Shown in pieces: positions 1 through 64,000 of a stretch of 64,000 bases of DNA. The position numbers and the translations under genes were made by a program. Source of the stretch: Candidatus Poribacteria bacterium (lineage in GTDB: Bacteria; Poribacteria; WGA-4E; PCPOR2b). A model generated the notes under the pieces. That model saw nothing but the letters and a program-made list of their open reading frames with translations, was not told the origin of the DNA and searched no databases. Position 1 is the first letter of the stretch; every line of letters begins with the position of its first letter. The stretch spans positions 124,001-188,000 of the forward strand of contig JAJECO010000062.1 of the NCBI GenBank assembly GCA_022822005.1. The letters run 5' to 3'.

Positions 1-2
1 CG

Positions 3-761
3 AGTTGTCGTGATGCAGGCGTGAACGAGGTCTTTCTCGGCGCGGGTTCGGTTCCGGGTGCCTCAGATCGAGGGTATATGACTTCGGACGACTTCAAGCC
101 GTTCGGGGATATGCTTCGAGAACGTGGGGTTCAGGTATCTGGGATGATTGCGCCGCCGCCTTCCAAAGAGGCGGTGCTCGGCGAAAATGAGTCAGAACTG
201 GCTGCCCTGTGCCAAACGCTGCGGGGGATAGGGGAATCCGGTGTTGATGTGGTGCTTTTCTATCCGCTGGATCGGTTAATCTATTTTAACGAATATCACC
301 CCGGCAGGCCGCTGATGGTAATGCCGGGCGAGGATGGATGGGACAAGGTTATTCAATTCTTTAGGCGGGTGGTGAGCGTCGCGGACGAGGTAAATCTGAG
401 GTTAGCAAATCATCTGTGGGCGATTGATGTGCTGCACGAGGTTTGGAACACGGTGCCGAGCCCCAATAACGGCGTGACCTACTGTCAAGGGATGTCTCTC
501 TTTGGCGAAGATCCGCATTCACCGGTCGAAACATGGGGCATGGATCGGATCTTTTTCGCTCATGCCCGTAATCAGGTTAGCCACAGTCAGATCATGCGGG
601 ATCATGACGAGGTGCCTTTAGACAGTGGTGATGTGGACATCCCCCGATGTGTGCAGGCGTTGATTAAGGGCGGATACGATGGATTAATTATTCCTGAACA
701 TCTCGGTCCCCAAAGCATACCGGATGCCGTTGCCTACCTGAAAGGGTTGATTGACGATTAA
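3..761 (+). CDS. Mannonate dehydratase-like TIM-barrel protein, 5' end cut off by the window
   Basis: The frame is open to the left edge, so the N-terminus is missing and the GTG at 21 is probably internal. The visible 250 or so residues look like the C-terminal two thirds of a UxuA-type D-mannonate dehydratase or a related sugar-phosphate isomerase/epimerase TIM barrel. Supporting motifs are NGVTYCQGMSLFG, the FFAHARNQV strand with a catalytic-type His, the LDSGDVDIP stretch and GYDGLIIPEHLGP near the end. UxuA dehydrates D-mannonate to 2-keto-3-deoxygluconate in hexuronate breakdown, which suits the other sugar-acid enzymes in this window. The exact substrate cannot be fixed without the N-terminal half. 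It converges on the LarA-like gene, with a strong palindrome (810-849) between them. Confidence 0.7.
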   Translation, partial: SCRDAGVNEVFLGAGSVPGASDRGYMTSDDFKPFGDMLRERGVQVSGMIAPPPSKEAVLGENESELAALCQTLRGIGESGVDVVLFYPLDRLIYFNEYHPGRPLMVMPGEDGWDKVIQFFRRVVSVADEVNLRLANHLWAIDVLHEVWNTVPSPNNGVTYCQGMSLFGEDPHSPVETWGMDRIFFAHARNQVSHSQIMRDHDEVPLDSGDVDIPRCVQALIKGGYDGLIIPEHLGPQSIPDAVAYLKGLIDD

Positions 762-809
762 ATCCGGATCGCAGATGAAACGTGAAACGTGATAAAAAGC
801 GCGCTGCAG

Positions 810-849
810 GGTTCACTAGTTCATTCGTTTATTAATGAACTAGTGAACC
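810..849. terminator. Perfect 16-bp stem-loop between convergent genes
   Basis: Two 16-base arms (810-825 and 834-849, beginning GGTTCACTAGTTCATT) are exact inverted complements around an 8-base loop. The element lies between two converging genes (stops at 761 and 861). There is no clear T tract on either side, so a bidirectional terminator role is inferred from position; it may equally be one of the dispersed palindromes of this genome. Confidence 0.5.
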
Positions 850-860
850 AATGAACCAAC

Positions 861-2123
861 TTAACGGGACCAGACTGACTGATACAGTCCTTCCGTTCCT
901 TCTTCTGCTGGATATGCAATCGCCGCAGATGGGTATACCGCCACCTTGGGTTTCTGGTCTCGATATATCTGCTTCAACATATCTAAGATTTCGTCCCACG
1001 AATCCATTAATTTGGCTCTGGGCTGGGATTCCAGGACTTCCATCGGACCCACGGCGTCTGAAAAGAGGATATAATCCCAATCCTCGGATCTAACCAACGG
1101 CTTCCGTTCTTCGCGTTCACGATCCTCCGCTTCACGCTGAAGTCTCGATCCAATAATACCCGCTCGGTGATAGCACACCCCTTCATCTCCAGAGGAGACT
1201 AAGATGCGCGTCGCTTCCGGCGATGCGTGTTGCATGGGCCACCCGCCGATTTGTCCATAGCTAAGATCATGGTCGCGCGGATAGCCGGTAGTAATGACGA
1301 TATCGGCGTCCTTCATCGGTGTGACCGCATAGGCGACCCTTGAGGTCTCGGCAGCAGCGCGATGGGCATCAACCAAGTCCCCCACGAAAAGGGCGGTAAT
1401 CTCCCGTCTGTCGTTGAGGGTGGTTATTACCGTTGTATTCACCCCAAGCATCCGGGCAGCTTCCTCGGAGTTCAGCCGGAATTCGTTTTCGACATTCCCC
1501 GCGTTTCCGCCGCTTTCCATCGTACCGTGGGCGGTGCTGATGGTTTTGTGGTTCGACACGCCGGGGATGACGATCTTCCCGCCGCCACTAAACGCTGCGG
1601 TGCCGTGGGGCCATGCGCCCCCGACGCCAATTTTCACATCACAGTCTACAACCCATTGGTTGCAGTGAAGCGGAACGCCACGCGAGGTTTCGCCTATGTA
1701 GATGTAGGCGTCGTCCAATTCGTTCTGCTTAACGCGAAAACGGCGCACCGTGTCCTCGCCGAGTTTCTTCACGAGATCAGCATGCTTCATGCTTCTGTGA
1801 CATCCGAATCCCATGAAGAAGATGATGTTCTCTTCGGAGATACCGCCTTCCTGAAGCTCCTCCAAGATAAAGGGAATCACCTCTGACGAGGGGGTTGGAC
1901 GGGTTAGATCATCACAAATGATGACGGCGCTGTTTTGACCCTGTGCGATCTCCGCGATTCGGGGCGACCCAATAGGTTCGTGGAACGCCTGTCGTAGCTG
2001 GTCTTGCGTCAGCACTGGATGCTTTTCATACGCGATGACGTTGATGTCCCAATCGTCGGGAAACGTCAAGTCGACTTCTCTATCGCCATACCAAGCACCC
2101 GTTAAAACTTGAACAGATTGCAT
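861..2123 (-). CDS. LarA-like nickel-dependent racemase family protein (copy 1)
   Basis: This 420-residue protein matches the lactate racemase LarA / DUF2088 family. Visible signatures are DDLTRPTP near residue 71, a GCHR histidine at 109, PHG with His173, the SGGGK loop with Lys183, and further histidines at 192 and 199. These correspond closely to LarA residues His108, His174, Lys184 and His200, which hold the nickel-pincer cofactor. LarA racemises D/L-lactate; homologs act on other 2-hydroxy acids, so the substrate is open. The ATG at 2123 has a good AAGGAG site. A close paralog lies at 6393-7616 on the same strand, and the two flank a restriction-modification island. No larB, larC or larE cofactor genes are in the window. 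Confidence 0.85.
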   Translation of the reverse strand: MQSVQVLTGAWYGDREVDLTFPDDWDINVIAYEKHPVLTQDQLRQAFHEPIGSPRIAEIAQGQNSAVIICDDLTRPTPSSEVIPFILEELQEGGISEENIIFFMGFGCHRSMKHADLVKKLGEDTVRRFRVKQNELDDAYIYIGETSRGVPLHCNQWVVDCDVKIGVGGAWPHGTAAFSGGGKIVIPGVSNHKTISTAHGTMESGGNAGNVENEFRLNSEEAARMLGVNTTVITTLNDRREITALFVGDLVDAHRAAAETSRVAYAVTPMKDADIVITTGYPRDHDLSYGQIGGWPMQHASPEATRILVSSGDEGVCYHRAGIIGSRLQREAEDREREERKPLVRSEDWDYILFSDAVGPMEVLESQPRAKLMDSWDEILDMLKQIYRDQKPKVAVYPSAAIAYPAEEGTEGLYQSVWSR

Positions 2124-2375
2124 ATTTGTCTCCTTACCTGGAATAACCCCAAATTGGAAATGACAATGGAATACAAATAAAACAGATGATGCCGATTCTC
2201 ATCAATTAGTGCCTTGAAAAGGATTGCAGCTATGTGATAGTTGGATTTCAAACGATGTAAGTGCGCCTTTCAATCTTTGTTCTCCTTCAAAGAATCGATC
2301 CTACAGCACCTCAAAGACTGAAACTACCTCCCATTATCAGTCGTTATTTAGGTAACCAATTGAAAGGAGACTATT

Positions 2376-3629
2376 TTGCGTACAAATCAAGGAGCCTACA
2401 CCGCAGCGAGTAGCTCTCTACCAACCACTGTTCTCACTGGACGGCAGTTGGAAAACTTTGTCTCAGAGATTTTAAACAATCAATCTATCCCCTACGAAGA
2501 TGAAAAGAATTTACAATATGACGCCTATCACCCTAGTGCGTCCATCCGGGAAGATTTTGTCCTACCAAATGTCAGAAATCCAGAAACTACCATCTATGTC
2601 ACTCACTCTAATCCAAGCAAATCTAGAGGGCATAGTAATGAGAACAAACTCCACCAAGCATTAGGAGAACTCTATCTCCTCAAAACCTACTATCCTGAGT
2701 TAAGATGTATAGCTTTCCTAGGGGGTCCAAGAGAAAAATGGACCGAATATATTCCACAAGCCATCTCTTTTTTCTACGATGGTGTGTCACACGCATGGGA
2801 TAACGACCCAGCTGAGTCACTCCTTCAAGCTCTTGATGCCCCCCTGAAGCACTCCAAATTTTGGACAGAAGAAACACAACTTCGTAAATCTATTGAATTG
2901 TCTACAAATCCCCAAATCGCTCCTAATTCTTTCCTGCGAACAAACTTCTATAAGCAAGTGATTCCAGAATATCTAGGAATTACCTCACCAACCGCCATAT
3001 ACAACGAACCATTGAGATTTATAGCTGAATCAGCAATTGATAACGATGGTGCATTCTGGCGACACCTACATACTGGTGACTCGTCAAGAATCTGGTCGGA
3101 GAGGACGTATTTTAACCCATTGGAGGCTTGTGTAGCCCTACTTTTGAACAAAGAACAATTTGCCTATGAAGGCGGACTTGGAGAAGATGTGAATGTTCAC
3201 CACAACCTACTTTTAGAAATGGGATATTCTTCTGCAAGCAGAAAAACAGATTTTCTTTTAGAAGATGCAGAAGGCATTCCTGTATACATCCAGTGTAAAT
3301 CAGCAGGAGGTGGACAAGAAGGCCAACTAACCAAACACATTACGGATAGAGCTCGTGAGCAAATAGCAAGATCAATAATTTATCGCTCAACCTACCGAAA
3401 TGGAGAGCTTATCTCCCAACCTAAAAATTTTCGATGGTACTTCGTTTTAGATAACAAATGGAGAACTCCAAATCATTATCCGTTGAAATATCTGCATATT
3501 TTAGAAATTGCGGGAGTTGATCGAGTATTTCCCTCCGATGATATCATCACTGATGATTTTGAAGTTAACCCAAATTCAGAACTTGCCAAAGAGTTGTCAC
3601 GTATAGGCTGTAAGAAGATAATTTATTGA
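2376..3629 (+). CDS. Putative type II restriction endonuclease of a two-methyltransferase system
   Basis: No named family is recognised for this 417-residue protein, but a PD-(D/E)xK-type nuclease core can be seen: TDF with Asp292, then VYIQCKS with Gln306 and Lys308, followed by a Gly-rich turn and a helix rich in Arg and Lys. A second, weaker look-alike lies in the N-terminal half (Asp60 in REDFVLP, then TTIYVTHSNPSK), hinting at two nuclease-like modules or at an old duplication. The gene converges on two tandem DNA methyltransferase genes, with its stop one base from the stop of the first, so it is most likely the cognate restriction enzyme. The frame-opening start at 2376 is TTG-type (TTGCGT) after AAAGGAGACTA, a well-placed ribosome site. 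Base composition is clearly AT-richer than its surroundings. Confidence 0.7.
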   Translation: MRTNQGAYTAASSSLPTTVLTGRQLENFVSEILNNQSIPYEDEKNLQYDAYHPSASIREDFVLPNVRNPETTIYVTHSNPSKSRGHSNENKLHQALGELYLLKTYYPELRCIAFLGGPREKWTEYIPQAISFFYDGVSHAWDNDPAESLLQALDAPLKHSKFWTEETQLRKSIELSTNPQIAPNSFLRTNFYKQVIPEYLGITSPTAIYNEPLRFIAESAIDNDGAFWRHLHTGDSSRIWSERTYFNPLEACVALLLNKEQFAYEGGLGEDVNVHHNLLLEMGYSSASRKTDFLLEDAEGIPVYIQCKSAGGGQEGQLTKHITDRAREQIARSIIYRSTYRNGELISQPKNFRWYFVLDNKWRTPNHYPLKYLHILEIAGVDRVFPSDDIITDDFEVNPNSELAKELSRIGCKKIIY

Positions 3630-3630
3630 G

Positions 3631-4926
3631 TCATGGTTTCCTGAGTAGAATTACACTTTCTCTCAAAGGTGCGTCACCATACTTCTTGGCTTGTTGAATG
3701 CTTGTTCCCGTTAACCGTGCAACGAATATGTTTTCTAAATGAAAACCAATTGATTCTCCAATTGCAGCGATAAGTGTGTCTACTTCAAATATCACTCCAG
3801 AAAACCTAGAATTCCAAACTACGAATACTACAGTTGCTCCTTGACGACTGACACGATATAATTCCTTCAGAGATATGGCCATGTCAACAAAATAACCTCT
3901 AACCATATCAGGGTGTTTTGGATTTGAAAGTTTTCGACTTTCCAATTCAGTTAGAGCTTCCTCTAGTTTCTCCGGTAGTTCAAAAGAGATTTCATTAGTG
4001 TACTTTGCTTCAACATGAGACCGAACCGAATTATACCGAATGTTCTTTAACTCCTCAAAACAGGATACAAATGAAAGACACAGTTCTAGAGAATATATGC
4101 GGGTGTAATCCGTTTTATTTAAATAAGGTGGTGAGGTTATAGTTAGGTCAACAATGTTTTTACCTAGGTCTAGGTTTCTAGCATCTCCGACTTCTACATA
4201 ACCTTTTGGTATTTTACCGGCGGCTTGATACAGTGGTAATTCCACCGACATTCTTTCCAAACCCTCAATAATCTTATCCATCTCCAACAAAAGTGCGGCC
4301 TTCACTGACATAATCTCTTTATCAACGACTACACGCAAAAATCCCCCATCTTTGCGTGTGTTACTAACATGCGTTAGAGTATTCAAAAGACACAAAAGGG
4401 TAAGATTACGTAGGTCACCAGATTCAATCTCCATGATTTGTTCTTTCCAAAAGAGCAAGTCTTCCGCGATTTTCTTTTGAATACCTCGTTGGACAATTTG
4501 TACATCAGGCCAAGAAAGCGTTGAAATCCTTTCTTCTTTTCTTACAAACTCCTCTCTTATTTCCTTCAATTGAGAAAGATCATAGTTGTTTTGAAGTTTC
4601 ACTTGAGAAACAAAAACAGGTAGAGGAGAAATATCAAATCCTATATAATTCAATCCATATTCTTGAGCGACGAGCAAGGTAGTACCAACTCCACAAAAAG
4701 GGTCTAAAACAACGTCACCCGGCGAAGGATCTATCAAATTGAATATTTTTCTAACCAGAGAATGAGAAAATCCCTGTTTGTATGAGAACCAGTCATAGGG
4801 AGGCACCCCTTTGTTTAGCTTGTACGTTACATCATTAGCCCATTCAGAACGAAATTCAATCTTATCTGCGTAAGGCGTATCTTTATGTACCCGATAGCGA
4901 TTATACAATTCTATATCTGTTTTCAT
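3631..4926 (-). CDS. DNA methyltransferase (amino-methylating, motif I before TSPPY)
   Basis: This 431-residue protein has the S-adenosylmethionine site VLDPFCGVGTTLL (about residues 73-85) and the catalytic TSPPY at 264-268. The binding motif therefore comes first, with about 180 residues before the catalytic motif, as in the alpha-type order; TSPPY itself is more usual in beta-type N4-cytosine enzymes. Adenine versus cytosine cannot be decided from the motifs. It overlaps the upstream methyltransferase gene by 4 bases (ATGA), so the two are translationally coupled. Both proteins share the same architecture and probably arose by duplication. Two methyltransferases and one nuclease suggest an asymmetric recognition site, one enzyme per strand. 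Confidence 0.85.
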   Translation of the reverse strand: MKTDIELYNRYRVHKDTPYADKIEFRSEWANDVTYKLNKGVPPYDWFSYKQGFSHSLVRKIFNLIDPSPGDVVLDPFCGVGTTLLVAQEYGLNYIGFDISPLPVFVSQVKLQNNYDLSQLKEIREEFVRKEERISTLSWPDVQIVQRGIQKKIAEDLLFWKEQIMEIESGDLRNLTLLCLLNTLTHVSNTRKDGGFLRVVVDKEIMSVKAALLLEMDKIIEGLERMSVELPLYQAAGKIPKGYVEVGDARNLDLGKNIVDLTITSPPYLNKTDYTRIYSLELCLSFVSCFEELKNIRYNSVRSHVEAKYTNEISFELPEKLEEALTELESRKLSNPKHPDMVRGYFVDMAISLKELYRVSRQGATVVFVVWNSRFSGVIFEVDTLIAAIGESIGFHLENIFVARLTGTSIQQAKKYGDAPLRESVILLRKP

Positions 4927-6200
4927 ACAACTCTATTCTCCAAAATCAATATACTTTCTCTGACATATTTTTTCCCATACTTCGCAATCTGCTGAGCACT
5001 ATTTAGTTTATATCTAGCAACCCGAATTTCCCGAACCTCTAAACCCTGCGACTTTGCAAGGGTCGCCAAAATTTTATCAACCTCAATAAGTACACCAGAC
5101 CAACAACAATTTCCTACGACCAATGCAATCACACCTCCGGGCTTGATAACTCGACTAATTTCCATAATTACCCTACTCATATCCGAAAAATATCCCACAA
5201 TCATGTCTAAGTTCTTTGGATTACTATAATGTCTTCCCTCAAGAGCCTTCAACAACTCTTTGATAATTGGTAAAATCTGATTTTCCTTCTCTAACGGCTT
5301 TGCCTCAATATGAGATTGGAGAGTTTTGAAAGTAACCGCTCGATATTCTTTGAAAGAATGAACTAAGTCGAGTAAGAAAAGCTCTAATTTTGACTGTGCA
5401 ATGTAATTATCGCGGTTTAAGTAAGGAGGAGAAGTGATGATAAAATCAATACTATTATCTGACAACGGTAAAACTCTTGCGTCTCCACTAGAAACCCACG
5501 CCCATGGTTTTCCTATAGGAAACGGCGGGTTCTCTTGCAGATAAATATCATTGATAATCTCCAACACTTTCCTTTTGAAAACTCCGAATACATCTTCTGT
5601 TTTTGGCTGCTTGACATAGCGGTAATGGGCTCCATCCTTTCTAACAAGGCTGACCTCATCCACAATAGTCCCCAAAGCAAACAATAATATAGAACGAACA
5701 TCAGGATTGATAATTTTAATAATTTGCCCCTTTAGGTGCATAAACTGTTCTAAAGATTCCAATCCGAATCCCTTATGAACAATTTCATAATCTGGCACTC
5801 TACTTTGAGGATGTTTAAAAGCAAATATATCTGATAGGGATTCCTCAATGTCAGAGGCTGACGGATAGGGTGCAATCTTTTCATTCGCAGCCATCAAAGC
5901 AATGGGAGAAATATCAATACCGACAGAGGGGATGCCTTTATTTTGGCAAGAGAGCAGGGTAGTTCCAACCCCACAAAAAGGATCTAAGACAATATGGTTT
6001 TCATTGACCTCCCATTCCATTAAGAAACTATCTACAAGGCTAGCAGAAAAACCTTGTAGATATTTGAACCAACGGTGAATAGGAAGGTTTTTATTTTTTT
6101 GAAAACTCGTTAGCTTGTCAAAGGAGAAATCCTCTATCAACGGAATGTCTGGAAGATGCTTACTTAGAGGACTCGTTTGACTTAATTCTAACCTGCTCAT
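4923..6200 (-). CDS. DNA methyltransferase, paralog of the downstream gene
   Basis: This 425-residue protein has VLDPFCGVGTTLL at about 71-83 and TSPPYLN with the catalytic TSPPY at 256-260. Its N-terminal entry (LQGFSASLV) and C-terminal end (AQQIAKYGKKYVRESILIL) resemble the partner (KQGFSHSLV; IQQAKKYGDAPLRESVILL), so the two are full-length paralogs rather than halves of one enzyme. It is the first gene of the minus-strand pair. The region is AT-rich, uses A/T-ending codons more than its neighbours, and sits between two duplicated LarA-like genes, consistent with horizontal arrival of the whole 2.3-6.2 kb block. Confidence 0.85.
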   Translation of the reverse strand: MSRLELSQTSPLSKHLPDIPLIEDFSFDKLTSFQKNKNLPIHRWFKYLQGFSASLVDSFLMEWEVNENHIVLDPFCGVGTTLLSCQNKGIPSVGIDISPIALMAANEKIAPYPSASDIEESLSDIFAFKHPQSRVPDYEIVHKGFGLESLEQFMHLKGQIIKIINPDVRSILLFALGTIVDEVSLVRKDGAHYRYVKQPKTEDVFGVFKRKVLEIINDIYLQENPPFPIGKPWAWVSSGDARVLPLSDNSIDFIITSPPYLNRDNYIAQSKLELFLLDLVHSFKEYRAVTFKTLQSHIEAKPLEKENQILPIIKELLKALEGRHYSNPKNLDMIVGYFSDMSRVIMEISRVIKPGGVIALVVGNCCWSGVLIEVDKILATLAKSQGLEVREIRVARYKLNSAQQIAKYGKKYVRESILILENRVV

Positions 6201-6392
6201 TTATTATGGTTCTCTTTGTAATAATTTTTAATTTAGCATCATTGTTATCATCGTTTCACGATGCACAGCCTAAACTCACACAATAATGAATGAGGGCAGC
6301 AACGCACAGAGAATCTTATACGATTTCATTCTACGAGACGCTGCAGCCCAATTAAAAAAATATCCGATATGTCTAGCCGCGTATTGCTAGCT

Positions 6393-7616
6393 CTAATCCC
6401 GTGGATAAGCGATCGCTGACGAGCGATATACCGCTACCGTCGGCTTCTGGTCACGATATTTCTGCTTCAGAAAGTCGAGGATTTCATCCCACGATTCCAT
6501 TAATTTAGCTTTGGGGTGAGTCTCTAATACCTCCATCGGACCCACAGCATCAGAGAAGAGGATATAATCCCAATCCTCGGATCGAACCAGCGGCTTCCGT
6601 TCTTCGCGTTCACGATTCTCTTCTTCGCGAAGTTGTCTGCCCCGGAGGAAGCCCGCCCGATGATAGCCAACCCCCTCGGTGCCGGTGTTGATCAGAATAC
6701 GCGTTGCCTCCGGCTGGGAATGCCTCATGGGCCAACCGCCCTGACCTCCGTATGGCAGATCATGGTCACGCGGATAGCCGGTGGCGATCACAATGTCGGC
6801 GTCGGGCATTACCTGAACAGCGTAGGCATCTCTGGCAACATCAACGGCGGTGCGGTGTGCTTCGACCAAATCTCCAACAAAAAGCCCAGTAATCTCGCGT
6901 TTATAGTCCAAGAGGGTCAGCACCGTCGTATTTAATCCCGCCATTCGGGCGGCTTCTTCAGAGTTAAGCCGAAATTCATTTTCGACATCTCCAGCCCTGC
7001 CTCCACCCTTCAACGTGCCGTGTGCGGTACTGATAGTTTTGAAGCTTGCTATACCGGGGATGGCGAGCTTTCCACCGCCGCTGAAACCCGCGGTACCGTG
7101 TGGCCATGTCCCACCGATACCAATTTTGAGTTCGCAGTCCATCACCCACTGGTTGATATGGAGCGGTACTCCCCGCGATGTGTCCCCCAAATAGACGAAT
7201 GGGTCATCCAACTCATTCTGCTTGACACGGATACGATTCACAGTATCTGCGCCGAGTTTTTTTGTGATATCATCGCGCCGCATCTGTCTGTGGCAGCCAT
7301 GCCCTATGAAAATTAAGATATCCTCCTCGGCGATACCACCTTCCTGCAATTCATCCAAGATGAAGGGCATGACCTCTGAGGTCGGAGTGGGCCGCGTCAG
7401 ATCATCGGCAATGAGGACGGCACTTTTCTTTCCTTGCGCGAGTTCCGCGATTCTCGGTGCCCCAATCGGTTCATGGAACGCTTGTCGCAGTTGATCTTTT
7501 GTCAACACTGGACGCTCTTCAAAAGCGATGAGGTTGAGGTCCCAATCGTCAGGAAACGTCAAGTCGATTTCTCGGTCGCCATACCAAGCGGCCGTCAAAA
7601 CCTGAACTGATTGCAT
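6393..7616 (-). CDS. LarA-like nickel-dependent racemase family protein (copy 2)
   Basis: This 407-residue protein is closely similar over its whole length to the protein at 861-2123 and has the same signatures: DDLTRPTP, GHGCHR, PHG, SGGGK and STAHG. The ATG at 7616 follows AAGGGGG by seven bases; a TTG two codons upstream is less likely. The C-terminal half carries the same RSEDWDYILFSDAVGPMEVL block as copy 1, so divergence is modest and the duplication is probably fairly recent. Two copies may act on different 2-hydroxy acids or be redundant. As LarA needs a nickel-pincer cofactor, its biosynthesis genes must lie elsewhere if both are active. Confidence 0.85.
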   Translation of the reverse strand: MQSVQVLTAAWYGDREIDLTFPDDWDLNLIAFEERPVLTKDQLRQAFHEPIGAPRIAELAQGKKSAVLIADDLTRPTPTSEVMPFILDELQEGGIAEEDILIFIGHGCHRQMRRDDITKKLGADTVNRIRVKQNELDDPFVYLGDTSRGVPLHINQWVMDCELKIGIGGTWPHGTAGFSGGGKLAIPGIASFKTISTAHGTLKGGGRAGDVENEFRLNSEEAARMAGLNTTVLTLLDYKREITGLFVGDLVEAHRTAVDVARDAYAVQVMPDADIVIATGYPRDHDLPYGGQGGWPMRHSQPEATRILINTGTEGVGYHRAGFLRGRQLREEENREREERKPLVRSEDWDYILFSDAVGPMEVLETHPKAKLMESWDEILDFLKQKYRDQKPTVAVYRSSAIAYPRD

Positions 7617-7707
7617 TATCAATCCCCCTTACGGAATTAGTGGATCTACGAATGGGGTAATCGCGAAGATTGCCCCGCTGTTAAGACGTCAAGTAGGCGA
7701 TATGGTA

Positions 7708-8472
7708 TTAAACATAATTCGGAAATTCTTGACCACAGATTAACGGATAATCAGGCTTAGGTGCATCGCCGAGATATTCCGTCTTCGAACACATATAGTG
7801 TGTGGCATATCCCCGGCGCTGCTTCGCTGATCGGTTGGCGTGGCTGCTGTGCAGAAGTAGACTATGGTGGAAACTACAATCCCCCGACTTCAACTCGACA
7901 GGCAATTCATCTTCCCATTTGCCATCAAGCGCGTGACTTTCGATCTCTTGCTCCCGCTCCCTGCTAATCAGTCCCCACTTGTGACTGCCCGGAATCACCC
8001 ACAGGCACCCATTTTCAAGCGTTGCATCGTCCATCGCTGCCCAGCAACTGACGAGGTTATATGGGACGAGGTGTTTCCACGAGTTTGAGTCCTGATGATA
8101 TTCCTTGCGCGAACCGTGCTTTGGTGGCTTCATGAACAACTGATCGCCGTATAGCTTGATGTCAGGACCGAGCAGATCAACGATGACCTCCACAATTTTC
8201 GGATTGGCAGCGTGTGCTCGCATCACTTCATCATGAGGAACAAGGTTCCACAACTTCCGAACGGATTCAATTTGCGACACCGTCTGAATCTCGCCTCTTT
8301 TGATAGCAGGCTCGACCTGAATCCACTCTTCTGGCACATGAGATGCCTCGCCAGACGCGATAAGATTCGCTCGTTCTTTGAGGGCTTCCACTCCTTCTTG
8401 GGTGAGAAGGTCCCGGACGACGAGGTAGCCGTCTTCCCAAAAACGCTGTTTCTGTTTATCTGTCAACGCCAT
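7708..8472 (-). CDS. Phytanoyl-CoA dioxygenase (PhyH) family protein 1
   Basis: This is a 254-residue Fe(II)/2-oxoglutarate oxygenase-like protein. The facial triad is intact: His126 and Asp128 in EYHQDS, and a distal His208 in LLLHSSHANRS, followed by Arg219/220 for 2-oxoglutarate; PGSH at 161-164 is the usual family turn. The ATG at 8472 was chosen because AGAGGA lies just upstream and homology-like sequence begins there (MALTDKQKQRFWEDGYLVV); the frame extends 26 codons further without support. PhyH enzymes hydroxylate diverse small molecules, so the substrate is unknown. A good sigma-70 type promoter lies about 150 bases upstream (8625-8654). Confidence 0.88.
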   Translation of the reverse strand: MALTDKQKQRFWEDGYLVVRDLLTQEGVEALKERANLIASGEASHVPEEWIQVEPAIKRGEIQTVSQIESVRKLWNLVPHDEVMRAHAANPKIVEVIVDLLGPDIKLYGDQLFMKPPKHGSRKEYHQDSNSWKHLVPYNLVSCWAAMDDATLENGCLWVIPGSHKWGLISREREQEIESHALDGKWEDELPVELKSGDCSFHHSLLLHSSHANRSAKQRRGYATHYMCSKTEYLGDAPKPDYPLICGQEFPNYV

Positions 8473-8624
8473 ATTGATCCTCTCCCTTTTCCAGTCAGTC
8501 GCAGCAGGTCCTCTGGTTTGCATTGCTACAAAGCGAAAAAAACAGCCCAATCTTTGTTTGGTCCCGATCTCTAATTGGACAGTATTTCGGGTAAATATGC
8601 CAAATCAAACACTTGTTAAGATCC

Positions 8625-8654
8625 ATTATAGTATAATAGCAAAAATTCAGTCAA
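8625..8654 (-). promoter_or_regulatory. Sigma-70 type promoter of the PhyH gene ending at 7708
   Basis: On the minus strand TTGACT (8654-8649) and TATAAT (8630-8625) are separated by 18 bases. Transcription would start near 8618, giving a leader of about 145 bases before the ATG at 8472. The -10 box is part of a small palindrome, ATTATAGTATAAT. The rest of the 8473-8844 gap holds no convincing gene. Confidence 0.6.
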
Positions 8655-8768
8655 GCCTTTACTGCGTTGGATTAGGGGCATTTAGTTTTACTGTAGGAGG
8701 GATCTCCGAATCTCCCGATTCTCGGGATTCTCGGAACGGAACCGACATCTCACTGTAGGCGTGATCTC

Positions 8769-8812
8769 CCGGTTGCGCCTTTTCAAACAAAATGGTTAAA
8801 AAGCCCAAAACT
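8769..8812. repeat. 44-base dispersed repeat, copy A
   Basis: These 44 bases recur at 24049-24092 with only two differences. The core includes CAAACAAAATGGTTAAAAAG. Both copies lie in intergenic DNA. The function is unknown; at 24092 the copy abuts a MITE-like element. Confidence 0.75.
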
Positions 8813-8844
8813 GAATAGCCATAGCGTTGGATGGGCTCCCAGAA

Positions 8845-11220
8845 TTAGGGATTGGGAGTGAGCGTCAATGTGTGGGTAGTTGGTCCTTGCAGGAAAGGTA
8901 GAGGTTCCCCTTTCAACCAATAGCTGTACTGGTCCTTGTAGTTTTCTGATAGAGGATGCCCGGATTGCCCACCAGGTATCTGCAGAATCCCATCTGCCTC
9001 GCGTCCCGGGGAGACGACCATACGTTCAGATGCATACGGGGAGCGAACGCAAAGACCATCTCCCGGAAGCGGATCCTGAGGCATGTTCAATATCTTGCCC
9101 AGCAGGGGAATAAATCCAAGAGGATGTGAGATGTTAGTTGTATGAATGCTGCCCCAAGTCAATTGGTCTAATGAATCGAAATTGTGTTCAGTAAGCAGTT
9201 GGTCAATGGATTTTTCTAATTTCGCGAGGATGAACTTATCCCAGTCTGGATAATTCACTGGATCTGGAAGGACATCGGGGATCTTTTCTTTTAGTAGGCT
9301 ACGGAGGGGCGGTTCCGTATTCCGCCAAGCATACGAAAATTTCCCGTCAGCCTTATGACAGAGAACTAAAAAGGGTTCGAGCACATCCTCAACCAGCACA
9401 TCCCGGAACCGAACCAGAATTGCAAAGGCTACACTATCCACTTCCGCTTTACCATCCCAAACGGCTATCTGCTTTTGTGCTTCCAGTAAGCGTGGTTTAG
9501 CTGCTATGACATCGTCTGTTAAAACGGATAACGCCAACTGCTGGTAGAATTTATAGAAATGGATCACCGTATCCAATTGAAGTTGGAACATATCCTGCTC
9601 TGTGATCTGATCCATTTCGCGCAAACGTTCGTTAATACGATAAGCCCGGTGACTATTAGCATAATTATAGCCGATGATGTGGGGATAGTCTTTGCCAAGC
9701 GTCCGGTCATTTGCAGTTGCAATAAAACCCTCTGGTGGAGAAATCACACGTGGCAATTCGGATGGCGGAATATAGCCTTCCCAACCAATATCACCATCCG
9801 CCCAAGACTTAGCGGAAGATCCGTCAAATCCTTTTCGGACAGGAAATTTTCCGCAGTATGTCCACGCAACTCGCCCGGTGCTATCAGCCATAACTACATT
9901 CAGCGGCACATTGCGAAAGCGGTTCATGATGTGTAGTGCATCTTCGACCGTCAAAGCCGTATCCATATCAAGCAGCTCCAGGCCGACCGCTTCGGGCTGC
10001 AGTGCTGTCCAATGGATGGCGACCGGCTGACCCATCAACGGCGTTTGGCTGACAGGTCCCCATATTGTGAGCTTGACAGGTTGGACGATATGCTTCCCTC
10101 CTCTAATTTCGATCCGTTCGTTGATAACCTCAAACTGTCTCCAGCCATCTGGTGTCTTGTATTCGTTTGGGTTTTCGGGATTGAGTTCCAACCGGACGAG
10201 GTCGAGGAAATCGCCGCAGATATAGGTGAACCCCCATGCCACATGACTGTTGGATCCAACGACCACAGCGGGAGTCCCCGGCAGAATAACACCTGAAATC
10301 TGAACGTTTTCGTAGCGGAGGGAGGCCCGATACCATGTATTGGGTATGGACAAGCCGAGGTGCATATCATTCGCTACAATTGCCCGACCATCCGCCGTCT
10401 TCGAGGGACCTACCACCCAATTGTTCGAGCCGACGACGTGGCGCATTGGGCGAACCACTCGTTCCCCACTTTGCTTGGGGGCACGGCGAATTGAAGCGAG
10501 TGCCTCAACAGGGATGGGTTGCATCGGTCGATGAGAGTCCGTTCCGCCTAAGAGTGGCTGCGTATAACTATCTGTATCGGGGGTGAGAAAAGTGACAACT
10601 TCTGGTGGAAGCGTTTCTTCCATGATAGTCATCATCCGTTCGTCATTTTCCCTAAAAGCCAGTGATTGAAAGATATTCATGACGACGAGGATGCTATCTT
10701 CCACCCTCCACGGTTCTGGTCGATAGCCTAAGAGGAGAAATTCAAAAGGTGGGGTATCCATTTGCTGGATAAATGCGTTTACGCCATCGGTGTAGGCAGC
10801 GAGGGTTTTCTGTTCTGCATCGGAGAGGTTGGCAATGATCGCTTGTGCTACACGATTGAACCCAATAACTCTGAGCCGCCTATCGGATTTGATCGCGATT
10901 TTACCTACGACTTCAGAGAGCCGCCCGGCGGAACGGCGGCGCAGTAGATCCATCTGGAAGAGTCGATCTTGAGCGGTTACGTACCCCAACGCTATGGCGG
11001 CATCCTTTCGTGTGGATGCGGTAATTGTTGGGACTCCAAATCGATCTGTAGTTACCGTAACTGGTAGGTCTAATCCCCTGATCTGCAGTTCGCCATCGCG
11101 GATCGGTAGAGACGATCGAAGCTTGATAATGCCGAAAATTCCACCACTTATTACCACTAACAGAAGAACCAATAACAGGTAGAGAGCGACCTTTAGAATG
11201 CGTTTTCTTTTGCGAGTCAT
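8845..11220 (-). CDS. Penicillin acylase family hydrolase (Ntn hydrolase)
   Basis: This 791-residue protein has an N-terminal membrane anchor (about residues 10-31) and the alpha-chain start typical of the family (DRFGVPTITA, then GYVTAQDRLFQMDLLRR). The predicted autocatalytic cleavage site is Gly264-Ser265 in VVGSNNWVV, which would make Ser265 the N-terminal nucleophile of the beta chain. Members hydrolyse amide bonds in beta-lactams, N-acyl-homoserine lactones or other acyl amides, and are exported or periplasmic; the substrate here cannot be read from the sequence. It is full length for the family. The CopD-like gene lies 52 bases upstream on the same strand, so co-transcription is possible. 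Confidence 0.9.
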   Translation of the reverse strand: MTRKRKRILKVALYLLLVLLLVVISGGIFGIIKLRSSLPIRDGELQIRGLDLPVTVTTDRFGVPTITASTRKDAAIALGYVTAQDRLFQMDLLRRRSAGRLSEVVGKIAIKSDRRLRVIGFNRVAQAIIANLSDAEQKTLAAYTDGVNAFIQQMDTPPFEFLLLGYRPEPWRVEDSILVVMNIFQSLAFRENDERMMTIMEETLPPEVVTFLTPDTDSYTQPLLGGTDSHRPMQPIPVEALASIRRAPKQSGERVVRPMRHVVGSNNWVVGPSKTADGRAIVANDMHLGLSIPNTWYRASLRYENVQISGVILPGTPAVVVGSNSHVAWGFTYICGDFLDLVRLELNPENPNEYKTPDGWRQFEVINERIEIRGGKHIVQPVKLTIWGPVSQTPLMGQPVAIHWTALQPEAVGLELLDMDTALTVEDALHIMNRFRNVPLNVVMADSTGRVAWTYCGKFPVRKGFDGSSAKSWADGDIGWEGYIPPSELPRVISPPEGFIATANDRTLGKDYPHIIGYNYANSHRAYRINERLREMDQITEQDMFQLQLDTVIHFYKFYQQLALSVLTDDVIAAKPRLLEAQKQIAVWDGKAEVDSVAFAILVRFRDVLVEDVLEPFLVLCHKADGKFSYAWRNTEPPLRSLLKEKIPDVLPDPVNYPDWDKFILAKLEKSIDQLLTEHNFDSLDQLTWGSIHTTNISHPLGFIPLLGKILNMPQDPLPGDGLCVRSPYASERMVVSPGREADGILQIPGGQSGHPLSENYKDQYSYWLKGEPLPFLQGPTTHTLTLTPNP

Positions 11221-11272
11221 AACGGTAGTCCCTCTCTATATTAAGCACCACGGCATTGGTTCTTCCCCCGAC

Positions 11273-11776
11273 CTAAATTCCCAACCGCAGCGCGACGGCA
11301 GCAAGCAGAACGAGCAGCGAGACCACACCGATAAGACTGGACACCACCGCCATCTGACCGCGCATCTTATCTACATGTTCGGGCAGCTCCTCGGTCCCCG
11401 GCTCCAGTTCTTCAACAGCCCGCGCTAACCGCGGTGCCATAATAAAACCGTGAATACCGGTCAGGAGAATCAGGATAAGCACAAGAAGGACTTTGATGCC
11501 AAGCATCCGCATAAAAGGACCGATCAAATCGGGGCTCCCCAACACGCCAGCGGTGAAGATATTAAATAGACCAGAGAAGATGAGTATTAGCACGCACGCC
11601 CATCCAATCGGCTCAAAACTCCTGCCAATCTGGGTCATGATTTTGATTCGCTCCACAGGGGGCAAGGAGCGTTTGAAGTAAGGCACAATCACCATTGCTA
11701 TCATAAAATTGCCACCGACCCAGATAGCAGCGGCAGTAACGTGTAACCATAAAGTCAATACACCAAGTAATTCCAT
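11273..11776 (-). CDS. CopD-like / DUF2269-type integral membrane protein
   Basis: This 167-residue protein has four predicted membrane helices and the start LTLWLHVTAAAIWVGGNF, which is the hallmark of the CopD copper-resistance domain and of related small membrane proteins. The conserved His near residue 12 of the first helix could bind heme or metal. A role in copper handling is possible but not demonstrated; many small relatives are uncharacterised. The AAAGGAAA before the ATG at 11776 is a good ribosome site. Confidence 0.7.
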   Translation of the reverse strand: MELLGVLTLWLHVTAAAIWVGGNFMIAMVIVPYFKRSLPPVERIKIMTQIGRSFEPIGWACVLILIFSGLFNIFTAGVLGSPDLIGPFMRMLGIKVLLVLILILLTGIHGFIMAPRLARAVEELEPGTEELPEHVDKMRGQMAVVSSLIGVVSLLVLLAAVALRLGI

Positions 11777-11827
11777 GAAATTTCCTTTCTTTTAAACCTA
11801 GGACATTGTCAGATAAATGTTAAGTTC

Positions 11828-11902
11828 CTGCTCGCAGTGGATTGACAAATCCACTGCATGTATACGAATATGGCTTGGATATGTCTATCCAAGCCGAGCT
11901 GG
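11828..11902. repeat. Truncated copy of the R1 MITE-like element
   Basis: This holds the two internal hairpins of the R1 family: a 10-bp stem from GCAGTGGATT with loop GACA, and an 8-bp stem from CTTGGATA with loop TGTC. The outer terminal inverted repeats are missing. Fuller copies are at 16978, 30768, 32143 and 52578. Confidence 0.75.
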
Positions 11903-11936
11903 GAGTGCCTTATCACGATTTACTTGACAGAGCACT

Positions 11937-12060
11937 AGGACTTACGCAAATTTAGCGAGGGTAGATTTTTGGGTTTTAACCCCCTAAATCCCCCACCCCC
12001 CTAGTCCTTATCAGGGGGGAAACCTGTCAGGGGGACTTGTGAACGCGCTGCATAAGTCCT
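11937..12060. repeat. R3 element with AGGACTTACGCA terminal inverted repeats
   Basis: It starts with AGGACTTACGCA and ends with its near-complement TGCATAAGTCCT. The interior carries CCCCCTAAATCCCCC and GTCAGGGGGACTT, which can pair. Related copies are at 17150, 53713 and 63294. Together with the R1 fragment this element fills the 300-base gap 11777-12076. Confidence 0.75.
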
Positions 12061-12076
12061 AAAACCGATACGACTC

Positions 12077-12883
12077 CTAAATTTTTTCGACTGTATCCGC
12101 AGACAGCCAACCTGAATTTTCATCGGGCAGATAGATTTTCACCCAATCGTTACGCTCTTCCTGAAGTTGAATCTTGGTGCCCTCGTGTAGCGGCAGAGCA
12201 ATCGTTTCGGAGCCTAAATCAGGTTCACTTCGCACTGTAACCTGATTGGTAATAACAATGGCATACGGTAGATTAATTTCTCGAATTTTCAAGCCCAACA
12301 CGAGTAAAGAGAAAAGCCACCCAATGCCGCCAATCAAGACAATATAACGCAACGCTCGTTGGAAACGATGATTCTGGATGAATTGAATCACGATGAGGCT
12401 AATAGTTGCAATCCAGTACGGAATGAGTCCAATCCAAACGATCTCATTTGGGCGCAAAGCACCGTATAGAAGCGAAAAGCCGGAGAGGGGTTTAACAAGG
12501 TCGAATGAATCAACATTCCGTGCCTTAGCAACTTTGAGGTTGAAATTTGTATCTTTATCTCTTGGCATCAATCGTTTCGCGCGCTCGTAATTGAGGATCG
12601 CTTTCCCCCTATTTCCAAGACGAAAGTAGGCGTTGCCAAGATTATAATAAACAGCACCATTATGGATCGAACGTGCGATCTGTTCGTACTTTTCGACTGC
12701 CTGCTGATACTGCCCGCCCTGATATAAGGCATCGGCCCTCCGATAACTCGCTTCCAAGGTTGATTGAGATTGGGGATAGGCGTGCTTCCACCAAGAAGAA
12801 AAACTGAGGAAACAGACAAGAAAGATAAAGTGTGAGAGGACTCTTTTCTTATCTTCGATCCGCCCATATTTCCAGTCTTTCAT
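12077..12883 (-). CDS. TPR and SH3-domain protein, BatE-like
   Basis: This 268-residue protein has an N-terminal hydrophobic segment, two or three tetratricopeptide repeats (about residues 45-115, including YYNLGNAYFRLGNRGKAILNYERA), two membrane helices (about 150-205) and a C-terminal bacterial SH3 domain (about 208-265, TVRSEPDLGSETIALPLHEG). This layout matches BatE of the Bacteroides aerotolerance cluster, where TPR proteins assemble with VWA proteins and a MoxR ATPase. It lies 37 bases downstream of the BatD-like gene, so the two form one operon. The family's biochemical role is unsettled. Confidence 0.75.
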   Translation of the reverse strand: MKDWKYGRIEDKKRVLSHFIFLVCFLSFSSWWKHAYPQSQSTLEASYRRADALYQGGQYQQAVEKYEQIARSIHNGAVYYNLGNAYFRLGNRGKAILNYERAKRLMPRDKDTNFNLKVAKARNVDSFDLVKPLSGFSLLYGALRPNEIVWIGLIPYWIATISLIVIQFIQNHRFQRALRYIVLIGGIGWLFSLLVLGLKIREINLPYAIVITNQVTVRSEPDLGSETIALPLHEGTKIQLQEERNDWVKIYLPDENSGWLSADTVEKI

Positions 12884-12920
12884 GCCCCTAATCTCCTTGC
12901 CTCATTATACACAATAGCTA

Positions 12921-14729
12921 TTATATCTTCAACTGCCGCTCTTTTTCTATTTCGCCGATCGATGCTCTGGCGCGGTTGAGGGCATCTTCCACATCTGTTG
13001 AGGTTGCGGCAACTGGAGCAAACCGCACATAGTCATACTGCGTCAACGTGTCAACAATCTGTGTTGTCGCAGATTCAGAGAACCCTGCGTCCTCACATCG
13101 CTGGCGCACCAGTTCGGGATTGAGTCCGCCGGGCGAGATATCGAAGATGTCTCCAATGTACTGATACAACCCGTTGGCGAGTGTGCCGTAGAACGCTGCC
13201 GGTTCACCCACGGTGTGTTTTTTAGCGTCCTCAATGATGCCCAGAGCCGTCCTCGCGGCATACTGTCCCCGAATCTGTTTCGGGTCGCGCTTACCTTGCC
13301 GCTGCCGATAGAACCATAGGGACAGGATAACGGCAATAGGTAAGGTCTGTGCAACCCAAAATGACACGTGCTTATAAGGATAGAGGTGCTGATCTGATAA
13401 TTCAAGCGAATCCGGCTTGATATATCGAATATCCTGCTTGAGGAGGTGCATGTCGGACTGTGTTGTACCCGCAGCCGTTGTTCCAGCTGCCTGATTCGGG
13501 TTGGAAAGTACATCTATCGTGATGGGGACCGTGCGCGCAATTTGGTAGTTCTCCGCCTGTGGATCGAAATAAGGGTAGTCAATCGCAGGAACGGTCCAGC
13601 GCCCTTCCTTTGACGGAATGATGACATACTCATACGTGCGACTCCCCTGAACCTTTGAATCCACTATGCCGATGGCATCCGTAATCTGGGGGTCATATAC
13701 CGCCATATTTGGGAGCGTCGGAACAGTTGGGGCGGGCACCGTCTCAATATTCCCTGTCCCGGCGACCCGCACTCGCAAGGTGAACCCATCTCCGGCTTCG
13801 ACTGTCTCCCGATCGGTTTGTGCATGGATACGATATTGACCGACTGTACCTGGGAAGTTTGTGGGTTTACCTTCCTGAGGGAGCGGACGAACATTGACTT
13901 CAACTGGATTTGTGACAAGCACTCTGGACGACGGCTGGAGGCGACCACGTCCCGCAGCCAGCGGGAGCGATAGCCTCGCCGGTTCAATCGTGATTTTGCC
14001 AGCGGCAATTGGAAATAGCCCCACCTGAATCTCCTCAATCGAATAGAGGGTTCCATCGATCACTTGCCTCCGACCCTGTTTCCTTTCCAGCTCGGCTGTC
14101 CAAAATTGCCTTAAAGAGGGACGTGTGTATTTGGGAGTATTGAAACTTGGAATACGAGCAGTATAGAGATACCGAAAAGTATATATAATCTGCTCATTCA
14201 CGTAGGGGCGCGAATTATCGACAGCGGCTCTCACTTTATGCGTACTGCCGGAAAATGCGTCTGTAAAGGTATCCTGTGTCGATTCGCTTTGGGACGGTTT
14301 CTTAGATCTCGGTAACACCTTGATGGAGATCGGATCTGCTGTGTAGGTTTGGTTGTCGTGAGAGATCTGAATTGAGGACACCATAAACTGTCCTACCTTC
14401 TTAGGTCTCAACACGTAAGTCCAAGTTACCGAAACAGAAACCTGATTACCGGTGAGATTATATTGGCTGGATGCACCGCCGTAGGAAACATTGAAGTCGG
14501 GTAATGCTCTTAGTTTCGGCGGTCCAATATTCCCCAGTTGCTGGTTAGCGGAAACCGTTACACGCAAAGTTGCTGTTTCGTTAAGGCTAATAATTTTTGG
14601 GGTGATATCCGCGGAGAGGGTGATGTTTTGGCTGTAGGCAGCGTTGCTGAAGAGAATGGAAACCAGAAGCCCAAAAAGCGCGGAACGTAGAGCGTAAAAC
14701 GTGAAACGTGAAACGTAAGGCTTGTACAT
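12921..14729 (-). CDS. BatD-like oxygen-tolerance protein
   Basis: This 602-residue protein has a signal peptide, then tandem immunoglobulin-like BatD repeats (for example TLRVTVSANQQLGNIGPP and LRVRVAGTGNIETVPAPTVP), a membrane helix near residue 460, and a cytoplasmic helical tail. The chosen ATG at 14729 has GGGAGG five bases away; an alternative ATG at 14780 also has a GGAGGT and would add 17 residues. Oddly, the signal-peptide coding DNA contains the dispersed ACGTGAAACGTGAAACGT repeat, read as VSRFTFYALR. The gene sits between the BatC- and BatE-like genes. Confidence 0.82.
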   Translation of the reverse strand: MYKPYVSRFTFYALRSALFGLLVSILFSNAAYSQNITLSADITPKIISLNETATLRVTVSANQQLGNIGPPKLRALPDFNVSYGGASSQYNLTGNQVSVSVTWTYVLRPKKVGQFMVSSIQISHDNQTYTADPISIKVLPRSKKPSQSESTQDTFTDAFSGSTHKVRAAVDNSRPYVNEQIIYTFRYLYTARIPSFNTPKYTRPSLRQFWTAELERKQGRRQVIDGTLYSIEEIQVGLFPIAAGKITIEPARLSLPLAAGRGRLQPSSRVLVTNPVEVNVRPLPQEGKPTNFPGTVGQYRIHAQTDRETVEAGDGFTLRVRVAGTGNIETVPAPTVPTLPNMAVYDPQITDAIGIVDSKVQGSRTYEYVIIPSKEGRWTVPAIDYPYFDPQAENYQIARTVPITIDVLSNPNQAAGTTAAGTTQSDMHLLKQDIRYIKPDSLELSDQHLYPYKHVSFWVAQTLPIAVILSLWFYRQRQGKRDPKQIRGQYAARTALGIIEDAKKHTVGEPAAFYGTLANGLYQYIGDIFDISPGGLNPELVRQRCEDAGFSESATTQIVDTLTQYDYVRFAPVAATSTDVEDALNRARASIGEIEKERQLKI

Positions 14730-14795
14730 CCGAACCTCCCCAGGTTGGAACGTTCTATCTTGCGCTTTCCTTGTCCCCATATTTCGGTCTACCTC

Positions 14796-15605
14796 CTACC
14801 AATCCTTTTCAGATCGCTGGCGTCTTGAGAATCGCTTTTGTAATATCTTCTTCTGAATCTCTTTCTCGTTATCCTTGAGAGCCTCCAGCAGGCGAATAGC
14901 ATCTTCCTTAGACATTTCAACCGGCTGCTGTATTGACTCTTGCGCTGACTGCGAAGGCGATTCTTTGGAAGTGGACTCTTGTTCAGACGACTCCTGGCTC
15001 TGCCCCTGTTGCTCTGATTCTGACGAATCCTCCTGATCTTGCGGATTCGATTCCTTTTCAGCCGTATTTTGTGGGTCCTGATTCCGCTCCTGTTGGTCCT
15101 GTTCTTGTTGGCCTTCGTCTTCCTCCCCGGACTTCGATTGATTCTGCTGTGATTTCTGTTCTAACTTTTCAAGCACGAGCTCTAAGTTATGCTTCGCATC
15201 CAAGTCCCCTGGATTCAAGCGCAACGCACTCTTGTAGGATCGGATTGCCCCCTCTATATCGTTGAGTTGGACCTGAGCGTTTCCCAAGTTGTAGTAACCC
15301 TGTGCCTGATAGATTGGGTCTTCTGCGTCGAGCGATCGCCTGAATTCATCGGATGCCTTCTCAAACTCCTTTTTTTGGTATAGGGCGGTCCCCAGATTGT
15401 AACGGGAAATAGGATCTTCCGGTCGGTTTTCCGCTGCGGATCGATATGCGTCAAGCGCGGCGTCATACACCTCGGCTTCATAGTGCGTATTTCCACGCTT
15501 GATTGCCTGAGACCAACTTCCTATCCAGCCAATTAGAAAGAGGGGTAAAACCAGGACCATGTAACGGACCAGACGAGCAGTGGGTTGGGTTGATCTTACA
15601 CTCAT
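14796..15605 (-). CDS. TPR protein with Gln/Glu-rich tail, BatC-like
   Basis: This 269-residue protein has an N-terminal membrane or signal segment (about 12-32), three tetratricopeptide repeats (about 33-150, with SRYNLGTALYQKKEFEKA and GYYNLGNAQVQLNDIEGA) and a highly polar tail rich in Gln, Glu and Ser before a basic C-terminus (KRFSRRQRSEKDW). The layout is that of BatC-type TPR proteins. It lies 40 bases after the rhamnonate-dehydratase-like gene and just upstream of BatD, so all may be on one transcript. GAGGGAAG six bases before the ATG supports this start. Confidence 0.72.
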   Translation of the reverse strand: MSVRSTQPTARLVRYMVLVLPLFLIGWIGSWSQAIKRGNTHYEAEVYDAALDAYRSAAENRPEDPISRYNLGTALYQKKEFEKASDEFRRSLDAEDPIYQAQGYYNLGNAQVQLNDIEGAIRSYKSALRLNPGDLDAKHNLELVLEKLEQKSQQNQSKSGEEDEGQQEQDQQERNQDPQNTAEKESNPQDQEDSSESEQQGQSQESSEQESTSKESPSQSAQESIQQPVEMSKEDAIRLLEALKDNEKEIQKKILQKRFSRRQRSEKDW

Positions 15606-15645
15606 TTTTTGCTTCCCTCTGTTTGCGTCAGATTAGGAACAGATT

Positions 15646-16926
15646 TCAAAGATGGTCAATGGTGTAGGCGTCCAGCAGTTTTTCATCAATCTCCACACCG
15701 AATCCGGGGTTATCATCCAGTGTAAAGAACCCATCGTGAGCTGCAGGACGCAGGCAGCGATAGAGCTCATTGTCTGTAGATTTACGTGAGGGTCCGAAGG
15801 TTTCCGCTCGACACGGCATCGGCAGACAGGCAATCAAGTGAAGTCCCCACGGGGTTCCACCCTGATGGGGCCATGTCGGGACGCCCTGTGCTGCTGCTTC
15901 GTTGGCAATCTTGAGACATTCGCCGAAGCCGCCCGCCCAACTGATATCAGGTTGAATCATGTGAGCAGCTTTCCAGCGTAGTAGCTCGCGAAATCCGTAT
16001 CGGGTGAATTCGTGTTCGCCGGAAACAATCCAAGTGGAGTCAATTTCTCGAACCAATCGCGCCATGCCCGCATAATCGTCTAAAGGGATCGCCTCCTCAA
16101 TCCACTTTAGATCCAAATCGGCGGCAGTCTCAGCGAAACGAAGGGTATAATCCACATCCCACCGAAGATAGATGTCCGCCATTAGTTCGATATCGGATCC
16201 AATCGTCTGACGCGCCTCGTGCATAATGTCGAGGTTTTTGGCAAAGCCCTCGTCTCCCTCCGCAAGCCCATTTCGTAGACCCGGCTTACAGGCGGTAAAC
16301 CCCTGCTCCACGTAATAGCCGACATCCACGCCGGTGGCATACGCCGGTATCTTGAGTTGTGGTTCATCCGTGATTAGGCTATAGACCGGTGCATCCAGGA
16401 TTTTGCCACAGAGATCCCACAAGGCGAGTTCGATGCCACTAAGCGCATAGATGACAACCCCCCGCCGTCCGTAGATCGACGTGATGTGATAGAGGTTATC
16501 CCAGATATCTTCAACGTCAAGGGGATCGCGCTCCAGTGTGAAATATTGGATATGGCGGTCGATGATGAGCGCTCCGGCAAGTCCGCCTCCGCCAAGTCCA
16601 TAGCCTTTCAACCCTTTGTCAGTTGTGATCTCCACCATTAGTGCGCCCGCTTGTGTGGCAAAGGGTCCGCGCCAGTCCACATGGACATTTTTCGGTTCGG
16701 GCGGTATCTGAACCTGCCGCCCCGCTTGTGAGTACGCCATAGATGACATTGTGGCGGGATTTAGGTTAATGTGCCACGTCCGAATGCCGACAATTTTGTG
16801 CCGAGTCTTCGCTCGATTCTTCCATTCTGCGGCACGTGCACGTGCCTCGGCGGCGTAGTCCGGCGGTTCGACTGCAATGTTTGTTTTATTTCCGGTATCG
16901 ACAGAAGATTGCTGTTTGTTAGACAT
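15646..16926 (-). CDS. Enolase-superfamily dehydratase, L-rhamnonate dehydratase-like
   Basis: This 426-residue protein belongs to the mandelate racemase / muconate lactonizing group. Metal ligands are visible at Asp251, Glu277 and Glu304 (MADIYLRWD, WIEEA, SGEHE), and His354 in WPHQGG is the likely catalytic base. The N-terminal capping domain has IYGRRGVVIYALSGIELALWD, close to the L-rhamnonate dehydratase RhmD pattern. RhmD converts L-rhamnonate to 2-keto-3-deoxy-L-rhamnonate, and related acids are possible substrates. ATG 16926 follows AAAGGGGGGG by nine bases; a start 14 codons upstream lacks support. The FAH hydrolase and SDR genes at 19.4-21.2 kb could supply later steps of such a route. 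Confidence 0.82.
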   Translation of the reverse strand: MSNKQQSSVDTGNKTNIAVEPPDYAAEARARAAEWKNRAKTRHKIVGIRTWHINLNPATMSSMAYSQAGRQVQIPPEPKNVHVDWRGPFATQAGALMVEITTDKGLKGYGLGGGGLAGALIIDRHIQYFTLERDPLDVEDIWDNLYHITSIYGRRGVVIYALSGIELALWDLCGKILDAPVYSLITDEPQLKIPAYATGVDVGYYVEQGFTACKPGLRNGLAEGDEGFAKNLDIMHEARQTIGSDIELMADIYLRWDVDYTLRFAETAADLDLKWIEEAIPLDDYAGMARLVREIDSTWIVSGEHEFTRYGFRELLRWKAAHMIQPDISWAGGFGECLKIANEAAAQGVPTWPHQGGTPWGLHLIACLPMPCRAETFGPSRKSTDNELYRCLRPAAHDGFFTLDDNPGFGVEIDEKLLDAYTIDHL

Positions 16927-16977
16927 AGTCGTTGCCCCCCCCTTTCTTGATACACACTTAATCGCCAAATCTAATAT

Positions 16978-17142
16978 TAACCTGAGTTGCTAGTTGCTAA
17001 GGCGGCTCGGCTTGGATAGGCATATCCAAGCCATCTTTGTAAATATGCAGTGGATTTGTCAATCCACTGCGAGCGGTGAGGAACTCGATTTCGTTTTCAT
17101 GCTTCCGCTTTGCGGCATTTCACATCACTAGCAACTTGCGTA
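16978..17142. repeat. R1 MITE-like element, inverted copy
   Basis: Its imperfect terminal inverted repeats are TAACCTGAGTTGCTAG at the left and CTAGCAACTTGCGTAA at the right. Inside are the two R1 hairpins (stems GCAGTGGATT and CTTGGATA). The element is flanked by AATATTA-like bases on both sides. It carries no open reading frame, so any transposition would need a transposase in trans. Confidence 0.8.
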
Positions 17143-17149
17143 ATATTAG

Positions 17150-17263
17150 CAGAACTTACACATTTTAGTGCGGGACAAGTCGCTTTGGATCCCAATCCTA
17201 TTGAGGATGCCCCACCCCGATAAATTGGGATGCAAGCACCTACGGTTGGCTGCGTAAGTGCTA
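17150..17263. repeat. R3 element copy
   Basis: It begins AGAACTTACACATTTTAG and ends GCTGCGTAAGTGCT, a degenerate version of the R3 terminal repeats. It abuts the R1 element, and together they fill the 16927-17286 gap. Confidence 0.6.
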
Positions 17264-17286
17264 AGGTGAACTATGAAACACTCATT

Positions 17287-18168
17287 TCAAAACGAGTCCC
17301 GCACAGCACGTTCTCGGAAGAAACGGATCAACGGTTCAACATAAGACTGCTCTGTCCGAATTTCGATGTTGTCGATTTTGTTTGATTGGAACAACTTTCG
17401 ACGTGCTTCAACTACATTGAGATTGAGTTGTTGATACATCTGCCGTGCCTTGGGGTCCCGCGTGTCTAAGACGATGACTTCACCGGTTTCTGCATCCTCA
17501 AGTTCGATCAACCCTACATTCGGCAAACTTTCTTCCCGCATATCCTGAAGCGTAATCGCAATGAGGTCATGACGTTTGCTTGTCACCTGCAACCGCTTTT
17601 CGTAACCTCGGTCTCTGAAATCGGAGATTAGGAACACAACACTCTTTCGTCGGATGACGCGGTCAACGTACTCCAATGCAGCACTGATGTTCGTTCCCCG
17701 CTGCTGCGGTTCAAAGTATAGGATTTCCCGGACGACGCGCAGGACGTGCTTCAGGCCCTTACGCGGCGGAACAAACAACTCCACATCGTCTGTGAAGCAG
17801 ATTAGCCCGACCTTATCACTGTTTTTGATCGCGGAAAAAGCGAGTAGCGCGGAGATCTCCGCCGCGATCTCTGCCTTTGTTTGCTGGTATGTTCCAAAGT
17901 CCGCGGAGGCACTGGTATCGACGAGCAGCATCATCACCAACTCACGTTCTTCAACATATTTTTTTATATAAGGCTGCCCCGTCCGAGCGGTCACGTTCCA
18001 ATCAATGGTGCGGATTTCGTCGCCGGGTTGGTATTCACGTACCTCCTCGAACTCCATGCCCCGCCCCTTGAATACGCTCTCGTACTCTCCTGCGAATATG
18101 CTGTTAACAAGCCGGTTGGTGGAGATTTCGATTCGGCGAATCTTTTTCAGAATCTCTTTCGTGTTCAT
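17287..18168 (-). CDS. DUF58 / VWA-like protein (MoxR-associated)
   Basis: This 293-residue protein shows the DUF58 signature GRGMEFEEVREYQPGD followed by IRTIDWNVTARTG, then a VWA-type metal site LLVDTSASADFG. Proteins of this family are normally encoded beside a MoxR AAA ATPase and Bat-type membrane proteins and are thought to act with them in maturation or assembly of other proteins. Here the Bat-like genes follow downstream after a repeat block and the rhamnonate-dehydratase-like gene, while the MoxR gene is 33 kb away. The ATG at 18168 has GTGAGG eight bases upstream; the frame runs 21 codons further without a good start. Confidence 0.85.
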   Translation of the reverse strand: MNTKEILKKIRRIEISTNRLVNSIFAGEYESVFKGRGMEFEEVREYQPGDEIRTIDWNVTARTGQPYIKKYVEERELVMMLLVDTSASADFGTYQQTKAEIAAEISALLAFSAIKNSDKVGLICFTDDVELFVPPRKGLKHVLRVVREILYFEPQQRGTNISAALEYVDRVIRRKSVVFLISDFRDRGYEKRLQVTSKRHDLIAITLQDMREESLPNVGLIELEDAETGEVIVLDTRDPKARQMYQQLNLNVVEARRKLFQSNKIDNIEIRTEQSYVEPLIRFFRERAVRDSF

Positions 18169-18368
18169 CGGAAATGCCTCACGCTCCGTGCGTTGTGCTA
18201 TCTTCAATTTTATCAGGATGGTGCGAGACAATCAAACGAAAAAGGGTTGAATTTTTGTCACCTTACTGATATTATTGCCAAAAGCACTGCTTGAAGGTGT
18301 AAAGCCTTGTGGAATCTGTGGTTACACAAAGAACCGTCCGCGAAAATCCCAGTTGAAAGGAGCGGTAT

Positions 18369-19214
18369 ATGGACAAAGGTTGGCTAAAATACTGCGCTAC
18401 GGATGAACAACTTCAGACGTTTAACGACGAGGGCTATTTGATCGTCAACGATGCTATATCTTCGGAGATGGTTGAGAAAATGACCATTGCTATTGACCGA
18501 ATTGATGGAGAGGAACGAACAAAGCAGGGGCTCGGTCCGAACGACTTGATGAAAAAGTTCCGCACCATCGCTGCCGATGATCTGTTCCTTGAATTGCTTG
18601 ACAACCCGAAGGTATTTCCGTTGCTGTGGGATATCCTCGGCTGGAACATCCAGCTTTATATTTCTCACCTAATCGTCTATCCGCCGGAAGCACCGGAGGT
18701 ACCCCGCACCCGAAAGGGAGCTGGCTGGCATCAAGATGGGGGCAGACCTGTACAAGAAATGGAGCGCCCACATCCACGACTCTCGCTTAAAGTGAGTTAT
18801 TGGTTCAGCGATGTGAGGGGACCGGATCGCGGTGCGATGCGAATCGTGCCCGGTAGTCACAAGCTGGACGAACGTCCACCTCAGAGCGACCCGGATGGCG
18901 ATCTGGACGGTGCGATCGAATTGCAGATTAAACCGGGGACAGCCGTGCTGTTCGACCGCCGGTTGTGGCACTCCCGTGGTTGGAATTATTCGGATGTAAC
19001 GCGAAAGGTATTGTTCATCGGTTACAGTTATCGCTGGCTGCGCGGGCTTGACTACAATGTGATGCCTCCTGAACTTCTCGCCAAATGCGATCCGATCCGC
19101 CGGCAGCTACTTGGCGATGGGGTAGATATCAAGGGGTGGTGGCAGCCAACGGACGAAGATGTGCCGTTGAAACAGTGGCTTATGGAGCACCGTGGAGAGG
19201 AGTCTGTGCGTTAG
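18369..19214 (+). CDS. Phytanoyl-CoA dioxygenase (PhyH) family protein 2
   Basis: This 281-residue Fe(II)/2-oxoglutarate oxygenase has an intact triad: His121 and Asp123 in GWHQDGG, distal His201 in RRLWHSRGWN, and Arg212 for 2-oxoglutarate; PGSH is at 161-164. GAAAGGAGC upstream of the ATG at 18369 is a strong ribosome site. The partially conserved RxWHSRG pattern is seen in PhyH proteins that act on small hydrophilic compounds, but no substrate can be named. It is the first gene of a plus-strand run containing an FAH-family hydrolase, an SDR and a cupin protein, though 192 bases and a terminator-like hairpin separate it from the next gene. Confidence 0.9.
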   Translation: MDKGWLKYCATDEQLQTFNDEGYLIVNDAISSEMVEKMTIAIDRIDGEERTKQGLGPNDLMKKFRTIAADDLFLELLDNPKVFPLLWDILGWNIQLYISHLIVYPPEAPEVPRTRKGAGWHQDGGRPVQEMERPHPRLSLKVSYWFSDVRGPDRGAMRIVPGSHKLDERPPQSDPDGDLDGAIELQIKPGTAVLFDRRLWHSRGWNYSDVTRKVLFIGYSYRWLRGLDYNVMPPELLAKCDPIRRQLLGDGVDIKGWWQPTDEDVPLKQWLMEHRGEESVR

Positions 19215-19237
19215 GAGCGACAGATCGAAGGTTCAAA

Positions 19238-19270
19238 AAGGGGAAGCAGATGTTGGCTTCTCCTTTCTTA
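19238..19270 (+). terminator. Probable rho-independent terminator after PhyH 2
   Basis: AAGGGGAAGC pairs with GCTTCTCCTT (one mismatch in ten) around an 8-base loop, followed by TCTTATT. It lies 24 bases after the PhyH stop codon. The T tract is weak, so the call is moderate. Confidence 0.5.
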
Positions 19271-19406
19271 TTGGCAACCCCCTGCCGATGTGCTATTCTA
19301 TTCCATTGAGAAATATGTGCGGCATCTGGACGAGAAAACGTTGTCGCAGCAGGTACAATGGCAAATAGAATTTGAAATGACAAAAAAGAAAACTGAGGGC
19401 TATTAA

Positions 19407-20429
19407 ATGAAACTGGTTACTTTTGAAATCACAACACTACTTGGAAAACAGCAGCGACTCGGCGCGATGATCGACGGCGGTCAAATCGTCGATCTTAACG
19501 CTGCCTACGCCCTTCATCTTTCAGAGACACAGGGGCAATCTGCCGCCTATCAGAGCGCGGACGCCATCCTGCCATCTGACATGATCCAATACTTTGAACG
19601 GGGAGAGCGAGCGAGAAAGGCGGCACAGGCGAGCCTTGACCACCTTGACGGAAACCCTACCGGTGCCCGAAGTGAACAGATCGTTTACCCGACGGATCAG
19701 GTTACGCTGCTCGCACCGTTTCCACGTCCCGCCAGCTTACGGGATTTTGGCGTGTTTAAGACGCACATGGACGCCGCTGCGCTGATCACCGGTAAGGAGA
19801 TTTCGCCCGAATGGTTTAAGCTGCCGAACTACTATCGCGGCAGCACGAGTCCTGCTTCCATTGCCGGGCACGACGCACCGGTGACTTGGCCCAACTATAC
19901 TGAGAAACTCGATTTTGAACTGGAGTGGGGCGTTTATATCGGTAAGGAAGGGAAGAATATCTCGGTCGAGGACGCGCCGAACTATATCGGTGGTTACACA
20001 ATCTATAACGACATCAGCGCACGCGACATCCAGTTTCGCCACATGACGTTGGCGCTCGGTCCCGCCAAGGGGAAAGATTTCGACAATAGCAATATCATGG
20101 GGCCCTGCCTTGTAACACCCGATGACATCAACGACCCGTACAACCTGCGGATGATTGCACGGGTTAACGGCGAAGTTTGGGCGGACGGAAACACATCGGA
20201 TATGTACTACACCTTCGCGGAGATGATTTCGTTCGTCTCGCAGTCTGAAACGCTTTGTGTGGGCGATTTTCTTGGATCGGGCACGGTTGGCAAAGGCTGT
20301 GGTTGGGAACTGGACCGGTGGATACAGCCCGGCGATGTCATTGAGTTAGAGGTTGAAGGGATCGGGCTGCTGCGCAATCAGATCGAGGAGAAAGCGGAGA
20401 ATCCAGCAGCGTGGCAGGAGAAACAGTAA
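19407..20429 (+). CDS. Fumarylacetoacetate hydrolase (FAH) family protein
   Basis: This 340-residue protein carries the FAH fold markers: LDFELEWGVYIGKEG (metal-binding acidic residues), GGYTIYNDISARDIQ, and the C-terminal SGTVGKGCGWELDRW with GDVIELEVEGIG. Family members hydrolyse or decarboxylate beta-diketo acids, as in fumarylacetoacetate, 2,4-diketo-3-deoxy sugar acids and homoprotocatechuate breakdown. Directly downstream is an SDR dehydrogenase. Together with the rhamnonate-dehydratase-like gene nearby this matches the diketo-hydrolase route, in which the FAH enzyme splits a 2,4-diketo acid to pyruvate plus a hydroxy acid. That assignment is an inference from context. Confidence 0.85.
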   Translation: MKLVTFEITTLLGKQQRLGAMIDGGQIVDLNAAYALHLSETQGQSAAYQSADAILPSDMIQYFERGERARKAAQASLDHLDGNPTGARSEQIVYPTDQVTLLAPFPRPASLRDFGVFKTHMDAAALITGKEISPEWFKLPNYYRGSTSPASIAGHDAPVTWPNYTEKLDFELEWGVYIGKEGKNISVEDAPNYIGGYTIYNDISARDIQFRHMTLALGPAKGKDFDNSNIMGPCLVTPDDINDPYNLRMIARVNGEVWADGNTSDMYYTFAEMISFVSQSETLCVGDFLGSGTVGKGCGWELDRWIQPGDVIELEVEGIGLLRNQIEEKAENPAAWQEKQ

Positions 20430-20467
20430 CGGTCAAAGACTCTCGGAACGGAGGACAATGACGCACT

Positions 20468-21217
20468 ATGAGACTCGAAGGTAAAGTGACAATCATCACC
20501 GGTGCTGCCTCTGGAATTGGGCAGGCAACAGCACTCCTATTTGCCAAAGAAGGGGCAAAGGTTGTTGTGGCGGATCTGGACAAAGCCGGAGGGAACGAGG
20601 TCGTTGAACAGATAAAGTCTGACGGCGGCGAAGCGATGTTCGTCCGCACTGATGTAACGGTGGCCGCAGATGCACAGGCGATGGTGCAATCAGCAATCGA
20701 CGCTTACGGCAGGTTGGATGTGCTTTTCAACAATGCTGGCATCGCGATGCGCCTACCGGTTGTCGAGCTGCCGGAGGAGGACTGGGATCGCTGCGTTGAT
20801 ATCAACCTGAAAGGGGTTTTTCTCGGCTCAAAGTACGCCATTCCCGAGATGATCAAGAACGGCGGCGGTTCGATTATCAACATGGCGTCGATTTATGGTC
20901 TCGTCGGTGCACAGACCCGCGCGGCTTACGTGGCGACCAAAGGTGGGGTGGCAAATCTGACGCGTGGTATGGCGCTTGATTATGCGACCGATAACGTCCG
21001 TGTTAACTGCCTCTGTCCCGGTTTCACCGAGACCCCACTCTTAGCAGGTGTGCTGAAAACGGAAGAGGAATATCGCGCACTCGCCGATCAACACCCAATG
21101 AAACGCCTCGCCACACCACAGGAGATCGCCTACGGTGCGCTGTTCTTGGCGTCGGACGAATCTGTTTTCGTGACGGGAATTGCGCTACCAATAGATGGCG
21201 GATTTACAGCGGGTTAG
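20468..21217 (+). CDS. Short-chain dehydrogenase/reductase (SDR)
   Basis: This is a 249-residue classical SDR. The cofactor motif TGAASGIG is at 11-18, NNAG at 88-91, and the catalytic Ser141, Tyr154 and Lys158 (YVATK) are all present; PGFTETPL and the end PIDGGFTAG are typical. Asp36 after the second strand favours NAD over NADP. It follows the FAH-family gene by 38 bases and is probably co-transcribed with it. In the rhamnonate/fuconate diketo-hydrolase route an SDR oxidises the C4 hydroxyl of the 2-keto-3-deoxy acid, which would fit here but is not proven. Confidence 0.9.
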   Translation: MRLEGKVTIITGAASGIGQATALLFAKEGAKVVVADLDKAGGNEVVEQIKSDGGEAMFVRTDVTVAADAQAMVQSAIDAYGRLDVLFNNAGIAMRLPVVELPEEDWDRCVDINLKGVFLGSKYAIPEMIKNGGGSIINMASIYGLVGAQTRAAYVATKGGVANLTRGMALDYATDNVRVNCLCPGFTETPLLAGVLKTEEEYRALADQHPMKRLATPQEIAYGALFLASDESVFVTGIALPIDGGFTAG

Positions 21218-21302
21218 GCAAAAAGCAACTGCAGCGATTAGTAGAAGCAAAGGGATGAGGGCAACCACAAAGGTTGCCTCTACGGGCAGGGAGATGGAAA
21301 AA

Positions 21303-22550
21303 ATGACCATGCAGGTCCATTCCAACTATGCAAGGCTTGTTGACTTGGCGCGTGAGAGCCACGAAAAAGGGCGCACACCGGCGGAAATTACGCCCGAAGA
21401 CGTTGCCTTAGCGCGATTGTACAGCTACGCCTTTCGCGGTCATACAATTGGTGCCTTTCACGCCACGCGGGTAGCAATCGATGAAATTGAGATGTGCGAC
21501 CCACTCACAGAGGCACACCGCAAGCGGGCGGTAGAACTCCTGATAGACCTTGCGAATCAGACAATGGATGTGGTGGAAGCTGACTTTCGCGCCCTAATCT
21601 CCACATTTTATCGCTACGCGACCAACATCCCAAGGGTCATCGAGTCATTAAGCGAAGGGGTTGAGACGTGCAAGTTAGAATCGATGCGAAAGGTTCGAGA
21701 TCGGTTCACCGAACTGATGGAAGAGATCGCCAACGGCAACGGCATCCATACGACATTGGATACGCATGCCCCGGAGGGTGCAAGTTTCATTGTGCCGAAC
21801 CTCGGTATCACGATCGTGCCGCTCGTTTATGGGGATTATCATTCGTGGAATCTCGCGTATCTCGATGGGCCTCGGTCGGATGTGCCGTTTCATCTCCATC
21901 AAGACGGTGTCGAGATTCATCTGGGCTACGGGCCGCTGCACGGCAATACGGTTCTCGGTGAGTATCATGCGGAGGTAGACGAAGGCTACGCCATGCCGAT
22001 TCCCCCGAAGGTACGACACGGGTATGTTAATGATAGTACCATGCAGCATCATGTCCCGTTTATCTTTGGATCGCTGACCCGCGGCGGATGGGGCGTATTT
22101 CTGGATGTGGAGGCACAGCCGATCGAGTTAGAGAAACTTGAGAGGACACCCGTCTACAGCCGTCAAATGAATCAGACGATTTATCTGGAACGTGAAATCG
22201 ATAAGGCTGCGGAGAGGTTTTCCCCTGTGCGTTACCCAATCATCCCGGCTTCAGCCACTGACGGAGATGGGATCGGTGGGCTAGAGTTGTCTGTGGCACG
22301 GGTCAATGAATACGGTTTGAACCTGCGGACTGACCGCTTTTGTATTGTCTCTGTTGTCCGTGGACGGGGGATTGTGCGGATGGCTGGGGTTGAGAAAAAA
22401 GTCGGTCCTCATGAACATTTCTGCGTACCAGCAGGGATCCCCGCATTTCTGCAACAAGAGGGGAACGAGCCGATGGTGACTCTGGATGCGGTGATTAAGG
22501 AAACACGAAGTCCAAGATCCAACCCAAAATGGCAGCGGAATCGCTCTTAA
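21303..22550 (+). CDS. Double-cupin protein of unknown function
   Basis: This protein of about 415 residues is not a family I can name. The N-terminal 120 residues are helical. Then comes a cupin-like metal site, FHLHQDGVEIHLGYG with a later GEYHAEV, giving a His-x-His...Glu...His pattern. A second cupin lies at the C-terminus (VRGRGIVRMAG, KKVGPHEHFCVPAGIPAF). The ATG at 21303 has GGGAG eight bases upstream; the frame opens earlier at 21195 inside the SDR gene, through repeat-like DNA (GGGCAACCACAAAGGTTGCC), and that start is unlikely. Two-cupin proteins are often sugar isomerases or dioxygenases. Being last in the FAH-SDR run, a role in sugar-acid metabolism is likely. Confidence 0.7.
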   Translation: MTMQVHSNYARLVDLARESHEKGRTPAEITPEDVALARLYSYAFRGHTIGAFHATRVAIDEIEMCDPLTEAHRKRAVELLIDLANQTMDVVEADFRALISTFYRYATNIPRVIESLSEGVETCKLESMRKVRDRFTELMEEIANGNGIHTTLDTHAPEGASFIVPNLGITIVPLVYGDYHSWNLAYLDGPRSDVPFHLHQDGVEIHLGYGPLHGNTVLGEYHAEVDEGYAMPIPPKVRHGYVNDSTMQHHVPFIFGSLTRGGWGVFLDVEAQPIELEKLERTPVYSRQMNQTIYLEREIDKAAERFSPVRYPIIPASATDGDGIGGLELSVARVNEYGLNLRTDRFCIVSVVRGRGIVRMAGVEKKVGPHEHFCVPAGIPAFLQQEGNEPMVTLDAVIKETRSPRSNPKWQRNRS

Positions 22551-22572
22551 TCTCTTCGGGTACAGAATGAGC

Positions 22573-23322
22573 TCAAGGCTTCTCCATCGTGAAGCGGAAG
22601 TGACTTCTGAGGAAATAGGACAGCAGCTTATTGCCTAACAGGACTCTCCCCGGAGAGCGGAGTGTGTTGAAAGCGGTCCATCTGATACTCGGATTAGTGA
22701 ATCCAACTTGGCTTAGCAGATCCGTCCAGACTTCTGGCGCCTGATGTTTATGCCACTCTATCGTGGGAGCGAAGGGATTCCTAACTCTGAGTAAGGCGAA
22801 GACATTATATCTGGAGCAATCGCAAACGATTAGCTTTGTCCCGCCATTTGCGAGTGAACTGAGTTTTGAGAATATATTCAGATAAATCGCCCTGGACGCT
22901 TTATTGTTGGGCAGGTTGATGCACGCAATTTCATCTAAGTGGTTTATTGAGTTGTGGAGTAAGATAACGTCGAATTGCTTCCCTCCGGGATCAAAGGCTT
23001 GAAATGTAACGGGTTCAAACTTCACCTGATCCTGCCTGAGAATCTCACCTAACTTCCCAAACTTTTCTCTCGTCCCAGAGCGACTGCCCTCCGTTTCCGG
23101 TTCGAGACATACAACCTCCTTAGCCCCCATACACGCCACATAGAAGCTGTGTAAGCCGCTCCCTCCGCCGATATCCAACACTCGTCTGTTCTCAAGAGCG
23201 ATGTCCTTGAACAAAGTTTTCAGGTGGAATTGAAGATTACCTCTATTTGGATATAATCCTTCTTTGATGACAGCAGTGAAGTAATTTTCAAGGGTTGGCT
23301 CGGTTGGTATTTCAATTTTCAT
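22573..23322 (-). CDS. Class I SAM-dependent methyltransferase
   Basis: This 249-residue protein has the cofactor motif VLDIGGGSGLHSFYVA, followed by an acidic end of strand 2 (VVCLEPE) and FDVILLHNSINHL at the motif IV position. The C-terminal part is hydrophobic and aromatic. The acceptor is unknown. Its ATG overlaps the stop of the AhpD-like selenoprotein gene in TAATG, so the two are translationally coupled and the methyltransferase is likely made only when the selenoprotein frame is read to its true end. It converges on the cupin gene, 22 bases away. Confidence 0.82.
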   Translation of the reverse strand: MKIEIPTEPTLENYFTAVIKEGLYPNRGNLQFHLKTLFKDIALENRRVLDIGGGSGLHSFYVACMGAKEVVCLEPETEGSRSGTREKFGKLGEILRQDQVKFEPVTFQAFDPGGKQFDVILLHNSINHLDEIACINLPNNKASRAIYLNIFSKLSSLANGGTKLIVCDCSRYNVFALLRVRNPFAPTIEWHKHQAPEVWTDLLSQVGFTNPSIRWTAFNTLRSPGRVLLGNKLLSYFLRSHFRFTMEKP

Positions 23323-23900
23323 TAGTCTCCAACCGCAGGTTGTGATGGCAGATCTGTCGCGTCAAGAAAGTCCTCCAACTCAACCCCAAGTGCATCGGCA
23401 ATCCGGTTGATGGAATTGAAGAACCCGACAATCTCAACAACATCGAAGATTGCTTCGTCATCCAAGCCGTGTGATCTGAGCAAATCCAAATCTGATGGTT
23501 GAACCGTGTACGTGGCAAGGGTGACTTTCTCTGCAAATTCCAAGATTGCTCTCGTAGCTGCGTCCAAATCCGCGGATCGGAAATCGGTTTTGATTTGACG
23601 CACCAATTGATCCTCACTGACCTGTTCCCGCAGGTCTTCGCCGTGCGCTTGCACTCAGTATCGGCAGCCATTAATTTGCGAAACCACTGTCGCTATCATC
23701 TCCCGTTGCGCTCGACTCAATTTGGAGGGACCAAGCATGATAATCTCATACTGATTGACGAACGCTTTGAGGCTTTCCGGCTTGATACTGAACAACTTGA
23801 CGATATTGTAAACTCGGCCGGCACGCTCAATTCCTGCATCATATTCTTCCTTGACGATGCCTGTTGCCTCTGACTCGGGGACTGTTCGGATCCATGCCAT
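23322..23900 (-). CDS. AhpD-like peroxidase-related selenoprotein (CxxU), read through in-frame TGA
   Basis: Read as one frame from ATG 23900 to TAA 23322, this encodes 192 residues with a single internal TGA at 23657-23655. The two flanking pieces join perfectly as an AhpD/carboxymuconolactone-decarboxylase protein of the peroxidase-related type (WIRTVPESEATG..., SRAQREMIATVVSQINGCRY, then U, VQAHGED...). The TGA falls at residue 82, exactly where the second cysteine of the redox motif CxxC sits, giving Cys79-Arg-Tyr-Sec82, with the conserved His86 after it. AhpD-like CxxU selenoproteins are known from marine metagenomes. A perfect hairpin follows 18 bases downstream. The likely role is peroxide or hydroperoxide reduction. 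The alternative is a pseudogene with a nonsense mutation, but the position and hairpin argue against it. Confidence 0.88.
23619..23636 (-). promoter_or_regulatory. Bacterial SECIS-like hairpin of the AhpD selenoprotein
   Basis: On the mRNA, GACCTG and CAGGTC form a perfect 6-bp stem with loop CGGGAA. The apical loop begins 24 bases after the UGA, and the second loop base is G. Known bacterial SECIS elements have a loop 16-37 bases after the UGA, with a G in the first two loop positions. A smaller hairpin GUGC-AAGC-GCAC directly follows the UGA. Confidence 0.75.
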
Positions 23901-24048
23901 TTTCTGTTACCTTGAGGTTGAAGTTGACATCTAAAAAGTTATAGTGCTATAATGGCACACCTTCGGATATCTATTAAGGCAAAACCGGAGAGCACACAGG
24001 GTCATTCATTTAGTCCCTATGGAATTTGAAACGTCAGAATCAATCTTC

Positions 24049-24092
24049 CGGTTGCGGCTTTTCAAACAAAATGGTTAAAAAGCCGAAAACTA
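24049..24092. repeat. 44-base dispersed repeat, copy B
   Basis: It is nearly identical to 8769-8812 (two differences). It runs straight into the R2 MITE-like element. With that element it fills much of the 413-base gap 23901-24313, which has no convincing gene. Confidence 0.75.
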
Positions 24093-24287
24093 TAGTGGAT
24101 CTTAGAATTAATGAGATACGCCAAACCGGTGCGGTTGGAAACCGCACCTACCGTTCTCCCGTTTGGTAGGCACTGTTTCTCCCGACAGGTCGGGATCCCG
24201 ATTTTCGGGACGCGCCTATGCGGTGCGGTTAGGAAACCGCATCTACCGGGGAGCGAAGGTGTCTATCTGTTTTTAGAATTCACTATA
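24091..24287. repeat. R2 MITE-like element
   Basis: The left end begins TATAGTGGATCTTAGAATTA and the right end is the degenerate complement (TTTTTAGAATTCACTATA). The interior has strong hairpins, including GGTGCGGTT-GGA-AACCGCACC (9-bp stem) and a second imperfect copy near 24218. A sister copy is at 43300-43471, and a hybrid is at 30976-31108. Confidence 0.75.
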
Positions 24288-24313
24288 AATAGCCCTAGGA
24301 GGACACCGCCCTC

Positions 24314-25012
24314 ATGCGAACACCGGAACTCATTGAGCCCGATATAGTTGCCATCTCCGAAGGAGATTTCCTTATGGGAAGCGACAACGGCGCAGCGAAT
24401 GAGCGACCTGTCCACCGTGTATGGGTGGACGCTTTCGGCATTGCTCGATACCCGGTGACCAACCGAGAGTATAAGTGCTTTATGGAGATGACAGGTCATC
24501 CACCACCACGGTTTTGGGGAGAGTCTAAGTTCCAGCATCCGGACCAACCGATTGTTGGACCCAGTTGGCACGACGCTGTCGCTTACTGCGAATGGTTAAA
24601 GGAGTTGACGAGTAAAGCGTATCGTCTCCCGACAGAAGCGGAGCGTGAAAGAGCAGCACGGGGCGGATTGGAGGGAAGAGAGTATCCATGGGGCGATAAG
24701 CTGCACGAGGACCATGCGGGAGGACGGAATGCCCCACATTTTCCAGTCGGGACTGACGGGCCCAACGGTTATGGGCTTTACAACATGTCAGAGGGTGTCC
24801 ATGAGTGGTGTACCGACAATTATGACCCAGCCTACTATAAAATCTCACCGGATCGTAATCCGACTGGACCAAGGCATAGCGATCGCCGCGTGGCACGTGG
24901 CGGTTCGTGGCGTCACCGCGTCCGCTTTGCGCGTTGTGCAGCGCGGAGTAGTCTCAGTCCGGAGAAACAGTTCAGTGACTTCGGATTCCGATGTGCGATC
25001 ACGATTAATTAA
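24314..25012 (+). CDS. Formylglycine-generating-enzyme (FGE-sulfatase) domain protein
   Basis: This 232-residue protein spans a compact FGE/SUMF1 domain: FLMGSDNGAANERPVHRVWV at the start, RYPVTNREYKCFMEMTGH, YRLPTEAERERAARGG, YGLYNMSEGVHEWC, and the end RVARGGSW...RFARCAARSS...FGFRC. True FGEs oxidise a cysteine of sulfatases using two copper-binding cysteines in the last block; here only RCAARS keeps a cysteine and the partner position is not Cys. It may therefore be one of the many FGE-fold proteins with another role, such as EgtB-like or structural ones. ATG 24314 follows AGGAGGACACC closely. Confidence 0.82.
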   Translation: MRTPELIEPDIVAISEGDFLMGSDNGAANERPVHRVWVDAFGIARYPVTNREYKCFMEMTGHPPPRFWGESKFQHPDQPIVGPSWHDAVAYCEWLKELTSKAYRLPTEAERERAARGGLEGREYPWGDKLHEDHAGGRNAPHFPVGTDGPNGYGLYNMSEGVHEWCTDNYDPAYYKISPDRNPTGPRHSDRRVARGGSWRHRVRFARCAARSSLSPEKQFSDFGFRCAITIN

Positions 25013-25060
25013 AAGCGAGTTGATTAAACCCCAAGTCCATAATACATCACACCTCACGCC

Positions 25061-25987
25061 ATGAAACCTCCCCTGATTTGCATTGTTGGCCCTACCGCTG
25101 TCGGTAAGACTGAAATAGCGATTCAGCTTGCGCAGCAGCTTGACGCCGAAATAGTGTCGTTGGATTCGCGGCAGATCTATCGGAAGATGGACATCGGCAC
25201 GGCAAAGCCAACACCAGACCAACGGCGAGCGATCCCCCATCACCTCATTGATTGTGTGGACGTGGATCAACCCTTCTCCGTCGCAGAATATCAACGACTT
25301 GCGGATGTCACGATTGCGGAGATCGGAGAACGTGGTAAACAGCCAATGGCTGTTGGTGGGGCAGGGCTATATTTTCGTGGCATTATCAATGGGCTTTTCG
25401 ACGGGCCCGGTGCAGACGCGGAGATACGGGCGAAACTCCAACGGGAGGCGGACGAACATGGTAACGTCGCCCTCCATGAGCGGCTGCGTCAATGCGACCC
25501 GGAGGCAGCTGATCGGGTCCACCCAAATAACCTCGTCCGGGTCATCCGTGCTTTAGAGGTTTATGAGCTGACGGGGAAACCGATTTCTGCGCTCCAACAG
25601 CAGTGGAGGATGGAGGAATCGCGTTACCCATTTCGGGCATTCGGACTTGACATGCCGCGTGAGGTGCTCTATCGGCGAATCGAAGATCGCGTAGATTTGA
25701 TGGTAACGGCAGGGTTAATCGAAGAGGTCAAAGGGCTATTGGATCGAGGTTATCCCCGTAACTGTGTCGCAATGCAGAGTTTTGGATACAAGGAACTCAT
25801 CGACTATCTCGACGGGGTGCGAACGCTCGATGAGGCGATCGCGCTGTTAAAACAGAACACCCGCCGGTTCGCCAAACGGCAGTTGACATGGTTTCGGAAG
25901 GATCCTCGGATTGAATGGATAGACATCTCCCAGTTTGCATCGATGGAAGGAATTGTGGATAACCTTCTGGCAAAGAACTCCGTCTAA
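25061..25987 (+). CDS. miaA: tRNA dimethylallyltransferase
   Basis: This 308-residue protein has the P-loop GPTAVGKTEIA, the substrate motif SLDSRQIYRKMDIGTAKP, the LIDCVDVDQPFSVAEY stretch, GGAGLYF, and the end KRQLTWFRKD. These identify MiaA, which puts an isopentenyl group on A37 of tRNAs that read U-starting codons. The length is normal. Interestingly, the same enzyme class modifies tRNA-Sec in some bacteria, and this window encodes two selenoproteins, but proximity to either is loose. The upstream FGE-domain gene ends 48 bases away and could be co-transcribed. Confidence 0.95.
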   Translation: MKPPLICIVGPTAVGKTEIAIQLAQQLDAEIVSLDSRQIYRKMDIGTAKPTPDQRRAIPHHLIDCVDVDQPFSVAEYQRLADVTIAEIGERGKQPMAVGGAGLYFRGIINGLFDGPGADAEIRAKLQREADEHGNVALHERLRQCDPEAADRVHPNNLVRVIRALEVYELTGKPISALQQQWRMEESRYPFRAFGLDMPREVLYRRIEDRVDLMVTAGLIEEVKGLLDRGYPRNCVAMQSFGYKELIDYLDGVRTLDEAIALLKQNTRRFAKRQLTWFRKDPRIEWIDISQFASMEGIVDNLLAKNSV

Positions 25988-26032
25988 CTGCAAGTGACAG
26001 TGCTGCTTTTTATAATATAGGAGGTGAGTTTT

Positions 26033-26440
26033 TTGACCCCATTCTGGGTAACTATAATCGCTTCACTATTGTCTGGACTGATTGGAGTTATTGTATCATC
26101 ATATTTCTACAGAAGATATGAGAACCGTAAGCAAAAACTCGACACTCTCCGTCGCCTTGTGGGGAATCGTTTTGCCATAGCAGAAGGACAGGGAAGTAAT
26201 ACCGAGCTTTCCCGAGAAGATTTTTTTGCTGCGTTGAACGAGGTGATTGTCATGTTTCATGATTCGGTCCCTGTCCTAGACGCTTTAAATAAATACCACG
26301 AAAGCAAAAGTGAGGACTACCTCTTACGTTTATTCAAAGCTATTTGCAAGGATTTAGACGTATCTTACGAATTCAACGACTCATTTTTTACCAAGCCATT
26401 TACACCCGGCTCAATGTTCAGAGGCACTGGATCTGTATAG
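26033..26440 (+). CDS. Small membrane-anchored protein, unknown
   Basis: No family is recognised. The protein of about 135 residues opens with one membrane helix (FWVTIIASLLSGLIGVIVSSYF), then a basic linker and a soluble helical domain ending FTPGSMFRGTGSV. The TTG start at 26033 is preferred because GGAGGTGA lies five bases upstream; the GTG at 26024 is inside that site. It follows miaA by 45 bases. The protein resembles small proteins with an N-terminal anchor seen in defence or stress loci, but no function can be assigned. Confidence 0.6.
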   Translation: MTPFWVTIIASLLSGLIGVIVSSYFYRRYENRKQKLDTLRRLVGNRFAIAEGQGSNTELSREDFFAALNEVIVMFHDSVPVLDALNKYHESKSEDYLLRLFKAICKDLDVSYEFNDSFFTKPFTPGSMFRGTGSV

Positions 26441-26476
26441 AGCGTGCACAGCACGAACAAATGGAGTTCTATCGTC

Positions 26477-26899
26477 ATGGCTGAGGAAGTGGTGGTAATA
26501 GAGAAAGTCATAGCAAAAGAACCACTTACAAAGGAAATGATTGAAGCAGGTGCCAACGTCTTGCGTCACCTCAATAAAGCGAATCTTGATGTTCGGGCGG
26601 CTTTGTGGATCTACCGGTTGGAATCAAATTCTTGGCGTCTTGTTCTCGCCCTGCCCGAAGTAGAAAAAGATGGACCGCTGAAAAGTTATACGAAAATACG
26701 GCGTATCCTCTCCCAGATTCCAGACAACCAGCCCCGTCTGACTCTATCCGATATCAAGGTATCCGAAACCAATCATGGCTTGATTACTGCGTTGCGAAAG
26801 AGAAATAGTCTTGCAAATAAAGAGTTTCCGCAACATGTTTATCATGTTGGAGGAAATGATCACCACGTTGACGAGGGATATGTTTATCAACTGCTGTAA
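26477..26899 (+). CDS. Hypothetical soluble protein
   Basis: Not recognised. About 140 residues, charged, without membrane segment or clear signal. It reads MAEEVVVIEKVIAKEPLTKE at the start and has RAALWIYRLESNSWRLVLALP and LRKRNSLANKEFPQHVYHVGG further on. The frame opens at GTG 26444, but ATG 26477 with GGAG upstream is preferred. It lies between the small membrane protein and the DUF4175 gene and may belong to a short operon with the former. The LWIYRLESNSWRLVLA region reads like a beta sheet, so this may be a small alpha/beta domain. Confidence 0.55.
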   Translation: MAEEVVVIEKVIAKEPLTKEMIEAGANVLRHLNKANLDVRAALWIYRLESNSWRLVLALPEVEKDGPLKSYTKIRRILSQIPDNQPRLTLSDIKVSETNHGLITALRKRNSLANKEFPQHVYHVGGNDHHVDEGYVYQLL

Positions 26900-26933
26900 C
26901 ACTGTAAAATAAAAAACAAATTGGAGACAAACA

Positions 26934-29900
26934 ATGGCAGTAAGGGAAGGTTACGCAGAGTTACAAGCAAGAGTCTTGGAAGCCCGACGTGTTTGGAAAC
27001 GGACACTATTTTGGACAGGTTGTGCGATTGCTATCGTTGGATTGATTGCGATTCTCGCTGGGGCAGCGATTGTAGACCTACTGATGCCGCTGCCGGGCAG
27101 CGTTCGTATTGTGTTACTCGTCGGTATAGTTGGCGCTGTAGGCTATCTGCTTTATAGATACCTTATTCAACCGCTTCGGGTGAAACTGACGCCGCACGAT
27201 GTCGCGCTCAACGTCGAGCGGAAACATCGAGATCTTGAGGATCGCCTTGTCAGTGCCCTTCAGTTTGGTGAGGTGGAAACCGAAGATCCGATCAAATCAC
27301 ATCTGTTGCAGCGATTGGTTACGGATGCTGTGGAACGGACTGAAGAAATCGATTTCAAGGCAACGGTCGATAAACGCAAAAAACGCAAGCACGTCGGTAT
27401 TGCGGTTGCCGTGTTCGCTGGCTGCGCGCTTCTGGCTCTGATCTTTCCCACCGAACTTAACACCTCTCTGAATCGCCTATTGAGCCCTTGGGAAAAAACC
27501 GAACCGGTATTTGCGACAAAACTGACCGTCGATCCGGGGGACGCTCGTATTTTACGGGGTCGAAGCCTCGCAATTAACCTCGAAGTGACCGGCAAATCCG
27601 CGGACAAGGCGCGGCTCGTTTATACAAAGCAGGTCCCAGCTGCTGACACGGAACCGCAGCGTCAAGAGATTGATATGGTGCGGATCGAGGGTGAAAAGCG
27701 CAGGTTTGGCTACGAAATCTTTAATATCAGTGAGAATATGGAATACTATGTGGCGGCGAACGAAGCGGAATCGGCGCGCTATACCGTTGAAGTATTTGAC
27801 ACCCCCAAAGTTACTGCTATTGAGGTTTCCTACACCTATCCCGAATACACAAAATTGAAACCGATCACGCAGCAGGGGGATGGGAACATCCGCGCTGTCG
27901 CCGGTTCTCAAGCAGAAGTCCGCATCACAACGAACAAAGCCATCCAATCAGCGGGGCTCACAGTGGAACCGCAAGATCCGACCTCCATGCTTATCTCCGA
28001 CGGAAACACGCTTACCACGAGCCTTGATGTGTTGAACGACGGAAAGTACACCGTTGAACTGCTTTGTGTCGATGGCTTCAATAATCAGACTCCGATCGAA
28101 TATACCGTTACAGCGATCCCCGATAAGCCACCTGAGATTGTTATCAAGGAACCGGGGAGAGATATAAAAGCCACGAAATTAGAAGAGGTCAAGATTCTTG
28201 CAGAGGCGACGGACGACTACGGCGTTGAAAACATGACGTTGAAGTACAGCATCGGATCCGGTGAACCACAAGAATTGCCGGTGGAAACGGTCGAGGTAAA
28301 AGCGGAAAAAATTATCTCTGGTGCTTACGTTTTCTATCTCGAAGAGCTCGATGTGGAGCCGGGGGAACTCATCTCCTATTACGCCCAAGCCACCGACAAC
28401 AACACGCGGACAGGTCCAGGGGTAAGCACCTCTGAACTTTATTTTATCGAGGTGCGCCCGTTCAATGAGCGGTATATGCAGATGGAGGTAGAAGGGCAGC
28501 AAGGTCCAGCGGAACAACCATTCCCCAATTTAATAGCGGATCAGCGGAAAATTATCAAGAACACATGGAAGCACATCCACTCTCGACCATCGCCTGTGAC
28601 GGAAGACTACCAATCCTCCGTCAAAAAGATAGGTGAAGAGCAGGATCAACTCAAAGGCAAGACGCAGCGGGCTGTCGATGAGCTGAGTATGTCGATGCGC
28701 GATGCAAATGTAGCCCCCGAAATGCTGATGAATTTGGAGCAGGCTGTCACCAAGATGGGTGAAGCAACCGACGAACTCCATGCCGTAAATCCGAAAGCGG
28801 CACTTCCGCATGAACAGGACGCTCTCGAACTCCTCACCAAAGCCATGATGGACTTAGATAAAGTCTTAACGCAAATGCGGTCGAATGGCAGCCAAGCAGC
28901 TGCCGATAATATAGAGATGGATATGGAGGACCTCCAAGACGCTATTGAGCAGGATGAAAACGAATTAGATGAGCAGATGGCAGAGCAAACGCAGGAACTA
29001 TTGGACCAGGCAAGAGATATGCTCGGTCAACAGGAACAACTCACAGAACAGAGCCAGCGGCTGGCACGGGAGCAGCAGCCTTCACAGCGAGAGATGCAGC
29101 AAAATAGCCAGCAAGAGGGACAGTTAGCGGGACAAGCCCAGCAAATGGGGGAACAAGCCCAACAGATGGGGCAAGCGTCCGGTCAGGGGGCCGCCCAGAA
29201 CAGCACAGGGCAGCGCATGGTTCAAGCGGGCGAAGCGTTGCAACAGGCATCTGAAAATATGCAGGAAGCCTCGAAAAACATGGGGGCTGGACAGGCGCAG
29301 ATGGGTGCGGCGAAAGGTCAAAAAGCCGAAGAAAACTTGCAGCAGGCGATCGAGGAGCTTGAGAAGGTCGCCGCACAGTATACCGATCAAGCGCTTGAAG
29401 AGGCAACTGAAGTGATCGACCGGATCATAACCGAGCAATCGGAGATCCGAGAGCAGACGGCAACCCTTGAGGAAGAAACCCGACAGAATGGGGTGGGGCT
29501 TGAGGATCTACGGAACGCCTCTCAGTTGGCAAATGAACAGCGAACCCTCCGTCGAGACCTTGAGCAGCTGCAACGTAGCCTCTCGAATCTACGGGAGACG
29601 CTCAGCGAGAATGAGCCCCAAGCGGCACGCAACGTCGCGGACGCCAACCGTCGCCTCATTGAGGAACAGGTATCTGGAAACATGGAGGACGCACAGCGGG
29701 CATTGCAGTGGCGGAATTTCCAATCCTCGGAGCGGGAGCAACGGGAGGTTCTGGATACCCTCTTGGAGGCACGCGATGACCTACAACAAGCGCGGACAAA
29801 TTTAGCGGAGACAGAGGAGGAGCGACTCGACGCGGCGTTGGAACAGATCGAAAGTTGGGCAGCTCAGATGGAAGACATCCAGCGCGAACTTGAGGGGATG

Positions 29901-30308
29901 GACAACCAAGAAACGCCGTTAACACCGGAACAGGAGGCACGGCAGCAGCAGCTGTCTGAACAGCAGGCGCAGATACAGGAGCGTGCCCAAGAAGCAATGG
30001 AGGCACAGGGACAAGGAGATGCTCAGGGGGAGGAACAGGCACAGACTGGAGGTGCGGATTCAGATCGCGAACTCAGGGAACTCTGGCTTGATGCGATCCG
30101 TGCGATGAGCAATCGTCCGGGAACTCGGAGGGCACCGTTTCCCGTCTACGATCTCTCTCTGCGCGAACTCAGGAAACTTGAGCGAGCAATTGAAGAGCGC
30201 CTCACTGTAATTCAGGAAAAGAAGCAACTCGCGCAGGTACTTAAAGAGGATGTGCCGCCTGAATACCGGAAAATGGTTGATCAGTATTATGAATTTCTAG
30301 CAAAGTGA
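26934..30308 (+). CDS. Giant DUF4175-like membrane protein with long coiled coil
   Basis: This 1124-residue protein has three membrane helices near the N-terminus (about 25-50, 56-79 and 148-170), then immunoglobulin-like extracellular domains (about 180-500). A very long Gln/Glu/Ala-rich coiled coil follows (about 540-1045; for example REQQPSQREMQQNSQQEG), and then a basic C-terminal helix pair (RRAPFPVYDLSLRELRKLE). This matches the DUF4175 / TIGR02302 type, whose genes often occur near MoxR-Bat clusters; here the Bat-like genes are 9-15 kb away. A role in envelope organisation is likely but unproven. The ATG at 26934 follows TTGGAGACA. Confidence 0.8.
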   Translation: MAVREGYAELQARVLEARRVWKRTLFWTGCAIAIVGLIAILAGAAIVDLLMPLPGSVRIVLLVGIVGAVGYLLYRYLIQPLRVKLTPHDVALNVERKHRDLEDRLVSALQFGEVETEDPIKSHLLQRLVTDAVERTEEIDFKATVDKRKKRKHVGIAVAVFAGCALLALIFPTELNTSLNRLLSPWEKTEPVFATKLTVDPGDARILRGRSLAINLEVTGKSADKARLVYTKQVPAADTEPQRQEIDMVRIEGEKRRFGYEIFNISENMEYYVAANEAESARYTVEVFDTPKVTAIEVSYTYPEYTKLKPITQQGDGNIRAVAGSQAEVRITTNKAIQSAGLTVEPQDPTSMLISDGNTLTTSLDVLNDGKYTVELLCVDGFNNQTPIEYTVTAIPDKPPEIVIKEPGRDIKATKLEEVKILAEATDDYGVENMTLKYSIGSGEPQELPVETVEVKAEKIISGAYVFYLEELDVEPGELISYYAQATDNNTRTGPGVSTSELYFIEVRPFNERYMQMEVEGQQGPAEQPFPNLIADQRKIIKNTWKHIHSRPSPVTEDYQSSVKKIGEEQDQLKGKTQRAVDELSMSMRDANVAPEMLMNLEQAVTKMGEATDELHAVNPKAALPHEQDALELLTKAMMDLDKVLTQMRSNGSQAAADNIEMDMEDLQDAIEQDENELDEQMAEQTQELLDQARDMLGQQEQLTEQSQRLAREQQPSQREMQQNSQQEGQLAGQAQQMGEQAQQMGQASGQGAAQNSTGQRMVQAGEALQQASENMQEASKNMGAGQAQMGAAKGQKAEENLQQAIEELEKVAAQYTDQALEEATEVIDRIITEQSEIREQTATLEEETRQNGVGLEDLRNASQLANEQRTLRRDLEQLQRSLSNLRETLSENEPQAARNVADANRRLIEEQVSGNMEDAQRALQWRNFQSSEREQREVLDTLLEARDDLQQARTNLAETEEERLDAALEQIESWAAQMEDIQRELEGMDNQETPLTPEQEARQQQLSEQQAQIQERAQEAMEAQGQGDAQGEEQAQTGGADSDRELRELWLDAIRAMSNRPGTRRAPFPVYDLSLRELRKLERAIEERLTVIQEKKQLAQVLKEDVPPEYRKMVDQYYEFLAK

Positions 30309-30362
30309 GGCATAATGCGTGAATTCAAAAGTCGAAATGAACGTATTTGTGGAGGTAATGAT

Positions 30363-30716
30363 ATGTCGCTTTTAATTGAATCCGAGCCAATTCCACTAGA
30401 GACAGATACTGACGGCGTTGTTCGCGTTGGTGGGACCCGTATAACACTCGATACAATTGTAGCTGCGTTTAGTCAAGGTGCAACAGCGGAAGAGATTACG
30501 CATCAGTACCCCGCCCTCAATCTAGCCGATGTATATGCCGTGATTGCATATTATCTGCGACAACGTGAGGCGGTCGAATCCTACTTGCAACACCAACAAA
30601 AGGAGTCGGACAACATACGCAAGCAGAATGAATCTCGTTTTGACCCGAACGGCGTGCGCGACCGTCTTTTAGCTCGACGTACTAAGCGGGAGACTGATGT
30701 TGCGGTTAGCTGCTGA
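30363..30716 (+). CDS. DUF433-family protein (antitoxin-like)
   Basis: This 117-residue protein has the DUF433 core: VVRVGGTRITLDTIVAAFSQGATAEEITHQYPALNLADVYAVIAYYL. DUF433 proteins have a winged-helix-like fold and are usually the antitoxin or DNA-binding half of a pair with a PIN-like (DUF5615) toxin. No toxin gene follows; the next 400 bases are repeats. The ATG at 30363 has GGAGGT six bases upstream. It starts 55 bases after the DUF4175 gene, so it may simply be its last co-transcribed gene. Confidence 0.8.
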   Translation: MSLLIESEPIPLETDTDGVVRVGGTRITLDTIVAAFSQGATAEEITHQYPALNLADVYAVIAYYLRQREAVESYLQHQQKESDNIRKQNESRFDPNGVRDRLLARRTKRETDVAVSC

Positions 30717-30767
30717 CGAGATTTTTAATAACAAGATCGTCTGAATTCTATAACCAATTTATAACAT

Positions 30768-30975
30768 TAACGCAAGTTGCTGGTGATGTGAAATGTCGCA
30801 AAGCGGAAGCATGAAAACGAAATCGAGTTCCTCACCGCTCGCAGTGGATTGACAAATCCACTGCACACGCGCAAAGATGGCTCCGCTCCGCCTGTCCCGA
30901 TCTTATAGGGGAGAGTCTAAGACTTGGATATGTCTATCCAAGCCGAGCGGGTTTAGCAACTAGCAACTCAGGTAA
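30768..30975. repeat. R1 MITE-like element
   Basis: A full-length copy of about 208 bases. It starts TAACGCAAGTTGCTGG and ends with a near-complement, AGCAACTCAGGTAA; TAACATTA-like bases flank both ends, possibly a target duplication. The two internal hairpins are present, plus a 35-base insert not found in the 16978 copy. There is no open reading frame. Confidence 0.8.
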
Positions 30976-31108
30976 CATTAGTGGACCTTAGAATTAATGA
31001 GACACTCAAAACCGGTGCGGTTAGAAACCGCACCTACCGGCCCCGATAAATCCCCGATGAATCGGGATAGGTGGGATGCAAGCACCTACAGTTGACTACC
31101 TAAGCCCT
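30976..31108. repeat. Composite element: R2 left half joined to R3 right half
   Basis: Bases 30979-31040 match the R2 left end and hairpin (AGTGGACCTTAGAATTAATG, then GGTGCGGTTAGAAACCGCACC). From about 31070, GATGCAAGCACCTACAG onwards matches the right part of the R3 copy at 17150. The joint suggests recombination between families. It directly follows an R1 copy. Confidence 0.6.
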
Positions 31109-31127
31109 CAATGTAAAGGATCCATAT

Positions 31128-31946
31128 ATGGAAAATACTGAAGCCGTTAGTCTTACTCCGGCACAACGGTTGCATTTCGACATCTACGGTTTCGTACTGT
31201 TAGAAAACGTTCTGACCGCCGATGAAGTCGCTCGCATGAAGGACGCACTCCATCGGATGAATGCTGATCCAGACCTTGAGTCCAAACGGGTCTACGCCCA
31301 TCGGCGTGGCGAACACCACGTACTGTTAGGAAATCTGGTGGAATATGACCCCGCCCTGTTGGAATATGCCGCCCATCCCAAATTAGTGCCGCTCGTTGAG
31401 GAGGTGGTTGGCGGCGAGGTTCGCCTTGAGGAGAGCGAGGCGATTATCAATCGTAGGGATCCGGAGGCGGATATTGAGGAACTCCACAAACGACGCTATA
31501 ACCCGACCGGATTCCATCGTGGGACGCAGCACGGTTGGGGAACCTATATCGAACAGAGCAAATTCCACTGCATCTTTGTCAAGACGTTGACCTATCTCAC
31601 CGATGTGGGACCTGACGATGGTGGCACCTGCTTTATCCCCGGCAGCCACCGGCTCACATGGGACAGGGAAGCGATGATCGAAGCTGCCCTTGCTGATGAC
31701 AAACTGATCTATCAGGTTGAGGCAACCGCTGGCTCGACCCTGCTCTTTCCGGAATCGCTTATCCACAGTACGACCGCCATCCGTAGCGACAAGGAGCGTA
31801 CAATCCTTGTCGCTGGGTATACTCCACCGATGGTGCGCGAATGGCCCGGTAATGAAGTCAGTCCTGAGTTTATCGAAACCTTGCCTGAAGAGATTAAGCC
31901 GCTTATATCTGGGAGTGATAGTTGGCGTTGGAAAAGACGGTATTAA
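31128..31946 (+). CDS. PhyH family protein 3, HxG variant (possible halogenase-like)
   Basis: This 272-residue PhyH-fold protein has GFHRGTQHG at the first metal motif: His130 is kept, but the position of the iron-binding Asp is Gly132. The distal His213 (LIHSTTAIRS), Arg224 and PGSH (171-174) are kept. In Fe/2-oxoglutarate halogenases such as SyrB2 and WelO5 the Asp is replaced by Ala or Gly so that chloride can bind iron. A loss-of-activity variant is the main alternative, as no other halogenase feature can be tested by eye. The DNA reads CAT CGT GGG, so the Gly is real in this sequence. The ATG at 31128 is preceded by AAAGGA. Confidence 0.85.
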   Translation: MENTEAVSLTPAQRLHFDIYGFVLLENVLTADEVARMKDALHRMNADPDLESKRVYAHRRGEHHVLLGNLVEYDPALLEYAAHPKLVPLVEEVVGGEVRLEESEAIINRRDPEADIEELHKRRYNPTGFHRGTQHGWGTYIEQSKFHCIFVKTLTYLTDVGPDDGGTCFIPGSHRLTWDREAMIEAALADDKLIYQVEATAGSTLLFPESLIHSTTAIRSDKERTILVAGYTPPMVREWPGNEVSPEFIETLPEEIKPLISGSDSWRWKRRY

Positions 31947-31979
31947 TCACGGATGAATAGTCTGAATCAGGATTTTCAA

Positions 31980-32101
31980 GATTAAAAGAAAAAAGGAACG
32001 CAAGGACACTAGGACGCTAGGACGCAAAAAAAACAGAGAAAAAAAGAAGCACCTTTGTGTCTTTGCCCCTTTGCGTCATTGCGTTAAATATTGTTTTCAC
32101 G
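31980..32101. repeat. R5 repeat (AACGCAAGGACGC ... GCGTCATTGCGTT)
   Basis: An A-rich block AAAAAAGGAACGCAAGGAC faces an inverted TTTGCGTCATTGCGTT, so the region can fold on itself. A second copy is at 41320-41421, and a divergent one is near 57211-57295. It lies in the 449-base gap 31947-32395. Confidence 0.65.
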
Positions 32102-32142
32102 CTTTATCTGTGAATCCGCGCTATCCGCAATCTAATTTAAAG

Positions 32143-32370
32143 TAACGCAAGTTACTAGTGATGTAAAATGTCGCAAAGCGGAAGAATGAAAACGAAATCG
32201 AGTATCTCACGGCTCGCGGTGGATTGACAAATCCACCGCACACGCGCAAAGATGGCTCCGCTCCGCCTGTCCCGCTTGTCCCGATTTATCGAGGATCTTA
32301 TCGGGGAGAGTCTAAGACTTGGATATGTCTATCCAAGCCGAGCGGGTTTGATAACTAACAACTTAGGTTA
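32143..32370. repeat. R1 MITE-like element
   Basis: A full copy: terminal repeats TAACGCAAGTTACTAG and CTAACAACTTAGGTTA, internal hairpins GCGGTGGATT/AATCCACCGC and CTTGGATA/TATCCAAG. The first stem here has compensating changes (A-T pair replaced by G-C in both arms) compared with other copies, a sign that the structure is maintained. Confidence 0.8.
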
Positions 32371-32395
32371 AAGTAGCAAAAAGAGGAATCAATAG

Positions 32396-32704
32396 ATGCC
32401 AAATGTTAAAATGTATACAACCAGTTTTTGCCCATACTGCTACAAGGCAAAAGATATCCTTGACAGGTTGGGGATCGAATTTGAAGAGATCAACATCCAA
32501 GGGAATCCCGGGATGCGTGATGAGATCGAGGAATTAACCGGTCGCCGCGATGTGCCGCAGATCTTTATCGATGATCAGCATATTGGCGACGACGATGATT
32601 TAGCGGAACTTATGCAATCGGGAAAACTGAACGAAATTTTCAATATAGAAGGAGAAACAGATGGCAGAAATAAAAAACGGAAGCGATGGTTTGGAAGAGC
32701 GTAA
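32396..32704 (+). CDS. Glutaredoxin
   Basis: This 102-residue protein of the glutaredoxin-3 type has CPYC at residues 12-15, the conserved DVPQIFIDDQHIGDDDDLAEL (cis-Pro and glutathione-site region), and a longer basic tail that reads into the next gene. It reduces disulfides, usually with glutathione. The next gene is a thioredoxin-reductase-like flavoprotein whose start overlaps this one by 44 bases, so the pair may form one electron chain. The start follows AAAGAGGAATCA. Confidence 0.9.
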   Translation: MPNVKMYTTSFCPYCYKAKDILDRLGIEFEEINIQGNPGMRDEIEELTGRRDVPQIFIDDQHIGDDDDLAELMQSGKLNEIFNIEGETDGRNKKRKRWFGRA

Positions 32705-33632
32705 TATCATCATTATCGGTGGCGGCACGGCGGGTTTTGCAGCGGGGGTCTATACCTCACGTGCCATGCTGGAGCCGCTACTCATCACCGGAGACGCACT
32801 CGGTGGACAACTCTCACTGACGCTTGACCTCGAGAACTATCCCGGCTTCTTCGGGACCGAAGCCGCAGAATTTATCACAGGGATGCAGAAACAGGCCGAG
32901 CGTTTTGGAACCGAGGTAAAGTTTGATATGGTAACGGATGTGGACTTCAACCGCCACCCGTTCTACCTGAAGACCTATGACCAAGAATACCTCGCCAAAT
33001 CGGTTATCATTTGCACCGGCGCTTCGCCACGGACCCTGGACATCCCCGGCGAAGAGGGGTACGGCGGACGTGGTGTCTCCTACTGCGCTACCTGCGACGG
33101 ATTCTTTTTCCAGAACCAACGGCTCATTGTTGTCGGTGGAGGCGATGCCGCCCTTGAAGAAGGGATATTCCTGACAAAGTATGCGTCGGAGGTCTATGTT
33201 GTTCACCGCCGAGATCAACTCCGCGCCAGCCAGATTATGCAGGAACGCGCCTTCAAGAACGATAAAATCAAGTTCATCTGGGATACGGTTGTCGAAGAGA
33301 TTCAGGGAGACGACGAAAAGGTTACCGGCGCGCTGCTCAGAAATGTGAAGACCGACGAAAAGCAGGTGTTCCCGATTGATGGCGTGTTTATTTTTATCGG
33401 ACACATTCCGAACACCGAGCTATTCACAGGCGTGATCGATATGGATGATCAGGACTACCTTGTCGTGGACCAGCTTCAGCGCACCAATATCGACGGCGTT
33501 TTTGCAGCGGGTGACGTGCATGACCACGTTTTCCGTCAAGCGATAACGGCGGCGGGTGCCGGTGCTGCAGCGGCTATCTCGGCGGAGAAGTTCATCGCTG
33601 AATTGGAGAATCGCGCTTATCCGGGACAGTAA
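32661..33632 (+). CDS. trxB: Thioredoxin reductase-like flavoprotein
   Basis: This 323-residue protein has the FAD motif IIIIGGGTAGFAAG at about 17-30, the redox-active CATC at 142-145 (VSYCATCDG), the NADPH motif VVGGGDAALEEG, and GVFAAGDV near the end. It is the standard length for low-molecular-weight TrxB, which moves electrons from NADPH to thioredoxin or glutaredoxin. It overlaps the glutaredoxin gene by 44 bases in another frame; AGAAGGAGAAACAG precedes the ATG. Electrons from such a system could feed the peroxiredoxin-like and AhpD-like selenoproteins. Confidence 0.93.
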   Translation: MAEIKNGSDGLEERNIIIIGGGTAGFAAGVYTSRAMLEPLLITGDALGGQLSLTLDLENYPGFFGTEAAEFITGMQKQAERFGTEVKFDMVTDVDFNRHPFYLKTYDQEYLAKSVIICTGASPRTLDIPGEEGYGGRGVSYCATCDGFFFQNQRLIVVGGGDAALEEGIFLTKYASEVYVVHRRDQLRASQIMQERAFKNDKIKFIWDTVVEEIQGDDEKVTGALLRNVKTDEKQVFPIDGVFIFIGHIPNTELFTGVIDMDDQDYLVVDQLQRTNIDGVFAAGDVHDHVFRQAITAAGAGAAAAISAEKFIAELENRAYPGQ

Positions 33633-34056
33633 GTTTGTATTTTCAGGCACAAGTCCTCGATGGATCGGGATTAAGAAACCTGCCCCCTACATTTGGTTGA
33701 TTCCTGTAGGGGCAACCCTCGTGGTTGTCCTATTGTAGGTCGATTTTCCAAAATCGACATCGGAGCGTCGAGATATGAACCTCGACCTACGGGACGACAT
33801 CAATACCCGTAGGTCGGGCCTCCCCGGTCACGGGATCCTCTCGGATTTGCCCACCCCATAGCCCCAGAGGGGCGGTATGTATATAGCAGCACCGAACCCC
33901 TACACAACCAAGCCCCAGCGGGGCGACATGTGATACGGTAACGAAAAAGTTATGAAGCTAAAGAAAAAACCGTTACGATGTGGAATAGGGCTTATGTCCC
34001 TCCTTCATCGCGTTTTTGATTCTCCTACGCTGCAGAATATGAGGAGCATGCTTTTC
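33633..34056. other. Repeat-rich intergenic stretch
   Basis: Contains the R4 repeat (33651-33733, shared with 58868-58936), a perfect hairpin GTCGATTTT-CC-AAAATCGAC (about 33740-33760), and a 22-base motif at 33911-33932, including AGCCCCAGCGGGGCGACATG, that recurs inverted at 61172-61193. The frame of the next gene opens at 33952, but the region up to 34056 looks untranslated. No promoter is clear. Confidence 0.5.
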
Positions 34057-35490
34057 ATGCCGGTAAAGATAGGGGTGGTAATCACCGTTGTTCTTACAGT
34101 ATTGTTTAACATCGGCTGTAGCAGTGAAGGAGTATTTGAAAATCCTGACAGTATTGAGGTTACAACACTCAGTGCGATACAGGGAAAAACAGGACACCTC
34201 GTAAATTTTACGATAGGTAAAGATACGACAGGAACAACAAAACGCGCGGTGCTGGCTTTGCGAGACAAAGAGGTGAGTCCGGCCGCATTGTACATAGTAC
34301 TTGAAAGCGGTAACGCTGGTCTGCACAGATTGATTGACCTTCTGAAGAACGCATCTGACATTGCTATTGTTCCTGACCTGCCGGAAAATACAAAGCCGTT
34401 AACTAGACTATGGTTGAACTCCGGTGAAGGGCACCGATATGCGGGATTTTTGCGAATCACTGCATCAACGGGCACACAGTACCTGTCAATCCGAGGAACT
34501 CTCTCACAAGAAAGAAAAAATTGGTATCTCAGAGAGTTTGCAAAGCCTCCGACAGCAATATATACGACACCAACAATCATTATTGATGAAATAACCTTTG
34601 ATGATCTGAATTTCTACATTCATGGTGACGGAACAAATGACGAACCCATAAAACGCAAAAACAACCAACAAAATCGACAGGATTTTATTGGCTGTGTGTT
34701 TGTTCCAAAAGTAAACAGAGAAAATCTTGTTTACATGAAATCAGTACGACCGTTCTCACAGCCTCTGCCTGGTGTTACGGTAACAATCATGTCAGGAAAA
34801 AGGTCGGGTGAAAGCACGGTCACCGATCAGAATGGACAATATGTCTTCCAAGATGTACAAGAAGATGCACTGTATCTTCTTGCGGAAAAAGAACACTTCG
34901 AGCCCAAAGAAGTCATCGTGCACCGATCTCGTCAGACAATATTGGCAAACGGAGATGTGCCGAATCATGTTGGGAATAATCCCCAAAAAATACCCGGCAA
35001 CATACTAATAGGTCAGGTATGGCCTGAACCCATACGACCCTTACTGCAGCAACAACCAGTAGTAAGCGACCCCTTGTTCATCATCGCAGATTTGCACAAA
35101 AAAAGGGGGGGGTTATATGATTCGGGGATAGTTGTGATTGATAAAAATATATACACCCCTCATTATGTTGCTCATATAGCAAATATCTTTGCACACGAAA
35201 TCGCTCACATGCGTCAACACGCGATAGTTTCTGCTGACGGCAGTGGGAATATGTTTAGCTGGGTACACACTCCCGAAGGCAGGGCATTTGCAGAAGCAAG
35301 GCAAAAAGACTGGAACGAGGTCGGTAAGGCTAACATTGACCGTATTCCCGGCTTTTCCTCTCTTGTTGAAAATGCGGCGGAGATCTGTGCCTATTACTGG
35401 ACAGGTGAGAACAGAAGGCTCTATGAAAATCCAAGAGTCACAGCACCCAATCGCTTCAAATGGGCACAAGAGTGGCTCAAAAAGAAATAG
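34057..35490 (+). CDS. Lipoprotein with carboxypeptidase-regulatory-like domain and HExxH metalloprotease site
   Basis: This protein of about 477 residues opens with a lipoprotein signal (MPVKIGVVITVVLTV, then LFNIGC with the lipid-anchored Cys at 21). It has a beta-rich N-terminal half, a carboxypeptidase-regulatory-like domain (PLPGVTVTIMSGKRSGESTV, about residues 235-300), and a zinc-type motif HEIAH about 95 residues from the end (FAHEIAHMRQH). Glu residues in VENAAEICAYYW could be the third ligand. It is probably an outer-surface or periplasmic peptidase. ATG 34057 has GAGGAG ten bases away and gives a perfect signal; upstream starts (33952) are less likely. The base composition is AT-richer than its neighbours. 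Confidence 0.62.
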   Translation: MPVKIGVVITVVLTVLFNIGCSSEGVFENPDSIEVTTLSAIQGKTGHLVNFTIGKDTTGTTKRAVLALRDKEVSPAALYIVLESGNAGLHRLIDLLKNASDIAIVPDLPENTKPLTRLWLNSGEGHRYAGFLRITASTGTQYLSIRGTLSQERKNWYLREFAKPPTAIYTTPTIIIDEITFDDLNFYIHGDGTNDEPIKRKNNQQNRQDFIGCVFVPKVNRENLVYMKSVRPFSQPLPGVTVTIMSGKRSGESTVTDQNGQYVFQDVQEDALYLLAEKEHFEPKEVIVHRSRQTILANGDVPNHVGNNPQKIPGNILIGQVWPEPIRPLLQQQPVVSDPLFIIADLHKKRGGLYDSGIVVIDKNIYTPHYVAHIANIFAHEIAHMRQHAIVSADGSGNMFSWVHTPEGRAFAEARQKDWNEVGKANIDRIPGFSSLVENAAEICAYYWTGENRRLYENPRVTAPNRFKWAQEWLKKK

Positions 35491-35676
35491 ACAAACCCCG
35501 GCGAGGCGTTGCGAAGCACGACTTGGAACGTATTAGGGAGGCAAAGCAGGATTTACAAACGGCATTGAAATTCGCGGAATTAACAGGCGATAAACATCTG
35601 AAAACCCTAACAGATTCAAAAATTCACGCTATCCGTGTAATCTGCTTAACCCGTGATTCAGACAAGGAAACAAGAG

Positions 35677-36783
35677 ATGTTAAGAATTATTGACAACGGC
35701 ATCATTTCCCACCAGAGCGAACGGGGCGCGTATATGCCCGTAATCACCCCGCTCAAAGACGGCAGCTTCATCGCCTGTCAGCACGTCGGGGAAGGGCTAG
35801 GCACACCGGACAATCATATTGAGGTACTCCGTTCAACGGATGGAGGCGTCACATGGATCAACGAAGGAAGTATCCATCCCGGAGGGCAACCCACAGATGG
35901 CTGGTCTTACCGGGGACCGAAAATTAGCGAGGTGCCGGACGGCCGCTTGGTGATGAACGCAACCCGTTTTGAGACGGAAGGCGAGGCGCTCTTTGACGCA
36001 GAATCGGAAGCCTTGCAGCGTCCGGAGATGCTGCTGTTCTGGTCAGGGGATCAGGGCAAAACATGGTCAGCGCCGCAGGTCGTGCCGGTAGATTTGCCGC
36101 CCGAAAAGTACACATGGAACGGGGCTGGCAGTCTTCTACAACTCGCGCCGGATCGGTGGATGTACCCACTCGAAACGTGGAAACCGGAAGGCTATGAAGG
36201 TCCCCCCGATCAGAAGGCAGCGGCGGTATTTTCGGCAGATCAGGGACAGACGTGGGGTGAGTTCACCGTCGTTGCAGATGACCTCACAGGCGCGTTGCTC
36301 TGGTGGGATCAGATGTGTTCTCTCTTGCCGGACGGACGTATCTATACCCTGATCTGGACGCACCAATACGGGACCTCCGAGGATCTGACGAACCACTGGG
36401 TAATCTCCGAAGACGGTGGACGCACCTGGTCCGAACCTCGACCAACGAATCTGCGCGGTCAGGTCTGCACACCCATCCCGTTGCCCGACGGTCGCGTGGC
36501 GGCGATCTACAACTTCCGGCACGAACCCCACGGCATCCATGTGGCACTGACCGAGGACCTTGAGCATTTCGATGTAGAGAATGAGGTGGTGGTCTTCGAT
36601 GCTGGCAAAGAGGCGACCCTCGGCGAACCTGAGAACGAGAACTTCCTCGCTGAACATATGCAAATCGCTTTCGGCAAGCCCGGCGGGACGCTGCTACCGG
36701 ACGGGGATGTGATGACCTATTTCTGGTGTACGGTGGCAGGAGTCACCCATACGCGCTGGGTGAAATTGCGATTGGAAGACTAA
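35677..36783 (+). CDS. Sialidase-like six-bladed propeller (BNR/Asp-box repeats)
   Basis: This protein of about 368 residues carries four Asp-box repeats of type S-x-D-x-G-x-T-W: STDGGVTW, SGDQGKTW, SADQGQTW and SEDGGRTW. Such propellers occur in sialidases and in many related glycan-active or binding proteins. The catalytic Arg triad and Tyr/Glu of true sialidases cannot be confirmed by eye, so substrate and activity are open. No signal peptide is visible, pointing to a cytoplasmic enzyme. The start ATG 35677 is chosen because the frame before it is intergenic filler. The PhyH genes follow within about 100 bases. Confidence 0.78.
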   Translation: MLRIIDNGIISHQSERGAYMPVITPLKDGSFIACQHVGEGLGTPDNHIEVLRSTDGGVTWINEGSIHPGGQPTDGWSYRGPKISEVPDGRLVMNATRFETEGEALFDAESEALQRPEMLLFWSGDQGKTWSAPQVVPVDLPPEKYTWNGAGSLLQLAPDRWMYPLETWKPEGYEGPPDQKAAAVFSADQGQTWGEFTVVADDLTGALLWWDQMCSLLPDGRIYTLIWTHQYGTSEDLTNHWVISEDGGRTWSEPRPTNLRGQVCTPIPLPDGRVAAIYNFRHEPHGIHVALTEDLEHFDVENEVVVFDAGKEATLGEPENENFLAEHMQIAFGKPGGTLLPDGDVMTYFWCTVAGVTHTRWVKLRLED

Positions 36784-36894
36784 TAAAGCGGTTATGGAAA
36801 CGCATTACTACAAACAGCGGGGCAAGATGCCCCGCCTACCGGATAGGGATAGAACGTGCTGCTATAAATAACGCAACAATGGAAAGGAGTTCAG

Positions 36895-37656
36895 ATGGAT
36901 TGGCAGAAGGATTCAGGACAACTCAAGGAAGCGTTTGACCGAGATGGATTTGTGGTCATTCCCGGCTTCTACACACCGCAAGAGACGGAGGCGTTAAACG
37001 CTCACATCGACAAGTTTATCGCGGAAACGTTGCCCGGATTGCCGTCGAACGCAGCCTTTTACGAAGCCAAAGGACAGACCGAAAGCATTATGCGGCTGCA
37101 GGGCATGGCATCTTACGACGACCACTTTAAGGAACTCACTGAGAGCGATCGGTTTGCCAAGCTGGCGGAACTACTATTAGATGATGGGGTTATAAGCCAA
37201 AATATGGAGTGGTTCACAAAACCCGCCGGCAGCGATGCGGAGACGCCACCCCATCAGGACGGGTTCTATTTCATGCTCGAACCGAACGAGGCACTGACGT
37301 TGTGGCTGGCGCTGGATACGGTGAATGATGATAACGGCTGCATCCATTATGTACGGGGTTCTCACCGCCGAGGTATGAGGCCCCACGGACAGACAGCGGT
37401 GTTCGGGTTCTCTCTCGGAGTCACGGACTACGGCGAGACGGATTACCAAGAGGAGGCAGCTATCCATGCTGCGCCGGGTGATATGATCGTGCATCACTGC
37501 ATGACGATTCACCGTGCGGGTTCCAATGCCACCCCAAATCCGCGCCGGGCATTGGGGCTGGTCTATTACGCCCAACGCGCCAAAGCGGATGCAGAGCGTC
37601 AGGAAGCGTATAAGAAAGAGTTAATGGAACGGTGGAAAAAAGAGGGGAAAATATAG
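36895..37656 (+). CDS. Phytanoyl-CoA dioxygenase (PhyH) family protein 4
   Basis: This 253-residue protein has an intact triad: His120 and Asp122 in PPHQDGFYF, distal His206 (MTIHRAGSN), Arg217/218, and RGSH at about 154-157. The AGGAGTTCAG before ATG 36895 is a good site. It is the first of three PhyH genes in a row on the same strand (36895, 37788, 38809), each with its own spacer. Homologs with HQDGFYF are frequent in poribacterial and planctomycete genomes. The substrate is unknown. Confidence 0.9.
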   Translation: MDWQKDSGQLKEAFDRDGFVVIPGFYTPQETEALNAHIDKFIAETLPGLPSNAAFYEAKGQTESIMRLQGMASYDDHFKELTESDRFAKLAELLLDDGVISQNMEWFTKPAGSDAETPPHQDGFYFMLEPNEALTLWLALDTVNDDNGCIHYVRGSHRRGMRPHGQTAVFGFSLGVTDYGETDYQEEAAIHAAPGDMIVHHCMTIHRAGSNATPNPRRALGLVYYAQRAKADAERQEAYKKELMERWKKEGKI

Positions 37657-37680
37657 AGGTTCAAAATTAACTGGTGCAAC

Positions 37681-37737
37681 AGAAACCGAGTTTTTTCCGA
37701 AGTACGGAACGCAGATCTGCGTTCCGTACGGTTTCTC
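37681..37737. terminator. Hairpin after PhyH 4 with a perfect 28-base palindrome
   Basis: Bases 37702-37729 form a complete palindrome (GTACGGAACGCA, centre GATC, then the complement). Outer arms AGAAACC and GGTTTCT extend it to 37681-37737. It lies 25 bases after the PhyH stop. A terminator role is inferred; it may instead be a repeat element. No long T tract follows. Confidence 0.45.
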
Positions 37738-37787
37738 TTCACGCTTTGCACTTTCTTTTTATAAGCCACCACTGATAGGAGTAAGCG

Positions 37788-38564
37788 ATGCTGACCGATG
37801 CACAACTCTACCACTTCGCTGTTCACGGCTGGGTGCTTCAGGAGAACGTCTTCAGCTCTGAAGAAATTGATGCCTTCAAATGCGGACTGGATCACCTCTA
37901 TGAACGCAAAGTCTCGACGATGAAGGACAGCGAGGACATCAAGAATATCAATAACATGGTGAACTATGACTCAATCTATCGGGATTGGATCATGTCACCG
38001 AAGATTCTTCCCGTTCTGAAGCAGCTTTTGGGAACACCACCCCGTTTTGAGTGCTGCCACGCGATGATAAAATCCCCGCACCCCGATCGATCAACACGGC
38101 GCGATGAACTTCGAGATGCGGAAAAGATGGGGTGGCATCGCGGCATTCGACCGAAATATGGTATTGTACCGGCGAACAATAATCCCTACATCAACACAAC
38201 ATTCCTCAACAACGCTACCTACCTGACGGACGTTAATCCCGACAATGGCGGCACAATGATCTTGGACGGCTCACACCGGATCGAGGCGCAGGATTGGAAA
38301 GAAATCTTCGATCCCGCGATGGTCGTTCAGATTGAAGCAAAGGCAGGATCGGTGATGCACTTCACGGAGGCGTTGGTTCACACCGGCGTCCCGATCCTCT
38401 CCGATCGAACCCGCTATACGATGTTTTACGGTTTCACCCCACCGTGGATGCAGTGTTGGCCCGGCTGCAGCCCGACGCAGGAAGTGATTGACGCCAGCGA
38501 AGGCGAACTCAAAGAAATTCTCGGAGGCCGCACAGGATATATGGGGCAGTACGGACCTGAGTGA
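37788..38564 (+). CDS. PhyH family protein 5, HxG variant (possible halogenase-like)
   Basis: This 258-residue protein is a distant paralog of PhyH 3. It also has HRG instead of HxD: GWHRGIRP with His117 and Gly119 (codons CAT CGC GGC). Distal His198 (EALVHTGVP) and Arg207/209 are kept, and the turn is DGSH. The shared TYLTDVNPDNGGTM-like region and the C-terminal GFTPPW block match PhyH 3 (TYLTDVGPDDGGTC, GYTPPM), so the two form a subfamily. The Gly at the carboxylate site raises the same halogenase or inactive-paralog question. AGGAGTAAGC lies just before the ATG. Confidence 0.87.
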   Translation: MLTDAQLYHFAVHGWVLQENVFSSEEIDAFKCGLDHLYERKVSTMKDSEDIKNINNMVNYDSIYRDWIMSPKILPVLKQLLGTPPRFECCHAMIKSPHPDRSTRRDELRDAEKMGWHRGIRPKYGIVPANNNPYINTTFLNNATYLTDVNPDNGGTMILDGSHRIEAQDWKEIFDPAMVVQIEAKAGSVMHFTEALVHTGVPILSDRTRYTMFYGFTPPWMQCWPGCSPTQEVIDASEGELKEILGGRTGYMGQYGPE

Positions 38565-38808
38565 GTAGAAACCTGCGCACCCAAAATTTGAGTCCCTTAT
38601 AATACCGTTTCCGAATAATTGTGTCGCATCAAGTTTTGTGGGAACAAGGGTTTGTGGGAGCGAGTGTGTGAGTATGTGAGGGAGCGTGTTCTTTTACTCG
38701 TCTCCTCGCTCACTCGCCTCCTCTTTCTCTCGCCTCACGTTTTACGTTTCACGTTTCAACAATGCGTTATCCTTTGTCAGAATTGGTATAAGAAGGAGGA
38801 GGTATCCG

Positions 38809-39615
38809 ATGTTATCCGATTTGGAAGTTGGGCAGTTTTGGACATTCGGGTTCACTGTCTTGAGAGGCTGCCTGAGCGAAAATGAGGTAGACCGTCTACA
38901 GGAGGCACATTGTCGTGTCATTGCAGACGCGCCGGTCTACAATTATTTCGCTGAGAACGGCACACGGATGCTTAGCCCTTTTGTCCAAGTGGACGATGCT
39001 TTCGCAGATTTAATCGAGCATCCCGGTGTGATGGAAGCGATGCGCGATATCTGGGGGACGGAGTGCCTCTACATTGCCGGTAGCGATATGTGGGCGAACC
39101 GAGACCATACCCCTTGGCACACCGACGGTCAGCCGGGCCGACAGAACGCCACGCTCAAGACCGCCATATATCTTGATGAGCAATCCAAAGGCTTCGGATC
39201 GTTGAACCTGATTCCTGGCAGCCACCATCCCGAATACTCTGCGGCCCTCTTCCGCTCTTGCGGTTACTGGGACAGAGGAAGACCCCGCCTACGGCTCGAT
39301 CCCGATGCAATTCCGGGAGCCCTCTCCGTGCAAACCTATCCCGGAGACATCGTGCTGTGGGACAATCGCCTGTGGCACTCCGCCTTCAAGCGCAAAGACG
39401 GGCAGCCCCGACGAACGATGTTCATCGGCTATATGCCGGACCCCCAAGACGACCTACTCGCACTCAAAGACCTTCGGACGACAGTTGAAACCCAAATAAC
39501 TGAGGGGCAGCCATGCGTCTATAGCAAAGAGATGATGGAGAAGGGCAGCCCTCGGCGTGAGAAGATGGCGGCACGGTTAGAGGAATTAGGCGTGGAAAAG
39601 GTGAGAGAGTTATAA
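38809..39615 (+). CDS. Phytanoyl-CoA dioxygenase (PhyH) family protein 6
   Basis: This 268-residue protein has an intact triad: His104 and Asp106 in PWHTDGQPG, distal His190 (NRLWHSAFKR), Arg201/202, and PGSH at 136-139. ATG 38809 follows AAGGAGGAGG, an excellent site. The frame extends to 38686, but that part is the dispersed TTTACGTTTCACG repeat and is not coding. It closes the run of three PhyH genes and sits 18 bases before a Gfo/Idh/MocA gene, with which it is probably co-transcribed; oxidation followed by dehydrogenation of one substrate is plausible. Confidence 0.9.
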   Translation: MLSDLEVGQFWTFGFTVLRGCLSENEVDRLQEAHCRVIADAPVYNYFAENGTRMLSPFVQVDDAFADLIEHPGVMEAMRDIWGTECLYIAGSDMWANRDHTPWHTDGQPGRQNATLKTAIYLDEQSKGFGSLNLIPGSHHPEYSAALFRSCGYWDRGRPRLRLDPDAIPGALSVQTYPGDIVLWDNRLWHSAFKRKDGQPRRTMFIGYMPDPQDDLLALKDLRTTVETQITEGQPCVYSKEMMEKGSPRREKMAARLEELGVEKVREL

Positions 39616-39633
39616 TCTCAAGAAGGAAAGACG

Positions 39634-40704
39634 ATGACGAACAGATCTCAACCGCTGCGTATCGGCGTTGTTGGCTGCGGTGGCTTTGGACGTGGCGCTT
39701 ATGTGAACAATGTCCCTGAAAACCGTGATGCCAGTTTGGTCGCACTCTGCGACATCGATTTGGGACAGGCGGAAGCGGCGGCACGTGAAGTCTTTGATAA
39801 AGGAGGCAGAGAACCGCGTCCAGCGCTTTACGCAGACTATAAAGCGATGATTGACCAAGAATCCCTCGATGTGGTCATGGTCGGGACGATGGCAGATGTC
39901 CGTCCGCGTGTAGCGATCTATGCGTTGAATGCCGGCGCCCACGTCCTCGCTGCCAAGCCGATGGCACCGTCCTTAGCAGAAGCAGAGAAGATGCTCCAAA
40001 CAGCGAAGGAAGTGGACAGGATTTTGATGGTCGGCTATAACTTCCGATTCCGGGATGATGCACAGATCGTGCACCGTTTTATCCGCGATGGCGGTATCGG
40101 GACACCTCGCTTTGCCCGCGCTTGGTCGTTTGCGCCCAGCGTACCGATCCGCGGACCCCACTACAAAGCGGGGTCGGGTGGCGGCTCACTCGCCAGAACA
40201 GGGGTTCACACGATGGATCTGGCGATCTGGTTCCTCGGCAGCCCGCCCCTCATCTCTGTGCATGGACGGGCGCTTTCACGTTTTGCCGACCTTCCCGCGC
40301 TGCCCCCCGAATTGGAATCCCTTCGCGGCGACTACGACGATCCAGATCTGGTCAGTGGTTATGTCCAGTTCGCCGATGGGGTCACGCTGTCCGTCGAGAG
40401 TATGTGGATGGCACCGCCGCAGATTGGCGATCATGGTGTCGAGGTGTGGGGGACGCACGGTTACGCCTCGGTGACACCGTTACGATTGCTGACTTGGCAG
40501 GATGGAGATTATGTTGACGTGACCGAGCAGGTAGCACCGGGTATTGCGGATTCCTTCCATGATGACTGGCACACACGGATACGACGCGAGGTCTTTCACT
40601 TTATCGATTGCGCTCTTGGCAGATCGACACCGCTTGTAACGCCGGAAGAGATGTGGACGGATCAGGCGATTGTGGAGGGGATCTACGCCAGCGTGAACGC
40701 CTAG
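39634..40704 (+). CDS. Gfo/Idh/MocA family oxidoreductase 1
   Basis: This 356-residue protein has the Rossmann motif RIGVVGCGGFGRGAYV at the N-terminus and the family site AKP (HVLAAKPMAP) where most relatives have EKP, then GVHTMDLAIWFLG with the catalytic-type His. These enzymes oxidise or reduce sugars, inositols or their acids with NAD(P). The Glu-to-Ala change in EKP is unusual but tolerated in some branches. The start follows AAGAAGGAAAG. The gene's end overlaps the end of the selenoprotein gene on the opposite strand by four bases. Confidence 0.85.
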   Translation: MTNRSQPLRIGVVGCGGFGRGAYVNNVPENRDASLVALCDIDLGQAEAAAREVFDKGGREPRPALYADYKAMIDQESLDVVMVGTMADVRPRVAIYALNAGAHVLAAKPMAPSLAEAEKMLQTAKEVDRILMVGYNFRFRDDAQIVHRFIRDGGIGTPRFARAWSFAPSVPIRGPHYKAGSGGGSLARTGVHTMDLAIWFLGSPPLISVHGRALSRFADLPALPPELESLRGDYDDPDLVSGYVQFADGVTLSVESMWMAPPQIGDHGVEVWGTHGYASVTPLRLLTWQDGDYVDVTEQVAPGIADSFHDDWHTRIRREVFHFIDCALGRSTPLVTPEEMWTDQAIVEGIYASVNA

Positions 40705-41261
40705 AGAAACGCCTTCTCCCTCGCTTCCGCCGAGACATCCCACGCACGATCATATTCATAATCGTCCCGACGCGCCAACAGTGCTCGCAAATCGTGCCGC
40801 AGCTCCTCTACTGTGGGTCTTCCGACATACCACCAACCGTTGTAAATCTTGTAAATTTTGCGATCGCCGTCGAGGACAAAAGTATAGGGTATAGGGATCG
40901 GCGAATGGACGGGATCTGTGTTGTCTACGATGTCGAGCTCATTGATTAACGCCCGGTCAAGGTCAACCAAGAAGGGCCATGTCGCACCGATACGCTCGCG
41001 CAGTGCCCTCGTTGTTTCCTGATCATCAACTGAGACCGCGATTAGCCTACAGTAGTTGACCTCCAATTCGGGTTGCAGGTCTTTTGCGTAATTCTCCAAC
41101 TGGAGAACATCCTTCGGTCAGTATGCTCCCCGCCAAAAGACGAGGATCGTGGGCCATCCACGCATCAAATCCTCCAGCGTTCTGATTATGCCGTCTTGGT
41201 CGGGACGTTCAAAGTTTGGGATTTTGTTACCGGATATCATCAAATCTTCGCGGATTTTCAT
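40701..41261 (-). CDS. Peroxiredoxin-like selenoprotein, read through in-frame TGA
   Basis: Read as one frame from ATG 41261 (GGAGG five bases upstream) to the stop at 40701, this encodes 186 residues with one internal TGA at 41120-41118. The two flanking ORFs join as an AhpC/TSA (redoxin) protein: MKIREDLMISGNKIPNFERP, then TILVFWRGAY, Sec48, PKDVLQLENY, later IPYTFVLDGDRKIYKIYNGWW. Sec sits where peroxiredoxins have the peroxidatic cysteine (RGxYCP), here with Asp three residues on instead of a second Cys. A perfect 6-bp hairpin follows. Prx-like selenoproteins are known from marine metagenomes. The expected activity is reduction of peroxides with thioredoxin or glutaredoxin. A nonsense pseudogene is the alternative. 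Confidence 0.9.
41092..41107 (-). promoter_or_regulatory. Bacterial SECIS-like hairpin of the peroxiredoxin-like selenoprotein
   Basis: UUCUCC and GGAGAA form a perfect 6-bp stem with loop AGUU; a further G-U pair extends it. The loop starts 16 bases after the UGA and has G then U in positions 2-3, as in many bacterial SECIS loops. The distance is at the lower edge of the known 16-37 range. Confidence 0.75.
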
Positions 41262-41319
41262 CTTACCCTCCAGTTTCATGAGACCACATGAAACCTTATC
41301 AGGATTCAAGGATCAACAA

Positions 41320-41421
41320 GATTAAAAGAAAAAAGGAACGCAAGGACGCTATGATGCCCTGACGCAGAGAAAAAAGAAAAACCTTTGCGCCTTTGCGTCA
41401 TTGCGTTAAAATATTATTTTC
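41320..41421. repeat. R5 repeat, second copy
   Basis: It matches 31980-32101: ATTAAAAGAAAAAAGGAACG at the left and TTTGCGTCATTGCGTTAAAA at the right. The middle differs. It lies in the 165-base spacer between the selenoprotein gene and the upstream Gfo/Idh/MocA gene. Confidence 0.65.
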
Positions 41422-41426
41422 ACGTT

Positions 41427-42593
41427 TCACGAGGCTTGTACCTCTTCCCAACGCTCCGTTTTCCATGAGCGCTCAATCGCCCCCAACACCTTAGCCACCG
41501 CTAATGCCTCACGAAAAGTAGGTTCACCCGGACCTCCATCTCGAATGGATTGCAAAAATTGATAGGATTCAATCATTTTCAAATCTTCGTAGCCTAAGCC
41601 GACACCAGGACCGGGATTGAAATGTGCATGAAACGGGTGTTCAGGTCCGCTCATGATACGGGTGTAACCGTTAGGTCCGGCATCGTTGTCGGACAGCAAT
41701 AGATGGAGTTCATTCATCCGCTCGAAGTCCCATTTTATAGCGCCGCGTGTGCCGTGGACTTCAAACGCCATCTCACACTGGGGTCCATTTATGACACGAC
41801 ACCCCTCCAGTGTCCCGTGTGCCCCATTTGAAAACCGTACCAGCGCACCGACATAATCTTCGTTGGTAACTTTGCCTGTTGGACCATCTGTGCGAACAGA
41901 AAAATGCGTACCTTCGCCGGGGGTGGCAAGCGGACGTTCTGAGACGAAAGTCTCGCGGTTGCCCACCAAACGCTTAATCGGACCGGCAATTAGCTGTGCC
42001 ATATCAACGACATGCGACATCAGATCGCCCAAGGTTCCCAACCCTGCCACCTCGCGCTGAAAACGCCACGACAGCACAGCGTGAGGATTGCTGGCGTAAC
42101 CCGCAAAGAAACGTCCACGATAGTGGGTGAGATCGCCGAGGTGACCTTCCTCAATGAGTTGGCGTGTGTGCTGCACAAGCGGTGCCCACCGGTAATTATA
42201 ACCCACGCGGGTTAAAACCCCTGCTCGTCGAGCGGCATCTTCGATGGCGGCGGTCTCTTGTGGATTCCGACCGACGGGCTTCTCACAGAAGATATGCTTG
42301 CCAGCCTCGGCAGCCGCCATCGCAATTTCGAGGTGCATACTGTTTGGCGCGGTGATGTTGACGAGTTCTACCTCTGGATCGGCAATCACCTGTCTCCAAT
42401 CCGTGGCGCACCGTTCAAAGCCCAAAAACGCCTGTGCTTCACGGGCGCGGGCTTCCACCGCATCGGCGCAGATAACCAAGCGCGGTTGAACCCCACAGTC
42501 CTGAAAACGGATGGGAATCTGTCGGTAGGAACGGCTGTGCACAGTCCCCATCCACCCCATACCGATGACACCGATGCCTATCGTTCGCGTCAT
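41427..42593 (-). CDS. Gfo/Idh/MocA family oxidoreductase 2
   Basis: This 388-residue protein has the Rossmann motif [16 protein letters not shown], the EKP motif ([10 protein letters not shown]) with intact Lys, and [14 protein letters not shown] at the His-x(3)-D active-site position. The C-terminal beta domain is complete. A sugar or inositol dehydrogenase is likely, substrate unknown. It follows the propeller gene (42622-43245) by 28 bases, so the two are one transcript. Its initiator ATG is at 42593 without an outstanding ribosome site. Confidence 0.88.
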
Positions 42594-42621
42594 AATTGGC
42601 CTCAGAATTTAGGGGTTTCCG

Positions 42622-43245
42622 TTAAGTGCGTTCCAGCGCGATTTTGCATATTGTCTTCTCCGCGTCATCACCGTACCAGAGATTCGCGCCATCCCACGTC
42701 AAGCCGTGCGGCTCACCGGGACACTCGAAGGAATCCAAAACCTCCCCGGATTGAGGGTCAATTTGGGAGATGATGTGCGTGTCGGTGTCCGCACTCCACA
42801 ACGTGTTTCCATCCCAAGCGATTCCGTGTGGCCGTGTGCCGGGTGATGGGAATTCTGCCAATATCTCCCCAGTTTCAGGAGAGACCTTATAGTGCCGATC
42901 TGATTGCACATCGGCGCTCCACAGCGATTCGCCGTCCCAAGCGAGACCGTGCGGACTTGGGCCCGGTGGAGGAAACGAGGTGACAACCTGCAAATCCGAC
43001 ACGGTTAATTTGTACAGGATCTTTTCACCGATGTCAGAATACCAAAAATGGGTGCCATCACATTCGAGTCCACTGGAACCCGCCGTGGGAGGATTTACGG
43101 TAAGGATAACCTCGCCGGTTTGGGGGTTAATTTTGTGTAATGTCCCACCCCCCTCTACACTCCAGATAGCTGCGTCTTGCCAAGCAAGTCCGTTGGTACC
43201 AGGTCCCGGACAATTAAAGCTGGTTGCGATTGATGCTTTTAACAT
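42622..43245 (-). CDS. Small beta-propeller protein (Vgb / glutamine-cyclotransferase-like repeats)
   Basis: This 207-residue protein is built of about five repeats of a 40-residue unit with the pattern PSPGTRPHGIAWDGNTLWSA, GEPHGLTWDGANLWYG and GPSPHGLAWDGESLWSAD. This is the propeller repeat of virginiamycin B lyase-like and glutamine-cyclotransferase-like proteins. A complete propeller of this type is usually longer, so it may be a small propeller or need partners. AAGGAGATTAACA precedes the ATG. No signal peptide is seen. The role is unknown. Confidence 0.7.
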   Translation of the reverse strand: MLKASIATSFNCPGPGTNGLAWQDAAIWSVEGGGTLHKINPQTGEVILTVNPPTAGSSGLECDGTHFWYSDIGEKILYKLTVSDLQVVTSFPPPGPSPHGLAWDGESLWSADVQSDRHYKVSPETGEILAEFPSPGTRPHGIAWDGNTLWSADTDTHIISQIDPQSGEVLDSFECPGEPHGLTWDGANLWYGDDAEKTICKIALERT

Positions 43246-43299
43246 TGTTAATCTCCTTTCTATGGTTGGGTGGACTGAATTTGACCCTCAATCCTGATT

Positions 43300-43471
43300 T
43301 ATAGTGGACCTTAGAATTAATGAGACACCCCAAACCGGTGCGGTTGGAAACCGCACCTACCACCGGGTTGGATCGAATGCTGTGCGATTGGAAAACGAAA
43401 CTACCGGTCCCGATAAATCGGAATCGAAACCGGGGGGCGAAAGTGTCTATCTATTTTTAGAATTCACCATA
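43300..43471. repeat. R2 MITE-like element
   Basis: Left end TATAGTGGACCTTAGAATTA, right end TTTTTAGAATTCACCATA, hairpin GGTGCGGTT-GGA-AACCGCACC inside. About 172 bases, no open reading frame. It lies between the propeller gene start and the ManD-like gene end. Confidence 0.75.
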
Positions 43472-43479
43472 GTTGCGAA

Positions 43480-44697
43480 TTACGGTCGTACTACTGATCC
43501 ATCCGCTTTCCGATCTTCAGCGGCGTAATTGGGTACTTTCGCTCGTTCCGCGTCCAGCATTTGCGCTGCCCTCGTCTCGTCGATGTCGATCCCCAACCCC
43601 GGCTGGTCGTTGGCGTAGAGGTATCCGCCCTCAAGAATCGTGTGACCGGGAAAGATGTCAAGTTCCTCTTGGCTGAAGTGATTCTCTTCCTGAATACCGA
43701 AACTCCAGCTCGCCAAGTCCAAGTGCATTGCCGCTACTTGGTTGACGGGATCGTTGTCTCCGCCTTCTTGCCATGCGGTATTGACACCGAACCATTCGCA
43801 GAGCGTAGCGATTTTCCGGCACGAGGTAATGCCGCCGCCCTTCGATACCCGGACACGAACGAAGTCAATAAGCCGCTCAGTGATAAGCGGCGTCCACTCG
43901 TGAGGATTGATGAATAGCTCACCCATCGCCTGCGGGGTGGTGCACTGCTGCCGAATCAGGCGAAACCAATCAATCTGCTCAGGCGAGAGGACATCCTCCA
44001 GAAAAAAGAGGCGGTAAGGTTCGAGCAGTTTCGACAACGTCACTGCACACTGTGGTCGGAGATGCTCATGGACATCGTGCGTGAGTTTTGGTCCGAATCC
44101 TAACTTAGATCGTAGATATTCAAACATTTTTGGGATGCTCTCAATGTACGCCTCATCATCGAAGGCAGGTGCGTTGGACCAAGGGTTCTTCGGCTGCCCC
44201 GCTTTATCGGCCTCAATAAATCCACCGCCACCGTACCCACCCAGCTGACACCGAATAACCGAATAGCCTTCTTCCATGTAGCGACGGATGTCGTCTTCAA
44301 GCTCGACGAAGTCACCTCCGCCAGCGTGGGCGTAGCACGGCACGGCAGAACGACAGGGTCCACCGAGCAGTTGGTAGACCGGCATCCCTGCCTCTTTCCC
44401 TTTGATATCCCAAAGCGCCATATCAATACCGCCCAGCGCGGTGTTCGAAATTGCCCCATTCCGCCAGTAACCACTGGTAAGGGTGGACTGCCAGATGTCC
44501 TCAATATGGCCCACCTCTCGACCAATGAGGCGAGGAGCGATGCACTCCTCAATCGCCGTAACAACTGTTTGTGCATGGTAGTGGTCGCTGGCAGAGCCGA
44601 TACCGTAGAGTCCCGGCTGGTCGGTAGTAATTTTTACAATAACCCAAGTTCCGTTTACCCGTGTACGAATACATCGAATTTCTTTAATTTTTGCCAT
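43480..44697 (-). CDS. Enolase-superfamily D-mannonate dehydratase-like (ManD/RspA type)
   Basis: This 405-residue protein has the ManD pattern: SGYWRNGAISNTALGGIDMA near 75-93, metal ligands Asp208, Glu234 and Glu260 (THDVHEHL, FLEDVL, GELF) and His210. These positions nearly coincide with Asp210, Glu236, Glu262 and His212 of characterised ManD, and Tyr155 is a candidate for the catalytic Tyr. It should dehydrate D-mannonate or D-gluconate to 2-keto-3-deoxygluconate. The UxuA-like gene at the left end would be an unrelated protein for the same reaction. A promoter at 44817-44845 fits this gene. Confidence 0.88.
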   Translation of the reverse strand: MAKIKEIRCIRTRVNGTWVIVKITTDQPGLYGIGSASDHYHAQTVVTAIEECIAPRLIGREVGHIEDIWQSTLTSGYWRNGAISNTALGGIDMALWDIKGKEAGMPVYQLLGGPCRSAVPCYAHAGGGDFVELEDDIRRYMEEGYSVIRCQLGGYGGGGFIEADKAGQPKNPWSNAPAFDDEAYIESIPKMFEYLRSKLGFGPKLTHDVHEHLRPQCAVTLSKLLEPYRLFFLEDVLSPEQIDWFRLIRQQCTTPQAMGELFINPHEWTPLITERLIDFVRVRVSKGGGITSCRKIATLCEWFGVNTAWQEGGDNDPVNQVAAMHLDLASWSFGIQEENHFSQEELDIFPGHTILEGGYLYANDQPGLGIDIDETRAAQMLDAERAKVPNYAAEDRKADGSVVRP

Positions 44698-44816
44698 AGT
44701 ATGTTTCCCTTTTTTGTCGTATTCATCGCCTTTTCAACAATAGATTATGATACCTTATAGCAACATGCTGCTTACCGACATACAGAACTATAAATTCAAC
44801 CATTACAATTTTCTCT

Positions 44817-44845
44817 AACATACTCCACTTGGAGTCCGTTGTCAA
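44817..44845 (-). promoter_or_regulatory. Sigma-70 type promoter of the ManD-like gene
   Basis: Minus-strand TTGACA (44845-44840) and TATGTT (44822-44817) with a 17-base spacer. The leader would be about 110 bases. Part of the 309-base divergent gap between this gene and DoxX. Confidence 0.6.
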
Positions 44846-44890
44846 CAAGAAATTACTCTTATGCTTACAAAACCGTCCCGCATTTTTTTC

Positions 44891-44919
44891 TTGATTATTT
44901 TCTTAGAATCGCCTATCAT
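44891..44919 (+). promoter_or_regulatory. Sigma-70 type promoter of the DoxX gene
   Basis: TTGATT (44891-44896) and TATCAT (44914-44919) with a 17-base spacer; the leader is about 80 bases to the ATG at 45007, which has AAGGAGA upstream. It is back to back with the ManD promoter. Confidence 0.55.
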
Positions 44920-45006
44920 TTCCTTGTTTTCGCCCCTGTTTTCACGAGGGTAAGTTTGAGCAGACCTAAAGATCCAACAATCAAGAGTGAAAGGAGACAC
45001 AAGTAA

Positions 45007-45438
45007 ATGGTCTTAACATTTTTGGATAAACATCGAGACATCGGTTTATTAATCCTGCGGATCGGATTTGGATGTCTGTTCCTCTTTCATGGGCTTCCGA
45101 AACTGTTTGGCGGTCCCGAGAAATGGGAAAGGCTTGGCGGAGCAATGGCGACCTTCGGCATTACGTTCCTACCGGCGTTTTGGGGATTCATGGCTGCGAT
45201 TTCGGAGGCTTTGGGGGGCATTTGTCTCATCCTCGGTCTATTTATTAGACCCGCCTGTATTCTTTTGACAATCACGATGTTGGTCGCTGCTCTGAGCCAT
45301 CTGGGTCGGGGAGAGGGCTTGGGAGGTGCTGCGCATGCGCTCAAAGCCGGCATCGTTTTTCTAAGCTTGATTCTGATTGGACCCGGTAAGTACAGTCTTG
45401 ATGAAAAACTCAGCGCGGATCGCGGCGATGACGCATAA
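45007..45438 (+). CDS. DoxX family membrane protein
   Basis: This 143-residue protein with four membrane helices shows the DoxX core GLLILRIGFGCLFLFHGLPK, followed by ALGGICLILGLFIRPACILL and SHLGRGEGLGGAAHALKAGI. DoxX-like proteins are small inner-membrane proteins often tied to oxidative stress or quinone reactions; no activity is certain for this type. It is the first gene of a plus-strand series, with a DnaJ-like gene 27 bases downstream. Confidence 0.88.
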   Translation: MVLTFLDKHRDIGLLILRIGFGCLFLFHGLPKLFGGPEKWERLGGAMATFGITFLPAFWGFMAAISEALGGICLILGLFIRPACILLTITMLVAALSHLGRGEGLGGAAHALKAGIVFLSLILIGPGKYSLDEKLSADRGDDA

Positions 45439-45465
45439 TACTGTTTGACGTGCAGGAAAAGTTAG

Positions 45466-46332
<867 letters not shown>

Positions 46333-46411
46333 CCCGATAACTGGTGAGTGGTAGTGCTGTGCAAGGTGTGCGCGTGCTGCTCATTACACATCATCATAAA
46401 TAGGCGATTAA

Positions 46412-46876
46412 ATGAACCCAGAGAAAACCTTAGTTTTGATTAAACCGGATGGCGTTCAACGCGGATTGATTGGTGAAATTATCAACCGCTTTGAGCGCAA
46501 GGGCCTCAAACTGGTAGGACTTAAATTACTCAAACTCCCAAAAGACCGAGCGGATCAACTCTACGCACCGCATCAAGGGAAGTTTTTTTACGATTACCTC
46601 ATCCAATTTATGACATCAACACCGATCGTGGCGATTGCCCTTGAAGGACGAGATGCTATCGAACTTGTGCGCCTAGTGAACGGGGCAACAAGACCAACCG
46701 AGTCTCAACCCGGCAGCATTCGCGGAGATTTCTCGATTGACATCACTCACAACGTTGTTCACGCCTCAGACTCCCCTGAGAATGCGGAACGTGAACTAAA
46801 TATTCTGTTCGATCCGAGTGAACTTGTTGACTACCCACGAACTGATGACGCGATTCTTTACAGTCCCGAACTGTAG
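46412..46876 (+). CDS. ndk: Nucleoside diphosphate kinase
   Basis: This 154-residue protein has the family start KTLVLIKPDGVQRGLIGEI and the active-site histidine at 117 in NVVHASDSPENAERE, plus RPTESQPGSIRGDF. It balances nucleoside triphosphate pools. The 154-residue length is normal. It is preceded by ATAAATAGGCGATTAA, without a strong ribosome site. The following DUF2007-type gene begins shortly after. Confidence 0.96.
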   Translation: MNPEKTLVLIKPDGVQRGLIGEIINRFERKGLKLVGLKLLKLPKDRADQLYAPHQGKFFYDYLIQFMTSTPIVAIALEGRDAIELVRLVNGATRPTESQPGSIRGDFSIDITHNVVHASDSPENAERELNILFDPSELVDYPRTDDAILYSPEL

Positions 46877-46933
46877 CAGGCTGAATAATAAATCGGATTG
46901 AGTGTAACGAGGCACCATCGCAGAGGGCAAATC

Positions 46934-47950
46934 GTGGCTCAAAACAGCGACCTACTTTTTAGCACCGAGGATTGGGTTGAAATCTACCGCACGACAGACG
47001 AGTGGGAATCGAACCTGATTCAGACAATGCTCGGCAACGAACAGATTCGGTGTCGCCCTGATTACACACGGAACGCAGATAGACAACGTCAGATTACCCT
47101 TTCCGTTCATCCTGACGACCGAATCGAAGCCTTAGAGATCGTTAGCCGAACCGGTTTGGCAATAACGAATGAGGAATATGAAAATCAGTATGTGGATGAT
47201 GAAAGCAATTCCCGTTTGAAACGTGCTGACGAGACCTCGGGCAGTGACATTCCACAACCGACGCCAGCAGATGGAACAGCGACTATAATTGCGGATCGCG
47301 AGGAGATCGGCAAGATCGCCCATTACGTCGGGCGGGGATATGAATTGCAAGTCGGACCGACACCGTACTATATGGTTGAAGAAGATCGCTGGGAAGAATT
47401 TATCGATTTTAGTGCCCAGCGCCAAGAGTTCTCGATCCTCATCAGGCATGAGTATCCGGACCTTTCCCTATGGCTCAAGCAGGAGAGTCTGTTGCCGGAG
47501 TTTATCCGTTTAGTCGAATCCACGTATCGTGATGTGCCGCCAACCCGCCCGGAAAACCGTCAACAAACGACGCCGACACCTGACAACGCCAACGCACCGG
47601 AAGCTCAAATTAACCGTCTTGCCAAGTTTGGTCTATGGGTATCGCTGGTTTCCCTTCTCGGTGTGATCCTCCAACTACCGTGGTATGCAAGTGCGGCCCT
47701 CGCTCTCCTTGCCGCTGTTGCCGGATGTATTGCAAAAGTTCAGATTGATCGCAGCAATGGAACGCTCAAGGGAAATCTAATTGCTTTTTTAGCGATTATC
47801 ATCGCTTGCATAGTAATCGTCATCGCTTGGCGACAACGTCAACCGAGCCTGCCAGAAACATCGGATTTACAGTCCGCCTCCCTGCTCCATCGATTAGACA
47901 CCCGTTACAACGCACAACCGGGGAGTAAAATATGGATGCCTGCGTTATAG
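46934..47950 (+). CDS. DUF2007-type protein with C-terminal membrane helices
   Basis: A protein of about 338 residues. The N-terminal part has WVEIYRTTDEWESNLIQTML and later ITLSVHPDDRIEALEIV, the DUF2007 pattern (a small ferredoxin-like domain thought to bind partners or nucleotides). A second alpha/beta region of about 100 residues follows, then a Pro/Thr-rich linker and two or three C-terminal membrane helices (VSLVSLLGVILQLPWYASAA, IAFLAIIIACIVIVIAW). GTG at 46934 has GAGGG six bases upstream; a TTG at 46898 is less likely. Its end overlaps the next gene by 19 bases. Confidence 0.65.
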   Translation: MAQNSDLLFSTEDWVEIYRTTDEWESNLIQTMLGNEQIRCRPDYTRNADRQRQITLSVHPDDRIEALEIVSRTGLAITNEEYENQYVDDESNSRLKRADETSGSDIPQPTPADGTATIIADREEIGKIAHYVGRGYELQVGPTPYYMVEEDRWEEFIDFSAQRQEFSILIRHEYPDLSLWLKQESLLPEFIRLVESTYRDVPPTRPENRQQTTPTPDNANAPEAQINRLAKFGLWVSLVSLLGVILQLPWYASAALALLAAVAGCIAKVQIDRSNGTLKGNLIAFLAIIIACIVIVIAWRQRQPSLPETSDLQSASLLHRLDTRYNAQPGSKIWMPAL

Positions 47951-48618
47951 TCTTTGTCAAAGATCCCGTTCCCGGTCAAGTTAAAACTCGCCTCATTCCT
48001 TACCTTTCACCAGAGCAGGCTGCGTCTCTATATCAGGCATTCTTGGTCGATTGGTGCAATGCTCTTTCCACAATCCCCACAGCTGACCGCGTAATTGCCT
48101 ACACACCGCCCGAAAGTTTGGGGGCTCTCCAAGCATTGATAGGGGAAGATCCGGTTTATATTACCCAACAGGGTGCATCGCTTGGGGACCGCTTAACTGC
48201 GGCTGCACGTTGGGCGCACGATCAGGGATACGCCAGATTCTTATTCGTCGGATCGGACAGTCCAACGCTGCCAACCCACTACGTCGAACACGCACTTGAT
48301 CTGTTGGAATCACGCGATGTCGTTATTGGTCCCAGCGTGGACGGTGGTTATTACCTCATCGGCTTCTCAAAGGAGGGAGCATCTTCGTTGATTCCGACTA
48401 TCTTTGAACAGGTCTCGTGGAGCACCGAGGTTGTCTTCCATCAAACACTTGGGAAAATGCAGGCGACTCATGCGCGATTGGGGTTGTTACCGCCGTGGTA
48501 TGATGTAGATACTCCCACCGGATTGCAGCTGCTACGGGATCACCTGCTTGGGATGGATCTCGCAGGGGAAAACAGCCCCGCACCTCGAACATATAGCAAA
48601 CTGGCAGAGTGGTTTTGA
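47932..48618 (+). CDS. TIGR04282 / DUF2064 family nucleotidyl- or glycosyltransferase
   Basis: This 228-residue protein has the family features VFVKDPVPGQVKTRL at the start, FLFVGSDSPTLP, and GPSVDGGYYLIGF. It belongs to the GT-A-like superfamily often described as arsenosugar-related glycosyltransferase or as a sugar-phosphate nucleotidyltransferase; the true substrate is not known. It overlaps the upstream membrane-protein gene by 19 bases, suggesting translational coupling. Confidence 0.82.
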   Translation: MDACVIVFVKDPVPGQVKTRLIPYLSPEQAASLYQAFLVDWCNALSTIPTADRVIAYTPPESLGALQALIGEDPVYITQQGASLGDRLTAAARWAHDQGYARFLFVGSDSPTLPTHYVEHALDLLESRDVVIGPSVDGGYYLIGFSKEGASSLIPTIFEQVSWSTEVVFHQTLGKMQATHARLGLLPPWYDVDTPTGLQLLRDHLLGMDLAGENSPAPRTYSKLAEWF

Positions 48619-48864
48619 ATCACTTGAACAACGAGGTTTTGATAGTAACTTTATGCCCTAACCATCGTTCTACATACTACGCTTAGCATTTTGGTGGGGT
48701 GGGTTGTAGAGATCAGAATTGATGATTTATGAAGGCTTAATTCAGACCGAACAAACCCCGTTTTCGCGGGGGCTACAGCACTACTTTTCGGCTTGACGCC
48801 GGTTGGGGGATGGGGTATCATTTCATCCGGCTTAACACAGGTCATATAAAAAACAGAGGATCTT

Positions 48865-49311
48865 TTGATGGGACTCAAAGAGCAACTAAATGAAGATATG
48901 AAGCAGGCGATGCGGGCAAAAGACAAAAATCGTCTGTCTGCGGTTCGCATGGTGCGCGGTGCCGTCCGGGATAAGGAAATCAATAGCCAAGTTGAGTTGG
49001 ATGATGACGGTGTTTTAGAGGTAATCGCCAGCCAGATTAAGAAACGGAAGGACGCACTCGAACAGTTACGAAAGTCCAACCGCGATGACCTCGTTGAAGC
49101 CGAAATGGCACAGATTGATGTATTACAAGAATTTCTCCCCGCCCAACTTTCGGAGGAAGAGATTGAAGCCGCCGTCACAGGTGCGATTGAGGAGTTACGG
49201 GCAACATCAATGCGAGATATGGGCAAAGTTATGGGAAAACTCGTTCCACAGTTGAGAGGCAAAGCAGACAATTCGGTTATCAGCCAAATTGTCAAGCAGA
49301 AACTGGGTTAA
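48865..49311 (+). CDS. yqeY: GatB/YqeY domain protein
   Basis: This 148-residue protein matches the YqeY family: DMKQAMRAKDKNRLSAVRMV, the QIKKRKDALEQLRKSNRDDL helix, FLPAQLSEEEIEAAV and MGKVMGKLVPQLRGKADN. It resembles the tail domain of GatB and binds tRNA in amidotransferases; the stand-alone form's role is unsettled. It lies 246 bases after the transferase, and a sigma-54 regulator gene starts five bases later, so they probably share a transcript. Confidence 0.88.
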   Translation: MMGLKEQLNEDMKQAMRAKDKNRLSAVRMVRGAVRDKEINSQVELDDDGVLEVIASQIKKRKDALEQLRKSNRDDLVEAEMAQIDVLQEFLPAQLSEEEIEAAVTGAIEELRATSMRDMGKVMGKLVPQLRGKADNSVISQIVKQKLG

Positions 49312-49315
49312 CACA

Positions 49316-50743
49316 ATGAACGACCAAACCACTATCCTCGTTGTTGATCCTGACCAACGACAGCGCGAAATGATTTGTCTCACACTTGAGCGCGAAGGGT
49401 TGCGTGTGCTCGCAACTCGCACAATGTATGAGGCGTTGGACCGCATCGAACGCTTGGATATTGATGTACTGATTGCTCCGCTTATAGGCGAACGGATGGA
49501 TGGGCTCAAGCTGCTTGAAGCAGCCTATGATCGGAACCCTGATGTCGGCGTAATCTTTGCCACAGCCCCAAATGTTTTAGAGACCGATGTTGGCATCAAA
49601 GCTACGATTCATATGGGGGCAAGCTACTTTCTCCCTAAACCCCTCAACCTCCCCCAACTGATAGCCCTCCTCCACAAAATACTCGAAAATCAGCGACTCA
49701 CCGTAGAGAATCGACAGCTACAATCTCAGATCGACGAACGGGTGGGGCTCATCCAACTAACGGGACACTCACCGAAAATCCAAGAGATTCGAGATCTCAT
49801 TGCACAGGTCGCCCCAACAAGAGCCACCGTCATGATCCGTGGTGAACGTGGCACCGGAAAGGAACTGGTCGCCCGCGCTATGCACCACCGAAGTTTAAGG
49901 CGAGGTCCTCTGGTTATATTCAACTGTGCAGCCTTGAACGAAGGTCTCGCGGAATCCGAACTTTTTGGACATGAACGGGGCGCGTTTACCGGTGCGTATC
50001 AGACGCGGAAAGGGCGATTTGAAGCGGCTCACGGCGGAACGTTATTCCTTGATGAAGTGGGACAATTGAGTTTGTCAAATCAGGCAAGGCTCTTGCGGGT
50101 GCTTGCCGAGAGGGAGTTTCAGCGTGTCGGTGGGAACGAATTGATAGAGATCGATGTTCGCGTCATTTGTGCAACGAACCGCAATCTTGAGAAAGCAGTA
50201 GAACAGGAGAGGTTTCTACCCGATCTTTACGATCGCTTGAACGTAATTCGGATCTCCCTACCTCCGCTCCGTGAGCGAAGTGAGGATATCCCACTCCTGG
50301 TCAAGGTCTTTACGGAAGAATTTTGCCAAGAAAACCGGATGATGACTAAGCGCATGACCTCCCATGCAATGCGAGCGTTAATGAGATATGACTGGCAAGG
50401 TAACGTGCGAGAGTTAAGAAACTGTGTGGAGGGTATGGTTATCATGTCGAATCGACCAGAACTCGACATCGATGATGTCCCGGAACATATTCTCGAATCT
50501 GCCAGAGTTAGTTCTCCTGTTATCCTCTCCGCTCCTACCGTTATAGATACCGACGCGGTAGACCTACCTTCATCTGGACTGGACGTTGAAGTGGGGATGT
50601 CGATGGCAGAAATCGAGAGGGAAGTTATTCGATCAACGCTCCAATATGCTGGCAACAATAGAGCCAAAGCGGCACAAATTTTAGGGGTGTCAAAACGAAC
50701 CATCTTCAGAAAAATCAAGGAACATAGTTTGTGCGACGAATAA
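49316..50743 (+). CDS. Sigma-54-dependent response-regulator-like activator with degenerate receiver
   Basis: A 475-residue protein of the NtrC type: receiver (1-120), AAA+ domain (about 145-380), and a Fis-type helix-turn-helix at the end (NNRAKAAQILGVSKRTIFRK). The AAA+ part has GERGTGKE (176-183) and GAFTGA (222-227), needed to contact sigma-54. In the receiver the phospho-acceptor Asp is missing: the segment reads IDVLIAPLIG, with Ala at position 54; Lys108 and part of the acidic pocket remain. It therefore probably responds to something other than phosphorylation. It overlaps the next gene by 13 bases. ATG 49316 directly follows the YqeY stop. Confidence 0.9.
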   Translation: MNDQTTILVVDPDQRQREMICLTLEREGLRVLATRTMYEALDRIERLDIDVLIAPLIGERMDGLKLLEAAYDRNPDVGVIFATAPNVLETDVGIKATIHMGASYFLPKPLNLPQLIALLHKILENQRLTVENRQLQSQIDERVGLIQLTGHSPKIQEIRDLIAQVAPTRATVMIRGERGTGKELVARAMHHRSLRRGPLVIFNCAALNEGLAESELFGHERGAFTGAYQTRKGRFEAAHGGTLFLDEVGQLSLSNQARLLRVLAEREFQRVGGNELIEIDVRVICATNRNLEKAVEQERFLPDLYDRLNVIRISLPPLRERSEDIPLLVKVFTEEFCQENRMMTKRMTSHAMRALMRYDWQGNVRELRNCVEGMVIMSNRPELDIDDVPEHILESARVSSPVILSAPTVIDTDAVDLPSSGLDVEVGMSMAEIEREVIRSTLQYAGNNRAKAAQILGVSKRTIFRKIKEHSLCDE

Positions 50744-51513
50744 TCCATTCAACTTCTGCTTCAATATGCGTCCAATTTGTTCTGGGGCCCGCCTACCTTT
50801 TTGCAGCGAGCAATGATCTTAACAGCAACAGTGGTAGTCCGGGCATCTTTGGTGCAATTATCGGCGTTGTGGTGCCGACACTGCTTATCATTGCCATCGG
50901 GGGCGCTATCTATATCTGGTTTCGCCGAAACAGACCTTTCTCGACCAGATCATTCCCGCGCCGGCGTTCCCATAAGAATTGGGACATGTCACCATCAACA
51001 CATACATCTCCACCGCTATCTTCCATGTCCTCTCATGGCGCTAGTGGCTTTGACAGCCCCGACCCGTTGACAGAACAGGATAGGCAGTTAGAACACGATG
51101 CATCTACCCTTGAGTCTATTGCACTCACGCGCCTAGCGGAGGTAAAATCCCTGCGTGAATCGAACCGAATCCAAGAACACTACGAAGCAATTTCGATCAT
51201 CATCAAACAATACGTAGGAGAAAAATACCAAATCAAGAGTCTGGAGGCTACCACAGGACAAATCCTATCTGCGCTCCCCAACGGCTTGACCGATAGCGTT
51301 ACAGATCATGTTGGCGAAATTCTCCTATCGTGCGATATGGTTCAATTCTCTCGACATCGACCCTCCCGTTCAGAACAGGATCGCATCTATCAGACAGCGC
51401 GGGAGTTCCTTGAAAGTCAAATTGTTGTGGCACCTGTTGAAACAGACGAGTTTGAAGAGGAGGAAGTGGAGGAAGATAGCGAGATTTATCAACATTATAG
51501 GGGGAGGTTTTAA
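50731..51513 (+). CDS. Single-pass membrane protein, DUF4381/BatD-tail-like
   Basis: This 260-residue protein has a likely signal or anchor at the start, a strong helix at about 38-60 (GAIIGVVVPTLLIIAIGGAIYIWF), a Ser/Pro-rich cytoplasmic linker, a helical domain (EVKSLRESNRIQEHYEAISIII, about 130-235), and an acidic tail. The helical part resembles the C-terminal domain of BatD/DUF4381 proteins, which go with MoxR and DUF58. The MoxR gene starts about 50 bases downstream. It overlaps the sigma-54 activator gene by 13 bases, suggesting coupled control. Confidence 0.65.
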   Translation: MRRIIHSTSASICVQFVLGPAYLFAASNDLNSNSGSPGIFGAIIGVVVPTLLIIAIGGAIYIWFRRNRPFSTRSFPRRRSHKNWDMSPSTHTSPPLSSMSSHGASGFDSPDPLTEQDRQLEHDASTLESIALTRLAEVKSLRESNRIQEHYEAISIIIKQYVGEKYQIKSLEATTGQILSALPNGLTDSVTDHVGEILLSCDMVQFSRHRPSRSEQDRIYQTAREFLESQIVVAPVETDEFEEEEVEEDSEIYQHYRGRF

Positions 51514-51564
51514 GGCTGAGCCTCGGTGTTTGCCCTAATCGAGGAGCCACGATGGAATCGGGAC

Positions 51565-52557
51565 ATGAAAGAATCTGATTTAACGGCATTGAACGAAAAG
51601 ATCCAAGAGGCGAGTACCTTCGTTGAAGAGATTTTTGAAGAGATTCGGAAGGTTATCATCGGACAGAAGTATATGATTGAGCGGATGATTATCGGCTTGC
51701 TCTGCAACGGTCATATCTTGTTGGAGGGCGTTCCGGGCCTCGCGAAGACAACCGCTGTCCAGGCACTATCCAGCACAATTGCCGTCTCTTTCAAACGCCT
51801 CCAATTTACGCCGGACCTTCTACCCGCTGACTTAATTGGCACTCAAATTTATAACCAACGTTCCGGCGACTTCTATGTCAAAAAGGGACCCATTTTCGCG
51901 AACCTCGTTCTCGCTGATGAGATTAATCGGGCACCTGCCAAAGTTCAAAGCGCACTCCTCGAAGCGATGCAGGAACGTCAGGTCACAATCGGCGATGAAA
52001 CCTACCCCCTCGACCCACCATTCCTCGTCTTAGCGACGCAGAACCCAATCGAGCAAGAGGGAACCTATCCGCTACCAGAAGCGCAGGTAGACCGATTCAT
52101 GCTCAAGTTGCAGGTGACCTATCCCTCGCGGACAGAGGAACTTTCCATTTTACGGCAACTTACAGGCGAAGAGCCTCAACCGATTCAACAGGTTATATCC
52201 CCTGAAGAAATTATCCAACTCCGTACAACAATCCGTGAAATTTACATGGACGAGAAGATCGAAAACTATATTGTCGATCTCGTCTGTGCCACGCGCGAGC
52301 CAGCGAAGTATCAGTTAGACGAACTCACAGACCTCATCGAATACGGTGCATCGCCGCGGGCAACGCTTTTCCTTGCCATGGCTGCGAAAGCCCATGCCTT
52401 CCTCCGGCATCGTGGGTATGTTACGCCAGAAGATGTCTACGCGGTGGGCATGGATGTCCTGAGACACCGCGTTATCGTCAGCTACGAAGCGGAGGCGGAA
52501 GAGATCTCTTCCGAACAGATTATCAAACAGGTTTTTGAAGGGGTAGAAGTGCCTTAG
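51565..52557 (+). CDS. MoxR-family AAA+ ATPase
   Basis: This 330-residue protein has the MoxR pattern: IIGQKYMIERMIIGLLCNGH, Walker A GVPGLAKT (about 55-62), FTPDLLPADLIGTQIYNQ, Walker B LVLADEINRAPAKVQSALLE, and ATQNPIEQEGTYPLPEAQVD. MoxR ATPases work with VWA/DUF58 and BatD-type proteins to mature or regulate other proteins. The upstream membrane-protein gene is a likely partner; the DUF58 and other Bat-like genes are about 33 kb away on the other strand. ATG 51565 is preferred over the frame opening at 51526. Confidence 0.93.
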   Translation: MKESDLTALNEKIQEASTFVEEIFEEIRKVIIGQKYMIERMIIGLLCNGHILLEGVPGLAKTTAVQALSSTIAVSFKRLQFTPDLLPADLIGTQIYNQRSGDFYVKKGPIFANLVLADEINRAPAKVQSALLEAMQERQVTIGDETYPLDPPFLVLATQNPIEQEGTYPLPEAQVDRFMLKLQVTYPSRTEELSILRQLTGEEPQPIQQVISPEEIIQLRTTIREIYMDEKIENYIVDLVCATREPAKYQLDELTDLIEYGASPRATLFLAMAAKAHAFLRHRGYVTPEDVYAVGMDVLRHRVIVSYEAEAEEISSEQIIKQVFEGVEVP

Positions 52558-52577
52558 CGGTAAGAGAATTAATATGT

Positions 52578-52743
52578 TAACCTAAGTTGCTATTTATGAA
52601 AAATGTTGTAAAACGGGAGAAGGGAACTGAATAAAACCCATTACCCGCTCGCAGTGGATTGACAAATCCACTGCACACGTACAAAGATGGCTTGGATAGG
52701 CATATCCAAGCCGAGCGAGTTGGACGACCAACAACTTGCGTTA
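52578..52743. repeat. R1 MITE-like element
   Basis: About 166 bases with ends TAACCTAAGTTGCTAT and CAACAACTTGCGTTA, and the two hairpins GCAGTGGATT/AATCCACTGC and CTTGGATA/TATCCAAG. It fills most of the 52558-52833 gap between the MoxR gene and the next gene. Confidence 0.78.
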
Positions 52744-52833
52744 TGTTAAGGCGGGGTCCCTGATGAAAAGGAGAATCATAGATACTACTAATTTGTCGTC
52801 AAGGTTAGTAAGTCAATAGCTGCAAGCAAAAAC

Positions 52834-53622
52834 TTAATTTCGGTTCTCCTCATCCAAAAGTTCCTCTAACTCCTCTAGGAAATCTACCGGATCGCTCTCA
52901 TCTTCATCGCTTTCTTCCGGTCCTTCCAGTCCTTCTTCCACCGACTCCAGATCTGACCGAAACTCAATCAGGTTACTTAAGTAACGTTCGCGGGTGACGT
53001 TTTCTGCGTCCCCATAATTCTCGCGTAGGCATTCTCCACAGAATTTCCCGATGCGCTGAATACCTAAATTGACCTGATCCAATGCACCTTGACGGTCATC
53101 TTCCATCAGACACAGTTCAGCGTTCGCCATGCTGTTCATCATCAGCATATAACCTTTATACTGGTAACTTTCCCACGCAACCTCAGAAGGAGCATAGTTC
53201 TTTGCCATATTCGTAGAGGCAAGATTCGTATCAGTATCTCGTTTGACATCCGCCCACCGCTTGATCCCCGCGAACAGCAGATAACGGGTATACCTATCGT
53301 ACGATTCTCGGAACAAAACACGCCAATCCTCCGGTGTCAAACCGAACCCCTCGTCTGTACCGTGCTGCTGTTTATAATCCTCAAGTTGTTCGCGGAAGTA
53401 CTCATAATAGGACTCCCGGCCATGAGGTCTTTTGCCATCAGGGCGCCCGGACGTATAGATACGTGAAATCGTGAACGCATTTGATTGTACAACAACGACC
53501 TCTTTGCCTTCCTCCAACTTCAAGACTTTTATCGGATGAGCAACATCAAACGCTAAACTATCCAGAATTCCATCAAGTGCACGAACGAGGCGGGTGTTCC
53601 TTTCAATCTGATTCGTTGCCAT
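52834..53622 (-). CDS. Hypothetical protein with acidic tail
   Basis: Not recognised. 262 residues from ATG 53622, which has GGGAGA upstream; the frame opens 75 codons earlier in repeat DNA and that part is not counted. It reads MATNQIERNTRLVRALDGIL, then IYTSGRPDGKRPHGRES and a helical middle (YEYFREQLEDYKQQHGTDEG, AGIKRWADVKRDTDTNLAS). A Cys pair FCGEC is found near residue 200. The tail is very acidic (PEESDEDESDPVDFLEELEE). No membrane segment. It is downstream of carB and separated by an R3 element. Confidence 0.6.
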   Translation of the reverse strand: MATNQIERNTRLVRALDGILDSLAFDVAHPIKVLKLEEGKEVVVVQSNAFTISRIYTSGRPDGKRPHGRESYYEYFREQLEDYKQQHGTDEGFGLTPEDWRVLFRESYDRYTRYLLFAGIKRWADVKRDTDTNLASTNMAKNYAPSEVAWESYQYKGYMLMMNSMANAELCLMEDDRQGALDQVNLGIQRIGKFCGECLRENYGDAENVTRERYLSNLIEFRSDLESVEEGLEGPEESDEDESDPVDFLEELEELLDEENRN

Positions 53623-53712
53623 TTTTATCTCCCTTCCATAAACATCTAATATGCCATGTAGTATTGCTATATCCACAGATGTGCTGTAAAATTTCCCAAG
53701 AATTATCTCCTC

Positions 53713-53899
53713 AGGACTTATGCGAATTCGGCACGCGGCGCGATATTGTTTTATGTTTAATCCCCTAAATCCCGCCTGTCCCGATAGACCCCCGATACAT
53801 CGGGACAGGCGAGATATACCACTTGTCAGGGGGACTTTGATACGCAACCCCCTAAATCCCCCTTGTCAGGGGGACTTATGAACCAACCGCGTAAGTTCT
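53713..53899. repeat. R3 element copy
   Basis: Starts AGGACTTATGCG, ends CGCGTAAGTTCT; the inside has two CCCCTAAATCCC / GTCAGGGGGACTT units and CCCGATAGACCCCCGATACA. Together with short A/T-rich flanks it fills the gap 53623-53934. Confidence 0.7.
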
Positions 53900-53934
53900 A
53901 TCCTTCTATTTCTTTACGCTTCACGTTTTATATT

Positions 53935-56900
53935 TCAATAATAATCTTGCAACGGGGTCACAGTCATCTCGCCACGACGGAGCGCCTCAATGCTATTGAT
54001 TGCCGCTGACGCACCTGCTATTGTAGAAAATAGGGTAATTCCATAATCAATTGCCATCTGCCGAATTAATTCCTCGTTCGGACGATGTGCATACCCGGTC
54101 GGTGTATTGATAATAAGATCGACGGCGTGGTTCTTGACGTAATCGTGGATGGTCGGGCGCCCTTTGCCGATACTATGGACCAGCGTTACCTCCATGCCGT
54201 TCCGACGAAGCACCTTCGCTGTGCCGTGCGTCGCAATCAGTTGAAAGCCCAAATCAACCAACTTTTTAGCGATAAAGATAATTGCACGTTTATCTTTGTT
54301 TTTCACGCTGATGAACGCATGACCACCGAGAGGTAATCCATAGCCGACCGCCTGCTGTGCTTTGGCAAAAGCGATGCTCAAGTCTGCATCGATCCCCATC
54401 ACCTCGCCTGTCGATTTCATCTCAGGTCCAAGCTGAGAATTTGCTCCCGGAAAGCGATTGAACGGAAAGACCGGCGCTTTCACCGAGAAATAGTCTGTCT
54501 CAATCTCTGTGGTAAATCCAAGTTCTGCAAGGGTCTTCCCGGTCATGATGCGGGCGGCGAGTTTTGCCAACGGCACCCCGATGGTCTTGCTCACAAACGG
54601 CACGGTGCGTGATGCCCGTGGGTTGACTTCCAACACATAAATCTCATCGTTTTTTATCGCATACTGTATATTCATCAGCCCACGCACGTTGAGTGCCTTT
54701 GCAAGTGCGTTAGTATACTGCTTGAGGGTATCAATCTGGTCTTCAACAAGTGTGTAAGGCGGCAACACGCAGTCGCTGTCCCCGGAGTGGATTCCCGCCT
54801 CTTCAATATGTTCCATGATGCCGCCAACGACGGTGAGAGTCCCATCAGAAATCGCATCAACGTCAACTTCGATTGCATCCTCCAGATACTTGTCAATTAG
54901 CACAGGATGTTCGGGAGAAGCTGCTACAGCCGTATCCATATAGGCTTCCAGCGCGTCTTGGTCATAGACAATCTGCATCGCCCGTCCGCCCAAAACGTAA
55001 GAAGGACGTACCATAACCGGGTATCCGAGTGCTGCGGCGATCGGTACGGCTTCTTTCACTGAGGTTGCTGTACCATTTGGAGGCTGCATCAAGCCGAGTC
55101 CATCGAGCAACTCTGTGAACTGCTTCCGATCTTCAGATCGTGCAATATCCTCTGGGCTCGTTCCGATAATTGGAACGCCTGCCTTCTGAAGTCCGAGCGC
55201 GAGATTCAAAGGCGTCTGTCCACCAAGCTGCACGATAACCCCGTCCGGTTTTTCCCGATCGACAATATTCAATACATTTTCGTGCGTGAGTGGTTCAAAG
55301 TAGAGTCGATCCGAGGTGTCGTAATCGGTGCTCACAGTTTCGGGATTGCTATTGACCATAATGGTCTCATAGTTATCCTCTTTAAGTGCGAGTGCCGCAT
55401 GAACACAACAGTAATCAAATTCAATTCCTTGACCGATCCGATTCGGACCGCTGCCCAAAATTAGAATTTTCTTCTTCTGGCTGGGCCTGACTTCATCCTC
55501 CATGCCGTAGGTCGAGTAGTAGTAAGGTGTTTCCGCCTCAAATTCCGCAGCACATGTGTCTACCGTCTTGAAGGTGGCTTCGATTCCGTGTTCTTTCCGT
55601 AGCGTCCGGATACCTGTTTCAGACGCATTCCAAAGCTCGCCTATCTGGCGATCTGAGAAACCGTACTGCTTCGCTTTGCGGAGCAGGAAGACGGACGAAT
55701 CAGACAGCTGGGGATTATCCAGAGTATCCAGTTTACTTTCGCATCCAACCTTACGAATTTCGTCCTCAAAATCGATGATTTCCTTCATATTATACAGGAA
55801 AAACGGATCAATGTGTGTATATCCGTGAATCTGATCAAGGCTCATTCCGCTTTGGAAAGCCTGTTTTATGTAGAGGATACGCTCCATATTGGGGATGGTC
55901 AACTTCTGTGGAAGCTCTGAGACCGGCAACTGGTCGATGGGGCGGCTATCGAGTCCTGCCCACCCATTTTCTAACGATCTCAACCCTTTCTGCAAGGATT
56001 CCTTGAATGTCCGTCCGATTGCCATCGCCTCACCCACGGACTTCATCATGGTAGTCAGCGTCTCATCGGTACCGGCGAACTTCTCAAATGCCCAACGCGG
56101 AATCTTTGTGACAACGTAATCAATCGTCGGTTCAAATGATGCGGGGGTTTTGCGTGTAATATCGTTGGGGAGTTCATCAAGCGTGTATCCAACAGCCAGT
56201 TTTGCAGCGATTTTTGCTATTGGAAACCCGGTGGCTTTGGAGGCGAGCGCAGAACTCCGAGAGACCCGCGGGTTCATTTCGATCACAACCTGTTTTCCGG
56301 TATCAGGATCAACGGCAAACTGAATATTCGAGCCGCCGGTATCCACACCAATTTCACGAATGATCTTAATTGCCGCATCCCGCATCTGCTGATATTCTTT
56401 GTCCGTCAAGGTCTGTGCAGGCGCAACTGTAATACTGTCACCGGTGTGAACCCCCATCGGATCAAAATTTTCGATGGAGCAGATAATCACCACGTTATCC
56501 GTCCCGTCCCGCATGACCTCAAGTTCGAATTCTTTCCAGCCGATTACCGATTCTTCGATTAACACTTCGTTGACCGGACTCAATCCCAATCCATACTCAA
56601 CTATGTCCCGAAATTCTTCGATATTGTAAGCAATACCCCCACCGGTGCCGCCGAGCGTAAACGCGGGTCGAATAATCGCGGGGTAACCAATCTCATCAAT
56701 TATGGCAGTTGCATCGTCAAACGAATGAGCGATACCGCTTTTTGGCACAGACAAGCCAATACTTACCATCGCCTTTTTGAATAGATCTCGATCCTCCGCT
56801 TTCTTGATGGCAGGAAGTTTCGCGCCAATCAACTCAACGTCATATTTATCCAAGGCACCCGATTCGGCAAGTTCAACAGAGACATTCAATCCTGTCTGGC

Positions 56901-57174
56901 CACCTAAGGTTGGGAGCAAGGCTTGGGGGCGTTCTTGCGCGATAATTTTTTCGGCGATATCCGCTCCAATCGGTTCGACATAGGTTCGGTCTGCCAGCTC
57001 CGTGTCTGTCATAATCGTCGCCGGATTACTGTTGACAAGAACAACCTCATATCCCTCCTCCTTCAAGGATTTACACGCTTGGGTGCCCGAATAGTCAAAC
57101 TCACAGGCTTGACCGATAATAATCGGACCGGACCCGATAATTAGGATCTTTTTGATGTCAGTTCGCTTTGGCAT
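53935..57174 (-). CDS. carB: Carbamoyl-phosphate synthase large chain
   Basis: A full-length CarB of about 1079 residues with two homologous halves. The first begins [23 protein letters not shown] and the second [25 protein letters not shown]-grasp segments [15 protein letters not shown] and the C-terminal MGS-like allosteric domain ([17 protein letters not shown]) are present. It forms carbamoyl phosphate from glutamine, bicarbonate and ATP for pyrimidine and arginine synthesis. It lies downstream of carA on the same strand, with 138 bases of mostly repeat DNA between. ATG 57174 follows GAGGTTAGTCACC. Confidence 0.97.
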
Positions 57175-57312
57175 GGTGACTAACCTCATCCTATTGTTAT
57201 CAGAACAGAATTTAACGCAAAGGCGCGAAGGTGCAAGGATTTCTTTCTTCTTTTCCTCTTAACTTATTGCGGCATTGCGTTGTTTTCTTTCTCACGTTTT
57301 ACGTTTCACGCA

Positions 57313-58491
57313 TCATGTCTTACGCATCAGATCTGTAAACCTCTTAAAAAGATAGCTTGCGTCGTGGGGACCGGGAGACGCCTCCGGATGGTACTGCACA
57401 GAGAACATTGGGTATTCTGTGTGTTCCATCCCTTCAAGGGTTTGATCATTCAAATTAATATGCGTTACCTTTACATTGTTTGGCAGTGAATCCATGTCCA
57501 CGCAGAAACCGTGATTTTGTGAAGTGATTTCGACTTGATCTGTGTCAAATCGTTTGACAGGCTGATTCGCGCCGCGATGTCCGAATTTGAGTTTGAAGGT
57601 CTTTCCACCAAGCGCAAGCCCCAACAGTTGATGCCCTAAACAGATGCCAAAAGTCGGCTTCACGCCTATCAGCTGCCGAACCGTCTTTATCCCGTATTCA
57701 ATCGGTTCCGGATCGCCGGGACCGTTGGATAAGAAGATACCATCCGGATTCGCAGCGAGAATATCTTTTGCAGAGGTGTGTGCTGGAACTACCTGCACTT
57801 GACAACCGTGTTGAGTGAGTTGGCGCAAGATATTATATTTGACCCCGAAATCTACCGCAATCACCCGGAATTGCGGAGTTGATTGTGCCTCGATTCCTGT
57901 TGTGTCAAAGTCAATTGTGAGTTGGGAATTTTTATCATCGGTAGTGGAGGTCAAGTCAGAAAGGGTGTTTGATTCGGGGGCGCGCGTTTCCCATGCGTAC
58001 GGATTGGGGCATGTTACATACTGAACCATATCCACGCCAACGAGTCCGTGCCATGCCTGCGCTTTGGCAACTAAGCTTTGGGGGTCAAGGTCTTCGGTCG
58101 AGAGAATGCCGTCCATGACGCCATGCACCCTGAGCCGTTTGGTCAATGCGCGGGTGTCAATACCGTGGATACCGATAATCCCATTTTCTTCGAGATAGCT
58201 ACCGAGATTGGACTGTGAACGCCAGTTGCTCTCGTACGCGCTGTATTCACGCACAACAAACCCTTCGGCTTGCGGTCGAATTGATTCGACATCAATATCG
58301 TTGCAGCCGTAGTTTCCAATCAACGGGTAGGTCATCGTGACGATTTGCCCCTTGTAGGATGGATCGGTGAGGATCTCTTGGTATCCGGTCATGCTGGTGT
58401 TAAAGACCACCTCACCGGAAGTTTCGCCGGTCGCGCCGAAATGTTCTCCTTCAAAGGTTGTTCCATCTGCTAATGCGAGAATTGCTTTCAT
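57313..58491 (-). CDS. carA: Carbamoyl-phosphate synthase small chain
   Basis: About 392 residues. The N-terminal domain starts [20 protein letters not shown] and contains [16 protein letters not shown]; the class I glutamine amidotransferase domain has the nucleophile Cys in [16 protein letters not shown], and [12 protein letters not shown] gives the His-Glu pair. ATG 58491 fits the usual CarA start; ATG 58503 (MADP) is an alternative. A divergent R5-like repeat separates it from carB. CarA supplies ammonia from glutamine to CarB. Confidence 0.96.
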
Positions 58492-58554
58492 TGGATCAGC
58501 CATCCTTATTCTCAAATCGTAATTCGTTTGCAAATTCACAGGATATACAGGTTT

Positions 58555-58821
58555 CTACAAATCTTCTCTGAAGCTTCGGAACCGGGGCGTGCGAATCCGT
58601 ACCTGCTTGTCCCCCCGACGAACAAGAAAAAGCGTCATCTTTCCGTCATGGATTGATGAAGAGGAAGCAGCTAACTGTTCTCGTTTGCGCTTTGCTTCTG
58701 TAAAGTCTTCGGCTACACCGACGATCTGGGTGTCGTTCAAAATGATAACTACCTTGCCTTCATACCGTTTTGGATGCTTATAGATCTCTTGGAGCCATTG
58801 CTGTGCTTGCCGTTTTTTCAT
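58555..58821 (-). CDS. Small DUF5678-like protein
   Basis: 88 residues from ATG 58821 (MKKRQAQQWLQEIYKHPKRY). The core RYEGKVVIILNDTQIVGVAEDFTEAKRKREQL resembles DUF5678, a short domain that often occurs in antitoxin-like or unknown settings. The C-terminus is basic (RIRTPRFRSFREDL). It lies 63 bases upstream of carA and is probably co-transcribed. Function unknown. Confidence 0.6.
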   Translation of the reverse strand: MKKRQAQQWLQEIYKHPKRYEGKVVIILNDTQIVGVAEDFTEAKRKREQLAASSSSIHDGKMTLFLVRRGDKQVRIRTPRFRSFREDL

Positions 58822-58867
58822 GTGTTTCGTCACCCCTTCAGGGAATAAACGGTGTTGCTGTCTATCG

Positions 58868-58936
58868 TAGGGCAGGCACAAGACCTGCCCCTACATTCGG
58901 CGGATTCCTTGTAGGGGCAACCCTCGTGGTTGCCCT
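58868..58936. repeat. R4 repeat
   Basis: Shares GTAGGGGCAACCCTCGTGGT and the preceding CCTACATT...GATTCC bases with 33651-33733. GGGCAACC and GGTTGCCC form a hairpin. A shorter relative is in the DNA at about 21260-21290. Confidence 0.65.
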
Positions 58937-58976
58937 AACAAAACACGGTTTCTCTAATGGATAGCAGCAAAGGCCA

Positions 58977-60461
58977 TCATGCTTCTATCTCAAGTTGTTG
59001 GCTTTGGGGGGCTGCCCGTTCTGCCCTGCGGAATGTGACATCAATAGGCGTCTGTGGATATTCGATACCGTTTCCCGAAAGCAGTTCATTGATCGTCCGA
59101 ATCTGGATCTTTGGATATGTCGTGTGAGCAACATGAAGCCATTGGAAACGCCCTGCTGTCGCTGCTTCCTTAACCATCGGTTGGGTCGGCGGGTTCAGTG
59201 TGATAAAGACACCGATCACAGCGTCTTGGCTATCGACAACCGATTTCAGTTCCCGTATGTCCTTGACAGAAACCTTCCCACTTTTGACCTGAACGACAAT
59301 TTTTCGGGTCAACACCTTTTTTGGTTTGTCTGGGTCAACATCTTCATAATAGATTACCCCGTCCACACCCTCGTCCGCGCCCTTCTTTTTGCCCTGATAC
59401 GGTCTCGCCCGAATCAGACTCAACGCCCACCACTGGAATTGATACCGATCCTGAATCGCTAAAGCCTTCGCGCTTTCCGCATCCTTTGGTTCACCGATGA
59501 TTTCATATTTCACATCATCACCGAAGGCATCAGCAAGGCGGTATTTCAATAAGGCAATAGCAAGATGTGTGATATCAATCCCAATCCACTGTCGGTTAAA
59601 CTGTTGAGCAACAGCTATAGCTGTTCCACACCCACAAAACCCATCAAGGACGACATCTCCCTCATTTGAGGAGGCCTTGATGATGCGTTTGAGCAGAGCT
59701 TCCGGTTTTTGGGTGGGATAGCCGAGACGTTCTTTTGCCTGTCCTGCTATCATAGGGATATTCCAATAGTCACACATGGCAACACCAGGAGAAACTTTGT
59801 TAGTAGCACGTATCAGCACCTTGCCAGATTCACCTACATAATGCTCAATTTTCTTTCCGCCCTTTACTCGCTTCTTTGTTTGTTCAGTAAAGTCATCGTA
59901 AAGTTGATTCCAGACAACTTCCTCAGATTTCCCATATCTCAGAATAATGTCGTGCATTTTCTGAAAGTTGGTCTGTTTTGCAGGCCATCTCTTGTAGCAC
60001 CACACAATTTCATTCCGAAAGTTCTCAACCCCAAAAATCTGATCCAAGATAATCCTCAGATAGTGCGATGCAGTCGGATCACAATGGAGATAAAAGCTCC
60101 CCGTCGGCTTCAGGGCACGATGGAGCTCCACCAATCGCAACGCCATCATTACGAGGTACGCCATCAGATTTGTCTCTGTAAGGAAGCCACGAAAACTCTT
60201 GATTGTCTCTACCAGAAGATGTGGTGCGGTCCCGACCAGTTCATGATATGCCTCCTCGGTGGTTTCATCCCAACGCCATGTATCCTCAAAGGCTTGAATC
60301 TGCGCCTGTGACGATGAACCATCCGCCTCACTGAAAATCACGTTGTACGCTTGATTCGAGTTGAACGGCGGATCAATGTAAATGAGATCCACGCTCTCGT
60401 CGGGGATGTGTGTTCGCAAAATGTCCAGATTGTCGCCATAGTAGAGTTGATTTGTATCCAT
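58977..60461 (-). CDS. DNA methyltransferase fused to an Mrr-like restriction nuclease
   Basis: A 494-residue fusion. The N-terminal part is a beta-order amino methyltransferase: catalytic DPPF at 30-33 (LIYIDPPFNSNQAYN), a recognition region in the middle, and the cofactor site DGFCGCGTA at 273-281. The C-terminal part (about 340-480) has a nuclease pattern typical of Mrr: GADEGVDGVIYY at 361-372 with Asp, then IVVQVKSGKVSVKDIREL with Gln391 and Lys393, giving D...QxK. This would be a one-gene modification/restriction unit. It lies inside the pyrimidine gene cluster, between GNAT and the DUF5678-like gene. The start at 60461 follows AGAGGTAGCCG. Confidence 0.88.
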   Translation of the reverse strand: MDTNQLYYGDNLDILRTHIPDESVDLIYIDPPFNSNQAYNVIFSEADGSSSQAQIQAFEDTWRWDETTEEAYHELVGTAPHLLVETIKSFRGFLTETNLMAYLVMMALRLVELHRALKPTGSFYLHCDPTASHYLRIILDQIFGVENFRNEIVWCYKRWPAKQTNFQKMHDIILRYGKSEEVVWNQLYDDFTEQTKKRVKGGKKIEHYVGESGKVLIRATNKVSPGVAMCDYWNIPMIAGQAKERLGYPTQKPEALLKRIIKASSNEGDVVLDGFCGCGTAIAVAQQFNRQWIGIDITHLAIALLKYRLADAFGDDVKYEIIGEPKDAESAKALAIQDRYQFQWWALSLIRARPYQGKKKGADEGVDGVIYYEDVDPDKPKKVLTRKIVVQVKSGKVSVKDIRELKSVVDSQDAVIGVFITLNPPTQPMVKEAATAGRFQWLHVAHTTYPKIQIRTINELLSGNGIEYPQTPIDVTFRRAERAAPQSQQLEIEA

Positions 60462-60470
60462 CGGCTACCT

Positions 60471-61025
60471 CTATAACTGCTGCGAGTCGGACCTCAGAAT
60501 TGAGTACAATTTCATATCGTGAAACTGTCCCTTAATGTAGACATATTTTCGCATAACACCCTCAAGGGTCATGCCAACTTTCTCCATCACGCGAGCGGAG
60601 GCACGATTCTCAACCATGCAGGTTCCCTCAATTCGATTGAGGTGCCATCTCTGAAAGCCGAATTGGATGACCGCCTGAGCGGTTTCGGTTGCGTAACCCT
60701 CACCCCAATACTTCCGCGCAATATTGAAGGCGATCTCCGCCCTTTTGTGTTCAAAGTTCACATTGTGCAAGAAGCAGTTACCGATGACTTTGCTGTTCTC
60801 GGTCAGGACAACTCCCCAGCACGCGAAATCACCGGCTGTTGCCCAGTCAATAAAATCCCTGCTATCTTCTATTGACTGGTGTGTCCGCCAGAAGAGATAT
60901 GCTGTTACTTGTGGGTCTGAAACCCATTCAAATATATCTTCAGCATCCTCCATCTCTAACTTTCTTAAGAGCAGTCTTTCTGTTTCTATCGCAGGCAAAT
61001 CGCTGAAGCGTTCATCCTTAGCCAT
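60471..61025 (-). CDS. GNAT acetyltransferase (RimJ/RimL-like)
   Basis: This 184-residue protein has TERLLLRKLEMEDAEDIFEW, KVIGNCFLHNV, the acetyl-CoA site RKYWGEGYATETAQAVIQFGF, and ENRASARVMEKVGMTLEGVMRKY. It is of the RimJ/RimL branch, which acetylates N-terminal amines of ribosomal proteins or small molecules. It ends nine bases before the start of the methyltransferase-nuclease fusion, so the two are co-transcribed. Confidence 0.9.
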   Translation of the reverse strand: MAKDERFSDLPAIETERLLLRKLEMEDAEDIFEWVSDPQVTAYLFWRTHQSIEDSRDFIDWATAGDFACWGVVLTENSKVIGNCFLHNVNFEHKRAEIAFNIARKYWGEGYATETAQAVIQFGFQRWHLNRIEGTCMVENRASARVMEKVGMTLEGVMRKYVYIKGQFHDMKLYSILRSDSQQL

Positions 61026-61438
61026 ACTTTTACCCGTTTAGAAAGGACTTATTCTATTTCTTCTTACAGATCTCGCTTCAGATAATAATCTTTGGTGCCA
61101 GTTAAGTCGTTTCCACTTGGTTCATTAGTCGGTTGGTTCATTCATTCTTCTTACGTTTCGCGCTTCGGATACACATGTCGCCCCGCTGGGGCTAAATGAA
61201 CCCTGCCCCGTCCTAAAATAATCCTGTTTCACTTTCTGGTTTCTATCCCCGATAAATCGGGATTAAGAAACCTGAAAATCCTTAAATCCTGATTCAGACA
61301 ATAATTATGCACACCCCTCAGTCACTTAGACACTCCCAATGCACAGCCAACCCCCTAAATCCCCCTTGTCAGGGGGACTTCAGCAACTTTCTCTAATTCA
61401 CCATAGCAGGTTGCCATTCTACTTTTATGTCTCATGCT
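61026..61438. other. Repeat-rich 413-base intergenic stretch
   Basis: Contains the 22-base motif at 61172-61193 (inverted identical copy at 33911-33932), a CCCCCTAAATCCCCC / TCAGGGGGACTT fragment of R3 at about 61348-61380, a GGTTCATTAG type filler near 61120 and a GATAAATCGGGATTAAGAAA stretch also seen near 33660. No gene or clear promoter is visible. Confidence 0.5.
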
Positions 61439-62713
61439 TCATGCCTCAGTAACAACACCGTCCCGGATGGTCATCACGGGCCACCCTTTCAACTCCCAAC
61501 CGTCGAAGGGGGTGTTGCGGCTTTTGGAGGGGGATTGATCTACATCCACCGTCGCAACCTTTTCTGGGTCTATCAATGTTACGTCCGCCGCCGCTCCGAC
61601 CGAGAGTGTCCCACGATCAATCTGTAGAATTTTAGCGGGGACGCAGGTCATTCTCGCTATCGCTTCCGATAACGAGAGCTGGCCAGTGTGAATCAGTCGG
61701 TCAAACACAAGCGGCACGCAGGTCTCTGATCCGATGATGCCCGGTGGAGCGTCAAGTATACCTTCTGCCTTTTCAAACGGGGCATGTGGCGCGTGATCTG
61801 TCGCAATCGCATCCAGTGTACCGTCCTTGATCCCTTCGATGACAGCATCAATGTCAGCCTGTGTGCGCAAGGGTGGGTGCATCTTGGCATCTGTGCCGTG
61901 TTCTTCGACTGCGGCATCGGTTAGCGTAAAGTGATGCGGCATCGCTTCGGCGGTTACGTTGACCCCTCTGCGTTTACCCCAACGGACGAGATCAACGGAT
62001 CCCGACGTACTGACGTGGAGGACATGGAGATGACCGCCGGTCAACTCAGCGAGCATGATGTCGCGGGCAACGATGATATCTTCGGCTGCGTTGGGACTTC
62101 CGGGCAGATTCAGGCGACGTGACGTTTCGCCAAGATTCATGACCGCTCCCACATCGAGGTTATGCTCTTGGCAATGAACCATAATGGGAAAAGCGTGTTC
62201 CGCGCTCAACATTAGCACATCGCGCATTAACCCAGCATCCATGACTGTTTTACCATCATCCGACAGCCCGACGACACCGGCTTCCAGCAGCGCTGGAACA
62301 TCCGTCAATACCTTGCCATCGAGATTTTTCGTGATACTGCCGATTGGGAACACATTCGTTGCTCCATCATCTCGCGCCCGCGACCGTATTAATTCGATAA
62401 TCTCAGGCGAATCGGCCACCGGATCGGTATTCGCCATGCACGCAACTGAAGTAAATCCACCAACCGCCGCTGCACGGGTGCCCGATGCGATCGTCTCTTT
62501 ATGCTCAAAGCCGGGTTCCCGGAGATGAACGTGCATATCGACCAAGCCCGGTGTCACAATCAGTCCTTTTGCGTCAACGGTTTGGGAAGCCTCAGTTTCG
62601 ATTCGGTCACCAATTCGATCGATTTTCCCATCACAAATCAGGAGATCTCCGGTGGTGTCAACCCGGTTGGCGGGGTCAATAATGCGACCATTACGGATGA
62701 GCATCCGACTCAT
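61439..62713 (-). CDS. pyrC: Dihydroorotase
   Basis: This 424-residue protein has the amidohydrolase metal motif DMHVHLREPGFEHKE, the ASGTRAAAVGGFTSVACMAN stretch, the HxCEH-type VHCQEHN, and AIATDHAPHAPFEK with the catalytic Asp. It closes carbamoyl aspartate to dihydroorotate in pyrimidine synthesis. It is a class I (PyrC/PyrX-type) enzyme. The ATG overlaps the pyrR stop (ATGA). Confidence 0.95.
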   Translation of the reverse strand: MSRMLIRNGRIIDPANRVDTTGDLLICDGKIDRIGDRIETEASQTVDAKGLIVTPGLVDMHVHLREPGFEHKETIASGTRAAAVGGFTSVACMANTDPVADSPEIIELIRSRARDDGATNVFPIGSITKNLDGKVLTDVPALLEAGVVGLSDDGKTVMDAGLMRDVLMLSAEHAFPIMVHCQEHNLDVGAVMNLGETSRRLNLPGSPNAAEDIIVARDIMLAELTGGHLHVLHVSTSGSVDLVRWGKRRGVNVTAEAMPHHFTLTDAAVEEHGTDAKMHPPLRTQADIDAVIEGIKDGTLDAIATDHAPHAPFEKAEGILDAPPGIIGSETCVPLVFDRLIHTGQLSLSEAIARMTCVPAKILQIDRGTLSVGAAADVTLIDPEKVATVDVDQSPSKSRNTPFDGWELKGWPVMTIRDGVVTEA

Positions 62714-63264
62714 GAATCATCCTCCTCGTAGATCGTCGCCTGGTCCACTCCATCTTCTTCGACCAACTGAACACGAACAATCTCCTTGCGCGAGGTCGGG
62801 ATATTCTTGCCGGTATAGTCCGCCGCAATCGGGAGTTCCCGATGCCCCCGGTCGATGAGAACTGCCAACTGAATGGCCGCGGGTCGCCCAAAGTCCATGA
62901 CTGCGTCCATTGCAGCGCGGACAGTGCGCCCAGTGTAAAGTACCTCATCGACCAAGATGACACGCTTTCCGGTGGGATCAAACGGAATCTCCGTGAGATT
63001 TGCTTTAATTGTCTCGTCATATAGGTTCACGTCATCTCGATAGAGCCGCACATCAACGACACCGACCGGGACTTGGATCCCCTCGGTCCGTTCCAGATTC
63101 TCAGCGATTCGACGCGCCAAGTGATCGCCCCGACTTTTAACGCCAATGATTGCCAGCTCAGCGATTTCCTGGTGACTCCGCTCCAAAATCTCATGCGATA
63201 TTCGGACCACCGCCCGTCGGATATCCTCCGCTGTCATCACTTGTGTTTTCTCACGCATTTGCAT
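62710..63264 (-). CDS. pyrR: Bifunctional PyrR (uracil phosphoribosyltransferase / regulator)
   Basis: This 184-residue protein has the PRPP motif VILVDEVLYTGRTVRAAMDA, the SRGDHLARRIAENL stretch, and RGHRELPIAADYTGKNIPTS. PyrR attenuates pyr operons by binding the leader RNA in response to UMP in many bacteria, and has uracil phosphoribosyltransferase activity. The gene heads the cluster and overlaps pyrC by four bases. I do not see a clear anti-antiterminator structure in the short leader. No pyrB lies next to it. Confidence 0.93.
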   Translation of the reverse strand: MQMREKTQVMTAEDIRRAVVRISHEILERSHQEIAELAIIGVKSRGDHLARRIAENLERTEGIQVPVGVVDVRLYRDDVNLYDETIKANLTEIPFDPTGKRVILVDEVLYTGRTVRAAMDAVMDFGRPAAIQLAVLIDRGHRELPIAADYTGKNIPTSRKEIVRVQLVEEDGVDQATIYEEDDS

Positions 63265-63293
63265 AGCCTGTCCTCACATCAACGCTCCTCAAT

Positions 63294-63389
63294 AGGACTT
63301 ACGCATTTCCGCACAACTGGCGCGGGGCAAGTTGCTCCGAATCCCGACTTGTCGGGGATGCCCCGCCTACAGTTGGCTGCGCAAGTCCT
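63294..63389. repeat. R3 element copy
   Basis: Best-preserved R3 ends: AGGACTTACGCA at the left and TGCGCAAGTCCT at the right. The inside has GGGGCAAGTTGCTCCGAATC and GATGCCCCGCCTACAG. It sits between the HD-domain gene stop and pyrR start, so transcription into pyrR passes through it. Confidence 0.78.
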
Positions 63390-63391
63390 CC

Positions 63392-63970
63392 TCAAATTAA
63401 ATCTTCCCGTCTCTGATACAGTAGGTCCATAATCTCTTGTACCAGGGGAAAATCGTCAAAGTTCCGATAATTCCAAGGATTTGCCCAAAATTTGTCCAGC
63501 GATCGATAGCCAATCTTTTCGTATTCTAAAACTTGAATCATTAACTCAAGTTTATCAGCAGCCCGCACCAACTTCCCTTCGATAGATGTCCCTTCCTCAA
63601 ATTCCTTCCAAAGTTGGATGTACTTTTCTTGGAGCGGACCAAAGTGTTCAAGCATGGATTCGACAGCAGTCCGTTCCCCCGCTTCTTTGATCTCTTGGGG
63701 TATATATTTGAGGGTCGGAAACGGTAAATCCCCAACCCGCGCCTCAGCGATCTCGTGCAACAATGCGAGCCGCATTACTTTTTCCACATCTAACGGAACG
63801 TCCTGCTCCGTCAATACATCCGCCAGAATCATTGACAGAAGCGATACCCGATAACAGTGATCCGCGATGCTCTCAGCATCTTTGATACCGCGAAAGCGCC
63901 AACCGGTGCGCGGCAGATTTTTGAGAACGCCAATTTCTTCAATGAAGTCTAATACAACCTGTGCATCCAT
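63392..63970 (-). CDS. HD-domain phosphohydrolase (YfbR/HDDC2-like)
   Basis: This 192-residue protein starts MDAQVVLDFIEEIGVLKNLP and has the HD residues His38 (SIADHCYRV), His72-Glu73 in LLHEIAEARVGDL, and AADKLELMIQVLEYE. This is the five-deoxynucleotidase / HDDC2 type. It could dephosphorylate deoxynucleoside monophosphates, which would suit the neighbouring pyrimidine genes. The start is 30 bases from the window edge, and no promoter can be seen. Confidence 0.85.
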   Translation of the reverse strand: MDAQVVLDFIEEIGVLKNLPRTGWRFRGIKDAESIADHCYRVSLLSMILADVLTEQDVPLDVEKVMRLALLHEIAEARVGDLPFPTLKYIPQEIKEAGERTAVESMLEHFGPLQEKYIQLWKEFEEGTSIEGKLVRAADKLELMIQVLEYEKIGYRSLDKFWANPWNYRNFDDFPLVQEIMDLLYQRREDLI

Positions 63971-64000
63971 ATACTATTAAATCCGGGCATAAAAAAAGCC

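Follow-up and report, generated by a model that had tools for sequence, protein, structure and literature searches.

On the minus strand of the window, a stretch of 64,000 nt (G000:C51:124001-188000) from a Poribacteria-type genome of 6.0 Mb that is 97.8% complete, a gene for an AhpD-like protein runs from an ATG at 23900 to a TAA at 23324-23322 and contains a single internal TGA, at 23657-23655 (Table 1). ORF calling by standard rules splits this gene into pieces of 81 and 110 aa. In the motif GCRYUVQAH (C79-R-Y-U82), the TGA takes the place of the second Cys of CxxC and is followed by His86; the first-pass annotation had described a frame open except for one TGA at exactly this Cys, with the His kept, and both the coordinates and the translation agree with that description. 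A profile search with the 192-aa protein also gives a match to PF02627 (the CMD/AhpD core) of 49 bits, with a cut-off of 23. By every computational test run, this is a true CxxU AhpD-like selenoprotein gene.

Table 1. Features of the window discussed in the text
Feature	Position	Strand	Remarks
AhpD-like selenoprotein gene	23322..23900	-	192 aa, Sec = residue 82; TIGR01926 156.6 bits (cut-off 81.8)
In-frame UGA read as Sec, second position of CxxU	23655..23657	-	from the frame and conservation in relatives
Predicted SECIS hairpin, 6-bp stem, 6-nt loop CGGGAA	23619..23636	-	loop 24 nt past UGA; -7.8 kcal/mol alone
AAGG, Shine-Dalgarno-like	23910..23913	-	9 nt 5' of selenoprotein ATG; sequence, presumed role
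SAM methyltransferase-like ORF	22573..23322	-	249 aa; start shares one base with selenoprotein stop (TAATG); ends at TGA
GGAG, Shine-Dalgarno-like	23327..23330	-	4 nt 5' of methyltransferase ATG; sequence, presumed role
AhpC/TSA-type gene with in-frame UGA	40701..41312	-	TGA 41120-41118; PF00578 69.6 bits

The AhpC/TSA-type gene carries its in-frame UGA in the motif WRGAYUPKD, which is followed by a 7-bp hairpin with the loop AGTT. It has eight matches in 8 of 58 genomes, and one TGA is kept in all of them (one also has a TAG). It looks like a selenoprotein gene of the peroxiredoxin-like type and lies at a distance of about 17 kb from the AhpD-like gene.

Neighboring genes and selenium supply

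The AhpD-like gene had been annotated as coupled by TAATG to a methyltransferase gene, and the overlap of stop and start is confirmed, with one base shared at 23322. Because the downstream ORF yields weak matches, all of them below the Pfam and NCBIfam cut-offs, we label it only as SAM methyltransferase-like. It lies 3' of the selenoprotein gene in 4 of 81 loci (the window, L068, L069, and L070), all belonging to the window's clade, and a comparable stop-start overlap is seen in a fifth relative (L017); the other four intact copies in the window's genus have overlaps of the TAATG, TAGTG, or TTGA type. The methyltransferase overlap is real and is seen only in this genus.

Other Poribacteria have a different arrangement. 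Neighboring ORFs were called mechanically, and of the 28 Poribacteria rows that lie outside the window's clade (L073 to L099 and L144), all but L075 have an SDR gene that begins at or near the selenoprotein stop. In these 27 rows, the gene of a repeat protein (about 409 aa, conserved) ends 1 to 4 bases before the selenoprotein ATG. This repeat protein (L074 4768-5997 and 26 other loci) has ERHMH/ERHLH motifs and a mean column identity of 85% (14 aligned); searches of Pfam and PDB returned no match of note, and the window's own genome has no match to it. The window does have an SDR gene on the opposite strand, which is 40% identical to the other Poribacteria SDR and may reflect general SDR likeness only. 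Genome G004 harbors a second AhpD-like Sec gene (C8:7717-8268) of the other Poribacteria type, preceded by a repeat protein that is 95% identical to the L074 copy; this second gene would be explained by either transfer or contamination.

A decayed copy exists in genome G001 (OY282444.1, one contig of 5.16 Mb), where the selenoprotein gene (L072 6001-6501) has a TAG at codon 93. In addition, about 186 bp are deleted from codon 163 into the methyltransferase gene (11-bp overlap at the joint), so that the end of the selenoprotein gene and the start of the methyltransferase gene are missing. The TAG change keeps the hairpin pairing (CTA...TAG; A-U for G-C), possibly by chance.

The first-pass annotation had suggested that Sec insertion could also set the expression of the partner gene. 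In such a selenium-gated pair, the UGA would act as a stop under selenium shortage and uncouple downstream translation, so that the Sec supply would determine the partner level. The one-base TAATG overlap in the window, the overlaps in the other four intact copies of the genus, and the SDR genes that begin at or near the stop in 27 of 28 Poribacteria rows elsewhere are compatible with it, as is the single G001 deletion that hit both genes. However, overlaps are frequent in compact operons, the methyltransferase ORF has a GGAG of its own 4 nt 5' of its ATG, and the partner is a methyltransferase or an SDR depending on the lineage, so that the operon has no constant partner gene. Since conservation of this partner ends with the window's clade, we keep selenium gating as a rival proposal and consider it rather unlikely. 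The overlapping partner genes make the idea directly testable by a reporter.

Protein family, fold, and likely function

A fold model of the whole 192-aa chain, computed with Cys at position 82, has a pLDDT of 91.9 and a pTM of 0.88. Its best PDB matches (2pfx, 3c1l, 6k40, and 2prr; TM 0.81 to 0.87) extend over the larger part of the chain and take in the half encoded after the UGA. An alignment of 36 sequences shows no variation at E67, C79, Y81, residue 82, or H86. A relay of Glu36, Cys48, Tyr50, Cys51, and His55 is described for PA0269, and the five relay residues are also described for Mycobacterium tuberculosis AhpD (PMC3141380); by sequence, E67/C79/Y81/U82/H86 correspond to the PA0269 positions. 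With the relay residues matched in this way, a Sec/Cys peroxide or disulfide reductase is the likeliest role of the protein.

Brominated metabolites are common in sponges, and the debrominase Bmp8 is among the fold matches (6ohi and 6ohj; TM 0.76, 18 to 19% identity). The enzyme could then be a reductive dehalogenase or other special reductase in which Sec attacks a halogenated metabolite, as Bmp8 does with Cys. We consider this quite improbable: the peroxidase-related proteins are closer in both fold and sequence, Bmp8 is more distant, and the same Sec family, to judge by record titles, also occurs in groundwater and other settings.

Conservation of the UGA codon and its hairpin

An AhpD-like gene match was found in 37 of 58 genomes (own genome included). 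The first-pass annotation had proposed a homolog alignment around residue 82, and this alignment has TGA at the corresponding codon in all 29 intact copies, a set that includes the window but not the decayed L019. The codon is likewise TGA in 80 of 80 relatives, which are the best 80 of 169 confirmed and come from named genomes of many phyla (Poribacteria, Acidobacteria, Phycisphaerae, other Planctomycetes, Marinimicrobia, Latescibacterota, Chloroflexi, Methylomirabilota, Rokuibacteriota, Cloacimonadota, Deltaproteobacteria, Binatia, and others). A search of 297 genomes from the phylum of G072 (Acidobacteria by record title) gave matches at an E value of 1e-25 or better in 55 genomes; among the 63 matches listed, 59 contain one or more internal TGAs and 4 are free of them. 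All 30 fetched Acidobacteria loci, in which the TGA position was checked, show the pattern C..U...H/D. Stop-free matches do exist and are distant in the searched genomes (31 to 38% identity).

Comparison of the window with five near relatives gave dN/dS values of 0.156, 0.140, 0.091, 0.131, and 0.105 after the TGA and, for the same five, 0.128, 0.090, 0.158, 0.124, and 0.066 before it. Pooled pN/pS is slightly higher after the TGA than before, both in the window's group (0.194 versus 0.143; L019 left out) and in the remaining copies (0.223 versus 0.146). Judged from the pairwise ratios, strong purifying selection acts on the codons 3' of the TGA. Two observations had been named beforehand as speaking against a selenoprotein, namely, relaxed selection past the TGA and a TGC or TGT at 23655-23657. 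Neither is seen: dN/dS stays at 0.09 to 0.16, and every checked relative has TGA.

The perfect 6-bp hairpin noted in the first pass is present at 23636-23619 (GACCTG-CGGGAA-CAGGTC), with 18 bases between the UGA and its 5' arm. The bacterial SECIS (bSECIS) rule, as set out in a 2026 review (PMC13188914), calls for a loop of 3 to 9 nt with a G in the first two positions, a stem of 4 to 16 bp, a distance of 16 to 37 nt from the UGA, and an energy of -7.5 kcal/mol or lower. The window hairpin (loop CGGGAA, 6 bp, 24 nt, -7.8) lies within this rule. Rfam at gathering scores has no match anywhere in the window and hence no curated SECIS model there. Because about 16% of random synonymous recodings of the window also give the full stem, its single hairpin is weak evidence. 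The relatives are more informative, since conservation and covariation of the hairpin across them are, at the sequence level, strong evidence for a SECIS element. Among Poribacteria, 33 of 34 sequences have the full 6-bp stem in this register, compared with a mean of 13% under synonymous recoding. In alignment A3 (49 of the 81 sequences, chosen as register-A-like, whereas the full-stem counts used all 81), both sides vary in five of the six stem pairs, and 99.3% of the cells are paired. The A3 covariation is 0.618, a value reached in 0 of 500 shuffles, and slid versions give at most 0.133. When the bSECIS rule is applied with the energy limit of -7.5, 40 of 81 hairpins pass, including that of the window, while 0 to 7 of 81 pass in six control stretches of the same genes; most Poribacteria hairpins are weaker than this limit. 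Without the energy limit, the loop of the best hairpin starts 24 to 25 nt past the UGA in 57 of 81 sequences, 16 to 18 nt past it in 20, and elsewhere in 4. The SECIS prediction asked for by the first-pass annotation is thus borne out in loop and spacing, with a stem that covaries in relatives.

Residue 93, which is Gln or Glu, and the silent base of codon 90, which is G or C, are linked (L-G-Q in 33 and L-C-E in 29 of 81 rows). The Gln rows are apparently Poribacteria alone, and a single event may underlie the link; we do not count it as proof of RNA-level selection separate from the A3 covariation.

The hairpin occurs in two registers. Register A, as in the window, is a 6-bp hairpin whose six-base loop lies 24 nt past the UGA, and it is found in most members. 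Register B is a full 7-bp stem with a 3-nt loop 17 nt past the UGA, on overlapping codons; it is present in 13 of 47 non-Poribacteria and 0 of 34 Poribacteria sequences and is expected in 0.7% under synonymous recoding. A quick tree, for which the hairpin columns were masked, gives about six changes of register. This number is rough: many branches are weak, near-fits are lumped with full fits, some Latescibacterota rows labeled A-like fold better in the other register, and 13 of the 30 fetched Acidobacteria loci are absent owing to a motif filter. Whether the SECIS element moved within one Sec family, its register switching several times while the Sec codon and the protein stayed unchanged, is in our estimate an evenly balanced question; if it did, SECIS elements can be re-sited without loss of the selenoprotein. 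A narrow literature search did not find the wording "register" for SECIS elements, and we make no claim that such switching is unreported. Two registers in one family would offer a natural series for what SelB really needs.

The genome that contains the window also carries the genes of the Sec machinery: on contig C78, selA (602 bits) and selB (369 bits) adjoin each other and tRNA-Sec (76.2 bits), and selD (370 bits; G000:C66:75130-76050) contains one in-frame TGA and is probably a selenoprotein gene itself. Over the 58 genomes (own included), tRNA-Sec passes the cut-off in 54 and selB in 56. Outside Poribacteria, the TGA gene comes from 47 genomes; selA is above the cut-off in 39 of them and has no passing match in the other 8, whose completeness is not given.

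If the TGA were an ordinary stop, the gene would be truncated, a pseudogene, or the victim of a sequencing error, and its rear half would decay or restart at a GTG. The two pieces (81 and 110 aa) given by standard ORF calls and the truly decayed G001 copy are what one would expect under that explanation. However, the same TGA recurs in every locus of two sets drawn from independent assemblies (80 of 80 and 30 of 30), dN/dS is low after it, and the hairpin covaries; because the TGA is conserved, we regard this explanation, to which we assign a very slight probability, as refuted for the window. Genome-wide reassignment of UGA to Trp or another residue, for which nothing beyond the open frame speaks, is rejected as practically negligible, since a TGA ends the adjoining methyltransferase ORF, selA, selB, tRNA-Sec, and selD are in the genome, the position is Cys in solved relatives and is followed by a SECIS-like hairpin, and a window scan (at least 60 open codons on each side, not mostly covered by another long ORF) found only two in-frame TGA places, both in redox motifs.

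Proposed mechanism and relation to known selenoproteins

Our analysis supports, with a probability of about 0.95, a peroxidase-related AhpD-fold selenoprotein with a SelB- and hairpin-directed Sec82 and a C79-xx-U82 pair, likely a peroxide or disulfide reductase. Computation shows the reading frame, the family and fold, selection on both sides of the UGA, covariation in the hairpin, and the genes of the Sec machinery. The first-pass view of a true selenoprotein is upheld by the TIGR01926 family score, the conserved UGA, purifying selection, the covarying bacterial SECIS, and the Sec machinery. Actual Sec insertion, the catalytic role, the substrate, and the reductant we infer as follows. SelB and Sec-tRNA(Sec), recruited by the hairpin past the UGA, would insert Sec at residue 82. 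C79 and U82 would act as a redox pair, and Glu67 and His86 would take positions equivalent to those in the proton relay of AhpD. The likeliest work of the enzyme would be hydroperoxide or disulfide reduction, with Sec82 as the fast redox residue; Cys79 would partner Sec82 via an Se-S bond, and a cellular thiol system would carry out the re-reduction.

The selenoprotein type is not new; it is of the known AhpD-like CxxU kind, as the first-pass annotation had stated. The earliest report of an AhpD-like CxxU selenoprotein is from the Sargasso Sea (2005; PMC1088965); the protein appears as "AhpD-like 1" in the GOS survey (PMC2398784) and is given as "AhpD-like protein, TIGR01926, CxxU" in Table 1 of the 2026 review (PMC13188914); it is filed under TIGR01926/COG2128 (PMC13188914, PMC1088965, PMC2398784, PMC9312934). 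The name Poribacteria does not occur in that review (PMC13188914). For a sponge-type candidate phylum, the window documents likely use of Sec, and it does so in a gene broken in two by standard ORF calls. The Sec form is apparently the rule in this AhpD branch over many phyla, and assumptions of Cys-based chemistry may mislead there.

Canonical AhpD (TIGR00777, M. tuberculosis) has the two-helix catalytic core and the Glu-Cys-Cys-His relay in common with the window protein, which scores 28.8 bits against a TIGR00777 cut-off of 191.95 and belongs to another subfamily. NF041238 (AhpD_rel_CFYUT) is likewise AhpD-related with a CxxU motif; the similarity is weak, and the score of 74.9 bits lies below the cut-off of 175, which places the window protein outside this family. 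Cys-containing peroxidase-related proteins of solved structure (2pfx, 3c1l, 2prr, 2oyo, and 6k40) share the whole-chain fold and the active-site motif, with CxxC in the alignments of 2pfx and 3c1l where the window protein has CxxU. The known TIGR01926 CxxU selenoprotein differs from the window gene in that the latter has a Poribacteria-type host and lineage-specific gene neighbors, whereas the two have in common a family score above the cut-off, the CxxU motif, and a bacterial SECIS directly past the UGA.

Follow-up and report, generated by a model that had tools for sequence, protein, structure and literature searches.

A predicted selenoprotein with a Sec-Pro-Lys-Asp active site belongs to an unnamed redoxin branch found in Poribacteria and other bacterial phyla

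The 64,000-nucleotide stretch of a Candidatus Poribacteria contig (JAJECO010000062.1) analysed here, referred to as the window, carries at positions 40701..41261 of its minus strand what we consider, on solid sequence grounds, to be a selenoprotein gene. Within the peroxiredoxin/thioredoxin superfamily, its predicted product groups with a small branch that has so far had no name and that we refer to as UxxD, and its Sec-Pro-Lys-Asp site is new to published lists of bacterial selenoproteins. The original prediction of a selenoprotein gene at this locus is borne out by the presence of selenocysteine (Sec) machinery, by Cys/UGA pairs among relatives, by a covarying SECIS hairpin and by purifying selection past the UGA.

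The gene was delimited by translation with TGA read as U, by its match to the PF00578 profile and by its orthologues. Its frame runs from an ATG at 41261 to a TAG at 40703-40701 (minus strand) and the single interruption is a TGA at 41120-41118, exactly where it had been placed previously; under the standard code the gene is split, again as anticipated, and the ORF list shows two ORFs. Reading the UGA as Sec instead yields one protein of 186 amino acids (MKIRE...FWRGAYUPKDVLQ...KAFL*), in which the codon at 41118..41120 (minus strand) becomes Sec48 of the motif RGAY-U-PKD, an assignment supported by UGA/Cys-codon pairs among relatives. The window sequence also contains a ribosome-binding site, GGAGG at 41267..41271 (minus strand), 5 nt before the ATG, and a purine-rich, SD-like stretch lies upstream of the ATG in most orthologues. 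In profile searches the window protein scored 69.9 bits against PF00578 (gathering score 26) and also matched PF08534, and PF00578 was matched by 32/32 family members. The 3' end of the gene abuts a convergent ORF (39634-40704) and its start lies approximately 165 bases past the stop of a same-strand ORF (41427-42593), an arrangement of flanking ORFs that makes transcription on its own, or as a distal gene, probable. Synteny is confined to the genus, and we found no operon partner conserved beyond it. Gene neighbourhood was dropped as a clue to function; in Anaerolineaceae, a neighbour that resembles disulfide reductases is encoded on the opposite strand. Elsewhere in the window (36895-39615, plus strand), three phytanoyl-CoA-dioxygenase-like ORFs, assigned by eye, sit beside sugar-dehydrogenase-like ORFs.

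Eight Poribacteria genomes from the window's family, its own genome included, possess the gene at 76-99% identity and all eight share the UGA, with the remaining Poribacteria genomes yielding far weaker redoxin matches of at most 55 bits. A wider orthologue scan, taking one genome per species, returned 44 loci, and in all 20 distinct Sec-form sequences the UGA falls in one column. Besides Poribacteria, these derive from metagenome-assembled genomes (MAGs) of about eight other phyla, namely KSB1, Acidobacteriota, Neomarinimicrobiota, Gemmatimonadota, SAR324, Nitrospirota, Rokubacteria and, in one MAG, Chloroflexi, and the recurrence of the same in-frame UGA in the eight Poribacteria genomes and in MAGs of other phyla excludes a chance UGA. 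Alignment with Cys homologues, which the original prediction had put forward as a check, placed TGT or TGC at this column in 20 distinct orthologues, mainly from Chloroflexi, and RGxx(U/C)PKD is invariant in 41/41 aligned members. On a maximum-likelihood tree, Sec and Cys forms are separated by five changes, at least three of which are forced by supported branches. The relatives' records are mostly metagenome bins, and single odd placements, such as that of a SAR324 sequence (L097) in the Poribacteria branch, may represent binning errors or transfer. Across the 100 codons 3' of the UGA, comparisons with five relatives (L029, L030, L031, L094 and L034) gave dN/dS values of 0.02-0.07, such that free decay of the downstream part, which had been named as evidence against a selenoprotein, is not seen; dN/dS values 5' of the UGA are not trusted for L094, L034, L035, L063 and L097, where the simple pairing is thrown out of register by a one-codon indel. 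On one betaproteobacterial contig (L095, 4001-4321), the downstream part occurs alone (residues 64-170) and the upstream sequence is unreadable in frame. That the UGA is instead a true stop, whether in a pseudogene, through sequencing error or between two separate genes, would agree with the two ORFs obtained under the standard code, but it is exceedingly improbable given a UGA shared by eight genomes, relatives with a Cys codon in its place, strong constraint past it and a hairpin that covaries.

This hairpin, of the bacterial SECIS type and supported by sequence and covariation, spans 41092..41107 (minus strand) and reads UUCUCC-AGUU-GGAGAA, with a loop that starts 16 nt past the UGA. It agrees letter for letter with the earlier description of a perfect 6-bp stem with an AGUU loop, ten bases past the UGA. 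The bSECIS model specifies a loop of 3-9 nt, a stem of 4-16 bp, a spacing of 16-37 nt, a G within the first two loop positions and a minimum free energy (MFE) <= -7.5 (PMC13188914 Fig. 2), and the window hairpin lies within all of these bounds, having a 4-nt AGUU loop in which G is second and U next, a stem of 6-7 bp, a spacing of 16 and an energy of -8.4 kcal/mol. In single-sequence folding, the energy of this lone hairpin is unremarkable relative to shuffles (z -0.9 and -1.2), and we rate it above chance because it covaries across relatives rather than because of its energy. In the alignment of Sec sequences (n=20), a stem of 5-6 pairs is kept together with an AGUU loop starting 16 nt past the UGA; 94% of cells are paired and, with the outermost pair counted, 21 are compensatory. 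The two inner pairs vary on both sides (G-C/U-A and C-G/U-A), and the covariation score was reached by 0/500 shuffles and lost when the partners were slid. The residues encoded by the stem likewise vary pairwise, with CTC...GAG (Leu/Glu) in one clade and CGC...GCG or CGT...ACG (Arg/Ala, Arg/Thr) in others; the covarying hairpin thus shows a protein sequence shaped by RNA structure. A five-pair stem is kept in 20/20 Sec sequences versus 3/20 Cys sequences (Fisher p 2.6e-8, which is indicative only since the compared sequences share kinship). The selD gene of the source genome has an AGUU loop as well, on a 7-bp stem 17 nt past its UGA. One betaproteobacterial Cys orthologue (L074, 3041 region; TGC) retains a perfect SECIS-type hairpin with an AGTT loop, perhaps as the fossil of a recent Sec-to-Cys change.

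The original prediction held that an absence of Sec machinery would speak against it, and we therefore note that selA, selB, selC and selD are all present in the source genome (6.0 Mb, 97.8% complete), which its near relatives place among the Poribacteria. A tRNA-Sec with anticodon UCA (76.2 bits, over the cut-off) forms one cluster with selB (369 bits) and selA (602 bits), which adjoin on contig C78, and selD (370 bits), on contig C66, has its own in-frame UGA in the motif TCGUAAK. A genome-wide reassignment of UGA, for example to Trp or Gly, would also produce in-frame UGA in several genes, but we give it practically no credence because TGA ends 15/45 ORFs >= 200 aa in the window, the in-frame UGAs examined sit at redox-motif positions that are Cys in relatives, and the genome holds the full Sec machinery.

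The selenoproteome of the source genome was sampled family by family, and several other genes emerged. The window holds another selenoprotein gene (23322-23900, minus strand), which encodes an AhpD/CMD-family, peroxidase-related protein (TIGR01926, 156.7 bits) of a known CxxU family; its UGA at 23657-23655 lies in INGCRY-U-VQAHG and is followed by a hairpin, GACCUG-CGGGAA-CAGGUC, whose loop starts 24 nt past the UGA. Approximately 3.7 kb past the window end, two adjacent peroxiredoxin matches (C51:191728-192549; L103 and L104), each with an in-frame TGA and with the motifs FTGGUTTELR and FTGGUTAEV, represent tandem true TxxU selenoperoxiredoxins. Further redoxin selenoprotein genes are located at C68:43024 (L105; UPNS within RGTWUPNS, a UxxS type), C39:33620 (L106; UPSC) and C19:116613 (L115; UPSC). 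Many long Poribacteria redoxins of approximately 370 aa (e.g. L038-L056) have RGGWUPFC with an in-frame TGA and, taken with selA in 72/85 Poribacteria genomes (53/56 of the good ones), make this phylum look rich in selenoproteins. Our search of the open-licence literature found no selenoprotein papers on Poribacteria.

Where the original prediction put the Sec at the peroxidatic cysteine, our alignments place it elsewhere: U48 lines up with the Thr/Ser of PxxxTxxC, and D51 occupies the peroxidatic position. The Asp51 codon (41109..41111, minus strand) thus encodes the residue at the peroxidatic-Cys place of true peroxiredoxins, and the earlier reading of the second motif residue as Asp holds for 41/41 members. 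RGAY-U-PKD, with Asp at the peroxidatic column, is not a peroxiredoxin PxxxT/SxxC(U) motif. In profile alignments, the Sec column coincides with the Ser/Thr of 2cx3 (PAAFSPVC), 5epf (PAAMTPGC) and 2ywn (PAAFTQVC), whose peroxidatic Cys residues align over D51, and in ResA (CPHC, CEPC) the first Cys takes the Sec column and the second that of D51. Within the source genome itself, the true peroxiredoxins YPKDF-T-GGU and YPLDF-S-PVC have Thr/Ser at the Sec48 column, and the paralogues RGEF-U-PSC, RGTW-U-PNS and ATW-C-EPC have Sec/Cys there. An AlphaFold model (pLDDT 89.3) sets Sec48 directly N-terminal to helix 49-68, a predicted location that fits a CxxC-type nucleophile. The nearest folds to this model in Foldseek searches are PrxQ/Bcp, AhpE and ResA; a search of a viral structure library gave no useful match. 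Judged by alignment, these comparisons show Sec48 at the N-terminal nucleophile position of a thioredoxin-type CxxC, with the partner position occupied by an invariant Asp.

Selenoproteins listed for this superfamily are of the types TxxU, UxxC, UxxU, UGC and UxxS (PMC2398784, PMC1088965, PMC9312934, PMC13188914). UxxD is absent from published selenoprotein tables and from the selenocysteine papers searched (open-licence main texts), and earlier unlabelled sightings under the term 'Prx-like' are possible. The marine Prx-like selenoproteins to which the original prediction linked the gene (GOS Prx-like 1; PMC2398784, PMC13188914) share its PF00578 fold and the first-position Sec of a CxxC-like motif, but they are UxxC or UxxU, with Cys or Sec as the second residue where the UxxD family has an Asp in every one of the 41 members. 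The AhpC/TSA UxxS selenoprotein (cd02970/PF13911, PMC13188914 Table 1) has a similar RGxxUPxS-type site with Ser instead of Asp51 at the second position; PF13911 was weak in 4/32 UxxD members (best E 0.014) and is not listed for the window protein. Selenocysteine peroxiredoxins (PxxxTxxU) are alike in superfamily and fold, but there Sec is the peroxidatic residue, whereas the UxxD protein has Asp51 at that place and Sec at the Thr position. The ResA/TlpA thiol-disulfide oxidoreductases, whose first CxxC Cys aligns with Sec48, differ by a second Cys that the UxxD protein is missing, and no N-terminal export signal is apparent in the UxxD sequence; the NCBIfam ResA model gave below-cut-off matches in 29/32 members. 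SelL-related redox proteins (NF040769) matched all 32 members weakly (best 1.4e-9), and the window protein lies far under the cut-off of that model (22 vs 120 bits). The window protein fell short of the cut-off of every NCBIfam model, and the UxxD branch is not claimed by any curated family model.

On comparative evidence, the UGA is decoded by SelB, directed by the hairpin right after the codon, and we think it likely that the resulting Sec48 redoxin, with Asp51 as partner, depends on an outside thiol to free its oxidised Sec. The selenolate of Sec48 would attack a disulfide, a sulfenic acid or a hydroperoxide. The resulting Se-S or Se-OH intermediate would then be reduced by an outside thiol, either a low-molecular-weight thiol or thioredoxin, which would be needed because the motif is without a second Cys; this cycle would resemble that of monothiol glutaredoxins or glutathione peroxidase (GPx). 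For Asp51 and the invariant NGWWxGRPT segment (141-150), a role in tuning both selenolate and substrate pocket is probable. H119 and P125 are also invariant, P125 probably being the cis-Pro of the fold, and with NGWWxGRPT they are candidate pocket residues. All Sec forms have Cys71, which is conserved in 36/41 members overall. In the model it stands at the start of strand 72-77, after a helix of 20 residues starting at Sec48, which puts it near the far end of the fold; an intramolecular Sec48-Cys71 bridge is therefore unlikely on the predicted secondary structure. If such a bridge were formed between molecules across a dimer, the protein would be non-monothiol. The one-Sec mechanism originally proposed is plausible but tentative, since Cys71 is so conserved, although it is predicted to be far from U48.

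The UxxD redoxin is most likely either a monothiol-type reductase or a GPx-like peroxidase, peroxidase and disulfide reductase activities being indistinguishable by sequence. The original proposal of a 1-Sec peroxidase, in which H2O2 or an organic peroxide would oxidise the Sec, draws on PF00578 membership, on PrxQ/AhpE as structural neighbours and on the GPx-like UxxT selenoproteins, a precedent for peroxidase chemistry with first-position Sec (PMC13188914). Set against it are the absence of PxxxTxxC, with Sec at the Thr and Asp at the Cys position, the failure of the GPx model PF00255 to match any of 32 members at E<=10, and the separate true TxxU peroxiredoxins of the same genome, which together leave a hydroperoxide-reducing enzyme possible but doubtful. 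A deiodinase-type dehalogenase-like enzyme with a Sec-Pro site acting on organohalogens was considered and set aside as very improbable: deiodinases also have a Sec-Pro pair and the deiodinase-related NF038285 weakly matched 2/32 members (E 0.0054), but PF00837 was unmatched at E<=10 in all 32 and no deiodinase appears among the top 50 Foldseek matches.

Beyond the monothiol redoxin that we favor, we tentatively raise the less probable idea that UxxD redoxins form a separate selenoenzyme class, in which an N-terminal selenol would work with an Asp partner, perhaps as general base, and no resolving Cys on a substrate unlike those of peroxiredoxins and thioredoxins, and which would have spread horizontally with repeated Sec/Cys switching. 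The UxxD subfamily is an addition to the prokaryotic selenoproteome, and, from the wide occurrence of selA, Poribacteria emerge as a phylum that uses Sec. Together, the Sec and Cys orthologues form a clean set from about a dozen phyla that offers a direct test of the benefit of Sec in a monothiol site.
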